Assembly (NCBI RefSeq): GCF_040807025.1
Contig: NC_090952.1
Coordinates: 16,489,068 to 16,553,067 of the forward strand
Source: Struthio camelus
Lineage: Eukaryota; Chordata; Aves; Struthioniformes; Struthionidae
Reading direction: 5' to 3'
Length of the DNA stretch: 64,000 nucleotides
The translations under genes and the position numbers were made by a program. Below, in pieces: positions 1 to 64,000 of the stretch. The notes under the pieces were generated by a model, which saw only the letters and a list, made by a program, of their open reading frames with translations, made no database searches and was not told where the DNA came from. Positions within the stretch are counted from its first letter, which is position 1. Each line of letters begins with the position of its first letter.

Positions 1-2478
1 AGCCTTATACCAAGATTCCTAATATGTGAATATCAGCACTGGCAATACTATAAGTTGGTCAATATCTTTATCAGTCCTTTATTATTTGTGAAGCGTAAGT
101 GGAGAGGTTCCTCTTTGCTTTTCTTTCACTATCAACTGAGATTAAATTTGAAATTGATTTTGGTAATATCTGTGTCCCAGCGAAGTGACACTGTGTCAGA
201 AGCTTTGCCATTGTGGTGTTTTTCACTTCTCACTTCCCTATGGTCACCAATGCTGAGCGGTACCATGCCTCATTTTTAGGTTCTCTGGTGCAGGGTCTAG
301 TTTTAAAACCAAGGGAAAAGTAGCTGTGATGACATTACATATCATCATAGGCAATATCCTATGGCCAGAAACTTTACCAGAAGTGGAATATCTGTGTTTA
401 GCCTGTTCTTATGCTGACAGAGTTCAAACATTACAGTTCCCATATGCTATTCAGTTTGGAGCTGTTCTTCAGTGTTTCTGTTGGAGCCATGCTGCAGGGC
501 AGAAGGGAGTGAGGACTCCCGGAGCCATAAAGGTAGAAAGCAAAGATTATTACATTATTGAAGGCACTTCTCTGAGGAAGCAGTGTGATCCCTGGGCCCA
601 GTGACTCTTCATAAGCAGTTTAATTTTTTTGGCCGGATTGTCCTTTCGCTAAAGTAGTCCTTACTCTCCCTTATGTTTACCCTTGGTATATCTTTAAAGA
701 ACAATTTTTATCCCAGTTCAGTTACAAGAAGCTCTTTTAATCTCCTTGTATAAAAGCTATTTTTTATTTCTTTGCACTGGATTTATATTGGATCCCGCTT
801 AACCAGAGCTATGCTATCCTGTGTATTGGTTTTAGTGCCTCCCTACAGCTAGCAAACAGCTCTCACCAGCTGGGACTTGGGATCACCTCTGCCTTTTTTT
901 GCAGCTGCATCACTTCAGTAGACCTTTGTTGTCCTGTGATTGATTAGAAACTCCTTCTTCACCCTTTCTTTCTCTTTCTCTGTCATTTCCAGCTGATGAA
1001 CTTGCAATCTCTGCTTTTGCTCCTTACTTAAGGTTCATTATATTTGCCATTGGTGCTATGGAAGGCACAGCTCCACTTTCAAGGTTCTGCCCCTCCCCAT
1101 GTGCCAAGTGCTGGAGGGCATTTGCAGTGCTGAGGAGTTAAGTAAGTAATTTAGTAAGTTTAATAAGCCAGAATGGGCATAAAGCAATAAATAAGGGTAA
1201 GATGGGGGGAGTCTGTTAGTCAGACTTCACTGGGTAAAGTCTTACCAACGTGTTCACCTTGCCTGGGTTCTTTACTCTGCTGAAATTAGAGGCATGGATT
1301 CCCATAGATTTCCATGGCAGCATAGCTAAAACAACACTTTTAAAAGCCCTTTCCTCTGTTGGTAGCTTAAATGTTTAGCCAACAATCTCTGTTAGGCTAA
1401 AGCTCTGTATGCTCTTTCTATAGGTATTCAAAACAGGAACTTGCATGTATACATTTGATTTGATATGGAGCTTTGAGGGATTTTATCAAAACCTGGTTGA
1501 ATATCCTCCAAATGTTTCTTTATAGAACCATATGTACTCAGACGTGAGATAAGTAAGCGAGAGCACTGAAGGCACCAGCAAAGCAGCCTAAAGAAGTATA
1601 GGAAGGCAACAGCTCATGAAGGATATAAACTAGTTTTCATACTTGCTTTTCTGCTGTAAGTACAGCAGAGGGAGTCCAGGTAATTGGCAGCTCAGCATAG
1701 CCCAGAACTGTGGGAGTACCTGTGGGACAGCGCTGGCTGTCGGTGTAGGCTGGGGAGAAAAAAGGCCATGGAAGAACAGGTAGATTCAGAAAATCATTCA
1801 GTTTTTATGTACTTTCAAAAGTACATAAACCTTGGAGGGAAATACAGTTAGCCACGTAGATCTGGTCACAATATAGTGAAGAGTTGTGTTTGAAAGTTAC
1901 CAAAAATTACCACAATGCAGAATCTAATCCTCCCCCAAATCATTCCTACTTATTTTAATAGGTCTGTTCTCCTTGGTAGTGTGTGTTGGAAATGATTATG
2001 ACACTGTCCAAGGGATGTTTGAGCATAAGGAGGAATATGCTGTAGTGAACTGATTTTAATTTCCCTAAGGTTATATTTCTTATGGTGAGCTGTTGCGCAT
2101 GTATATGTGTGCATTTCACCAGGATTTTAATTAACAGTGCCAGATCGCTGCTTTTAACAGCAGGAAAACCTCGAGGGGCCAGGTATGGTTTGATTTGCAT
2201 GCGTATGAATTTCAATTTGCTAGCAATAGTCCCTTGAAGTATCTGTGGTAACTGGTGTTTGCAGCATCTGAAAGCAGATGTAGGCTATGATAAGTGCAAT
2301 TACCTCTGAGGATGCCTGGCTTTCAGCTGATCCTTCAGGATGTGGAGGGTGGCTCTACAGAGGTCCAGCAGTGCCTCTTGGAGAAAAGTGACCCCTTGTC
2401 CCTGCTGCTCATTTCCACCTCTTCTCTGGTTGATGTGCTTGTGAGGCTTGCAATCAACTGAAATTGGCTGAAGAGCAG

Positions 2479-2514
2479 CCCCCCCCCCCCCCAAAAAAAA
2501 AAAAAAAAAAAAAA
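2479..2514. repeat. C-run followed by A-run
   Basis: Fourteen C residues run directly into about 22 A residues. This is a compound homopolymer and is length-unstable. It is the kind of tract that produces assembly or sequencing length errors. Confidence 0.95.
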
Positions 2515-5304
2515 GATTTTCAACTGCGTGATTTCCACAGTTCAGTTCCTCACACAATGGCGTTGATGCTTGTGCTGTCATGGCATAGGCACATGCATGG
2601 AAGGGAAATTAGAAACCTAGGATGAAATGGGCGATGTAGCTGATAGTGCTGGGTTAAACGAACATCAAGCTGTGGGCCAAGTGCCTTTTACCAAGTTGCT
2701 GAGCAGAGTTAGTTTGAAATTAGAATTTATGATTTGAAATGTTATTCTCCCTAGAAATATTAATTCTACATTCATCAGCTCCCCATGGTGGGAGAGAAAC
2801 ATTATTTAGAAATAAATATTTTTGTTTTGAAATCTTCAAAATGAAATTGAGTCCAGATCTCTACCTCACAAATCTGGGAGATTTGACTCTATAGCTGGAG
2901 CTGCAGGACCAGCAGGTTTGGCCAGGCCTCTCATGCCATGGGAGCCTAGAAAACCTGGCACCTTCTAACAAGGGGAGTTAATTAATAGCCTAGCACAGAG
3001 GAATGATCTTGGTGCTGAGAAGAAAAAGATACTAAATGAAAGGAGTTGGTTGCGGGGAATTAGGAAACTAGGCTTGTCAGTGAAGCGCTTCAAGTGTTGT
3101 GGTCTGAGAGAGGGGAGAGCTGCTTTCTCGAGGTGCTTGTTAAGAGGTGGTGGAGTTCAGCAGGGGTGCTGAAGGAGGTGGGATGTACCCATGATGTCCT
3201 GGTGGGCATCAGAGATGATGGGAAGCGACAGCACTGAGATAAGGGCTTATCATAGGTGAAGGAAGAGGTTCAAGTCACATTCTTAAAGAACTGGACAAGG
3301 AAAAAGTAATAGGTGAAAAAGAGGAAGAGAGATGAAATGAAACAATTTAGTGGTGCCCTAGAAAAAGAAAAATAATTTATCTTTTTTTTTTGACATGCTA
3401 TAATGGAACAGAAGGTCTAGAAGATGAAGTTTTTCTTGACTTTCAAGGAGATTCATGGGAAAAAACTTCCAGATTCCTATATTGTTTCCTTTGCTGGAGG
3501 TGTGAATTCTCAAAGTCACCTAAGAGAGTGAGGTACCTAAGGTACATAAATCACAGTAGAATTCAAAAATAACTAAATATGTAGCATCATCAGGCCCCTT
3601 TGGAAAGCCCAGCTCTGGTTGCAGAGCATGTGTGTGTTGTATCTGTACCTGCCTATACTAAGCCATTTACCAACAGAAGAAAATAACTCTTTCTCTGTAT
3701 GTATTGCACAGGCAGACCAATATTTCGGACTAATATTATGAATAGATGTACCCATGGCCACCAGGATAGCAGCGAGCCAGCTGAATTGTGTGTGTAGAGA
3801 AGTCAGTCTGTGTAGGATAAGCGCAAAAAAACCATGGATTTGAAGAATAAGGAATTGATTTCCTACGACAGAATGAGCCCTCAGATCCTGTGAGAGTCTT
3901 TTTCAGATCATGGTTCTTTACAGTATCCAAAAGTGAGAACAGAGTGATGCGCCCGTTATTTAAATGCTTGCTGCTCTCTAGAGGATGAAAATATTTGTGG
4001 TGTGAGCGTGTGTCATGTATCCTCTTTTCTTTGTCCGTGTTCCTTGGCACAGTATTTTTGCACTTTGAAAAGAAGAAAGTTCACAACAGAAATGTTCAAT
4101 TAACTGTTAAACACTCTCATCAATTCAGGGATCATTTCCAAATCTGATGGATGAGTTCAAAATATTCAATTCATTCTAACCATCAGGCGGAAGAACAGTC
4201 TAACTCCTGAGGAGAAAAGAGCAGATAAATGCTGAAATGAACTTGCATATCTTTAAGAAGTAGGATGTGGAGAAGACATTGAGTTATGAACGTGAAAACT
4301 TCCCAAGTATGTACTGTAAGTGGAATAATAGTGGGTAGTGTCTCAAGCTAAGCATTTTCTTTCCCTGACTTCGTTTTGATCCAAGTTTAAAAGGCACAGG
4401 ATTTGTGTTTGTATAAATATGGAGAGAGTCTTATGCCATGTAAAATTCAGTTATTTTCTACAACAGTAAAAGAAAAATGTAAAATGCAATTTAAGTTTAA
4501 AGTGCACAAAAAATAAAGTCCAACAGGAAAGACTAAAGGAAGACATTGTGCATTCTTAGTTAAGTGAGAGATTTTACAACTCTCAGAAAAAACCACCATT
4601 TTAAATTAAGTTTATTTGGACAGTTAAGATATTTTTTGGATTTCTAATCAGTTCTGTTCCTCACAGATGCAAACAATGGATTCATGCTGCAAAGATTATA
4701 GAGAGAGAGAGTTTTGAATTGATGCAACTCCTAAGCCACTGAAGACTGAGTATAAACAAATGAAGTTTCCTGTTAGTATGATTCTGTTTCGTATCAGCAG
4801 TGCTCTTAAATTCACATATTCTATTTTTTATTAAAAACAAGTTATGTAACATGAAAAAATGTTGTAGGGTATATTACAGTGAATTCAGTTACAGTTTGCA
4901 ATTCAATTTCCTATAATTCTGCATTATGTATTAATAGACTCAATTATACTTCCACGGAATTTTTAGACTCCAGTTCCGGTAGTTTCCATTCCAAACTACA
5001 TGCTGAATCTGATGAACTATGAACTTTTTAACAACACCAAAGCCAATAGGGGGTGCACTGGTAGCAATGGAACAGATGATTTCATACTGTTACATTTTCA
5101 GAATACCCGGAGTTTCCATAGCTGAACTGCTTCCATTGCTGTGGAGTGATGCGATGCACAGTGTAAGTGGTCTACTCAAGAAAAAGATAAGTTATCATAT
5201 TTGCTTAAATTACCATAATAATAATGTTAATAAAAAATGTGTCACAAAAGTGCTGAATGGATTCCTGTAAAGACAGTGTCCATATATGAAAGTCAGGAAT
5301 TTGG

Positions 5305-5462
5305 AAGAGAAGGAAGAGTTATTCTCCCCATTTTGTGGGTGGAGAATCCTAGAATTGAGATATCAAGTGACACAATCAAGTTCACTCAGGGAGTCTGTAA
5401 TGGAACCGAGAACTGAACCCAAATCTTGCAAGTCTCAGGGAGCCGTTTTATAACGCATCTGA
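5305..5462 (+). repeat. MIR-like SINE remnant (sense)
   Basis: The stretch reads like a MIR core-SINE in sense orientation. It contains a TCCCCATTTT block, then a segment resembling the AGTGAC...TTCACTCAGG 'tRNA-SINE core' text, then GAACTGAACCC shortly before the end. It is heavily diverged, as expected for an amniote-age element. Recognition is by eye, with no alignment score. Confidence 0.6.
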
Positions 5463-6296
5463 GCTAATAAAACTATGGCTCCCACTGAAAAAAGGAGATC
5501 TCATTACCTCCCATCCACTCCCTTATGCCAGTGCTAGTGTATGTTTGACCATTCATTGAGCCAGTTCAGGGAATCCCCCAAACAAAAAACCCAACTCATG
5601 CTTTCTTAGCGGTGGGAGAAAGGCGAAGAGGAAAAGCACTTCTTTCTCCTAACTTTCTCTTGCTGTGTCTTTTTCACTTACTACAAAGACCTGATAACGT
5701 TGTGTGAGCCTGTATCAGCACGGTAATCCCAGGGCACCAGAAGTCTGAGCACTGAAAAGGGAACCTGCCTTCCCTTCCACAACCACTACCCCTCTTGTTC
5801 TGGTCTGTTGAGGTCTGGTGTGGTTCCAGTGCAGCGGCATGAATTTTACCATTACAGCAGTATAAATATATCAACAGTGAAACATAGACTGGGTTTCTCC
5901 TTAACATCTGGTTAGTGTAAAGTAAGTAAGTTTTGGGTAAATGAACAGAGCCTAAATTGGCAGAAAATGTTATTTATGTCGTACATGGGTATCACTTCCC
6001 TCACTTGTAAACTCTATAAAATAATCAGCTTCATTAATTGATCAAAATGTAAAAAAATAAACAAATCAGCTGCACTTAGCTTGGTCTTTACAGAACAAAA
6101 ATCTGTTATTTATAGAGCCTAATTTTTCCATTTCCCTTCTTACGCTAACCTTTCTTTGCTGGTCCACTTATTAGTAACACTTACTTTTGGGAGATTGTAA
6201 TGTTGCCGAAAGCACACAAAGTACAATTCCTCTAGCCATTAATCCTTGTCTTGATGCTACCTCCACAGTACAATGCCTCTCTCTTTCACCCCTGGC

Positions 6297-6312
6297 TTTT
6301 TTTTTTTCTTTT

Positions 6313-6344
<32 letters not shown>

Positions 6345-6350
6345 TTTTTA
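6297..6350. repeat. (TTTC)n microsatellite
   Basis: About eight uninterrupted TTTC units are flanked by T-runs. This is a simple polypyrimidine tract. Confidence 0.95.
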
Positions 6351-9300
6351 TCCCTACTATTTACCCCAGTGCAGCCACTCCAAGAGGTAATTCCTTTTGT
6401 GGCAGGATTGCCACAAACTAACTCCTATTTACGCTGGCTGCAATTTTCAATTAAACACAGGAACTTAACTTTAGCAGAGGGTCCTATAGAATCCACGGAG
6501 TCCAGCATTTGGGACTTAGATTTGCTTTCCCAGCTTGAAACTTTGAAGTTGGGAAGCATGAGAGAGTGCTTGGATGAAGTGGTAAAAGTGTCTTTCAAAT
6601 AAGAGCTTTAAAGCAGAAAACATGTTAACCCAAGGGCTCTGAGGTTAGGGAAAAACAAAAGGCAGGAAAACAAATCTCATACTGAAATAATGTGTTGGCC
6701 TAGTATCCAGAAACATGGTTTACGGCAAACAAGTTGCTGAGTTAGTCTTTGTACAGTATAATAATGTCAGAGACATAAAAAAACCAGGACTTCTTTTAAA
6801 TGACATCTCTAAGGTGTCCAGTCTAAACCAATTAGGCTTTAAGCAGAAGACTGTGAAATGCCACTTAACGTGCTGTTTTTAAGCTTATAACAACCAACTG
6901 CAGTGAGAAGGAGCCGTAAGCTTTCTGTTTTGTCAAATGTGAGCCACACTAGAAACTATAATCAGATATCGAGAAGAATTTCAGTGTCTAAAACAATTCC
7001 CATTACAGTTTCTCAATTAACTCTGTATATCAAAATAGTTTAGTAACTCTGCCAGTTAGTTTTATATGTTAAAAAAAAAAAAGGCATATACATATGGGAT
7101 CTATTTTGAATGTACCTACCGCACTATATCATTAAAAAAATCGGCCAAGAGTTTCTGGCTGCATGGAATAAAATATGTCTTAAAGCAGACAAGAAACAAT
7201 CTTGAGTATTTCTGATCTTGTCAATCCCTCCCTGTCACAGATGTGTACAGCCATTTAGCAGCCGTATCTGAAACTTTTTTTTACAATTTTTCTCTCCCCT
7301 AGTCATACTAAAAAAAATCCCAGTACGTTGTCTGCAAATGAGATTTAAATCACATAGTAACCAGTGGATAAAAATATTAATAGTACAAAAATGCAATGGT
7401 CTAATTGTTTAACAATTTTTATCAATATTTAGAAGTGTCCAAGAAAAAGGGGATCTGAAAAGACTTAAATCTGAATTAGGTTAACTACCTTTGACAAGTT
7501 TACACGAGAGACATCAAGACTGTGTGTTCTCCTTGCTACTTTAAGTTTTCTTCTGGCTTCCTGTTTGAAAGATTCCAGCCAAAGTTAAATCAATCCACTC
7601 TGCTGATTTCCAACATTAGACATGTCCCACCTTTTTTTTTTTTAACCCTGCTTTCAGACTGACTTTCTCCCAATTGAAATTCAGTCCCTCAATGGTTGGT
7701 TTTTTACTTGCTTCTAAACGTTGATAAAAAAGGGTTTTCTTCACTCCCTCAATTTGATGTGACAGGGCCCTGACATGAATAATGGACGTGTTTCTTTCAC
7801 AGGCAAATCAACTTAATTTAGCATGCCTTTATACTTTCAATAGCAAAGCCACAAGCCTGTAAATTCCATGAGATCCTTTAGGTTTGCAGAAATCTTTAGA
7901 ATTAGCAGAAAACGTATAAAGTAAACAGCACTTATTTTGTCAAAATACTTGAATAACTTTTATGCAGGAGCTAGAGATGAATATATCACTTCCTAATCAG
8001 ATTGTGATTTACATGCAGTTGAGGATGGGCTGCCCAGGCTCAGCCTGCTCTTTTGCTAAAGGAGAAAAGAGGGGTAGGAGGAATAAATCATCACAAACAT
8101 TAAATAGAACTAAAATCCCAAATTCTTTTCTGAAGCTAAAGGAGAGAAGTGGAATTAGGAGGAGAGGTTAATGCAACAGTAGCTACTTCAGCAGAACTCA
8201 GTTCTGTGCCCATCTCTCTGGAAAATCCCACTTGGAAGAGTTGTAGCTTTGCACGGTGTCATGCTGCACAAACAGGAAGCAATGAGGGGAGAAAAGGAGA
8301 ATTATTTACTATTTACTGAAAAGTTATGGGAGGGTGAGAGACCAAAACAACCCACCAAGTTTAGAAAATAACCTGCATGTATGCAGCGATGTGCGCTCAT
8401 AGGCATCATTTTAGAGAGGTGAAACTAAGTGCCCTGACTAGCTATGACGTCATTGTTTTAAGGGTAGCAGCTTTATCTCTGGCTCTGTGATGGTGGAAAG
8501 GATTCATTAATAAGATGCTATAAGATTTGCCTTAAGTAGGTCGAGTAACAAAAATCTTCTTTGAAGCTTCAGAGGACAACTTTGCATTTCTATTCGGTTA
8601 TGTGGTTTCAGAGTGTATCAGAATAGACTGGTACCTCCCCTGTCACCTAGAATAAATCTTCCTTGAAGCCACCAGCTGCAAGGGTGAGCACTGTTCTTTT
8701 TCCTCACAGAACTCCAAGGAGAAGAACTTACGGTAACTTTCTCAGCTTGCCCTTTTTACCATTGGGACTCATCTACCAGGATCGCTGCTGATAGAAAGCA
8801 GCCTGGTAATGCTATTAAAGGCAAATAGAGGTTAATTCTATTGTCATTACTTATTATCATAGCATCAAGCAGCTGTAACAGCTCATTCATTAGAATACCC
8901 TGACAGTGTTGATAGTGTATCAGTGAATAGTAAATAGGCTTGTTTGAGGGGTAGGAACTCTATTTCTAGAAATCATTCTGTTTGCATAACAAACCATTAC
9001 AAAAATCCTTCCCTTTCTTTGAGCATTAAATAAATAAAATAGAAGCTACTTTAAGACAGAATCTTCTTGAATTAAATGCTGCTTGATTCTAAGGAATCAG
9101 ACTGGGCAAGAGAAAAATGGGCCATACAGAGGCTCTGCTGCATTCAGCCTTGCTTAACTAGATGAAATCAAGTTCCATGGCTAAAGGGATCCTACATACC
9201 TCCAGGTCTGTCTGTAATAAGTAGTTAATCAACCAATTAGGGGAACCAACAATTACAAATTGGGAAGTAGAGAGAAAGGAAAGAAGAAGGGGGAATGGGT

Positions 9301-12300
9301 CAAGGTAGGCTGTAATCCTTTTGAAAAGGTTTCTAACGTTAACTCCTAAAGAATTACGTTCTACCATACCTTGACTGATTTGTTTTCCCCCCTTCCTCCT
9401 CCTTCCTCTTTCCTACTCGTTGGGTCAGTTAATTGGCTGATTAACTAGCAATTACCTCTGGGACCAGCTCTGTACAGGGTCCTTTTTAATCTAGAATTTT
9501 GTTGACAAAGGCAGCAGAGCAAATTCATCTCGTACTAGCTTGTTGGAGTGAATGGGCTGACATACAGGACAAAGTTGACCCATTGTATCACAGGCACTGT
9601 GTTTTTAAAGCATTTGATTGACCTGGGACTTTTAAAATTACATTCCTGTTCTGCAAAATCTGTTCATTTTGGTTAGGAGTGGGAACAAGAGCTTGGGAGG
9701 GAAGTCCATCAGGTGGCAGATAACTGTCTAGAGTGGCAATATCCTCCAGCCCAAGTGTCTATGTAATGATTTAACAGCTGAATGTTGTGTCACCTCCCTT
9801 CTCTCTCAGCCCTAAGTTTAGAAGGGAATCCTACCAGGCTGGCACTACTGCAGTCTTGCGGTCATGGTCTTTTTCCTTAGCATTTTCCATCATGATTAAT
9901 TGGCCCAAATTCTAGTTCTTATCCAAGCAGCAGCCCCAGAGGACAGGGGGGTTAACATATTCTTATAACTTGCTCTTATCTTTGGCTGCTAGCCCTGGCA
10001 TGACACTCGACTTCTACAGCTACTGAAAGGTTAATCGGTGCATTAATGGGTGACAGAGTATAGCAGAGCTCTGATGTACCTGGTTGCCTCCCAGTCTCTG
10101 CCTGGGACGTCTTTTACATGACGTCTCCCTCCCCTTGTTCCTGGTATAGGGCTCTTCTGCTGGCTTTCTGCAGCCCTATGAAGGGTACTCCATGCTGTGG
10201 AAATAAGGCCCAGTGCATTTGCTGCAGTACTCGAAGCACCAGAAGAGTTAAACAGGACCCTGCAAATAGAAATCTTTCATTCTTGCATATCCTTGTTGTC
10301 TTTGGAGGGTGGAGGGAGTTAGTGCTCCTGCTGCTTCCATGGGCTGCTCTGCTGCGGAGGGGGGTGGACTTTATGCATGGTTACTAGGCAGTAGGGAAAG
10401 CATGATAAGGGAGGGGACGGAGATCCTGTTTTGGGAAAACTCAAACCAAAGAGCCAACTCTGAACATTGGAGCCAAAAGGCAGAGGATTAGATTATTCAG
10501 GGATCTGGCAAATTCCCTAGAACACTGGGACCTGGCAGGAACACATCCCTTCCTGCATGAAAGGGGCTCTGTATTTTAGAGTTGCAAAGAGTGCATGGGT
10601 TAAAAATAGGCTAGCCTGGGAAGAAAAAAAAAAAAAACCAACAACAACATAAAGATGAGTAATATGGCTTATGTATTGGGGGAAAATGGGAGAATTTTTT
10701 TTTCCCCCCCCCGTTACATGCAAGGGTGTAAAATCCTGCTGCTGGGTTTTATTTTCAGGGCAGGTACGTGGAATGGTAACAGTTTTATCAGCAGGTCTGT
10801 ATCTGCCATCCTGTTCGTAGTGCTACAAATGCTCTAAGGAACAGTGCAGGTGAAACATGCTTTTTAGGGCAAAGTAATTTTGCAGGCTGAGGGACCAAAA
10901 CCAGGGAGACTAATCATAAGAATGACAGTAGCTATTTTAAGAAGCGGAGCAGAGGTAGGGGGTATGGTTGCATCCTGCCCATCTGCAGTGATGCAGCTCT
11001 CCCGAATCCAATGTGCAGAGATAGCATCTTCTATAGCTGAACATATCACCATTTCTACCTAGTGGTCACCGCCGCCGTGAGTTTACTCTCAGTGATTTGG
11101 CAGGACATAGCGTGAGCTCCCTCTCACTTCAGACAAAATCTCCTAGGCTAACACAAGCGTTTTTGTTAAAAATCTTTAAATTAACGCAGCTAGTTTTGTG
11201 TGGAGCAATTTGAGGGCACTCAGACAAGCCATCCTGCAAATTAGGCAACAGGGTGGTAACCTCTAGCAGAGGATGGTAGCAAACAGCTGGACAATGGTAA
11301 CTTCCGGACTGTAATAACAGCTACTTGCAGAGTGAGCATCTGTTTGTACCTTCAGGGACTACCAAAAGGACAAGGGGTGGTAGCTGCTTTAAAGCAGCAT
11401 AAGTATGGGTTAAATTTCCAGATAATGTTATTAATGACTAGAATTTCACGTCCTACCCAAATTAGCATGGCCTCTTTATAAAGAGCTTGATTTTGAAGAA
11501 CTGTCGTCTCTCACAGACAGAAATATGTCTGCAGTACACTGCCACCTGAGAGAGCTGCATGTGAGCTGGTGAGTACTGCATAGCTGGATAAATGGTAGCT
11601 GTTCTGTTTCCATGCAAAAGTATTCCGAGTAGGCACATGGGCTAGGAGTTTTACAAGTCCTTAAATTATGCTGACACTTTTGAAAAAGTCTAGTCCTTTT
11701 CCTTCAAACTTCTGTGCTGTAGTATTATACCTGAAATGAGAAGAGATGTAGGTTTGAAAAGCAAAGGAAAAGAAGGAAAAGTCACTTCTTTTTTGAACGT
11801 GAGAACATGCTACCTGGCTCAGGGAACAGCTGAGAAAGTCAGTGGAGGGGAGACAACAGAAGGAGATGTTAACTTTGAATATCATTGGATTAGTTTCAGT
11901 TCCACAAGTTACTTCTGAGCCTAAGGAAACATTTGATATCCAATTTACATTTTTATTAGAGGAATAATACATGGTAGCATCATAAAAGTGATAAAAAGTG
12001 ATCCTCAGATCTGGACAAAATCAGCACAGACTTGTCACTTTGGTGGTCACATTCCTGGATTCTCCAGGACATGACTCACCCTACAACTAACCATTTAGCA
12101 GTACCACTTAGGGGTTTAGAGGAGAAATTACCCAGGAGCCATGTGAACTGCTAAAGCATTTTGTGTCATTGCAGGTCTGAAGAGTCCTTAATGCTAAGGG
12201 TTTGGAGGGCTTAGATTAGAGGCAGATATTCCTCAGAGACCGGGATCTGCTATAAGCAGCATACTTCCTGCATTGACACAGGAAGCAACACAAAATAATC

Positions 12301-15300
12301 ATTATAATCACTTTCAAGTGATGTTCATTGGCCTTATAAATTAAGATCGCAATTAACAGAGAGAAATAATACTATTACTGGGGCTGAACTGAGAAAAGCA
12401 CGTGTATGTAGAGAGAGACGGGATCAAAGTAGTATCTCCAGTCCATTTCATGAATGCATGCATTTCTAGAATCAAATCCTTCAAGAGCAAGCTGGGTGAG
12501 TAATGCCCTTTTCCTAGGATTAAGCTTAGGAAGGAACATTTGATTCTTCATCCTGTTTTTCCCTACCTGCATTCTTTACACAAACAATTAATAGGATTTT
12601 TTCGCCATGGCAGGGAGTATAAAAAGAATAAATGACAGGCTGAGGAATGCATCCCAGGACCTAATAAAATCAACAAGTTTCCCTATAGACCAGAAAGGTG
12701 CTGTGTATCCTGAGCTTATTGAGATTTTCAAGGAAAGAGGTGGATGCCATGCTGGACTATGCACTCAAACAGTTTGCATGCCTTTTCTCCTTGTAAAGGG
12801 AAAGAGGGAAAGATGTTTTTGGTGTAAACGGCCTAGTAGAAGACAACCTGAAGAAGGGACTCTTAGCCCTTTGTGGAAGGGAAGAACATCAGTTTTCTTG
12901 TCTTTTCTTGTCTGGGAAAAAGCATGACATTTTAAAGTGTTAAGAGGTTATTTATCTTAGCTTTTAAAACTCCATTTGTCATAAAAGAGACAATTGTAGT
13001 TATAATCCCAGTGAAAATGCATGGATAGTGTTTCTGAGATTTTCTTTAGAGATATGGAGGCGGTTGCTGTGTGTGTGCAAAACTAAAAAAGGAATTATCC
13101 TGTTCTGATTTCCTGCTCATTCGATGTCTCCTAATCTCATCTTGTACTCACTGGTCACTTGTATGACAGGGGAAGAGGAGGGAGAACCTTCAGTGGGTGC
13201 TAGCCTCCTATCCCTGAGTGATCAGAAGCTAGCTGCTTGCAGGAAAGGGGCTTGTTTTCAAAGGTGTAGAGTGGCTGGTTCTCTTTCAATTCTAGAATGG
13301 AATTCAGGCTGCTTTTGTGCCCTGTTAAATATGGGTTAGAGAGGTAAAGAGAGACAGCTTAAGTAGTCAGCCCATCATAACAGAAATAATAACATTATTA
13401 AAAAGGACAATAGGAAAAAAAATGACTGCTTTTTAGTTAATCAGTCAGTTTGCCTTTTGGGCCATGCCCTGCGCCTCTGCCGTGCTCCTGTTGTCTCCAG
13501 GATGCTTTCCTCTCCAACTGATCCAGAAGGTGACCACTGTAATACAAACGAGAGCAGAGCAATGGTAAACTGTCATTTTTAAAGAATTAAAAATACAAAA
13601 ATCTAGTTCTTCTCATGCCCCCATGCATCATTGTACAGGCTCTGAACAGACAAGCCCACTATTACAATGTTGTCAGGGCCCTGCTAGTTTTCTAGTTCAA
13701 ATCCTTGTTCATGCTGTTTGCTAAGCACTTGTTCACTGTGACAGCTTTCAGCAAAACAGAACACACTGAATGCTTCTTTCCAAACAGCTCTGTCCTGCTG
13801 GGCTTCAAGTGAAACAAGCCCTTCAGACTTCATCATGTGAACTTTTCATAAGGAACAATCTCCTTTAGACAATTCCTTTCAGAGATACTATCCGTGAAAC
13901 TGGGACTTGGGGATGAGGTGACATCACAGCCTTCTTCCTCTGGCCAGGGTCATGGCCACCAAAGTTGTATTTGTCAGGAGGCCTCCACATAGCATGGTTC
14001 ATGATTTCCTTAATCCTTAATTAATGTTTCCCCATTAAAAAATCCCCAACAACTTTAAAGTTTATTTTAATATGTTTTCTGTTGAGAGAAAAGCAAATGC
14101 TTCTGTGCAACAACCCAGCAAAGGCTGGCTTGTAAAAAACAGAATTGACTAGTATAAATGTAACTCACATGCAGTTAAATCTTAAAAGCTGGTGGACCAA
14201 AACTGAGGGAGATCTTCGCCATTTCCATTGTTGCTGTCTGTACATTATTCCATTCCCCTCTCACTCATCTGCCTGCGCTCTTCTCGGTAACAATCACCTG
14301 TAGAAATGAACAAGAGGCTTGATGACCAAGGAAAAGTGCTATCTTCTTATCAGTGAGTTAGCCAGTAACCCCGGGCAAAGTGTGTTGTGTTACACAGCCT
14401 GGGAGCATGCACAGGGTTGTGTGCACTTCAGTGGCAAGAAATTAGCCCATTGGGTCTCCTCCCACCCCATTGCTGAGGGGAGAAGTTAGAAAGGTACCAC
14501 CACCTCCTCAGGAGGTGGCGGTCAAACTGATGACCTTGAGAATGTTACTTTTACCACCCTTCTTCACACAAATCTGTGAAAGCTGCCCTCCCCCAACCCA
14601 GCCGGCCACCACCCCAAGCATCTGTCTCTGCTGGGTAGGAGAGAAATAGTAATGTGATAAAAGCACAAGAGAAACAGCCATTATGTAGAAAAGTGAAAGG
14701 ATCAGAAGGCTGAAGCTGTGTTATGGAGTGTAGAATGTGTTACTTCTGGTAGTTGGGTGGCTTATTGACAGAGGAATGGAGTGTTTCTTTGGTTCTGTAT
14801 TTTTCACTTTTCTTGCTTCGGTAAGTTTATATACAAAAAATGATATCTCATGAATAAGCTGGTATTGATTACTGACTTTTTTTCCTACTGTATTTGTAAT
14901 GTATTTTTTTTTAAAGAACTGTTCTTCTGCACTCCTTTGTAAAAAAGAAGATAGAAAATATCCCCAAAATGCATTAAGAAGGCATTGACATTAAATATTT
15001 TAAAATCAAATGCCCATGAGAAAATCCAAATGTAAAGAAACGTCCTTCACTCCCAAGTGGTGTTTAGTCTTTCACAAGAACATGGTAATAGCATTTTAAC
15101 TGCCTGCTGGTAAAGCTGGTAACTCTGAAACCTTTCTGTGTTTTACCCACCTTCTGTGATGAAATATGAGGGACAGTATCACAATTATGAGCTCCAGAGA
15201 GCATCTTTTCCTTACCACAATTATATCTGATGTTATTGTCTGATAGCGGATATAAATATTATCAGTTCAAAGGGAAGGCAGTCTGATATGCATATGGGAA

Positions 15301-18079
15301 TTATTCATAAGAAGGAATTCTAAAGTATGAACCTAAACTTTGCACTTTAACCAGGCTCTTGTGCCACAGCCAGAATCACATGAAGTAGGGGACAGCTTTG
15401 GAGGAGTAAGTCTGTGGAGCTGCCCACAAGCAGTACAGTTGTGGTTTGGTGACACGGCTGAGCCAAACTAAGAGCTAGCTGCTGCCAAAAGGGTCATAGT
15501 CTTGCTGATTCCCTTGCACTGCCACTGGCACTCATCTGAAAACAGGAAACTGGTTCAGACAGCTAGCCAGGCAAAAAATTGCAGAAAGGTACTCACAAAT
15601 GCTACAGCAACAAGATCCATTGAAGCACTGAATTCATGATAGCGAGCTCACAGCAAAGGGGAGCAGGGCAGAGAGCAACCTGAGCCTGCAGAGGTCAATC
15701 CAGAATGGTGCCCGTGTGGGTTTGCAGAGGCCCTCATACATCTCTGAAAGTTATGGATCTCACATGGAATTTCTTCCCTCTCTGCTTCTGTAAATGTTAC
15801 TTTCAGAGCAAGGTTTTATTTGTCTGACAGTGACATTCTATGGGTTAGACAAAGTCTAAGGATAAATGATTTATGTGATGATTTGGTCTACACCATGTCT
15901 GCTCATTGTGATACCTCCTGTACCATCTTTGGCTGAAATTCAATGAATAGATTGAAATATTTTTCTTTTTTAAGTGTGGAAGGAGCCATTTTGTTACTCT
16001 ACCTGACTTGTAATATTTCATCCATTTTCAGTCACGTCAGGGAATGTCACTCGTCTATGTGAATCTGGCCAGTGATTCAGGATTTTGGAGCACCTCCTGT
16101 GAGTATGCCATGATAAAAATAGCCTGAAACAGTGGTACAAGATAATCCTCTCAAGACTTAGCAAGGACATTTCTGGGGAAGCGCCCAGAGTGTAAGCTCA
16201 TGGATTTTGTGGATATGGGGACAGGCAAACCCTTACTATCCTACAGTGTTTTGTCTCCATGTTTTGTCTCCTAGTTTCCTTTCCTAAGGGAGCTGCACTG
16301 CTCCAGTTACTGTCTGTGTTGGCACCTACCCCTCCTGACTCAAGTAGCATAGATGCAAGCACTTGCATCCAGCACTCAAAGGTTACTGACCAAAATATCA
16401 TCCCCACTGACAACACATCAAAGAGCCCTGCCAACTGGAAATTCCAATATAGGCAGCACTGAAAGATCAGGAAAATTAGTGGATGTCACAAAGGCAGCAT
16501 CTCTTGTGCACCACATCCGTTTTCTCTTCACTATCAAGGGCGGGGAGGGGGGTGTCTGTTCACTCGGACCACTTCTACCCCTCAAAAGACGAGAGAACAA
16601 CTGGGATATTGGCAGCTTCCTTTTAAGGTGGTGGAGTTTAGCTCAGCTACACATAGCAATAGATAAAGTAATGAGAACAGCATTCAGGGCTCTTCTACCT
16701 GTGCAGGAATAACCAAGTATGTACAACAGCAAAGCAGTAGATCTTTATTTTTATTCCACATGCTTCCAATGGGAAATACTCACTTCTAACTGCTAAAAGC
16801 TGTGCACTGGCTTCTTAGGCCTTTGGCCATACTCTCTCCGGAATACTAAATTAAATTAGTAAAAATTTGGAGCATGCTTGGAGTAACCCCACAAATTATT
16901 CACAGTCCTGTGTAAATGTGTGCGCACACAGAGTTACCCTATTGCTATTATTGTAGAAACCATTGTTCTTTATAGTCGCACCTTAATGAAATTCCATGTG
17001 GAATTTCACAGATATTTCCATGATCGAATACAGAAGGAAACTTTGAGGCTGATATTTAAAGGTACTGAATATATTTAGCTCTGCTAGATTTCAGCTGGAG
17101 ATATACTTGCTCAGTACCAGTGAATCTCCTCATTGATATGAAAAAAGGGAAACCATCTTCATGTGCAAGTGTTCATATCTGTTTCTTTTCATACCTCAGG
17201 ACCACACTGATGCATAATTCCCATTGAGGGCACTGGGAACTTTCCGTACCAAGTGAGATACTAAAATCATTTTAGCAACAGTCAGTGACTAAAGACTAAT
17301 CCCTGCTAAGGAAAGAAAACAGAAGAGGGGAAAAGCCCAGAAGAATGCCAAAATATTTACAAATCTATTTGCTATAATGTCTGTTTTAAATCTAGTTGTA
17401 TAAAATCAGACTTGATGTTAATAATATTGTTTTAACGTAATTTGCCTTAAAATGCTCATCATATCCCATGCTGTCTCATTCACATTCACCTAGATTCGCC
17501 TGTGATTAACAACTGATTTCAGGGTTAGCTGGGTGTGGAAGTTAGTCATACAATTTAGACTGCGTAACCTGTGACTCTGTGTTACAGAAAATCATAAATA
17601 ACAACCAGCTTATACATATTCTTTGTGCTTTGAGTTCATCTAAGTCCTTATATAAACACACAGAGGAAGAGAGAGTAAGAAAAGGACTCCGGACAGGAGA
17701 TGCACTCCAGACAGGAGAACTTTAGTGTAGAAAGGATTGAATACAGCCATATATTGTATTTGTTTATGCTGTTTAGAGGAACATAACTTCTGTGCTTCAC
17801 TATTTTTCCTTAAACGTGCGTATCAAACTTCAAGCGCAGGCTGTAATAAATGCAAACAAACGTATTCATTCACCCTTTTCTCTCCTGTTCACTCCTCTGC
17901 ATGCTCTCGTCACTCTCAAAAATGAGAAATGCACGTTTCTAAGTGAGGGGATGAGGGGGCACAGGGACTGAGCTTTTTCTATGCAACCCTTGCTTTTTCA
18001 CGATTCATTAAGCCCTTTCTCCCTCGCGTGTAATTGGACCCCTCTCATTTACATGCATGAGGGACGCATTAATTCTGAG

Positions 18080-18345
18080 AGAGGTACTGCGGCCCGAAAA
18101 CCAACAGAGATGGCCCTTGAGCCAGGGTGCTAGAGGCGCAGGGAAGCTCGGAGAGAGCAGCCCGCGGGACTGCATCGTGCCTCCAGAGCCCAGGTCGGCT
18201 GGGCAAGCAGCAAGGCGCAGCCAGGGCCCTGCCCGGCTCACGGTGGTCTGCGCGGCCCGGCTGTGCGGGTGGGTTTATCTGCCGCTCAGAGCGCGCTGGG
18301 CTGCCTGGCCTCACCCCGGGGCCATCGTTCGCTTTTGAACCAATC
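18080..18345. promoter_or_regulatory. CpG-rich patch, likely promoter
   Basis: A roughly 265-bp segment is abruptly rich in CpG (repeated GCGC, CCCGCGGG, GCGGCCCG words) inside AT-rich DNA. It sits about 240 bp upstream of a signal-peptide-encoding exon and 150 bp upstream of a TATA-like TTTAAATA at 18494-18501. Together these look like a promoter driving a plus-strand transcript. A small CpG island without a gene cannot be excluded. Confidence 0.45.
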
Positions 18346-18493
18346 TTTGCAGATCATCTCAGCTCCCCAGAGAAGGGCTGAGGTGGCGAACAGCTCAACT
18401 GCCTGGGATCCTCTGCTCACTGGATTTTGGCAGCTGGTTAATTAATTAGTTAGTGCTGATAGAGAATTTAGTGCTACTGTGCAGCCTCCAGGG

Positions 18494-18501
18494 TTTAAAT
18501 A
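18494..18501 (+). promoter_or_regulatory. TATA-like box
   Basis: TTTAAATA lies 124 bp upstream of the ATG at 18618 and 88 bp upstream of a good splice acceptor. If used, transcription would begin near 18525-18530. The motif is common in AT-rich DNA, so only its position beside a CpG patch and a signal-peptide exon makes it notable. Confidence 0.3.
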
Positions 18502-18581
18502 CAGGCCCACTTAGGCTGAGCTGGCCATTTTAGGGAGGAAAGAGGGAAGACACCCTGTTTCTCTCTTTCCCTGTGCTGCAG

Positions 18582-18677
18582 AAAATAAGTCTTGTTGGGC
18601 CTTTTCCTTACGAGATAATGTCAGGTGTAATAGTTTTACTTCTCCTCTTCATGGTGGAGAAAGTGTCCAGCCAGAAG
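18582..18677 (+). CDS. Candidate signal-peptide exon of unidentified gene (partial)
   Basis: An exon-like segment is bounded by a strong acceptor (long C/T tract ending TGCTGCAG at 18581) and a donor (CAGAAG then GTGAAA at 18678). The ATG at 18618 opens 20 codons, phase 0 at the donor. They read M-S-G-V-I-V, four Leu, F-M-V-E-K-V-S-S-Q-K: a short n-region, a strongly hydrophobic core and a polar end, as in a secretory signal peptide. The first 36 nt would be 5' UTR. Exons carrying the UTR tail plus signal peptide are common in genes for secreted proteins and receptors. I do not recognise the gene and found no following phase-0 exon in the window. It may instead be the first exon if the TATA-like box at 18494 is used. 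A chance hydrophobic frame remains possible. Confidence 0.35.
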
Positions 18678-20434
18678 GTGAAATATTTTAGTTGGCTTTT
18701 TACCAAGTTAAATATTCACTTGGAGAACTGCATCCCACGAACAGTAGAAACTGCTCCTCACTTTCTTTACACAGGCTTTGTTACTCAGCTCTTGAAGTTG
18801 TTGGGCCAATGTTGAGCTATATTAAATAAAGCTCTGGTATTGCCGCCCACTAGCAACTCCTGATTTCAACCAGCAAGATTAAATTATAATCAAGCTCATT
18901 ATAAGCTAGATACTGAATAACAAATTTTGTTTTTTAAGCTGTGGCTTTAACTGTATAATACATATGCCAGATTATCTGCATATGGGTCAGACAAAAACTG
19001 AGGCACTGGTGCATGCCCTGCAGAAGAGCTGGTGCCTCCCTAGGAATACCTGGGGCTGTCCTGCCCCGGCCGCTCTGCGTGCAGCTGCGCTTTCTAGCAC
19101 TCACACATGGGGAAACGAGCAAGAATTATACTTTTTCTGGTACGGAGAATAGTAGGGACATTTGCTGACTGATACTGGGCAAAGTGTAAATAGCTTCACA
19201 TTTCTGGCTGACGTCTTTGTCACAAGAGGATCTGCGGGGCACGCAGCCTTAGCAATTTACTCCGAGAAACAGCAGTTTCCTTTACAGGTCTTACGAGATG
19301 ATATTTCACGGTAGTAACAATTTGGTAATTTTCAAACCTTTAAGAGGAAAGAAAAAAAGACTGTGATATTACCTTATGGTGTAGCACATGGGATTGTGCC
19401 TATTGTTACATGTCAAACCTCACTTTAGAGTTTTTGTTCTTGACAATTTAAATTTTTTTATTTAGTATGAACTGGTTAAGTGCATTTGATGGGAGGAAAA
19501 CATTTTAAAACTATCAATCAGGACTAATATTTGCATGTTGTCGATAGGAAAGTTTTGGAGCCATGAAAGAAAGAATATACATGGACATATTAATGTGTTT
19601 CTTCTAAGCTCTTACGCTGTATGCTCATGCCCATCTTTTAGGTTAACTTCTATTTACAAAGTTGAAAAAAAAAGTGAAATCCCTGCAGAGAGCAGCCAGC
19701 CACAGTTCTGAATTTCAATGCATTATTCTAGATGAGTGCCTTTGATTTTAAACGGTAACGTTGTTGCTTTAATCAGGAGACAATCCTTATATATTAGTTG
19801 TACTTGCCCATAATTGTAAGAGCTAAATGATACACAAAACTGGATACACATCTTTGCAGGCCGATTAATGGGGAGGACTGAAAGCAAAAGTAAACACTAA
19901 CCTTACAAAATAAAAGAAGTTAAAAGATAAGTGTTAAGGACCTTTTTCTTTTTGGAGAATAAAACAAGATTTAGTAGCTTTCCACTTAATTTAAATGAAA
20001 AGAATCGCTACCTTACATATTGCACTGATAATGCAGGGGACAGAGAAAACAAAAAGGTCTTTGTAGCAGTGACACCTCCTATAGTTGTTGTGAAGAAACT
20101 TTTCCCCTTGGTATCTGCTAACTAATTCTAATTAATGCTGCACATTCCTCCACTGAAATCATTTAATGCATAACAAGGGGGGTGAAAAAAAGAGAGAGAG
20201 GGAGAGAAGAAATTCTCAATGCTCGTGATTGCCCTGTTCGAATTATGGCAGTGAAAGCCCGGGCCCCCTAACCTACTGTCTATAAAGCAGAGCTTTGAAA
20301 GGGAACTGCAACCTACAAAAGCTGTCAATCTTCCTTGCCCCGAAAGCCTGGGTTCACATGGATTCAAGTGACAGCCTCCTCCCCCGCACACAATGCATCA
20401 ATCTGTCTCTCCCCGAGCACCCACAGCCCATTGT

Positions 20435-20740
20435 CTGAGCCGCAGGTGCCACGGCAGCACCCAAGGCTGCCGCCCCCCCCGTGTGCCCGCACCCGCACAA
20501 AGGGGCCGGGGAAGCGAGGTGGCGCGCGGTGGCCCATGGTCACATGGGCAGGGTGCCACTGGCGAAGGTGGGTTTTTTTAAGCGACTGTGTATGTTTTTT
20601 CACTTTTTGCTGTGTGTTTCGGCTTCGAGCAGCATCTCGCCCCTCTGCCAACCTGCTCTGCTGCTGGGGCCAGGCTGGCGTGGGGTTTGGTGGCATCTTG
20701 GTTCCTATCATCTTGAAAATATGGCCCCAGCGCTGTGATT
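20435..20740. promoter_or_regulatory. Second small GC/CpG-rich patch
   Basis: A roughly 300-bp GC-rich stretch has several CpG-containing words (GCCGCCCCCCCCG, GGGGCCGGGG, GGTGGCGCGCGG) inside AT-rich DNA. No signal peptide or splice-bounded exon was recognised in it. It could be a regulatory CpG patch for a nearby transcript, or simply a GC-rich fluctuation. Confidence 0.25.
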
Positions 20741-21054
20741 AGAGGGCAGCACTGAACGATGGGGCTTTTTAAAGTATCAGTAAGAACAGAGGAGGCAGTT
20801 GCTCCAGCCTGCCACCGTGCATCTCTGAAGAGCTTTAAACTCTCTTCCCGTTGTTGTAATGGGCAAACAAGCCCCGGGGACATCTCTGTCCAAAATTCTC
20901 TGCTACTGTTTTGCACAGTGGTGTGGAGGGGCATAGAGTCCCAGCTGTCCAGGCACTGAAGGACAGTTCTGGAGGGCCATGTTATTGGTGGTTTGACTGC
21001 CCATTTAATACTAGGCTTTGACTGGCAAAGATCTGAACTATATTTATGTCCCAG

Positions 21055-21130
21055 GTTTTCTGCTGACCTTCAGTAAATTGCTTAACCACTTGATGTCTCA
21101 GTTTCCTCTCTGTAAAATGGAGTGAGGTTT
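21055..21130 (-). repeat. MIR-like SINE remnant (antisense)
   Basis: The plus strand shows the classic reverse-complement MIR text: GACCTTCAGTAAATTGCTTAA, then CTCAGTTTCCTC and TCTGTAAAATGGAG. This is the most conserved part of the MIR core and 3' region. Divergence is moderate and the ends are approximate. Confidence 0.75.
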
Positions 21131-21417
21131 TTCTTCTCTATCCTTTCATCTCCTTACTGATAGACACTTTAAGTTTGGGGATACAGGGTTATTTCTGTGT
21201 GATTGTGCAATGACCCTCACAACAGGACATTTCTGCTGTAATACCAGTAAGTGGTAATGGTAATATAGATGATGATGAAGACTCACATGACATGCTACAT
21301 ACATCATGCTAACACAAAGTGACAAAAATGGCAATGTTTCCTCTTGTCCTGCTTTTCATGTCTGAAAATCTGGAATTTGTTTGTTTGATTGTTTCTCTTT
21401 TTCTGTTAGATTTGCAG

Positions 21418-21536
21418 TATTGAGTTGGTCTAGAAAATCCCGAGGATGACCAAAGAACTTAAGGTGTCAGGAAAGTACACAAGGAAACTGAAAGTGGAGA
21501 AGAGGGAGCTCATCCATTCACATGCCATTAGTAGTG
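21418..21536 (+). CDS. Possible short 5' exon (partial)
   Basis: A 119-bp segment is preceded by a T-rich tract ending in TTTGCAG and followed by an excellent donor (AGTG then GTGAGTAAC). Its ATG at 21446 opens 30 codons ending in phase 1, a basic, Lys-rich peptide (MTKELKVSGKYT...). All three frames contain a stop upstream of this ATG, so it can only be a start-codon exon or a non-coding exon. It cannot follow the 18.6-kb exon as coding sequence, because phase 0 gives TAT TGA. A long non-coding RNA exon or chance are equally possible. No family was recognised. Confidence 0.2.
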
Positions 21537-24500
21537 GTGAGTAACTGGCTATTAATGCTTGTTTTCTCCAACACTTGCTGCACAGATCTATCCTGATCTC
21601 TTTCAGTGAAAGCGCATAGCTTGCTGTTGGGTAAACCGAGGAGCCTTCTAGGCCCTAAAGACAACACTTAATAACCTGGCCTTTTCTAAAGCTAAAATTT
21701 ACATGAAATACACTTCTTTCCACTCCCCTTTATATAGCATAAGATATCAAAAACAAGCAGGCAAACAAATAAAACAGCACAAGCTTGACTTCTCAAAGTT
21801 TCTTTCCAGGTCACTTTAGTTCTGAAATGACACTGTTTGTTCCAGCAAGTCTCCTGTGCTTGTTGCAAGTGACACAGCTATGTTGTTTTGCATGTGCATC
21901 CTACCCTGAAGGCTCTGCCAGACACTGATGACATCCCAGGGCTCCATAGCATGGGTGCTGCTGGCAGCAGAGCTCCTGCAGCATTGAGTCGAGTGCAGAC
22001 TAATTGCTAGAGTATTTTCTTTGCTTTTGGTGAGGGTTTTGCTTCAGCGACTGCAAATTAAAGTGACATGGCAATTCAAGTCAGCATAATGAAATGATGC
22101 TTTTGGTGCTTTGATCTTGCTCCTTAGATAGATAACTCCTAGGGGAAAAAAAAAAAAAAAGGAATTGCTGACTAATTTGATACTAAGCATTAGTTGGAGA
22201 TCAGAAATGCCAAAGCGCAGAGCATGCTTGTAGATGTGATGATAACATCTCTAGGTGAAGACAGGTAAAAAATGTCCAGTTCTTCAAAGGCAGCTAAGCA
22301 TGTTCCACTTTGCTACAAAGAGCAACTTTCGTTTCAGATGGATGTTTTAAAAACACCACCAGGAGTTGGGACTCACAGAAACACCATTGCAGCACTGTCC
22401 AACCCAGCCAGGTAACCCTGTTTGGCAGAACTGTTTATTCTGAGCTAATTTAAAGAAAAATCACAGATGTAGGATGCTGACTCTGTTGCAGTGAAGCAAG
22501 AAGTTGAGTGTCTGAACAGAAACAGAGGTTCACTGTTGCTAATTTTCTCTCGGTTTGGGCTGACAAAGTGTCTGCAGACAGATTTTGAGCCTCCTAACAA
22601 AATATATGACAAAAGCAAGTTCAAAGTGGCATTATCTTAAATCAGCATTTCCTCACAGCATGTGATCAAACAATCATGTTGTCTGATACTTCTGGTTTTC
22701 CTTACTTTCCTTCATGACTAGATAAAATGAACAGATTATTCAGTATATCAGACCATATAAAAGCTCAGCTATCTCAAGCAGAGCTTTTTTTCTACAACAG
22801 GTTCCCACTGATGTCAATAGTAAAAATTTTCTAATTTCAAGCGTAGGATCAAGTCATTAAACTGAAGTCTTACTGAAAGTCCCGCCTTCTCTTTTGGGAA
22901 TGCTGCTGTCAATTAGCAGGTTTTGTTTCCTTCTCAGGGCCAAGTCAGTTCTAAAGTATCTCGAAGAGTCAGTGTTTAATATACTTCATTTAGGACAGGG
23001 CCCAGCCGTTACTGGGACAGGGCAATAGCGCAAAACAAAAATTATGTGGGCAGCATTGTGCTTTGCTTTCCTTCTTGCCCTTAGTCTTAGCTTTGAAATT
23101 CACATGCCTACATGTGATATTAATGGAACTTACAGGAGATGTTTCCCTGAAGTCAGCATTTCACCCAAGTTTTGAGAGAATCATGCTTGTGACTTGAGCA
23201 GGCTCTCAGCTGGGCAATCTGAAAGTAATCGCATGTGCTTGACCTGATTACCTGTGCATGAAGTCATGATCTGGCACCCCTGGCTGAACAGTGGTCTGAA
23301 TCATGTTCTCCTGAATTCAAACAGTTTAGGAGAAGTTTAAATCTGTTAGGCACAGGAAGAGGTAGTTTGACCATGATTCCTCTCATTGAAGGTGGTTGCT
23401 ATCATTGAACAACAAAAAAATAAAGCTAGGATAGCTCTTCAAAGAAGCTATCTGCTTCTCTTATGTACGCAAACTCCTTAAAGCACACAAGTGATTTGAT
23501 AGAAATACTTATGGTTAAAAGTAAAAAGACAGCAGCCTGGAAGTTAACATGAGCTTAACTCATCCAAAATACAGTTGGCAGTAAGGAAAATGGAATTGAA
23601 CTATGGAAGTGATTCATTAGCCATATATTCAGTTGCAGCAGTGTTGCAGACAGTTATGCTGGGCCTTAATTGCTTCTGTTAACATCACATTCTAGAGCTC
23701 ATTAGTGATCAACAATGTGTATTAATATCATTCAGACAAGAACTAAAGATTAAGGTGGAAATCCATTTGCTGTGATGGCCATTAGTCAATTCAGAGCTGT
23801 TGAATGATGCTTGAGAATCTAATATGAAGTGGGAGAGTCAATATTTCATCAGGCAGATTCTCTCATCTTACTGTGAAAAGTTCTTTGTCTATGAAAAAGT
23901 TACTTAATTAAAAATGCACCCTTGAAAAGGACACATTTTAGGTACTGCACTGTTGGTCTCCTGAACATTTTAAATTATAAACAGTGGATAGGACCAATAC
24001 TGAGTCTGACAGAAGCACTTCCATTTTAGGAGAACTGTGGTGCTTGCCACAATGGTAAGTTTGGCCCAATGTTTGCAATTTAACTGTTTTCAAATGTAGA
24101 GGGTTCCTAGCTTCAGTTTCATTTTCTGGCTGCGCGCAGATCACCTGCTTTTATGTAAGCATAAATATGTAAGCATATGTTGGGATTTTTCCAGATGTGT
24201 CTGACTGACAGTGCAATTTGTTACTCCTTGTTCTTAATTCATAGCAATGAGATCCCACGAATGGCTAAGCATCGGATGTATGAACACGAAATGTGCCAGT
24301 AACACAAAAAATGTTATTCACAGTTGGAAGTAGCAGTAGAGTAAGTTCACCTTTCTACCATTTCTACCATTTTGATACCATCTCTTCTCCCCTGTCTGCC
24401 TGTGTGCCAACAAATGAGGTCCATTTCCACTTATGACTTTGGCTTGAATGTCTTTTTCTTTAGGATGTAGAAGACCTGCATCCTGGAAATCTATGTGAGC

Positions 24501-25559
24501 TGAGGAACAAACATGGTATGAGCAAAACAAAGACACAGGCAGCAGCTTGGGACGTGCAATGTGGCTCCTGTTGTCAGGTCTGAAAAGAGAAGTCACCTTC
24601 TTCATCTTTCCAGTGTTTGTTATCCCTATTGAAAATTACTTATTATTAGCCCTGAGTAGAAATTCTCTCCATCTCCCACAATATCCAAGGAAAGTGAGTC
24701 AACAGCGGTAGCTGTGCAGTGAACAAAAAGCAGTGCCTCTCAGATAGGGGTGACTCCATCCAGAAAAGGAAGTGTGGCCAAAGCAAGGTATAGACTTCAG
24801 ATGGTTGTATTTCCTTGCTTGAAACATGAAGTTTAGCAAAGCTTAATAGCCACCGATGCCAAAGAGAGGAATTTTGTTTCCCAAAATGCCAGTTCCTAGA
24901 GAAGGGGGAACACAAATACAACAAAATGCATTTGGTAGTTGCTTGAAGTATATTATTGCTTCAGGTCAAGCAGACATTTCACTACAGCAAATGGGGGCAT
25001 ATGAATTTGAGCCTGGTTTGGCTTTGCTGTGCTTCTTAACTCTACTGACCTCCTATGAATTTTGTGGTATCCATTGCAGAAGGTATGCAAAGACATGTGC
25101 AAAAAAAAGAGCTGACAGTGCTGTTAGTGCATTAGCTGTTTTAAGTTTGTAATCAATGGAGCATTGTCATGTGTAGATGCCATTTGAGTAACATGTAGGG
25201 CCTGATCTGCCCTCTGTTGAAGTCCCTGGGAGTCTAAAAGATGCTTAATTAGCTGTTTGAACAGAGTAAATACATTTAAAGAAGTTTCTACTTTTTGTTT
25301 TGGTTTTACTTTTCATTTGCTTTGTTTCTTTGTGCAGAGGTGTTGTTCAAGGATTATTGATATATTCTGGCATGTACCAGCACAGCTGGCAGCCCAGCAG
25401 CAGTGTTGTCAAAGGGTGGAAGGCTGCTCATGGGCAAAAGTGCCTGGGCTTGTCATACAGAAATGCCTGCACATGGGCTATCAGAAGAGTGCTATGTCAA
25501 AGCTGTAATATTTTAGTTAAAAGAAATGAAAAATTAAAAGAAAATTCAAAGTAAAGGGA

Positions 25560-26035
25560 GAGAGTTGGGTCTTGGATATACGAGTGGGGGTCCAGTTCTG
25601 GTGTACAGATTTCTAGGAGGAAGCGGAACACAAAAGAGTTCAAAGGAACTTGATTCAGAAACATTAAAAAAAAAAAAAAGTTAGTATAAAATTTGAGGAA
25701 CTCTCTGTTCAGTTTATTAGAAAAAATAGTAAAGATGTAGTCTAACTATTTACTTACTTAAAAAATAAGAGTTTTGTAAAGGAGGGCTTTCTATTTATGT
25801 TGACAAAAGATTTAAAAAGATTTAGTGGCTAGAAGCAGAAATTTGCTACCTTTAGTGAAGGTGCCGTTTCTGAGCAACAAGATGATCGTACATTGCAAGA
25901 ACTTGCTTAGGTGAGCTGACAGAGTATCATTGTTGCGAATCCATCTCCAAGATATATTTTACTCAATTTCTGAGAAAAATCTTGTGGCCTGTTTGTGGAG
26001 GAGGTTAGACTAGATGACCATAATGTTTTACATCA
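25560..26035 (+). repeat. Ancient CR1 3' end
   Basis: A heavily diverged CR1 in sense orientation. The 5' part contains GGGTCCAGTTCTGG and GGAACTCTCTGTTCAGTTTAT. The 3' part ends with GGAGGTTAGACTAGATGACC followed by ATAATG. The ATAATG variant, rather than TCTCCAGAGG, resembles older CR1 lineages also seen in turtles and crocodilians. It carries a 13-A run and several small indels, consistent with great age. Ends are approximate. Confidence 0.6.
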
Positions 26036-27799
26036 TAGCTTTCAGAATCCAAATTTCTATGAAGCTTGGGAAAGTGCTAGAAAATTAGCTAGGTGTGATT
26101 TTTCTGGACAAGTTTCTCAGATGAATTGTATGTCCCTCATGACACAAACCCTGGGTTCTCCTACATTTTTTGGTTGCAATATTTGATGTGCTTCATATTA
26201 AGAAATTACTCCAGCCCAGACCTGAGGAGGTCAGCATAAGGATTTAGTGTTATCACAGATCACCTCTTTCTGATGCTGAATGATTGCAGCAATGTTAGTG
26301 ATGATAACGTCACCAACGTCATTGGTAATGGCAAGACAGTGATCCCATGTTTAGCTCCATTTTTTATTTATTCTCTAGTGCATTCTTTTCTTTTTCTTTC
26401 CGGAATAATTCAGAGGGCATTCCAGTTTATGGAAGGCAGCACAGCCTTTATTTCTCTCGGCTGAGAGTTGGATCCAGTTTAAGGCTGCCCGCTGTATCTG
26501 GTCAGGAAAGGGAACATTTGACTGGTTTCTTGTCTACAGTGATGTATGTACACAGTGACCAGGTTTCTTATATTTGTAGAAGGGGAGCGCCATCTGCCGC
26601 AGGTAGGAAACTGAACAAGATGCTTCTGGGGAAGGCAGGAACTTTCCCCTAACATTTTAAATTAACCTCCCTTTCATATTTTTTGAGCTGCTCAACTCAA
26701 AGCTAGAGCCCTGTTAATGACCTCCTTAGCTGTCGCTGATGTCCGTGTTGCCACAGGGGAAGAAACATTGAATAATGGTCACAAAGTGCACAGCAGCTGC
26801 AAAACATGGTTTTCCCTCAAAACCAGTCCCAGCAGTGGACTGAGGGAACTAGCATAAATCAGGGCAAGGTCTGAGTGAACACTCTGGGATTAGCATTTTG
26901 AATGATCCTGGCTCGCTCACCTGCTGGTGCATGCTGCAAAGGGTTGGAGTGACGCCAAATCCTCACAGACAGACAGGCATCTAAAACCAATGTGTTTCGA
27001 TAGTCTAAGCTGTGGCCTTGATTTCTGTTGCTGTGAAATTGGGTCTTTTCTCATTATGCCTAGGTAGGAACGCACTTGCTCCCGCAAGGCTAGGAACCAG
27101 CTCCCTCTTGTGCTCTCTGTTGCTTCTTGCAATTGCTATCCCTGAGTGCTTCTAAACCCCACAGCTGCCAAGGATCAGAGCCTGCAGTTTGCATTAACTG
27201 TGCCGTGGGCTTTTTCTGTAGCCCTGATAGCACAGATGGAGGTCTAATGCCTGGAGCAGGCAGTCCTTAGCTGGCAGGGTTAATACAGCCTGTCCAGGAA
27301 AAGGAATTCACTAGGCATAAGCCCTCTTCTGCTTGAATTTTTCATATAAGAAGACAGGTTTATGGTTTTTTTTAAGATTAGGCAGACCTCTATTTATGCC
27401 ATAGGTAACAGTTAAAGCCAGAGAAAGTCAAACAGCCCCAAAGTAAAATTCTCAATGCTTTCTTTACTGTACAAACTCAATTAAACTTTACAAGGAGACT
27501 GAAACTTTTTAGATGTCTATAATACTGACATTGTTCACAATAGCATGATCTAAAATGAGTACCGCAGATACAGTTCAGGTGTTTTGTATCCAAAACCTTT
27601 AGTCAATTGTTTCAAGCAGCTAGAGAGCAATTTATCTCCACTACAAACCGGAACAAAATCATGACTTATGCCAACTGCTGATACGAATTTTCTGTTTTAA
27701 AAGGTGAATGGCAAGAACTCTCTGTCAAAAATGTCTTGTCTCAGAGTCAGAGACCTCTCAAAAGTATCTAATCTTGCAGACCAATGTGATCAACAACTG

Positions 27800-28312
27800 T
27801 CAGGGTGCGGAGGGCATTACTAAGTCTTAACAGCCTTGACCAGCTTCACCTGAGGCCTCCTCCAGGCTCTGCTCAGGCTCTGGAGCTCTATTTAAGCTCA
27901 GCCAGTAGTCCCTCCCTGAGCTATGTTGTAGGGGTACTGGTCTCTTGTTTAGCCACAGCCCCCTGATCCATGGCCCTGATATGTGGACTGACCTCAGTCC
28001 TGTCCTGTCCTTGTGGACCTGCCACGTGATGGCTGGGCTGGATCTGAACCTGGTTACCCTCAGTCAGCCTTGTCGAGGCCCTGCCCTGTGGATCAGCTTC
28101 CCAGCTTGACCTCAGACCCACCTCATCACCATGAATTCACCTGGTGACCTGGTACCTCAGCTAAACCTGGCTGCTGCCCATGGGCTGGCCCTGCTCCCTG
28201 GCCTGGCTACTGCAGGTCAGGCTGGCTGGCAAGGCCCTGGCCCTGCCAGTGCTGCCTTCAGCTCCCCAGCCCAGAGGGAGCAGCTGGCCCTGACAATGAC
28301 CTGGTGGATAAA
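27800..28312 (+). repeat. Possible LTR-like / unclassified repeat segment
   Basis: This segment stands out as C/T/G-rich with recurrent CTGGCC and CCTGG words. It begins TGTCAGGGTGCGG and has a TATTTAAGCTCAGCC promoter-like word about 95 bp in. That arrangement recalls a retroviral LTR (5' TG, internal TATA). No clear 3' CA end, polypurine tract, primer-binding site or flanking duplication was found. It may be a solo LTR with eroded ends, or a low-complexity segment. Its only long frame is chance-like. Confidence 0.25.
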
Positions 28313-29092
28313 CTAATAGGTACCAGTTTATGGCTGTTATGTGCTACTGAATCTCAGTAGAGAGCAGGATGACATGATGTAGTTTTAATATAGAAACTAA
28401 TGCCTGTTCAGTCTTCTGTAGTATTCTTCTCAATCATAAAGAAGATATTGTATTTCTGAGGTGCAATTTAGTCACTGCTGTAGTAAGAAACCAGCAGCCT
28501 TGGGTTGTCCTCACTGCTGAGCAAAGCCTGCAGGTTAGGGTGCATTTCAGAAATAACAGAGCTGTGTCACTTGCAATGAGAAGGGGAGACTTGCTGGATC
28601 AACCACATTGCTTCAGAACAGAAGTGATGTGAGAAAGTGAACAATTACAAAGCTCAGTGTAAGCAAGGAGTTCACAATGAAATCTCTTAAGTAGTCAGTG
28701 TGACACTATGAAAGTTTTTAACACGTTATCTGGAGACAAGAAGCATTTGGAAAACTAGTGGACAACGTATTTACAACTACTGTACTGCTTGGCCGTAGTT
28801 AGCATTATAGCAGTCTACTCTAATTTCAGGTTGGAAGAGTTATTTGCTGAGAAGGGGAAAAGTAGTTCAGAAGCCTGGCTGCATTGCATCTAGCATATAA
28901 ATTACCAGTCAAACATTCTTCTAAAAATCTCATGGAAATTATACATAGGTGAAGAATGTCAACCCAAATTCACATTGCCTTGCTTTGATTCCTCAGCAAA
29001 AAAACACTGGAAATTGTGTCAAAGTAAAGGGAAAACTTATGCTATTCAGAAAAGAAGCATCATCTGAATGATATCCCAAAATAGCTGAATGC

Positions 29093-29968
29093 TGATGATA
29101 CTAAACTGGGAGGAAAGACTAACACACCAGAAGACTGTCCTGCCATTCAGAGGGACCTGGACAGGCTGGAGAGGTGGGCGGAGAGGAACCTCCTGAAGTT
29201 CAACAAAGGCAAGTGCAAGGTCCTGCACCTAGGCAGGAATAATCCCATGCACCAGTACAGGCTGGGGGTTGACCTGCTGGAAACTAGCTCTGCCGAGAAG
29301 GACCTGGGAGTGCTGGTGGACAACAAGTTAAACATGAGCCAGCAGTGTGCCCTTGTGGCCAAGAAGGCCAATGGTCTCCTCGGGTGCATTAGGCAGAGTG
29401 TTGCCAGCAGGTGGAGGGAGGTGGATCCTGCCCCTCTGCTCAGCCCTGGTGAGGCCTCACCTGGAGTACTGTGTCCAGTTCTGGGCTCCCCAGGACAAGA
29501 GAGACATGGCACTCCTGGAGAGAGTCCAGCGGAGGGCTGCAAAGATGATTAGAGGGCTGGAGCATCTCTCCTAGGAAGAAAGACTGCAAGAGCTGGGCCT
29601 GTTCAGCCTGGAGAAGAGAAGACTGAGAGGCGATCTGATCAATGTGTATAAGTATCTGAAGGGGGAGTGTCAAGAGGATGAGGCCAGCCTCTTCTCCGTG
29701 GTGCCCAGCAACAGGACAAGAGGCAATGGGCAGAAACCAAACCACAGGAAGTTCCATCTGAACCTGAGGAAAAACTTCTTGACTGTGAGGGTGACAGAGC
29801 ACTGGAACAGGTTGCCCAGAGAGGTGGTGGAGTCTCCTTCGCTGGAGATATTCAAAAGCCGTCTGGATGTGATCCTGGGAAATATGCTCTAGAGGTCCCT
29901 GCTTGAGCAGGGACATTGGACTAGATGATCTCCAGAGGTCCCTTCCAACCTAAACGATTCTGCGATAT
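29093..29968 (+). repeat. CR1 LINE, 5'-truncated, 3' end intact
   Basis: The 3' part of an avian CR1 in sense orientation. It covers the last part of the ORF2 reverse-transcriptase region (GATGATACTAAACTGGGAGG, then a frame reading Y-R-L-G-V-D-L-L and [11 protein letters not shown]), a thumb/C-terminal segment, and the 3' UTR. It ends with ACTAGATGATCTCCAGAGGTC, CCTTCCAACC and an eroded octamer (CGATTCTGCGAT). The protein is broken: the frame shifts between the [12 protein letters not shown] segment and the following [11 protein letters not shown] segment, with a stop after the latter. 5' truncation is normal for CR1 insertion. Confidence 0.93.
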
Positions 29969-31632
29969 CACTATTTGTGTTAAGGAAGGTGTGCCTCTCC
30001 TAAAAGTGGCATAAACAATAGTGACTTTCTACTCATGTTCCTTTTGTCCTGACAATGCTGAAAATTGAGAAATAGTGTCTTTACACCACACTTGTGAAAA
30101 ATAAAACTCATTAGACTTCCACAGAAATGGGACTTATGTACAACCCAGCACCTCTGCATATCACTGGCAAAACCACATCTGTCATGCTAGGAATGCAAGG
30201 AAAGTGTGCAGATACCTCACATGAAGTAATAGGCTGCAAGAAACCAGACCGTAGAATGGGCTACCGTGCCTCAGCAGTGAACTGTAGTTTCTCTTTGGAT
30301 GTCTTTGAAGGAGAGAATTTTGCTCTTGTAGCTCGTGAAAACACCATTGTTGTTCTTCGTAGCAAAGAGCTAAATGCATGGTAGGGGTTTGCTGCGAGCA
30401 TCTGAAACAACAGTATTTTGATATAACAGCTGTGGGCCGTAATGCAGCCTGAAGCACCCTTCTGCAGTCCTTTATCACCCATCAGTGAGACGCACGATAG
30501 CACATGTGCTAAAGACCCATCCTAAGGCCATGTCAAATGTCCAGTAAATCTGCCTGAGGAACCTTGACAGCAATTTTTTCTCTAAGTCGCTCCACTAGCC
30601 TCCAGACTATCACAGGCCTGCTGGGATGCCCTTCTAAGCAACAGGCTTGTCCTGGAGAGTTTGAACACTTGCCTTGCAAGTGCTCATGCTCCCCCAAAAA
30701 CTGCCTGTGGGCAGGCTGCACAGGGCTGTGTGTGTGCTCCACTCTCTTCCCGATCCCTCTCCTGCTGGGTGAGCCACCCAGCAGCGGCACCCTTGAATGC
30801 CTGCCAGAGGTCTGCGGGCCTGTCTGCAGTGTGATAAATAGCCTGGTGGATCTGTAAATTCCTTCATACTGTACTATGTTTAGTGCCCATTTCTTTTCTA
30901 CAGTCACAGCACCCCTCACAGCCTTCCTGCAGGGGAATCCCCTCAACTCTCTGAGATGCTTAGGTGTACCCATCAAAGTAAGAGTGCCCTAAGGTGCTTT
31001 TCAGAGTGAATTTCCTTGTACTCATGCCTCAAGGGCCCTAATGCCCACTTCCCTGATTGCGCTGTCCTCCGTCTGTTCCCAGGGTGACGTTACTACAAGC
31101 GGTCACAGAACTGGCATGTCTTTTGAAAATTATCCCTTGCTGAAAATCATGTGGAAACAGGAAGGGCAGCACTACCTAAATTTCACTACTCACCTAATTT
31201 TTTGAAATCTAGTTATTGCATTTTAAGCATTGAAAGTTTTTTTCCCAGAAAGCTCAGAGTAATTCTCCCAAAGATCATGACTCAGCCATGGTGAAAGGCA
31301 GCTCAAAATTTCAGAATGGACAGCAAAAACACCACAACAGAAACATCTTGGCAGCAGAAGACCGTCCATGCTCACAAGAGGAAGATGGCTTCCAGTTTGC
31401 AGCATATCACAGTTGGCCGTTCAGTTTCCTGCTTGCCTACGCTGAAAACAGACTCCAGACAGCCATGCAAAGACTAACTTGCAAAGCAGGCAGAAGAGAC
31501 AGTTGGCTACAGTGTGGCCAAATGGGGAGAACTCCAAAGGGCTACAAAAGACCTGTCTAAAACAGACAGGTCCTTGTTTCTGCAAGGAAAAAGGCCTGTG
31601 CTGCCCTGCAGGGCTCTGACACGCTCTGGTAG
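29969..31632. other. Non-coding flank left of the duplicated block
   Basis: No exon or repeat was recognised here. GC content rises near 30.6 kb and then jumps sharply at the left edge of the duplicated block. A plus-strand frame at 30127-30384 begins just beyond the CR1 but has no family resemblance or splice context. Confidence 0.5.
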
Positions 31633-31822
31633 CTGGCGTCCCCTGCCCTCCCTGTCGCCGTGGCGTGATCCTGGCCAAAGCCAGGCTTGGGCCCAGCTGT
31701 GCTGGTGCTGGAGCGTGTGTGAGTGAGTGAGATGTGTGCCCCAAGGCCTGGGCGTGGGTGAGAGCAGCTCATTGAGAGGAAACACCACCCTCACACGGCG
31801 TGAGCTCTGCCTCCTCTTGACC

Positions 31823-31828
31823 TTTATT
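31823..31828 (-). terminator. Poly(A) signal, gene copy A
   Basis: AATAAA on the minus strand lies 395 bp beyond the stop codon at 32223. It is followed within 25-45 nt by a GT-rich stretch (GTGTGAGGGTGGTG), a proper downstream element. Cleavage is expected near 31805-31812. Confidence 0.6.
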
Positions 31829-32222
31829 GCCCCCGTTGCCTCCCCGTGCTGGTGGCTGTGTGCGAGGAAGGCGCCGGCCCGAGACGGAGGAGCGCGGTGC
31901 GGGCAGGCGGGGAGGAGGGCCGGTGCGGTGGCCTGGTGTCGGGGCAGGCTCTTGCTTTGTGGGCACGCGCTGGAGCAGGCGCTGGGGCTGGGCAGCGGCA
32001 GCAGGCTCTTTGCGTGTTGTCCGGCGGAGTCGTGGGTGTGCGAGCCGGTGAGTTTGTGGGCAAAGGGGCCGGTGCTTCGCCGGGGCTCTGCTGGGCTCTG
32101 GCTGACGTGTTTTGGAGGGCCAGCGTTGCTCTCGTTGTGCCTCAGCGGCTCTGATGCCCGTTTGCCAGAGAAGGGCCCCAAAGTCGGCGTCAGCGTGCCC
32201 AGCCGCCCGGCCTGCCGCCCGC

Positions 32223-34364
32223 TCAGGCCTCGTCGCTGGTGGGTGGTTCGGGTCCGTCTGAGCCAGGCGCGCCCGCGCTCGTGTTGTGCTCGTCCCGCTC
32301 TGTGGCGCTGAAAGGGAAGCAGTGGTTGCGTGCAGTAGCTTTCTGAAGGGAATATTGCCCAGCCGCAAAGGAAAGGGAGCGGGAGACTAGGTCTGTAAGC
32401 CCACAAAGAGGCCGCCAAAGCCCGCGTGCCCTTGAAAGGGGTGCAGGATAATCTGCCAAACGTGTCTTGTGCTTTTGCGGTGGTGCGTACCTGTCCAGAG
32501 AAGAGCTTCTGCTGAAGTCGTCCGAGTCCGGCGTAGGAGGCGGGGAGAGAAGAAAAAGGCCACCGTATGGACAGTCCTCGTCATCGTCCCAGGTGCTGCA
32601 GAGCTCTATGCTTGCTGTGCTCGGGGAAGCACACCTGGAGCAGGCACACTGCAGGCTCGTGGGAAGCTGTGAATAATGACGACGCGTCAGGGGAGGAGCG
32701 TTATGTGGGTCCGAGTTTGACGAGGGGAAGGTTGGGAGAGACTCGCTCGGCTGGAGCGTTTTGTGCCGGAGGCAGAAGAGAACTCACCTGCTGGCAGTGG
32801 CCAAGGGTCTGCAGAGCGGATGCCTCGACGTCGTTCTCTGGAGACCTAGGAACGGCAGAGAGAGGTGTTACTTGTCCTTTGGAGCGGAAGACTAGCAGCG
32901 CGTTGCCTTTCCGTAGGCTAAAGCCAAGCCCTTTGCGCGTCCTAGTGGGGAACGCGTCCTTTGTCCCGTTTGCCAAGGAGAGCGCCTCCGAGACTAGCAG
33001 GGCTGGGAGTCTTTGGTCAGGTATGGCGCCTGTAGAAGGGGTGAAAGTGCCAGCGTGGGAGCTTTCTGGGAAGCCTTGACAGTACAGGGAGGCTGAAGGG
33101 GAGCACTTTGTGCAGCTGCGTAAAAGCCGCTTTGCAGTTGTGCTGTTCCTTCTGCCTGGCCACGAGAGCGGCAGGGCAAGAGAGGACGCCAGCGAAGGGC
33201 GCTAGCTAGTTGGATTTAACGCGTTTAAGAGTCATGCCTGGAAGTCCTTCAGCATCTGTATTTGGGGGCCTGTTGAGGGCAGCTGTAGGCTTCCCGGCCG
33301 CTCCGAGGGGTGGCCGAGACCTGGACGGAGGTGAGCCCTTGGCTGTGGCTTTGTGCCCATGTTTGTGCTGTCCGCCAGGTGTGGAGCAGGAGGTTCAGCG
33401 CTCCCAGGGAGTTGCCCTGGGTGGAGCCTGACTCATGCTGCGAGTGGCTAAAGCTAGGGACCTGCCCACGTGGGGAGCTGCTTTGCTACCTATCCCTTGG
33501 GAAGGGAGGTGACTTTTCAAAGTTACTTTTCTTTGCCGGTCTTGAGTCGGCAGGCAAGCCAAACGCAGCACGTGAAGACGACCACAGCAGCGATGAGCGT
33601 CAGAGTGTTTGCGACGATGATGATGGCGGTGTGATTTAGAACGCCCGGGTCATCCTCTTCAAAGCCGCTGAGGAAGGTTACTGCAAAATAACGGGCAGAC
33701 AGGAGAGTTTATATGAAAGGTGCGTGCTGTGGTAGGTCAGAGAGAGGTGGAGGAGGAGGGGGAGGCTGAAGAAAGAAGAGCCCCAGCAGAGCGGCACGTG
33801 CTTTTCTGTTGTGGGGACATGATTTCCCAGCACGGGCAGGATGCCGTGCGGTGTAGGAGTTGAGGGCCGGAGCACTGGGGAAAGAGTGCCGTCCTTCTCC
33901 TCTCCCCTCTGTTCCTTGTGGTGGAGTTGCTCCTGCTGTCCTGGCGTGTCCTTGCTGCAGTGGGAAGAAGGGGGAAGGAGGAGCCTGTTGTCATCAGCAA
34001 GACGGAGAAGTGCCGGGAGGAGGGTTGGCAGGTGCTTTTGTGTCCCCAGGGAGGGCAGCATGGGAGGGCGGCGCAGGCGGCTTTGGAAAGCCGCGTCTGT
34101 GCCCGAGAGCTCCTTCTAAAGCGTGCTCGGCTGTGAAAGGGACGCGTCTGTTCTCGCGGTGCCGGCAGGTGCTCCTAGGCGCCAGCGGAAGCGCTGGCTT
34201 CCCCCTGGAAATTCCTCCTTAGCGAATGTTAGTTGGGGGAGAGGAGGTTTTACGTTGGAGCGCGTACCTTCAGACGACGCTGAAGCCTCTCTTTCCTCCG
34301 GGATGGGGAAGGCTCGTGCGAAAGCACAAAGCCAGAGGCACACCAAGGCAGAGCAGCGAGCCAT
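32223..34364 (-). CDS. Predicted five-exon type I membrane protein gene, copy A
   Basis: Exon model on the minus strand: 34268-34364, 33527-33680, 32788-32845, 32491-32603, 32223-32307 (507 nt, 168 aa). Splice junctions are GAAG/GTACGC, TTTTGCAG/TAACC, GAAAA/GTAACT, a C/T tract then CCTAG/GTCTCC, CAGCAG/GTGAGT, CATAGAG/CTCTG, ACAG/GTACGC and CCTTTCAG/CGCC; phases 1, 2, 0, 2 fit. The start has a strong context (GACATGG). Residues 1-18 form a signal peptide (MARCSALVCLWLCAFARA). The ectodomain (19-50) is short and acidic, with one sequon N48-H-T. The transmembrane helix is 51-76 (AIIIVANTLTLIAAVVVF then C/W-rich), followed by basic R-L-K-T-G-K (stop-transfer). The tail (77-168) is acidic and Ser/Pro-rich, with a D-D-D-E-D cluster, a PPPTPDSDD motif and SRSSSLD, which suits casein-kinase-type phosphorylation. 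I do not recognise the family. Intron 4 (183 nt) is stop-free and in frame. Confidence 0.68.
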
Positions 34365-34444
34365 GTCTGCTGGTACTGCCAAAGCCGGGTGCGCAAATGA
34401 GGCGCGCCGGGCAAGGGGGGCCCTGGGTTGCCCTCGCAGTGCTG

Positions 34445-34463
34445 TGACATCACAGATGGGCGG
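34445..34463 (-). promoter_or_regulatory. CRE-like motif and GC box upstream of gene copy A
   Basis: TGACATCA (34445-34452; TGATGTCA on the gene strand) is one base from the cAMP-response element TGACGTCA and could be a CpG-decayed version. GGGCGG (34458-34463) is an Sp-type GC box. They lie 81-99 nt upstream of the start codon, in CpG-rich DNA without a TATA box. This fits a compact TATA-less promoter. CREB/CREM-family control is an inference. Confidence 0.4.
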
Positions 34464-35641
34464 AGAGACCTTCTGAAGGTGTCATGAGATCCTCACAACG
34501 GGCAGCTGAGCGTGCGCGCGGCCTGCTGGCTCCTTGCACCTGGCAGTGAACAACTGCGCTGTCGGTGCCGCCCGCTCGCTCTTCTCCTCTGCGCTTGTCC
34601 TTAGTGCTACTTCGTGGAGAGATGGTCTTTCACGGAGCCAGGCAGGCTGGGCAGATGAGCCTGCGCAGGGCCTGCCTAAGACTGGGGCGGGTGCAGAGAG
34701 CGAGGCTAGAAGGCCATTGGGCTCGGTGCGTTTCACGGCAGTAAAACAAGAACCGCAGTCAAAGAATAGCCCTGTAAGGGAGCGTGTGAGTGGGTACCTC
34801 TCCTTTTTCCCCCGTGCCAGGCAAACGCTTCCCTTTCCCCAAAGAAACGGAGGCCGCGGTGACCCTCCCGTTCCTTCCTTCTCGAGCGGCCACGCTGCCC
34901 CGGCAAGGCAGTGACCCCCCGGCCGAGCCCGGCCCCTGCCCGCACAGAGGAGGCAGCAAAACAAGTCCGCCTGGAGCTTCCTGGGCTGTGAGGGAGCCTG
35001 TGGGGGAGCCTGTCCCCTGCTGACTCCCCGGGGAGTGCACAGCTGCATTCAGGGCCGCGTCTCTGGCAGGGGTGGGAAGCGAAGGGGAGCGTCTCCAGAG
35101 GGAATTGTAGCCTGTGGGGCTCGAGCGTGTCCCAGCATGCCTTCCGCCAGGGTGAAAAGGCCGTTTGGCTGTGCGGGCTGCTGCGCTCTCAGCACAGATT
35201 GCTAAGGGGAGTGTAAGTGAGAGCTATGTCAGGGGGCACCTTTACTGGTAGGAAGTCTTTGCACGTCAGGGGAGTCCAGTGGGGCCCTTTCCACCATCGC
35301 GTCCCTGTCTTGCGCCTGTGCGTGTGCTGTTGGCAGTCACGCGGGCTTTTGAGGAACAGTGCTGCGCGCACAGACAGTGCTTGCTGTGCCTCAAGAGAAA
35401 TGGCTGTGGCACAGCAGGAGAGAAAGGAGCAGCTCCAGAGCTGTGCCTGGGGACACAGGCGGATGCTGCTTGTGCCGTGGTGCGTCCAGGGGAGGGCTGA
35501 AGGGTGAGCACCTTGTCTCTGGAGCAGGGTGCAACTGAACTGGGATGTGGGTAAGGCACAATTTTGTGGGCGTGGTGACATTTGGGGTGCAGGAAGTGGG
35601 TGTAGATGCATTTATGGCCTCCTCCTGGGATGTGTGCTGCC

Positions 35642-35662
35642 TGGTGGTGGGCGGTGGTGGGT
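35642..35662 (+). other. G-tract cluster with quadruplex potential (copy A)
   Basis: The plus strand carries repeated GGTGGTGGG and GGCGGTGGTGGG tracts within a G/T-rich, C-poor stretch (about 35520-35790), between gene copies A and B. Several closely spaced G-runs could fold as a quadruplex. The same sequence lies 5530 bp away in copy B (41172-41192). Confidence 0.35.
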
Positions 35663-36047
35663 TATTTTTCATGTTGCGATGGCTGGAAGGAGGTCTTGTT
35701 GGTCTGAGCACTTGGAGCGCTGGTGTGGAGGCGGTGTCTAGTGAAGACACGGTCAGCAGTTGGTTTGTTGCTTGTGGAGTTGCTGCTCGCATGAGGTGAG
35801 ATGCTTGAGGGCAGAGAGGTGTTCTTGCAGACTGTGAGCGCAGGGCTTGGGCTTTTCGGCTGCTTTGTGTCACAAGCAGATACCCTGAGTCTCTCAGTTG
35901 CCCTCGGGTTGCAACGCAGCGTCAGTAGCAGTGTTGTCTGGGGAGCAGCTTGTGTGAGGCCTGGCTGCCCCAAGGAAGAGTGTGCGGAGCTGCTGGAGCA
36001 GAGCTGCGCACAAAGGTTGTGCTGGAAGGCATCGAGCCCTGGAGTAG

Positions 36048-36165
36048 TAGAGGTTGGAAGGGCCACCTGGAGGCCACCGAGTGCAGTGGCCTGCCCAAAG
36101 CAGGTCTACTTAGACCGGCTGGCCTCGTGCAGTCGAGTCTCCAACTGCCTGAGTCTGGGAAAAGC
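36048..36165 (-). repeat. Diverged CR1 3' end at right edge of copy A
   Basis: The plus strand reads AGAGGTTGGAAGGGCCACCT and GCCCAAAGCAGGTCTACTTAGA, then GTGCAGTCGAGTCTCCAAC. This matches, with many changes, the reverse complement of an avian CR1 3' end. It is antisense and missing the terminal octamers. It ends about 20 bp before the A/B homology breaks off. Confidence 0.6.
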
Positions 36166-36185
36166 TGGCGTTCCTTCTTCACGGC

Positions 36186-37171
36186 ATTGCAGTCGCTGGA
36201 CCGCGTGGAGACTAACAGAGGTGGAGCGTGCGCTTTCGGCTCTTTGATGGTGTGATGTGCGAGTTGGTTCAGGGAGCAACGAAGCCGCGACCTCCTTGTG
36301 GAGAGGCCCCGGTGGCGCGGACAAGCTCTGCGGCTTGGTCCTCCTTTTCTCCAAGGGGCCGGGCTCCCAAAGCATCTGTGCGAGTCACGTAAGAAATGTG
36401 ACCCTTTTTGCCAGGAGATGCAGGAGCAGGGGCGCTGTGTGGGTTCAGCAGCTATTTTCGAAGCCCTGTGCAGGGGTCTTTGGTTATTCTGCCACCGTGT
36501 GGCTGAGAAAAGGCCGTGGGCCGAGGTTTCTGCAGTTGGGGATGAGAGCGCGATTCTCCGAGCAGGACCAGCCCAGCACGTCCCGGGGGATCTCGCAAGG
36601 GCTGGCCGTGAGGTTTGGGCCTTGGCACAGCCTGCTGTCAGGGAAAGGGGCTTTGCAGCACTGGCCCCGCGGGCACGGTGGCGGAGTGCTGGGAAGGGAC
36701 CCTGGGCTTGGCTTGGCGGAGCTGGGGCCCCTTTGGCAGCCGTGTGCGTGGGGGAGGGCACGGTGAGCGGCAGAGGAGGGCTGTCAGCCTGCCCGAGAGC
36801 TGCGCGCCACCGGGGCGCAGGCGGTGGCTGTGGCAGTGCGGTGGGCTTTGCTGCCCAGGCCGCGGGCCAGAGCACCCGCTGCCTTCGGCCCCAGAGCCAT
36901 GGCGGGGCTCTGGCCATGCCCCGCGCGGCTGCTGCCGAGGGGCCCTGAGGCTTGGCTGCCGGGACGCTCTCCAGCCCCGCGCTAGAAAGCCCTGGGAGGC
37001 GAGTGCTGCTCGCACGGCCGCGGGAGGTGCGGAGCACGGAAAGGCAGCCAGCTGTTGGCAGGGTCACGGTGCTTCCCCGCAATGGCAGGTGGGCACCGAG
37101 TGCAGCGTGCCTGGGAGCCAGTGCGAAAGCCCAGGGAGAAAGCGCCGGGCTGCCACGGTGTGGGGCTGTGA
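36186..37171. other. Unique GC-rich spacer between duplicate copies
   Basis: This 986-bp CpG-rich sequence is present once. It is not found after copy B, where a degenerate third-copy fragment follows directly. Long frames here come from the low stop-codon density of GC-rich DNA and lack splice or domain support. It lies between the poly(A) end of gene copy B and the promoter of gene copy A. It may be the remainder of a 5.5-kb ancestral unit, deleted beyond copy B. Confidence 0.5.
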
Positions 37172-37355
37172 CGGGCATCCCCTGCCCTCCCTGTCGCCGT
37201 GGCGTGATCCTGGCCAAAGCCAGGCTTGGGCCCAGCTGTGCTGGAGCGTGTGTGAGTGAGTGAGATGTGTGCCCCAAGGCCTGGGCGTGGGTGAGAGCAG
37301 CTCATTGAGAGGAAACACCACCCTCACACGGCGTGAGCTCTGCCTCCTCTTGACC

Positions 37356-37361
37356 TTTATT
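37356..37361 (-). terminator. Poly(A) signal, gene copy B
   Basis: AATAAA on the minus strand, in the same context and at the same distance from the stop codon as in copy A, with the same GT-rich downstream element. Confidence 0.6.
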
Positions 37362-37755
37362 GCCCCCGTTGCCTCCCCGTGCTGGTGGCTGTGTGCGAGG
37401 AAGGCGCCGGCCCGAGACGGAGGAGCGCGGTGCGGGCAGGCGGGGAGGAGGGCCGGTGCGGTGGCCTGGTGTCGGGGCAGGCTCTTGCTTTGCGGGCACG
37501 CGCTGGAGCAGGCGCTGGGGCTGGGCAGCGGCAGCAGGCTCTTTGCGTGTTGTCCGGCGGAGTCGTGGGTGTGCGAGCCGGTGAGTTTGTGGGCAAAGGG
37601 GCCGGTGCTTCGCCGGGGCTCTGCTGGGCTCAGGCTGACGTGTTTTGGAGGGCCAGCGTTGCTCTCGTTGTGCCTCAGCGGCTCTGATGCCCGTTTGCCA
37701 GAGAAGGGCCCCAAAGTCGGCGTCAGCGTGCCCAGCCGCCCGGCCTGCCGCCCGC

Positions 37756-39894
37756 TCAGGCCTCGTCGCTGGTGGGTGGTTCGGGTCCGTCTGAGCCAGG
37801 CGCGCCCGCGCTCGTGTTGTGCTCGTCCCGCTCTGTGGCGCTGAAAGGGAAGCAGTGGTTGCGTGCAGTAGCTTTCTGAAGGGAATATTGCCCAGCCGCA
37901 AAGGAAAGGGAGCGGGAGACTAGGTCTGTAAGCCCACAAAGAGGCCGCCAAAGCCCGCGTGCCCTTGAAAGGGGTGCAGGATAATCTGCCAAACGTGTCT
38001 TGTGCTTTTGCGGTGGTGCGTACCTGTCCAGAGAAGAGCTTCTGCTGAAGTCGTCCGAGTCCGGCGTAGGAGGCGGGGAGAGAAGAAAAAGGCCACCGTA
38101 TGGACAGTCCTCGTCATCGTCCCAGGTGCTGCAGAGCTCTATGCTTGCTGTGCTCGGGGAAGCACACCTGGAGCAGGCACACTGCAGGCTCGTGGGAAGC
38201 TGTGAATAATGACGACGCGTCAGGGGAGGAGCGTTATGTGGGTCCGAGTTTGACGAGGGGAAGGTTGGGAGGGACTCGCTCGGCTGGAGCGTTTTGTGCC
38301 GGAGGCAGAAGAGAACTCACCTGCTGGCAGTGGCCAAGGGTCTGCAGAGCGGATGCCTCGACGTCGTTCTCTGGAGACCTAGGAACGGCAGAGAGAGGTG
38401 TTACTTGTCCTTTGGAGCGGAAGACTAGCAGCACGTTGCCTTTCCGTAGGCTAAAGCCAAGCCCTTTGCGCGTCCTAGTGGGGAACGCGTCCTTTGTCCC
38501 GTTTGCCAAGGAGAGCGTCTCCGAGACTAGCAGGGCTGGGAGTCTTTGGTCAGGTATGGCGCCTGTAGAAGGGGTGAAAGTGCCAGCGTGGGAGCTTTCT
38601 GGGAAGCCTTGACAGTACAGGGAGGCTGAAGGGGAGCACTTTGTGCAGCTGCGTAAAAGCCGCTTTGCAGTTGTGCTGTTCCTTCTGCCTGGCCACGAGA
38701 GCGGCAGGGCAAGAGAGGACGCCAGCGAAGGGCGCTAGCTAGTTGGATTTAACGCGTTTAAGAGTCATGCCTGGAAGTCCTTCAGCATCTGTATTTGGGG
38801 GCCTGTTGAGGGCAGCTGTAGGCTTCCCGGCCGCTCCGAGGGGTGGCCGAGACCTGGACGGAGGTGAGCCCTTGGCTGTGGCTTTGTGCCCATGTTTGTG
38901 CTGTCCGCCAGGTGTGGAGCAGGAGGTTCAGCGCTCCCAGGGAGTTGCCCTGGGTGGAGCCTGACTCATGCTGCGAGTGGCTAAAGCTAGGGACCTGCCC
39001 ACGTGGGGAGCTGCTTTGCTACCTATCCCTTGGGAAGGGAGGTGACTTTTCAAAGTTACTTTTCTTTGCCGGTCTTGAGTCGGCAGGCAAGCCAAACGCA
39101 GCACGTGAAGACGACCACAGCAGCGATGAGCGTCAGAGTGTTTGCGACGATGATGATGGCGGTGTGATTTAGAACGCCCGGGTCATCCTCTTCAAAGCCG
39201 CTGAGGAAGGTTACTGCAAAATAACGGGCAGACAGGAGAGTTTATATGAAAGGTGCGTGCTGTGGTAGGTCAGAGAGAGGAGGAGGAGGGGGAGGCTGAA
39301 GAAAGAAGAGCCCCAGCAGAGCGGCACGTGCTTTTCTGTTGTGGGGACATGATTTCCCAGCACGGGCAGGATGCCGTGCGGTGTAGGAGTTGAGGGCCGG
39401 AGCACTGGGGAAAGAGTGCCGTCCTTCTCCTCTCCCCTCTGTTCCTTGTGGTGGAGTTGCTCCTGCTGTCCTGGCGTGTCCTTGCTGCAGTGGGAAGAAG
39501 GGGGAAGGAGGAGCTTGTTGTCATCAGCAAGACGGAGAAGTGCCGGGAGGAGGGTTGGCAGGTGCTTTTGTGTCCCCAGGGAGGGCAGCATGGGAGGGCG
39601 GCGCAGGCGGCTTTGGAAAGCCGCGTCTGTGCCCGAGAGCTCCTTCTAAAGCGTGCTCGGCTGTGAAAGGGACGCGTCTGTTCTCGCGGTGCCGGCAGGT
39701 GCTCCTAGGCGCCAGCGGAAGCGCTGGCTTCCCCCTGGAAATTCCTCCTTAGCGAATGTTAGTTGGGGGAGAGGAGGTTTTACGTTGGAGCGCGTACCTT
39801 CAGACGACGCTGAAGCCTCTCTTTCCTCCGGGATGGGGAAGGCTCGTGCGAAAGCACAAAGCCAGAGGCACACCAAGGCAGAGCAGCGAGCCAT
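37756..39894 (-). CDS. Predicted five-exon type I membrane protein gene, copy B
   Basis: Exon model on the minus strand: 39798-39894, 39060-39213, 38321-38378, 38024-38136, 37756-37840. Every splice site, phase, start context and stop is identical to copy A. None of the nine substitutions or two indels between copies falls in an exon, so the predicted 168-aa protein is identical: signal peptide, acidic glycosylatable ectodomain, one membrane helix, acidic Ser/Pro-rich tail. The 3-bp indel lies in intron 1. It has the same orientation as copy A and lies upstream of it in transcription order, so the two form a head-to-tail pair. Both copies look intact, so expression of both is plausible. The family is not recognised. 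Confidence 0.68.
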
Positions 39895-39974
39895 GTCTGC
39901 TGGTACTGCCAAAGCCGGGTGCGCAAATGAGGCGCGCCGGGCAAGGGGGGCCCTGGGTTGCCCTCGCAGTGCTG

Positions 39975-39993
39975 TGACATCACAGATGGGCGG
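39975..39993 (-). promoter_or_regulatory. CRE-like motif and GC box upstream of gene copy B
   Basis: TGACATCA (39975-39982) and GGGCGG (39988-39993) sit at the same distances from the copy B start codon (39894) as in copy A. The flanking promoter sequence is identical, so the two genes should share regulation unless distant elements differ. Confidence 0.4.
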
Positions 39994-41577
39994 AGAGACC
40001 TTCTGAAGGTGTCATGAGATCCTCACAACGGGCAGCTGAGCGTGCGCGCGGCCTGCTGGCTCCTTGCACCTGGCAGTGAACAACTGCGCTGTCGGTGCCG
40101 CCCGCTCGCTCTTCTCCTCTGCGCTTGTCCTTAGTGCTACTTCGTGGAGAGATGGTCTTTCACGGAGCCAGGCAGGCTGGGCAGATGAGCCTGCGCAGGG
40201 CCTGCCTAAGACTGGGGCGGGTGCAGAGAGCGAGGCTAGAAGGCCATTGGGCTCGGTGCGTTTCACGGCAGTAAAACAAGAACCGCAGTCAAAGAATAGC
40301 CCTGTAAGGGAGCGTGTGAGTGGGTACCTCTCCTTTTTCCCCCGTGCCAGGCAAACGCTTCCCTTTCCCCAAAGAAACGGAGGCCGCGGTGACCCTCCCG
40401 TTCCTTCCTTCTCGAGCGGCCACGCTGCCCCGGCAAGGCAGTGACCCCCCGGCCGAGCCCGGCCCCTGCCCGCACAGAGGAGGCAGCAAAACAAGTCCGC
40501 CTGGAGCTTCCTGGGCTGTGAGGGAGCCTGTGGGGGAGCCTGTCCCCTGCTGACTCCCCGGGGAGTGCACAGCTGCATTCAGGGCCGCGTCTCTGGCAGG
40601 GGTGGGAAGCGAAGGGGAGCGTCTCCAGAGGGAATTGTAGCCTGTGGGGCTCGAGCGTGTCCCAGCATGCCTTCCGCCAGGGTGAAAAGGCCGCTTGGCT
40701 GTGCGGGCTGCTGCGCTCTCAGCACAGATTGCTAAGGGGAGTGTAAGTGAGAGCTATGTCGGGGGGCACCTTTACTGGTAGGAAGTCTTTGCACGTCAGG
40801 GGAGTCCAGTGGGGCCCTTTCCACCATCGCGTCCCTGTCTTGCGCCTGTGCGTGTGCTGTTGGCAGTCACGCGGGCTTTTGAGGAACAGTGCTGCGCGCA
40901 CAGACAGTGCTTGCTGTGCCTCAAGAGAAATGGCTGTGGCACAGCAGGAGAGAAAGGAGCAGCTCCAGAGCTGTGCCTGGGGACACAGGCGGATGCTGCT
41001 TCTGCCGTGGTGCGTCCAGGGGAGGGCTGAAGGGTGAGCACCTTGTCTCTGGAGCAGGGTGCAACTGAACTGGGATGTGGGTAAGGCACAATTTTGTGGG
41101 CGTGGTGACATTTGGGGTGCAGGAAGTGGGTGTAGATGCATTTATGGCCTCCTCCTGGGATGTGTGCTGCCTGGTGGTGGGCGGTGGTGGGTTATTTTTC
41201 ATGTTGCGATGGCTGGAAGGAGGTCTTGTTGGTCTGAGCACTTGGAGCGCTGGTGTGGAGGCGGTGTCTAGTGAAGACACGGTCAGCAGTTGGTTTGTTG
41301 CTTGTGGAGTTGCTGCTCGCATGAGGTGAGATGCTTGAGGGCAGAGAGGTGTTCTTGCAGACTGTGAGCGCAGGGCTTGGGCTTTTCGGCTGCTTTGTGT
41401 CACAAGCAGATACCCTGAGTCTCTCAGTTGCCCTCGGGTTGCAACGCAGCGTCAGTAGCAGTGTTGTCTGGGGAGCAGCTTGTGTGAGGCCTGGCTGCCC
41501 CAAGGAAGAGTGTGCGGAGCTGCTGGAGCAGAGCTGCGCACAAAGGTTGTGCTGGAAGGCATCGAGCCCTGGAGTAG

Positions 41578-41695
41578 TAGAGGTTGGAAGGGCCACCTGG
41601 AGGCCACCGAGTGCAGTGGCCTGCCCAAAGCAGGTCTACTTAGACCGGCTGGCCTCGTGCAGTCGAGTCTCCAACTGCCTGAGTCTGGGAAAAGC
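41578..41695 (-). repeat. Diverged CR1 3' end at right edge of copy B
   Basis: The same antisense CR1 scrap as at 36048-36165, duplicated with the unit and identical to it by eye. It predates the duplication. Confidence 0.6.
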
Positions 41696-41721
41696 TGGCG
41701 TTCCTTCTTCACGGCTTTGTG

Positions 41722-41835
41722 TTCCCGATTTGCCCAATCTCTCCTTGTGCTGGTGGTTGTTTGTGGCTGTGTGTGCGATGAAGGTGCTAGCCCGAGATGG
41801 AGGAGCACAGTGCGGGCAGGCTGGGAGAAGGGACA
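41722..41835 (-). pseudogene. Decayed fragment of a third unit (3' UTR region)
   Basis: About 110 bp directly after copy B aligns with the gene's 3' UTR/poly(A) region (copy A about 31820-31930). It shares CTGGTGG(C/T)TGT, GGCTGTGTG, GAAGG(C/T)GC, CCCGAGA(C/T)GGAGGAGC and GTGCGGGCAGGC. Most differences are C to T or G to A at CpG sites (GCGCGG to GCACAG, GAGACGG to GAGATGG), the signature of methylation-driven decay. It also has a small insertion (TTGTTTGTGG). The poly(A) signal is lost: the TTTATT equivalent reads GATTTG. This is the remnant of an older tandem unit whose remaining part is absent. Confidence 0.7.
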
Positions 41836-44524
41836 ATGTTAGATCCAGGTGGCAGGGGACTGCTTTCATGTACACAGTCCTGAACATAGGGCTACATACT
41901 GTGGCTGGGATTCCCTCCTACCATCTGCCTAGCCACAGGCAGCAGTTGATAGGCAATGCTGTTTTTTTTTTCCTGAAATTGGATGAGGACACCACCTCTC
42001 CCTTCCAGCCCTGTCCTACCCCCAGTTTTGGGGTGAAGCTTTTTTCCTTTGCTGTTCTGAGAAGTGCCAAGCCCAAGGACAGTTCTAGGAGCAGGAGGCA
42101 GTGGCCAAACTATTCTCATCCTTATTAAACCCTCTCCTCTTGCCATTCTGGTTCATCAGAATACCTCTTTTAGTGCAGTTCTGATGTCAGCTCTGCATTG
42201 CTGAAGGTGGAAGGTAGCTTAAGTCATTTACCCCGTAGCGCACCTTCTGCCAAAAACAGCCTTGTCTCCTCCCAACCAGGCTCCAGGAGGCTGTTCAGGT
42301 AGGGCAGGAGTTGCCTGGTGGATCATACTTGTACTGCAGCTTCCAATGTCACATGCCAGGACACAACTGGTAAAGGAATAACAACAACTACAACAAAAGA
42401 CTCATGAAAACTAATCCCTTGAGGTTATTATCTGCAGGCAAGAGTTGGAAGCTGATCTGCAACTTTTGCTATGGTACTGCTGCCTTGCACAACCTGGGTA
42501 AGCGTGCCTTCAGGAATATGTTCCCAGAAAAGCAGATATGTGTATTCAGGGCAAAGCAAGCAGGTGGAAGCCCCTAGGCTCCATCTTAGCTCTGAGCAGC
42601 TCTCCTGACTGTTTCCCAGTAGTTGAAGCTAAACAACTTGTGTCTCTTCAGTTTTTGTGCAGCTGGCCAGGAGTGCAGGCTGCTTGGCAGAAGCCACTGT
42701 CTCTGGAAGTTCCTCTTTTCCAAGCAGACCACCATCCTGCTAATGCAGCATGTGCAATTAAAAAAAAAAAATGCAGTCGTTTTTTTCTGAGGCCTTGTGT
42801 TCCTCAGCCAGCCACCCCTGTTTGGTGGCGGTTCAGGGCCCAGATCATGGGCAGTGGAGATGCATGCTGGCTTTGGGCGTGGGTGCAGCCTATCCAGAAG
42901 CGTGGGAAGTTGCAGTGGGAGCTGTGTTAGAAACTAAGTTTGAGCCTGAAGTATCCTCTTGCTCCAGGGATCTAAGCAAGATCAAAGGTGAACAAGATAA
43001 GGTGTGGGGAGGGCACTGCTGTTGCGAGTGATAAAAGCTTTTCAGCTCCGCCTGCCTGCATTCCTGGCATTCAAACGGTACCTGTCCCTGAGGACGAGGG
43101 TGAAGCACCAGTTGCCACAGTCCTTTGGCAAGTTTTAGAAGGAAGCTTCAGTTTTAGGTTTCCGGGGTTGGGGTGGGGGGCAGGCAGGCACAGTAGTGGT
43201 ACAGGAGAATGGGTGGATATGAGTGAACACATACCTGACTTAGTAGACAGCTGAATCCCAGCACAGGTAAAAGGTACCTGGTTCTCCTATAGGAAAAGAG
43301 AGCTCCCTGATTACACTTCCCAGATAGATGCACTAAAAGCACAGCATAATTCATTTAGGGAGCAAAGCTGCCCTGTACTCCACTTTTCTCCACAGCCAGC
43401 ACACGAAGGGCTCAGTCCATTTCATACTACTTGGCTGTTTTGAGGGCCAGACTGGGAGGCTACATCATCCATTTGTGGGACCAGAAGGGAGCCACAAGTT
43501 GGCAATTTTAGGGAGAGGGAACTGCAGGGAGGCACTCAGACCCCCCCATGGTGGGGTTCTGTTTTCAAGCTCGAGAAGTCCCTAAGGTGGAATGTAGGAG
43601 ACTGCGTCACATGCCTGGGTCTCTGGAGCAATAGTTGCTTTTGCCCCCACCCTTGCAAGAAAACATAAGCATATAGGGTCTTCAGTTTCCAATATTTGTT
43701 TATATTAAAACAATGATATTAATAGCAATTTATGGCAGCAGTGTTTTACGGCATTATAAATGGAACATATTAACATAAGTTGCTGGAGTTGTACTTTCAG
43801 CACCTTTGTAAAAGAAGGAAAGAGCAATGTGGTACAAGAAAAGGATTAGTAAAAGGGGAGGGAGAGGAGGAAATGGAGAGAGGACCCTCCCTCCCCAGCT
43901 GAGATATACTGAAAGGAGAGAAGTGATGAAGCTGGGAAATGAATGTCAACTACCACCTCTCAGCTCTAGCAGCGCAGTAATGTGCTTTCCCCAAGAAACA
44001 GGGTATGAGGCGGGATGTTAGTTGTCCTTTTGTGTACTGAGAGCTGCGGATTATTTCTGCCATGAACTACATACACCAAGTGGTATATTGTCTTAGTTGT
44101 GGCTGTCTTCGAATCATGTTCCCAGGAGCAGAATAGTGCAGCACATCATTGCTAATGCGTGCTTCATTCTGTTTCCTGGAGGGACCACTCCACAGTGAGG
44201 GGTATGCAGGCTCCTGCCTTCTCCTTGCTACACTGGCTGGCGCAGCCCCCAGATGCCTCCAAACAGCTGGTCAAAACATGGGCAAGAGGTGAGATAGCCA
44301 GTCTTCAACAGCAACAAACACTCAGAAGTCCAAATGCCTGTTTTTCGGGTAGTGCAGAGACTGCAACTCAGGACAGATCTAGAGCCTGGCCTTTTCTCCC
44401 CTGGGTGGCTGGCAGACCCTTGTGGGTCTTTCTGAAATACTTTGCCCAGGTGTGCCTAGCAACATAGCAGGACTGTATGCTCCAGGTGCTTTCACTCCAT
44501 GCACAGTGCAGGCAGTCAAGCAAA
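41836..44524. other. Non-coding DNA right of the duplicated block
   Basis: GC content falls back within about 150 bp of the block edge. No exon, RNA gene or classifiable repeat was recognised. Short A- and G-runs are present (for example near 42760 and 43170). Confidence 0.5.
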
Positions 44525-44531
44525 GCGATGA

Positions 44532-45005
44532 GTGATTGTTGTGAGTGACTCCATGCTGCGGGGGGCCGAGGCACCTATCTGCTGACCTGACCTCTTGTCT
44601 AGAGAGGTTTGCTGCCTGCCAGGGGCTCAAATAAGAGACCATGCATCAGACTATTACCCTCTGCTGCTCTTCCATGTGGGCACTAATGACACAAAAGGCA
44701 AATTGGATACCATCAAAGAGGACTTCAGAGCTCTGGGAATGGTGGTCAAGGGTCTGGGAGCCCAGGTCGTTTTCTCCTCAATCTTGCCTGTGAGAGGGAA
44801 GGACAGGAGGAGGAGTAGACGAGTTTTCCAAGTTAACAACTGGCTATGCTGCTCGTGTTGGCAGCAGGGTTTTGGTTTCTATGACCATGGAACCCTGTTT
44901 GAAGATCAACAGCTGATGGAGAGAGATGGGATCCACCTCACAAAGTGGGGCACGTGTGTCTTTGGCAACAGGTTGGCCAGCCTGGTAAGGAAGGCTTTAA
45001 ACTAG
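44532..45005 (+). pseudogene. CR1 ORF1 remnant (SGNH esterase-like)
   Basis: This reads as the C-terminal esterase-like domain of CR1 ORF1. The GDS block appears as V-V-S-D-S-M-L-R-G, with the glycine replaced by serine. Next come REVCCLPGAQIRD, the block HVGTNDT, and near the end the catalytic-type D-G-I-H-L-T motif, then LASLVRKALN and a stop. An in-frame stop lies near 44582, between A-P-I-C and P-D-L-L. The product was an RNA-binding/esterase-type accessory protein; this copy is dead. Confidence 0.8.
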
Positions 45006-45160
45006 GAAAGACGGGGGAAGGGGAATGGTATAGTGACACGGTACTCAGTACAACACCACTCAAGTCAGGATGCCTCCAGCGGGTGCATGCAGCCAGGGGA
45101 GACAGCATAGGACATTGCTATGGAGGATCCTCTTGAACCTCTCCTGAGAAGCTTATATGT

Positions 45161-46857
45161 TTGATTGACTCTCTGAAATGCCTGTACACCAATGCACGCA
45201 GCATGGGGAATAAGCAGGAAGAGTTAGAGATCTGTGTGCGGTGGCAGGGCCATGATCTCATTGCAGTTACAGAGACATGGTGGGATAGCTCACATGACTG
45301 GAATGCTGTCATGGATGGCTATGTGCTTTTTAGGAAAGGCAGGCCAGGAAGGCGAGGTGGTGGAGTTGCTCTTTATGTGAAGGAGCAACTAGAATGTGTG
45401 GAGCTCTGCCTAAGGGTGGATCAAGAGCAAGTTGAGAGCCTGTGGTTAGAGATTAAAGGGCAGGCTAACATGGGTGACACTGTTGTGGGGGTTTACTACA
45501 GGCCACCTGATCAAGAAGAGGAAGTCGATGAGGCTTTCTACAGACAGCTGGAAGTAGCCTCACGATCACAGGCCCTGGTTCTCATGGAGGACTTCAACCA
45601 CCCTGACATCTGCTGGGAAGAGAGCACAGCTAGGCACAAACAGTCAAAGAGGTTCCTGCAAAGCATTGATGATAATTTCTTGACTCAGGTGGTGGAGACG
45701 CCAACGAGGAGAGATGCAATGCTAGACCTTGTACTAACGAACAAAGAAGGTCTAGTTGGAGAGGTGAAGGTTGGGGGCAGCCTTGGCTGCAGTGACCATG
45801 AGATGGAAGAGTTCAGGATCCTACGAGGAGGAAGCAGGGCAATAAGTAGGATCACAACCCTGGACTTCAGGAGAGCTAACTTTGGCGTCTTCAGGGACCT
45901 ACTTAGGGGAATCTCATGGGGTAGGGCCCTAGAAGGAAGGGGGGGTCCAGGAGAGCTGGTTAATATTCAAGCATCACTTCCTCCAGGCTCAAGAGCAGTG
46001 CATCCCTCTGAGTAAGAAGTCCAGCAAAGTGGGCACTCTGAGTAAGAAGTCCAGCAAAGCAGGCAGGAGACCTGCATGGATGAGCAAGGAACTCCTGACA
46101 AAACTCAAACAGAAGAAGGAAGTGTACAGAATGTGGAAAAGGGGACAGGCCACTTGAGAGGAACATAGGGACATTGTCAGAGTATGCAGGGATGCGACAA
46201 GGAAGGCTAAGGCCCATTTGGAATTAAATCTGGCAAAGGATGTCAAGAACAACAAGAAGGGGTTCTTCAAATACGTCAATAGCAAAAGGAAGACTAGGGA
46301 AAATGTGGGCCTGCTGTTGAATGGGGTGGGTGCCCTGGTAACGAAGGATACAGAGAAGGCAGAGTTGCTGAATGCCTTCTTTGCTTCCGTCTTCACTGCT
46401 AAGGCCAGTCCTCAGGAATTCCAGGCCTTGGAGACAAGAGAGGAAGGCTGGAGAAAGGAAGACTCTCCCTTGGTTGAGGAGGATCAGGTTAGAGATCTTT
46501 TGTGCAAACTTGACATCCACAAATCCGTGGGCCCTGATGGGATGCACCACGAGTGCTGAGGGAGCTGGTGGATGTTATTGCTAGGCCACTCCCCATCATC
46601 TTTGAAAGGACATGGAGAACAGGAGAGGTGCCTGAGGGCTGGAAGAAAGCCAATGTCACTCCAGTCTTCCAAAAGGGCAAGAAGGAGGAGCCAGGAAAGT
46701 ACAGGCCTGTCAGCCTCACCTCCATCCCTGGAAAGGTGATGGAACAGCTCATCCTGGAGGTCATCACTAAGCGTATGGAGGACAAGAAGGTGATCAGGAG
46801 TAGTCAGCATGGATTCACCAAAGGGAAATCATGCTTGACCAATCTGATAGCCTTCAG
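45161..46857 (+). pseudogene. CR1 ORF2 remnant (endonuclease + partial reverse transcriptase)
   Basis: The first block (to 46015) is an apurinic-type endonuclease: TNARSMGNKQEELE, AVTETWWD, GGGVALYVK, VGVYYRPP, EDFNHPDICWE (the usual GDFN reads EDFN) and the C-terminal S-D-H-E-M motif. The frame then breaks in a region with a short tandem repeat (two CTCTGAGTAAGAAGTCCAGC units at 46000-46060). It continues as GFFKYVNSKRKTRENVG and PDGMH with an in-frame TGA near 46156. A one-base deletion near 46545 shifts the frame again, and the reverse-transcriptase fingers region (YRPVSLTSIPGKVMEQ, QHGFTKGKSCLTNL) follows. The polymerase active site is absent. Non-functional. Confidence 0.85.
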
Positions 46858-49800
46858 AGGGAGGCAGAAGAAGAGATTTCCAGATGGCTTGACCCAAAGC
46901 ATCACCCCTTACCATTGGTAAAACACTGATGGCCAAGTGAACAAGTGCTATGAGAAAAAGCTTTTCTTTACAGTGAAGGACACTGAGAAGACTCCCCTTC
47001 CCATGTATGTGCATACATTCCCTGAACTCTCCCTCCCTGAACTCCAACACAAGGGGCTTGGGATCTGCTGCTGCACTTGATTCCTCAGCATTTGATCTGG
47101 CCCACCGTGAGTGTGTAGTTGTCCACTGACTCATGCTGCGCTGCTTTGTTGGCTAGCCTGTTACAGGCAGCTCTGCGTCTGGTGTCTGCTTCATTTTCCT
47201 TCTCTCAAGTGGATGTTCTTGTCCTAGTGGGACGAGAAAAGGCTGTGTCAATTGTTCCCAACAGAGGAAGTAAGCAGAAGCATTTGGCATTTTGGAGCAA
47301 AGGGATTCCACATCTTGGCCTGAGCATGCTAGTTAACAGTGGTCCAGCAAGGAAAGTTATGCCGCAGCCATTGCCTCCTTTGGGAGAAAAGACTCCAGTT
47401 GCTCACGGCAGCTAAGTAGCAGCGGCTTTTTGAACTGAGGCAACAGAGAGGGGCAGAAACTGTCAGGTAACCCCAGGAAGAAGTATTGGGTCAACTGGTG
47501 AAAACAGCTAGGACACAGCACCTACTTCTTGCTTGAGCTTGCTTTACCTGGCATTGTATGGAAGCTGGCGTTCTCTGATATCTGGCACGGTAGTGATGCC
47601 GCACTGTTGGTATCTGCCATCCTTGATGGCACAGACACTCCCCAGCTCTCCTAGGACTCTTCCATTCCTACACAAAGGATAAGGAGCACTCCTTCCACTG
47701 TGTGCACACCTCCTCCCTTTACTGCCAGACAGGGGCTCTCCCCTATACTGATTTCAGATGCCCTGTGCAAATCTTGACAAAGCTCCCCAAAAGCATTGTT
47801 TTGCTGCTGTATATCTATTACTTTCATCATGAATTACCCAATACTGCACACAAAGAAATGCAGAGATGAGGAATGGGGGGAAGAAGTAACTTTAGGAGAC
47901 CCGAAGGCTGTTTTCCATTGCCTTGCCCAAACTTAATTACTGTAACAGGTTAGTCAGGAGTGCAAGATTTACATGGACAAGAGCTGAACTCCTGGATGCG
48001 GAAGCTAGACTAAGCAAATATATGGGATTTTTTTTTTTTTTTTAAGCAGGCCATTAAGTAAAGTGCATGTCAAGAAGCACAGAGTGACAACAAGCAACAC
48101 CAGGAATGAGGTAGGATTTTGTTCTGTGTTTTACCTGTCACAACACCAATACTAATTGACTTAAGACTAGGTCAGCTACTGAGAAATCTAAGTCAGTTTG
48201 TCTCCTGACCCTGTGACTTTTTCAGTCGTGCTAATTAGAGCAACAAGCCCTGTAAAATGTTAGTTACAAATCTTCCCAGGAAGCACTTTTTGTTTGTTAA
48301 GCTGCTCTAACTCACTCAGTCCTGCCCCACACATGCAGCTCCCCACACCTTTCCTATAATCCGAGATCTTCTCTACTCAGAAGGCAATTTTGCATGCTAT
48401 AAAAGACAGGCCTGGCTGTCTCCCAGTCCAAGTAGTCCTGCTTGTGCATGAAAGTGAAAAGAGATGAGAGGCTGGGCTGAGAGTGCCCATCTTCTATCCA
48501 AAACTGAACAGTATTCGCTGAACAGGCTTCCAGGGAGGTAGTCCTGCAGGAACTAACAGAGCAGTCCATCTTCTCCCTGTGTGTGAAGACAGAGCAGTGC
48601 TAAACAGTAGGACTGGTATGTGCTCCCCACAGAGAAACTCACATTTCCTGTGCCCCACTCAGAAGTGAAGCCTGCAAGAGGTAGGCTAAAAGATACAAGC
48701 GTCTGGGAAGCATTTATACTTACTGGCTGGATGCTAGCTTTAGAAATTCTTCATCCATGTGTTGGAAGGTGTCCAAAAGTTTCCTCTTCAGTTTTCTCCA
48801 CACTGATACCTTGTCTGTCAGAAGGAGAAAATAGTGACTATGCTCCAGCTGAAACGGCTCTGACGTATCCCAGGCCCCCTTTAATTCATCCAGTGATACA
48901 CCATGTGCAGCCTGATGGTGCAGCTCTCATTCCCTGTGGGATAGAGCTGTGAGCCTAGGATGTGCCCTGGACCCACAGGGAGTTTTTTACATCCCCCCCT
49001 CCCCCCCCAACAGGTTCAGAAAGAAGTGCCTATTTTAATTCTTTTTCTCAAGAAGTTGCCCTGCTGAGATTTACATTCAGGAGATGGGGCAGCACATCTC
49101 AACACTTGAACAATGATTCACAACTGGCTAGTGATACCCTTGTTCCAAGAGGCTTTCACCTTATTAATACCCCTCTGCCACCACTCACTGCACAGTGGCT
49201 ATATACACAGGCCTGAAAGGAGTAAGCAAGGTAGAGCTGCATCCGAACAAACATATTACCCTGGCCAACAGCCACAATTGCAAGGCATAAAAGCCACAGT
49301 TGCAAGGCATAAAAGCTGATGTCTGTCTGACACATACCTATTCCCCTCATCTCACCTCTTGGACGTTTCTTAGTAGAATGAGCATACCAGTTCTAATAGC
49401 CTCTCTCTCCTGAATCAGAGGAGAAGAAACACTAATTGCACAAAGAACCGTAAGTCTCTATGCTTAAACATTTAAGTTTTTACATGTACAAGCACTAAAA
49501 GCTTCTTCATAACTTCTCCACTCCAGAAAGTGAAGGACAGAAAAGAGGTTGCGCACTATGACTTAGCTTAAAAGCAGCTAAACCTTTAACTCCAAGGGCA
49601 CTGCAACTCCAGTCTCTCCCCAGCATTACACAGACATCAGTCCAACTGATCCTCAAGCTCTTCACAGGCGGAGCACTTATTACCACTGTGCTACAGACAA
49701 GATGCTAGACTACTCAGCAAATGAAGATCTCAGAACTGTTAATTTAAAGGCTAAAAATATAGCAAAACGTAGCATTAGGATGACACTTGATGATGTTCCT

Positions 49801-50074
49801 TTAAAAAAAAACATTATTTGCTTAGAGATTTATACCTTTCAGATGAGAGTTTGATACCTGATGATTTATCTTTTTCAAGTATCAATGTTTTTCATTGCTA
49901 CAATTGTCATTTTACTCACTGTAAATTCCCGAAGGCTATATTAACTTGTATTAAACTGAAAGCCTCTGAACGTTCATGCTTAAGTTCAGATAGCAGAGAC
50001 CCAGAGGCAGTGGGCCGCCAGGATCCTTGTGGAGCCAGCAGCATTCAGTAATTCCTCTCAAAGTCAGACACACA

Positions 50075-50170
50075 TATAATCTCCTCCTGTGACTTGCTCA
50101 AAGACACAGAGCACAGCCACGGATTCAGTCCAGGTTTCCCAGTGACAAACCCACAACACGCCACAAAGCA
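50075..50170 (+). repeat. MIR-like SINE remnant (sense)
   Basis: GTGACTTGCTCAAAGACACAG, then AGCCACGGATTCAGTCCAGG and TTTCCCAGTGACAAACCC follow the MIR sense pattern (GACTTGCCCAAGGTCACAC ... GGATTCGAACCCAGG). Only the central and 3' part is recognisable. Confidence 0.6.
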
Positions 50171-53100
50171 GGTTGCAATTCAGCTGCTCAAAGCCAGAGG
50201 GATTAGTGTCACAGGCTCAGCTAAAGCAAACTGGAGTGGGCTGGGTCCATGTCCATGTAGGAGGGCAGAAGGTGACAATCCCCTCAGTGTCATCATTCAA
50301 GATGACGTGCATCCTGCAACATGTGCGTTCCTCTCTGCTGTATGGCCCTTCTTTCCACAAATGCCCACTGTCTCTAACGGGAAACTATGCAGATATGTGC
50401 ACTATCGAACTTTCTCCACCTTCCACCTGGCCCAGCTGATGTCAGTGACTGCTTTGCTTCTTAACAGTTGCCTCTATTGTTACAGTGAAGAGCACCCCTT
50501 GCCCTGCAACAGCACATTTGATGCCTTCTGCTGAATGGATTATGCTTTATGAAGTGAATTTTGGATGTGCCCCTAAGGTTAGCAGCTATAAAAAAGGCTG
50601 ATATGACCTAGAAGTTTATCCAAGCACTGCTCCAAGAGTCTGATCGGCAGCTTGTCAATAGGAAAGGGACACCAGGCATTGAAATGCTTCAGATCAAACA
50701 ACATATCGTTAAAGAGGATGCTAGAAATAGAAAAACAAATCTACTCTTTCCAGAATACATAGCTCCCTTTGCACGACTGAACATGTCCTGTTCCCAAAGC
50801 CTCGCATAACAGATGGGTATCTGCACTGAAGTCAAATATGTCAGATATGAAAGGAAGTCCCTCAGCTGCTTTCTTAACAGCCACTCAGCTGAGCAATTTG
50901 AGTCCTGGGAAAAGGAAGTGGTCCTTACCAACCCCTCCAGAGACTCCCAAGTGCCTGCTAGGCGAACAAGGACCTGTGCTCCAAACGCACGTGCACAGTA
51001 CTCATTGTACATCACCCAGACAAGGCGGGCAGAGAGCACCCAAAAAGCAAGGGCTTTTTCAGAGCGTTGCCAGCAGCTCCTTCCCTGTGAAAGGGTGCAA
51101 ATACAAGCAGAATGAAAAAGCAAAGTCAGTTGTGGTCTGGACTTATTCAGCTCAGCGCCCAAAGTACAAATCAAGTATGTTTGAAACCCTGACAAACTTT
51201 CTTTTCCATGAGTTCTTTGTTGCTGTCCTCCTCCTCCATGGTTTTCTTCTTCTTTCCTTTCCTGTGGCTCCCTGTGGAGAGCTGCGCAGTAGCGCAGGAA
51301 GCTGAAAGAGAAGTGCAGATATCAGAAGACTGCAGTTTTGTTTTTTCGTGGGAACTCTTGCCTCGTTTCCAGTAGCTATTCCTTTTACCCTGAAACACTA
51401 TTCTAGGAGGACAGATTCACATCTTCACACGCTATGAAGTGACTGAGTGACTGATCGCTTGTCAGCAGAGACATAAGAGCTGACCACGTGCTCGAAGGTT
51501 GCTGCCACTGCAAAACAAAGCGCACCAGGCTGGAGGGGTTGAAGCAAAGGCAGTTTACTTGACACCTTGAACATATGCACAGTAAATGAGTGTCTCACCT
51601 GATGAGCACTGACCTGATCATTCCGAGATGCATGAGTGTTTATCTGCAGCAGTGGGACTGTGGCTGGCTGGCAACTGTCTCTCCACTGTGCTCAGCAGCT
51701 CATTCCTTAGTTATTGGCCCTGAGTCCGATTAATCACTCAGGTAGGTTCAAGTCAGGGTCAGGTAGGTCCAGATCAGATAGTTCCTAACTGGGATTATTA
51801 TTATTTTTTTTAATAATGCGTAGTCGCAGTGCATAGACACTTCAGTACTCTGAAAGTGGACAAGGCACCTGTTAACTATTTTAAAAAGTGGGTTGCAAAT
51901 TAGCAGAAATGAGATTCACATAACATCACAGCCCTCACCTCCTTCCTCTGGAGACTCATTCCTTATGTCACAAGGAGTTATTCTCCTCCCAGCTGCTAAC
52001 ACACATTCATTTGCACACAGGAAAGTCTTGCTAGACCAACAATGAAGATATGAAGAAATTCACAACTAAGAGCAAGAGGCAGTTTGTGCCCAAGGCAGAA
52101 CAGCAGTAAAAGGTAGGACGGGTTTATGTTCAGCTAGCACTAGTTTCACTTCAACAAGCACTACATTTCTTTCTCCCCCAGATGCAGGTAGCTTTCAGGA
52201 CTAGCTTTCATGGCGGGGGGGGGGGCACTTTACTTCTGGAAACAGGTCTAAATTTAAGTCAGAGGAACCAAACTTTAAATAATCAAAATGCAAATAGTAC
52301 ATAAAAAGTGAAAAAATTTCCAGGTTGGCTCTGAAACGAACTCATTACAGTGTCAACACAGCAGACTGTGCTGATGCAATCTACCAAGGAGGGCAAGTCA
52401 ACAGAGACTCTGCGAGGCTGGCCCACTTCTCTGCCTAAGTCACCAGGGCTGGCAGGGGTGAGGTAACCCAAAGACCTTCCCTTTCCTGAAGAATTGCATG
52501 TCTCTGAGACCACACAGCGCAAACCCAGTGTAGCTAATGAAGAAACACACAGATTTCCACTTGAGTGATGCTACTATAAAACAGAGGCTGCGTCATGACT
52601 TGCAGCAACTGAGGAGTCAGCAGCAGACCCAGGTCAGCACTGCTGGCCATGGGGCAGGCAGCTGTGAGGTGGGTAGCTGTGGGCAGGCTACCCAAGGAAA
52701 GGAGCTCTCTACCCCCACAGGCCATCCCTGTCCTAACAGGGCCCTTCTCCAGGAAAACACACACATTTAAAGCATTGACCTGTCCCTCTGTAGGGCACCC
52801 CCGCCTGCAAGGTGGTCAAGGCACAGGTGACATATAAGAATTTTGTGAACGACAAGCAGGGTGGAGTTGCCAGGAGCTACAAATTTGGAGAGATTCTGTG
52901 CCTCATGTATCTCCAAAAAAGGCGTGTTTAGAGCCAGAGTAATGAGACCATTCTTGCTAGGATGAGAGAGTACCATGCCTTCATCAGTCTGGGACAGACA
53001 CACGACGGACCTTGAGAGCAGCTCATGCGTGCCCAAGCAAAAATACAGGGAAACTGAGCAACACTGCCAATGTCACAAAACTGATCTCCAGGAAAAAGTT

Positions 53101-53749
53101 CGCATACAGGTTACCACTGAAGTATAGAGCAGTGGTCTGACTTCAGTTTTTTTGGCTATTCCTAAACTCGGTTGATTTCAAGTAATTGCAGCAGCATGGA
53201 TTTCAAAATGCGGTTGTTGAAGTATCTACCTGGTAGACCCTGCATTACTGTAGTCATGCTGCCTTAACCCTGGGACATGTCTGCATAAACTGTGATTATC
53301 ATTGTGAGTAAAAGCCCAGATAAGTCTGCCATAGATGAGAGAGAACAATTAATGATTATGAAACTGTGTTGTTTTTCAACTGAAGAATGAAGTCTGGGAA
53401 TTTCGAAGGTTGTTTTTCAGAAGCTGTATAGTAAGTCAGGAAGAAAGAAAAAGAAACAGTCCTCTTGCATGTGATTCATGTCTAAAAACACCCACACAGC
53501 TCATCAGCTTGACCTCAAAAGACAGAAGTACTGCAGCAAGCCACTTCCAGAGAAGGAATTCATGGGAGCTAAACTACAGTGAACAAAGAGCCCATCAATT
53601 ACCAGCTCTTCAGAGCTAATCTGCTGAGCAAATAATAATACAATTAGTGTTGATCCCTGAGTCTCCTAGTTTTCAAGTTATAGTGAATGTGTCGAAGGAG
53701 GGAGACTTGTCATTGCCTTCAAGAGATCTGGGTTGGGGGAAAAAAAAGA

Positions 53750-53770
53750 AGAGAGAGAGAGAGAGAGAAA
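53750..53770. repeat. (GA)n microsatellite
   Basis: About ten GA dinucleotides follow an A-run. Simple purine tract. Confidence 0.9.
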
Positions 53771-54062
53771 AACCTAATGAGTCAAGAAACCATTTCTTTC
53801 CTCTCTGGGTAAGCAAACAGCAACTGGGCATGGCCAGACTGGCAGGGGTGAAGTCCAGCATTGCTTTCATCAGGCTTTTCCAGAAACACTTCAGTCGTGG
53901 CTCTCAAAATACGGGATTTGTTCTTGACTGCTCACTGTGCCATTTGAATTTTTCATATCTCAAGCAGATCTAGATTTACTGAGAAGGTCTGAAGGGACCG
54001 TAGTTCCTTTTTTCATTGCTTCCTCATGCTCTGGGTGCGTGCACAGTAAAACTGTGTTGCTG

Positions 54063-54790
54063 CAGAGCTTCATACACCAAGTGCATCCCCATAGCCACAG
54101 CTCAGTTTCAAAACCTCAACTGCATCCCCCCAGCCACAGCTCAGAGCTTCATAATCACAGAATCACAGAATCACAGAATCATTTAGGTTGGATGGGACCT
54201 CTGGAGATCATCTAGTCCAACCTCCCTGTTCAAGCAGGGTCACCTAGAGCATATTTCCCAGGATCACATCCAGACGGCTTTTGAATATCTCCAGCGAAGG
54301 AGACTCCACCACCTCTCTGGGCAACCTGTTCCAATCTCAGTCACCCTCACAGTCAAGAAGTTTTTCCTCAGGTTCAGATGGAACTTCCTGTGGTTCAGTT
54401 TCTGCCCATTGCCTCTTGTCCTGTCGCTGGGCACCACGGAGAAGAGATTGGCCTCATCCTCTTGACACTCCCCCTTCAGATACTTGTACACGTTGATGAG
54501 ATCCCCTCTCAGTCTTCTCTTCTCCAGGCTGAACAGGCCCAGCTGTAACCCCAACTGCATCCTCCCAGATACAGCTCAGCACTTCATAACCCCCAACTGC
54601 AACTCCCAGCCACAGCTTAGAGCTTTATAACCCCAACTGCATCCCCCCAGCCACAGCTCAGGGCTTCATAACCCCCAACTGCATCCCCCCAGCCACAGCT
54701 CAGGGCTTCATAACCCCAACTGCATCCCCCCAGCCACAGCTCAGAGCTTCATAACCCCAACTGCACGCCCCCCAGCCACAGCTCAGTCCA
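54063..54790. repeat. 42-bp-unit minisatellite, interrupted by a CR1
   Basis: Units of 41-42 bp have the pattern CCACAGCTCAGAGCTTCATA then ACCCCAACTGCATCCCCCCAG. About two diverged units lie at 54063-54153 and about six at 54545-54790. The last three or four are nearly identical, with mainly GGG versus GAG and C-run length differences. A minus-strand CR1 fills 54154-54544. Unit-to-unit similarity is highest at the right end, suggesting recent slippage there. Confidence 0.9.
54154..54544 (-). repeat. CR1 LINE 3' end nested in the minisatellite
   Basis: The plus strand begins with three AATCACAG-type octamers (the CR1 3' terminus in reverse), then GGTTGGATGGGACCTCTGG and ATCATCTAGTCCAACC, and proceeds through the 3' UTR to CTGAACAGGCCCAGCT. 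It is about 390 bp, 5'-truncated, and well preserved, hence relatively young. It splits one minisatellite unit between CTTCATAA and TAACCCC, with at most a TAA duplication, as usual for CR1 integration. Confidence 0.95.
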
Positions 54791-55892
54791 GCCCAGGCAG
54801 GAGATTGCTGCTTAGAAGAAAAGAGGCTACTCATTAGGTTCTGGCCTAAACCAATAGCCTAGCTGCTCTCTAATCTCTGTGCTCTTCATCAAGTTCAAGC
54901 AAAGAGAAAAAAAAAACTATATCCCAATCAGAATGGTAAAGAAGAAATCACTATTTGGTTATCCACAGATACGTCTCCACAAGTAATTATGAAGTTGTCA
55001 TCTGTGACTTAGAAAGTGATCAGATCCCAGAAATTTTCAGTCTTTTTTCCCGCTGCTTTGACTGTTCTCCAGCTACTTTCTGACTTCTCCATAAAGCGTC
55101 AGACTCCTCATAAGGTGTGTTACACATTCATAGTTTTTGAACGTTCTCATAGAAACAGAATTATTGGAGATTTTCCGTAAAGAGATCGTTGTTTGCTCAG
55201 CATGCATCAAAGTCTGTAAATGATAGCCTTCAGTGTTACCACAGCCAATGCCTGATAAAAAACAAGCAACAGAGTGCAGCTGCATGTTGTGTGAGCACTG
55301 GAGACAGGGGCATTAAACACATTCTGCCCAAAAGTGATGAACAAGCTGAGGTAATCTGTCCAGTTATCAAACCCACTGTGGCACTATCCAAGACTAGCAG
55401 ATTTGGTTTCCACTCTTTAAAGGGGGGGAAGTCTCCACACCTTCAGGGTACCAGACTCATAAGGTAGTTGTAACTAAAAAAAAACTCTGCAAAAGCCTGA
55501 GCACACAGAGTCCTGAAGCCTAGGCCACCCTGAAAAGCACACTTCTTGGAGTTGTTTTAGAACAAGACCATCCACACACAGAGAACTAGCAAATACAACT
55601 CATTCATACCTTATGTTAATCTAGGACAGTTCTTCAGGTAAGCTGACACCTGAGCCATGTTTTGTTGTTAAGGTGTTGAGGTTAAACATTTTGTTAGGAA
55701 AATCCTGACCTAATATTGACTGTGTTTCAGAAATGATGCATGCCCAAAAGTAAAACGTCTTGCCACAGTATGGAACATTGGCATACAAAACTGAGAACAT
55801 TTTATTCCAAAGGGTTGAATAAAGAAGTCGTTGGTGATGCTGAAACATGTCAGTTTAAGCATATTGCAAGAATTCATCTTTTACTTTCCGTA

Positions 55893-55906
55893 TGTGTATA
55901 TATATA

Positions 55907-55940
<34 letters not shown>
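55893..55940. repeat. (TA)n/(TG)n microsatellite
   Basis: A compound TATA/TGTG dinucleotide tract ends in about thirteen TA units. Confidence 0.95.
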
Positions 55941-58900
55941 GTTTACAGTCAAAGAAAACTATATGTCATACAATTTATAAGAAGCTATAAAATGTTAAAG
56001 TTTAAGAGGGCATCATACTGAGTCAGACCACCATCCATGAGTGCTAGTAGCTTACTTCTAACAGCAGCCACAAGCGAAAGGAAAGAATGTAAGGACAGAG
56101 CAGCACTGCAAGTTACCTCCTCTCTAATACTGCCTCAGCCTCCAGAAGTTTTCTGCTCAGGTGACTGTGTGAGGGAGATGCAATTTGTGTCTTTAATAGC
56201 CCTCAGTGGAAGTGTCTTTCATTAACTGACCAGCTTCCCCTGGAACCCGTGTGAATTTCTACCATCCGCAATGTCCCTGTGCAGGGAGACTGGCAGGTCA
56301 CCTGCCTCCTCTGTGTTTCCAAATGGCTCTGATCAGTTTTATTTGATGCCTCTCAATTCTTGTAGTGGAAAAGAGTGAGCAGTCAGTTCCTAAACATCCT
56401 CTCCATTCTACTCATGTGTATACATACCATAAGTATATAGATGAGATAAATACTGGAGTAGCTACTGGATAGTAGAGCTGAATAAATATTGGAATACAGT
56501 GTTCTGATAGAGCAAAATTAAGTCCTTGGAGAGGCTGAGGTTTCCCCGCCACACAAGTTGTCCCAAGACAAGATATTTCAAAGGTTTCATTTTCAACATT
56601 TCTGAATGAAAAACAATTTAAAAATAGCAGAACTTCTTTTGATACAAGAAATCTGGCTTCTGCTAAGCAGTGGTGTTGAACAAGCACATTCTGTGGCTCT
56701 TTTCCTCTATTATTTCTTTCCAGAGACAGTCTCTGTGCTGACCCCTTTCTAGATGATGGCTGTTACCAGTGAGAGGATGTGACAGGCAGTTTAGAAGTTT
56801 CCTTTTTCCACTACTCAAGAAGAAAGAGTTCTGAAGCTTGCAACAGTGAAGTGATTTGCCATTTTCTTTCTTTGGCTTAGCTACAAGTTTCTACCAATGG
56901 TCTGCAGCACCCCAGGGAAAATGCATACTACTTGTAAACCGTCAAGACAAGATAACACACAGATGTAAATCCTAATCAGGAGGCTTAAAGTACAGGCGTC
57001 TGCATCTCCCCTGGAAAATACTTCAGTGTTGCATACTTTTGAAAACAGAGTGGACAGTCCTGAAAATTGTGGTTAGCAGAGAAATGACAGCATTTCTTCT
57101 TCTAGCTTCTTGAGAAAGCTCCTCTCTTATCTTTTAATTTATGCAGGTTTTTGGTCTCTATCCATTTTACCCTGAGCAGCACAGAGGCTCTCCTCATAGA
57201 TGCTTTGCATTGTTTTTTTTTTCCATTTGCCCCCTTTCCTTCTACCTTGCATGAAAAATGGCAGCCACCTGCTTCTATTGTGAAGCTGTTTGCAAATGCG
57301 AACAGCCACTTACTGAACACAACTGCCTTTGGGCAGAAGCAGGCCCAGCTGGGACCAAGCTCTGCAAGAGGACAATTAGCAGCCAAGTAGTGGACTAAAA
57401 CTGGTTATTTTTATTGCTGCCCTGAGGAGATAGGTCAGACAAGGCAAAATGTTAGCATAACTAGCAAGTTGTAAGCAGCCATAGGCTTCTGCAGGCCTTG
57501 AAATGCCTGCATGCTACATTTTTACAGAGCACCAGTTAGCAGGAAGATGTTTTTCTCACCCTGATGTTTGTATCAAGAAAAAATTGCTAGCAGACAAACC
57601 TGAAATGTACTTCATTACTGCCCCCCCTCCCCCCCAGTTTTTAAGCCAATTTCATACATTTCTTTGCTTGCTAAGTTATGATTTGTCAATGCTTTGAGCT
57701 GGCACTACAATACCCAGAATGGCATCTTCCATTTACATGCATGTGAAGCATGATGGTGAATGTCTCTGGACAAAGGCCGTTTATCCGGAACTGGCCCAAT
57801 AACATATGGAAGTCTATGACCCATCTGTCCAGCCCTGTCCTATCTGCCACTGGAACTGCAGAAGAGGCTGTATTTTTGACATGCTTCTTCAGGTATCAGC
57901 ACCATCAACTAGCATTGTTCTTTGACAGAGCTGGGCTGTCCTGCAAGGAGGGTATGCAGACCGGAGGCAGATGCTGTGACGGAGAAGCAGCCTTAAGCTG
58001 TGGATGTACAAATGAGAAACTGCTAAACCTGCTGGAATGACTTTGCTCTTCACAGAAAGACAAACACATCTAGCTGGACTGTGCTTCTTTCCATTTTTCA
58101 GGTGTGTTTTATTGTAGAAAATGGGACAGCAGGGACAGAACTGAAACCTGTTTGTCTGAATCTTCTGTTTATTGTTACGACAGGTCTTCATACTGCAGCA
58201 ACAGGCCACGTAGGGCCAACGTGGAAGCCAAGTTCCCAGCACAGATGCGCATGATTTTTTTTAATCCCTTGTGATGTCAGAAAAATTTCCCTTTTTAGCT
58301 TTTGCCTCATCTATCAATTATAACTTGCTCATGGCTGCTGCCCCATAAGTATAGGTTAGCAGTTAACATAGGCTAAGAACTGCCAAAACATTTTGAGAAA
58401 TTAAATATCGTTAGAGGAGAGCCAGAATCTGCTATATGGCTTTTATTGCTTTAACCTCATGGCATGATAAGAGGCAGGAAAATGTGATAGAAATATGTAA
58501 CACTTCATTGTCATGAAAGGAAGCCCTTCCAATGTACATTGTATCTATCATCCTGACAGAGTGAAAGCACAGAGCTGATAAACATTGTGCTTGGCCTAGA
58601 AAAGTCAAGGACTGAAGAGAAAGGATAGATAAAGGGGCTTCTACTCCACTTTCAGAGCACAAGGCATCTTCTAAAGTAGGGATCTACAGTCATTGAAAAG
58701 GAGTTATCTCCTAGAAGTGCTTCTTTCGCTCCATGATCCATAAAGGCAGCTTCAAGACATCTGAACTGTACACATCTGAAGTGAAACAAGGCCCACATGC
58801 ATCTTCCCCACAGAAACTCCCTTGGCAGTCAGTTTTCGTGCACGAGCTCAGATGTGCCAGGGTCTTAACAGAGTGGATCCAGTCTGCACCCGCCTCACTC

Positions 58901-60882
58901 CTAAAACCTTCTGAGATTGTGCCAATTGGCAGGGCACCAACCATTAGTCTTCCCAGACAGACTAAAACCCACCTCACTTCTAAATATCCATTGAGCCAAA
59001 ATGTTGAACATCTTTTCTGCCAGAGCCAGCTAGTCAAGACTATCATAAAGACAGTCCAAACAGCGACGTGAACACAGCTAAGAAGTTTGGTACAGATGTT
59101 GCCAGATTTAAGCCAGAAGTGTTTATTTTTTCTTCCTACTCATTTACTACAACAGAAGGTCACTGCAATTTCAATCATAAACCCACTTACTCCTTTTTTA
59201 AGGAGCTCATGAGCACACCCAGGGACCACCTGTTGTTCTAGCCAGTGATATAAAAGCTTCATTTGTAGGTGATGCAGCATCAAATCTATGGAGGAGAAGG
59301 GCCAAAACTTTATGTGGAAGGGAAAAAATAGTGAAGAACCTCGTCTTTTCTATTTCCTCACTCACTTCCTCCTATTCCCCCGGCTCCAAAATGGCAACTT
59401 TACTTAAATACTGAGGAAAAAAAGTCATTAAATGGTGAACTTCAGAAGGTAAGCATGCCTTCTTCATGTATGACTGCATATGAGGCAGGTGATTCCCACA
59501 TTATAGGGGACAGAAGGCTGCCTCTAATTCCTTTGTAAATGTCTCTCCTTGAAGAGATGTGCAAGGACCCCCCCCTCACTATCCCCCTCTGTTCACCTCT
59601 GGTTTTTTTTGTTTATTTGGTTTTTGAAACTCAGGTTATGCAGTTCTAGATCATCCATTATATCCAGCAATCACAAACCAAGTGGAGCGTTTATAAAAAC
59701 ACACATAAAATGGAGCAAACCCTGATGCCCCTTGTGGCAAGCTTCTACACACATCAAGAGCATTTTCTGAGCACAGATTTAAGAGAACTATGCAGCATCA
59801 CAAGAAATAGCAAAGGTTAGAGTCAGATGGGGGTTGGTGTTTAAGACATGAACCTTTTTTTTTTTTTTAAACTGCGTTGAAAGTGTCTGGCATCAAACAA
59901 TCATTTCCAGCCTCTTTTTGCTCCTGAGTTGCAGTCTTTTCGCTTTCAGATCGATGGCTGAGGAAGGTTTACTATTCCACCGCTGCATCTTTAGCAACAA
60001 GACTACATCCTTTGTTTTCTCATCATCAGAAACCTGTCCCCACTTTTATTTACTTATTTATTTTTTAAATTTGCCAAAGTATCTTTCTCCTTCTCCAGTC
60101 ACATTTCCCTGGGAGTGTCCTGTTGTAAGAGCACAAAAATCATGGACCAGCAGTCTGTTGCACAATTGTTTGCTTCTGGTTGCCATGACTTAGTTAACCA
60201 CCAACCGAACGGTTTGACAGATGAAATCAAACTAGACTGCATCAGTCAGCCCCCTTTTTTTTTTTGTGGACAACCACATCAACTGTGGCACAATTAGCTG
60301 TATGAGACCCTGTGCTGACAAGAAATATGTTCAGCCTCAGAAGGCTCCCCCCTTGTATGTGAACCAGGAAATTCCCAAATGGGATCCACATAGCCATGGC
60401 AAGAGACTTCCAGAATGAAGGGAGTACTACAACCAAAGTGATGCTCGTAAGGGTGCACACTGTGAGCAGTTCTGAATGTTTTGTTCCTAGAAAATTTAGG
60501 AATCGGATTACATTTATGTTGAAAATAGTCATAATCACTTCCTTCCATTTTTGAAGGATAAGCAGCAAGCCCATAAGCGTTACCATAGTCTTTCTTCCTG
60601 GAATAATTTCTTTAACTTCAAGAGAACTGCAGTTGTGGTATAGAAGACAGCGCAGCGTTTATAATCAAGTGCATCTCCAGGATTACTTGTCTCCACAGAA
60701 GTAGTGCAAGCCTCTGCCTGGTGACTTTCATGTTGTTACAGATCGTGATTCTTCCTAGAGCTTGGAAAATTTAAATTCCCTTTTCAAGTTTTGTGAACTT
60801 CATCTTAGCGATGGTATGGAAAGTTTTTAGCAATTTGTACCATCTGGATATTTAAGCATAAAACTATTTTTAATTCAGAAGC

Positions 60883-60903
60883 TTTTTTTTTTTTTTTTTT
60901 TTT
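60883..60903. repeat. T homopolymer
   Basis: A 21-T run followed by AAAC. It could be the reverse complement of a retroposed poly(A) tail, but no retrogene or SINE body was recognised beside it. Confidence 0.9.
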
Positions 60904-62566
60904 AAACAAACAGACGAGACATGCACCTTGGAAATGCTTAGATACATAGCTAGATTGGCAATCAGTTTAAAAAAAAGTTGACAACATTTACTTATCTGTT
61001 ACACTTGAATATAAGTTTCGCTAATCATGGATTGAGTTCCCGTTTGCATAAAATAGTACAGTGCCTGCATTAAGGTCAAAGACAGAATATTACTGTTCCC
61101 TCTGCAGCTCCTGCTAATCCTTGGCAGGCTTTCACCCCTCTAGCAGGGAATCCCTTCAGGCATGGGGCCTAGTCACCCAAAACACCTCACAATCAGGCCA
61201 TGATAGCTCCGTTATAAGACCTCCTGATTTATCTCAGCAGCCCTCCAGGCAGAAGAAGTTGATGTCAAGAACTTGAAGGCTCAGCATATCCAGAGCCGTT
61301 GATCAGCTCCCCCTTCCCAGTCTATCCTGAATTGGCTGCCAGTTAATTTCCAGAACAATCAGCTCCTGGGATTTGTTTGCTACCTGCAACCTAAACTTTC
61401 CAAGAGCTTCAAACATCATGGGAGTCATGGGTTGTTAAACAAGCATACATAATCTTTTCCACAGTGAGATTAAGCAGGTGCGAATTCACAAGAAGTCAAC
61501 AATTTATGGAAGCAAAATTCCAACCGAAGAATAAAATTAGTTGTGGTGGGGAGGATAAAGTGAGAGCAAGGGGGTATGAGGTTTTACCATGCATTCTTCC
61601 AGGATAGTTTTAAAATGTTGACTTGAGACTTCAGTTCTCAAATTCTGCCACTAGATGGTAATAAAATCTAAAATAATAATGCCATATATATATTTTTTTT
61701 TTTTTTAAACACCTCCATCAGCTGCAACCGCTGTGTCCTAGCACTACACCCTCATACCTCAATGCATGTGAGCCCAGAAGAAAGTCATTTGCCCCTCAAA
61801 GTCCACCCAACTGACATTACCTCCGAAGCACAACAGTGTGGGGCAGTCGACTCTGGAGCTGTGCTACGGACACACGTCATACAGTGGTAGCTGCTCATGG
61901 GGTGGCCTGGACCATCGTGGGACAGCCCTGCAGCACTGGGCAGGGCCTCCAGCTACCAGCTACCCAGGAGTTTTAAGCAAGTCTTCAGTTTCACTTTCAC
62001 ACAGACACCTTCTTTCCCAGAATCAGTAACATGCTTACACAGCTCCCAAATGCACCAGGCTTCCCTGTCCCAAATTAAGGGAAAAGTTTTTCCTGACGTG
62101 ACACACAAATGCTGTGGGACAGACTGCTAGATTTTTATCACATTAATCCCTTCCAGCCTGGTTGTGGGTTGGGTGTCTTCAGCCACAGGACAGCGAGGCA
62201 GAGCTAGTCGTCCTCTGGTTTCTGCTCACAGAGATCCTCATCACCCTCAAACCGATTCCTCTGTAGGGAAGTATTAAACAGATCAGCAAATAATTGCAGC
62301 CTGTGGCAGGATAGCATGCCAGATGTGGTTACAGGTCTGATTGGACCCTCTTAATAGGGCAGCATCGTTTTGAAGTCGAAAATTAGCCAAAAATAGTTGG
62401 AAATAGGGTCAGGCTTTTAGTACAAAAGGCTCGGTTCCAAGCCTGAGGATCCCTATGGCTGGTAGGGTGGTCTGACACAGCAGTCCTCCCCCCCAAACAT
62501 AGTTTTTTTTGTTTTTTGTTTTTCTTTTTTTAAGCATTAGAAATTCATATAAAATTACTGGATTTT

Positions 62567-62591
62567 TGGTGGGTGGGTGGGTGTGTGTATA
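62567..62591. repeat. GGGT/GT simple repeat
   Basis: Four GGGT-type units run into a GT tract. Short simple repeat. Confidence 0.85.
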
Positions 62592-64000
62592 CATGCATGT
62601 GCGCACAGATGTACTCAACAGAAATGTTTGAAGAAGCAAAATAGCCTGGCCAGTAGAAACATCCAGCTGTAAAGGTGCTGTGTGTGTCATAGGTAAGTTA
62701 ATTAATTCCTCACATTCAAACCGAGCGTCAGGAGCACTCTCACTAGTGTCCAGGCTCTCATGAGAGCCATGTCCCAGAGTTGCAGAGCATCAGCGCTGCA
62801 ACTATTCAGCCTAATGCTAAGGCTGTGCTTTCACTGAAGCAAGAGAGAGCAAGGGGAAGCAGCACAGCATATACCTATCCCTAGCTAACCTGGGGAGGGG
62901 AGGATTCATCCATTGCAATTTTGCCATTTAAAAGTTGTAAGACGTGGTCTAAGCTCATTATCTAGTCTCCTTGTAAGAAAAGGGGGAGAGACTGTCCTCT
63001 CTGGGGTGAATCAAGATACCTACCTGGCTTTGGAAGCAGCAACTTATTCTTATCATTGTCCACAGAGGGATTCTGAGCAGCTTGCTTACGCTGGTGGCAA
63101 AATTAACAAGATTAATCCTAAGGCACTACTGGCAGTGAGAAAGTGTTGCACAACTTTCAAGCAGCACCTTAAAGTGCAGGTGTCCACTCTAAGCTAATTA
63201 GATGTCCACAGACTTGCAGCTGGCCCCATGTTTGAAGCTTGCACATTTGTAGCTTCAGTACTGGTGCAAGAGGTATTTAACGTAAGGCTGCTCTGAGCCC
63301 ATTTAGGTGTGCATTGAAAGATGTGGCTACAGCAAATACTGATATTTCACTATAAGTTGCCACATGGAGCAAACTGCTATTCAGCATAAGTGGCATGACC
63401 AGACCTTGACAACTCTCTTGGCATCCTGGGCTCAGATGCTGTCACTAATGAAGACAGCTGCCACCTCTTGACTCCCAGACACAACCAAGAGAGTTTTAAG
63501 GGATTTGTAGTTTCTGTAGCATATATCCAAAGTATTGATTTTAGAAGAACTATGCTAAAAAACTGTAGTTTTAATTCATCTACTGTATCACTTAAATATA
63601 AATATAATTTTTAGAAGTGTTAGTGCTCTCCAGCATATTTGTAGTTTAAGTATGCTTCCCCTTCCCCCTGTCCCCAACCCTGACGTTTGAAGATGTTAAC
63701 AAACCCCAACAGGAGAACTGCTGAGCAAGCCAGTCACTCATCACATCTGCAGATGGAAGCCTCAAATCAATATGAGCTCAAAGCCAGTCCAAAGCTCTTA
63801 TTTTATTGTCTAATCACTAATACAACAATTGCTTTCATATAGACAAAACAGACCCACTCTTCCCTATGAGGGGATAAAATTCCATATTTTCCACCAGTTT
63901 TGTTACCTCATGGTTACCTGAACTAGTTTGGTCTCATCTTCTGTTGTTAGTTCTGACAGCTGGAGTGTAGAGTTCATTGATCTTCAATTACCCCCTGTAA

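Follow-up and report, generated by a model that had tools for sequence, protein, structure and literature searches.

The transmembrane adaptors of the LAT, PAG, LIME and SIT type display several cytosolic tyrosines in an SH2-binding (YxN) context. The ostrich protein described here shares their layout of a short extracellular stub, a single helix and a disordered tail, but it has no tyrosine-based SH2 motifs and no sequence similarity to them was found. Its gene lies in a 64-kb window (the whole stretch of DNA analysed, C11:16489068-16553067) of C11, which comprises 29,763,035 bases in an assembly of 1.45 Gb. The evidence below indicates that this is probably a functional multi-copy gene, found so far in palaeognaths only, that encodes a type I membrane protein and likely tethered adaptor.

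Copy 1 of the gene is read on the minus strand from a start codon at 34364 to a stop at 32223. Its 570-nt coding sequence is divided over five exons and four introns and translates into a product of 189 aa, MARCSALVCLWLCAFARAFPIPEERE...TSDEA, rather than the 168 aa given by the first-pass annotation, which had also counted five junctions where four are found. All four introns are of the GT-AG type, with phases 1/2/0/2. The five-exon minus-strand gene with matching phases that had been proposed thus stands, upheld by these junctions, by an intact 570-nt frame in both window copies and by an emu homologue. The features of the locus are as follows.

34445..34452, minus strand: CRE-like octamer TGATGTCA, 81 bases 5' of the ATG, a promoter candidate read from the sequence
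34268..34364, minus strand: exon 1 of copy 1, with the ATG in GACATGG, the signal peptide MARCSALVCLWLCAFARA followed by FPIP, and the donor AAG/gtacgc
33527..33680, minus strand: exon 2 of copy 1, with the acidic end of the ectodomain, the membrane helix and the stop-transfer RLKTGKEK
32788..32845, minus strand: exon 3 of copy 1, SPENDVEASALQTLGHCQQ, with SPExDxEASA next to junction 2, a motif retained in emu
32491..32666, minus strand: exon 4 of copy 1, with the Cys cluster SLQCACSRCASPS, PYGGL, PPPTP and SRSSSLD
32223..32307, minus strand: exon 5 of copy 1, with the C-terminus and the TGA stop
31828-31823, minus strand: putative poly(A) signal AATAAA of copy 1, followed by a GT-rich stretch, likewise recognised from its letters
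39798..39894, minus strand: exon 1 of copy 2, as in copy 1
39060..39213, minus strand: exon 2 of copy 2, as in copy 1
38321..38378, minus strand: exon 3 of copy 2, as in copy 1
38024..38199, minus strand: exon 4 of copy 2, as in copy 1
37756..37840, minus strand: exon 5 of copy 2, as in copy 1
31635..36189, no strand: duplication arm 1, 4.55 kb, 99.56% identical to arm 2
37174..41719, no strand: duplication arm 2, paired with arm 1
41763..41857, minus strand: diverged remnant, 84% identical over 70 columns and 76% over 88, matching the stretch that directly precedes the poly(A) signal

Copy 2 (39894-37756, minus strand) is identical to copy 1 in all 570 nt. The tandem duplication claimed at first reading is therefore borne out by two identical coding sequences in 4.55-kb arms that are 99.6% identical, and the expected poly(A) signal was also located. 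The arms differ by 11 substitutions and 2 indels, none of which falls in the five exons; since the exons occupy about one eighth of the duplicated length, the absence of all 13 events from them is unremarkable and says little on selection. The stretch between the arms (36190-37173) is single in the window, yet forms part of the repeat unit of a distant array. The diverged remnant adjoins the right edge of the duplication and probably derives from an older gene copy. A third copy in the window was considered and rejected, as this pre-poly(A) stretch is the sole older remnant found, and a tblastn search of the window with the product returned nothing beyond the two copies at E < 0.1.

The duplication extends well beyond the two copies first recognised. 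The DNA of exon 2 occurs at least seven times in the ostrich genome, always on C11, with two occurrences in the window and five at 17.071-17.094 Mb, and each of the seven genomic copies found has an intact coding sequence and canonical splice sites. The five distant copies, analysed in the interval 17.05-17.12 Mb, form an array (C11:17069380-17094935) with a period of 5,532 bp, 0.54 Mb from the window. A count of the repeat unit gave six copies, and the fifth gene copy of the array is truncated about 625 bases upstream of its ATG. The array is flanked by a direct repeat of 342 columns, 98% identical (L009:9037-9377 and L012:4945-5286), possibly reflecting an insertion with a long target-site duplication.

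All five array copies differ from the window copies by the replacements C110R and S158A. Both window copies and the emu protein carry C110 and S158, so the window copies probably keep the ancestral residues while those of the array are derived. These are the coding differences between the ostrich clusters, two nonsynonymous and no synonymous, and over 31635-34989 the clusters are separated by four fixed substitutions (including the two amino-acid changes) and one 4-bp indel. Variants at 32099, 32900 and the 33746-33748 indel are common to both clusters, as exchange between window and array would leave. We infer that tandem duplication first multiplied the gene at the window locus, where the emu-like residues persist, and that a block was later transferred over 0.54 Mb to the array site and expanded there to five copies.

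Relatives were sought among about 5.8 billion proteins with the single sequence, a two-species profile and a helix-to-tail profile aimed at shorter models, for which 200, 5451 and 506 candidates, respectively, were scored; distant relatives could be missed because candidates must share exact five-residue words. The single-sequence and two-species profile searches gave two matches at E ≤ 10, an emu and an ostrich protein both labelled 'uncharacterized', and the helix-to-tail profile recovered the emu protein alone. Within the reach of these protein searches, the gene accordingly appears lineage-specific, as had been suggested.

The emu protein, LOC135326747 (P0002; listed on one 166-kb contig), has 190 aa and matches at E 1.3e-54 with 57% identity. 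It aligns from first methionine to last residue with three one-residue gaps and 108 of 188 positions identical. Identities by exon are 21/32, 25/52, 10/19, 38/57 and 14/28, the highest fraction being that of exon 4, and the residues flanking each of the four junctions are common to the two species. The emu counterpart of exon 1 reads MAGCSALVCLLLC..VPIPGEREAS. The two proteins are alike in length, signal peptide, membrane helix, Cys cluster, PYGGL, PPTP and the SRSSS tail, but the emu protein has no N-glycosylation sequon, is less acidic in its C-terminal part and carries four tyrosines in its last 119 residues (two at the membrane edge), against one in ostrich.

The ostrich record is a 221-aa 'uncharacterized protein' (P0001) from C11, matched at E 2.4e-98. 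Starting at exon 2, its sequence is that of the array copies, R110 and A158 included, which places its template in the array. The N-terminal 64 residues of the record are taken from intron 1 of the present model (33994-33802 in window copy 1), are joined onward by a non-canonical GC donor and have no match in the emu protein; as the latter possesses the signal-peptide exon instead, the first exon of the ostrich record is likely mis-modelled. Thus the proposal that earlier annotation had missed the gene holds in part: the ostrich record matches the array copies with a different first exon, but 'uncharacterized' records exist in both species and the gene is for that reason not absent from databases. 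Both records look like automated predictions. The further proposal that the gene was hidden by its GC content appears weak: the region has 60-66% GC in 2-kb windows over 32-42 kb, the gene has a GC3 of 68%, and both ostrich and emu have it assembled and in part annotated.

The protein could be assigned to no family, in agreement with the first reading, since no Pfam family scored above cut-off and PDB sequences gave nothing at E ≤ 10. In Pfam, neither the 189-aa ostrich product (E ≤ 10) nor the 221-aa record had a match, and the INV_N hit of the emu protein was rejected as a chance match (13.6 bits against a cut-off of 27.8). Rfam gave nothing at gathering scores in the 64-kb window. No paper naming LOC135326747 was found, nor, in titles and abstract openings, any on this gene; the same held for the literature on palaeognath orphan or lineage-specific genes. 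The copy number, the corrected 5' exon and the ancestral and derived clusters appear to be new. A nameless prediction thereby becomes a defined multi-copy family: its 5' exon is improved, its topology is supported, its clusters are told apart as ancestral and derived, and a relative in emu is known. The case also illustrates that reading raw sequence can recover a first exon that the existing ostrich model appears to miss.

The N-terminus of the product is hydrophobic and ends in an AxA cleavage site (ARA/F); the cleavage between MARCSALVCLWLCAFARA and FPIP was placed by eye. Hydropathy reaches its maximum of 2.50 at residues 52-70 in ostrich and of 2.57 at residues 53-71 in emu, and is followed in both by RLKTxKE. 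An AlphaFold model of the emu protein from two sequences has a mean pLDDT of 55.7, with its sole well-supported stretch in a helix spanning residues 49-85, while most of the outer tail falls below a pLDDT of 50, as disorder would give. The signal peptide, membrane helix and stop-transfer basic residues described at first reading are thus corroborated by the hydropathy maxima, the emu match and the helix of the emu model. Together these data argue strongly for a type I topology, in which the signal peptide is cleaved off, about 32 residues stay outside and a single helix is followed by basic residues on the inner side, and equally for a cytosolic tail of about 113 residues that is largely disordered.

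Sequons in ostrich are NHT at residue 48, abutting the membrane, and NTS at residue 170 in the cytosolic tail. The single ectodomain sequon noted initially is therefore present, but a second one lies in the tail and emu has none; because it abuts the membrane and is absent in emu, the ectodomain sequon is not a core feature. Motifs found in the tails of both species comprise SPExDxEASA, a His/Cys cluster with SLQCxCSRCASPS, PYGGL, PPTP and SRSSSxDSAT. Among the tail motifs originally singled out, PPTP and SRSSSxD are thus common to emu, whereas D-D-D-E-D and the DSDD that follows PPPTP are not. C110 of the Cys cluster is absent from five of the seven ostrich copies.

The tail would act as a membrane-tethered adaptor or scaffold that docks cytosolic partners. 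The conserved His and Cys residues (H100, C101, C110, C112, C115 and C126) may carry lipid or metal, and the conserved SP, PPTP and RSSS sites may be phosphorylated. A membrane-tethered adaptor with a lipidated or metal-bound, phosphorylated tail is tentatively put forward as a plausible account. The combination of fast protein change and amplification suggests a conflict-driven role in germ line or immunity, and membrane proteins that are confined to one lineage, amplified and quick to evolve are strong candidates for a part in fertilisation or immunity. It is possible, if somewhat doubtful, that the gene represents a palaeognath-specific orphan family under positive selection, born or retained in the clade, amplified in ostrich with exchange between clusters, engaged in a germ-line or immune conflict and unmatched elsewhere among birds.

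A special case of the preferred reading with another role is a sperm or spermatid surface protein shaped by sexual conflict, encoded by a dosage-amplified testis ampliconic gene. Fast evolution, tandem amplification and CRE-like elements are common in testis genes, and all three are encountered here, the last at 81 bases before the ATG. A CRE-like octamer is nevertheless weak evidence, and we regard this role as rather unlikely.

The rate of protein change also bears on whether the locus is a relic, or a young transcribed locus near neutrality, in which recent copying keeps the ostrich frame intact and the emu record is a prediction laid over decay. An unconstrained frame was simulated without indels in 400 runs per distance. 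Protein identity fell to 67% at 0.2 substitutions per site and to 56% at 0.3, and the share of runs without a stop was 9% and 6.5%, respectively. The observed identity of 108/188 lies near the 56% that the simulation gives at the larger distance and, with the two nonsynonymous against zero synonymous changes between the ostrich clusters and the weak coding log-odds of the model (8.4 bits), is in line with near neutrality. No figure for the neutral ostrich-emu distance was found, including in passages of PMC10343094 and PMC6735826. On the other hand, length is kept (189 against 190 aa, with three one-residue gaps), conservation is uneven with its peak in exon 4 (38/57), and a stop-free frame is infrequent in the simulation at 0.3 substitutions per site, with the qualification that the emu record, as a predicted gene model, is biased towards open frames. 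Decay is on balance unlikely. Identity of 57% over a complete frame points to a reading frame that was kept while its amino acids changed fast, under relaxed or positive selection rather than strong conservation.

A diverged avian version of an immune transmembrane adaptor of the LAT type is very improbable. The short ectodomain, single helix and long disordered tail agree with such an origin, in layout only and on a low-confidence model, but the one tyrosine of the ostrich tail lies in PYGGL, where it is followed by GGL and not by a YxN motif, and the ostrich product has no Pfam match at E ≤ 10 while emu has only the chance INV_N hit.

Within the 4,555-base arm, minus-strand splice sites were scored with an approximate vertebrate PWM. 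The four donors rank 3, 6, 1 and 2 among 125 GTs and the four acceptors 9, 4, 29 and 8 among 327 AGs, all close to the top apart from the rank of 29, which belongs to the acceptor at the fourth exon. A simple gene finder based on dynamic programming, which uses splice and codon tables and was blind to the proposed model, was run over 31635-34989. Its best minus-strand gene reproduces exons 1-3 exactly from the same ATG with a score of 18.2, reached by one of 100 dinucleotide shuffles. The finder picks another acceptor for the fourth exon; the resulting alternative exon 4 (32581-32634, minus strand) scores higher ab initio and would yield a 120-aa isoform without most of the tail. As the ab initio signal does not support exons 4-5, these rest on the homologues. 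That splice-like sites happen to line up into these exons by chance can be practically dismissed: the full model, at 6.1, does no better than the best genes from shuffled sequence, whose mean is 5.1, but exons 1-3 are recovered blind and the whole-length emu match (E 1.3e-54) already refutes it.

Other elements accompany the gene. An inverted pair of 376-bp repeats (29591-29966 and 54170-54544, 94% identical), by eye presumably CR1-like, adjoins at one end a 41-bp tandem repeat of 5.8 copies (54546-54786). ARAGORN's single tRNA call (54650-54744) lies inside this tandem repeat, has a four-base anticodon and is doubtful. A LINE remnant at 44586-46921 (plus strand), which by eye we take to be CR1-like, contains an endonuclease at 45137-46012 (Exo_endo_phos, E 1.5e-09), followed by a frame at 46158-46556 with no Pfam match. 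NUP62-like FG-repeat exons lie to the left of the array (L008:5414-5706 and L008:3681-4075, minus strand), together with exons that we take to be DNAAF6/PIH1D3, which Pfam did not confirm. Beyond the right edge of the window, at a distance of about 43-66 kb, lie exons of a GABA-A receptor beta subunit in three pieces. Neighbours of the GABA-A beta, NUP62-like and DNAAF6-like kind presumably lie on chicken 4p and human X rather than on the Z.
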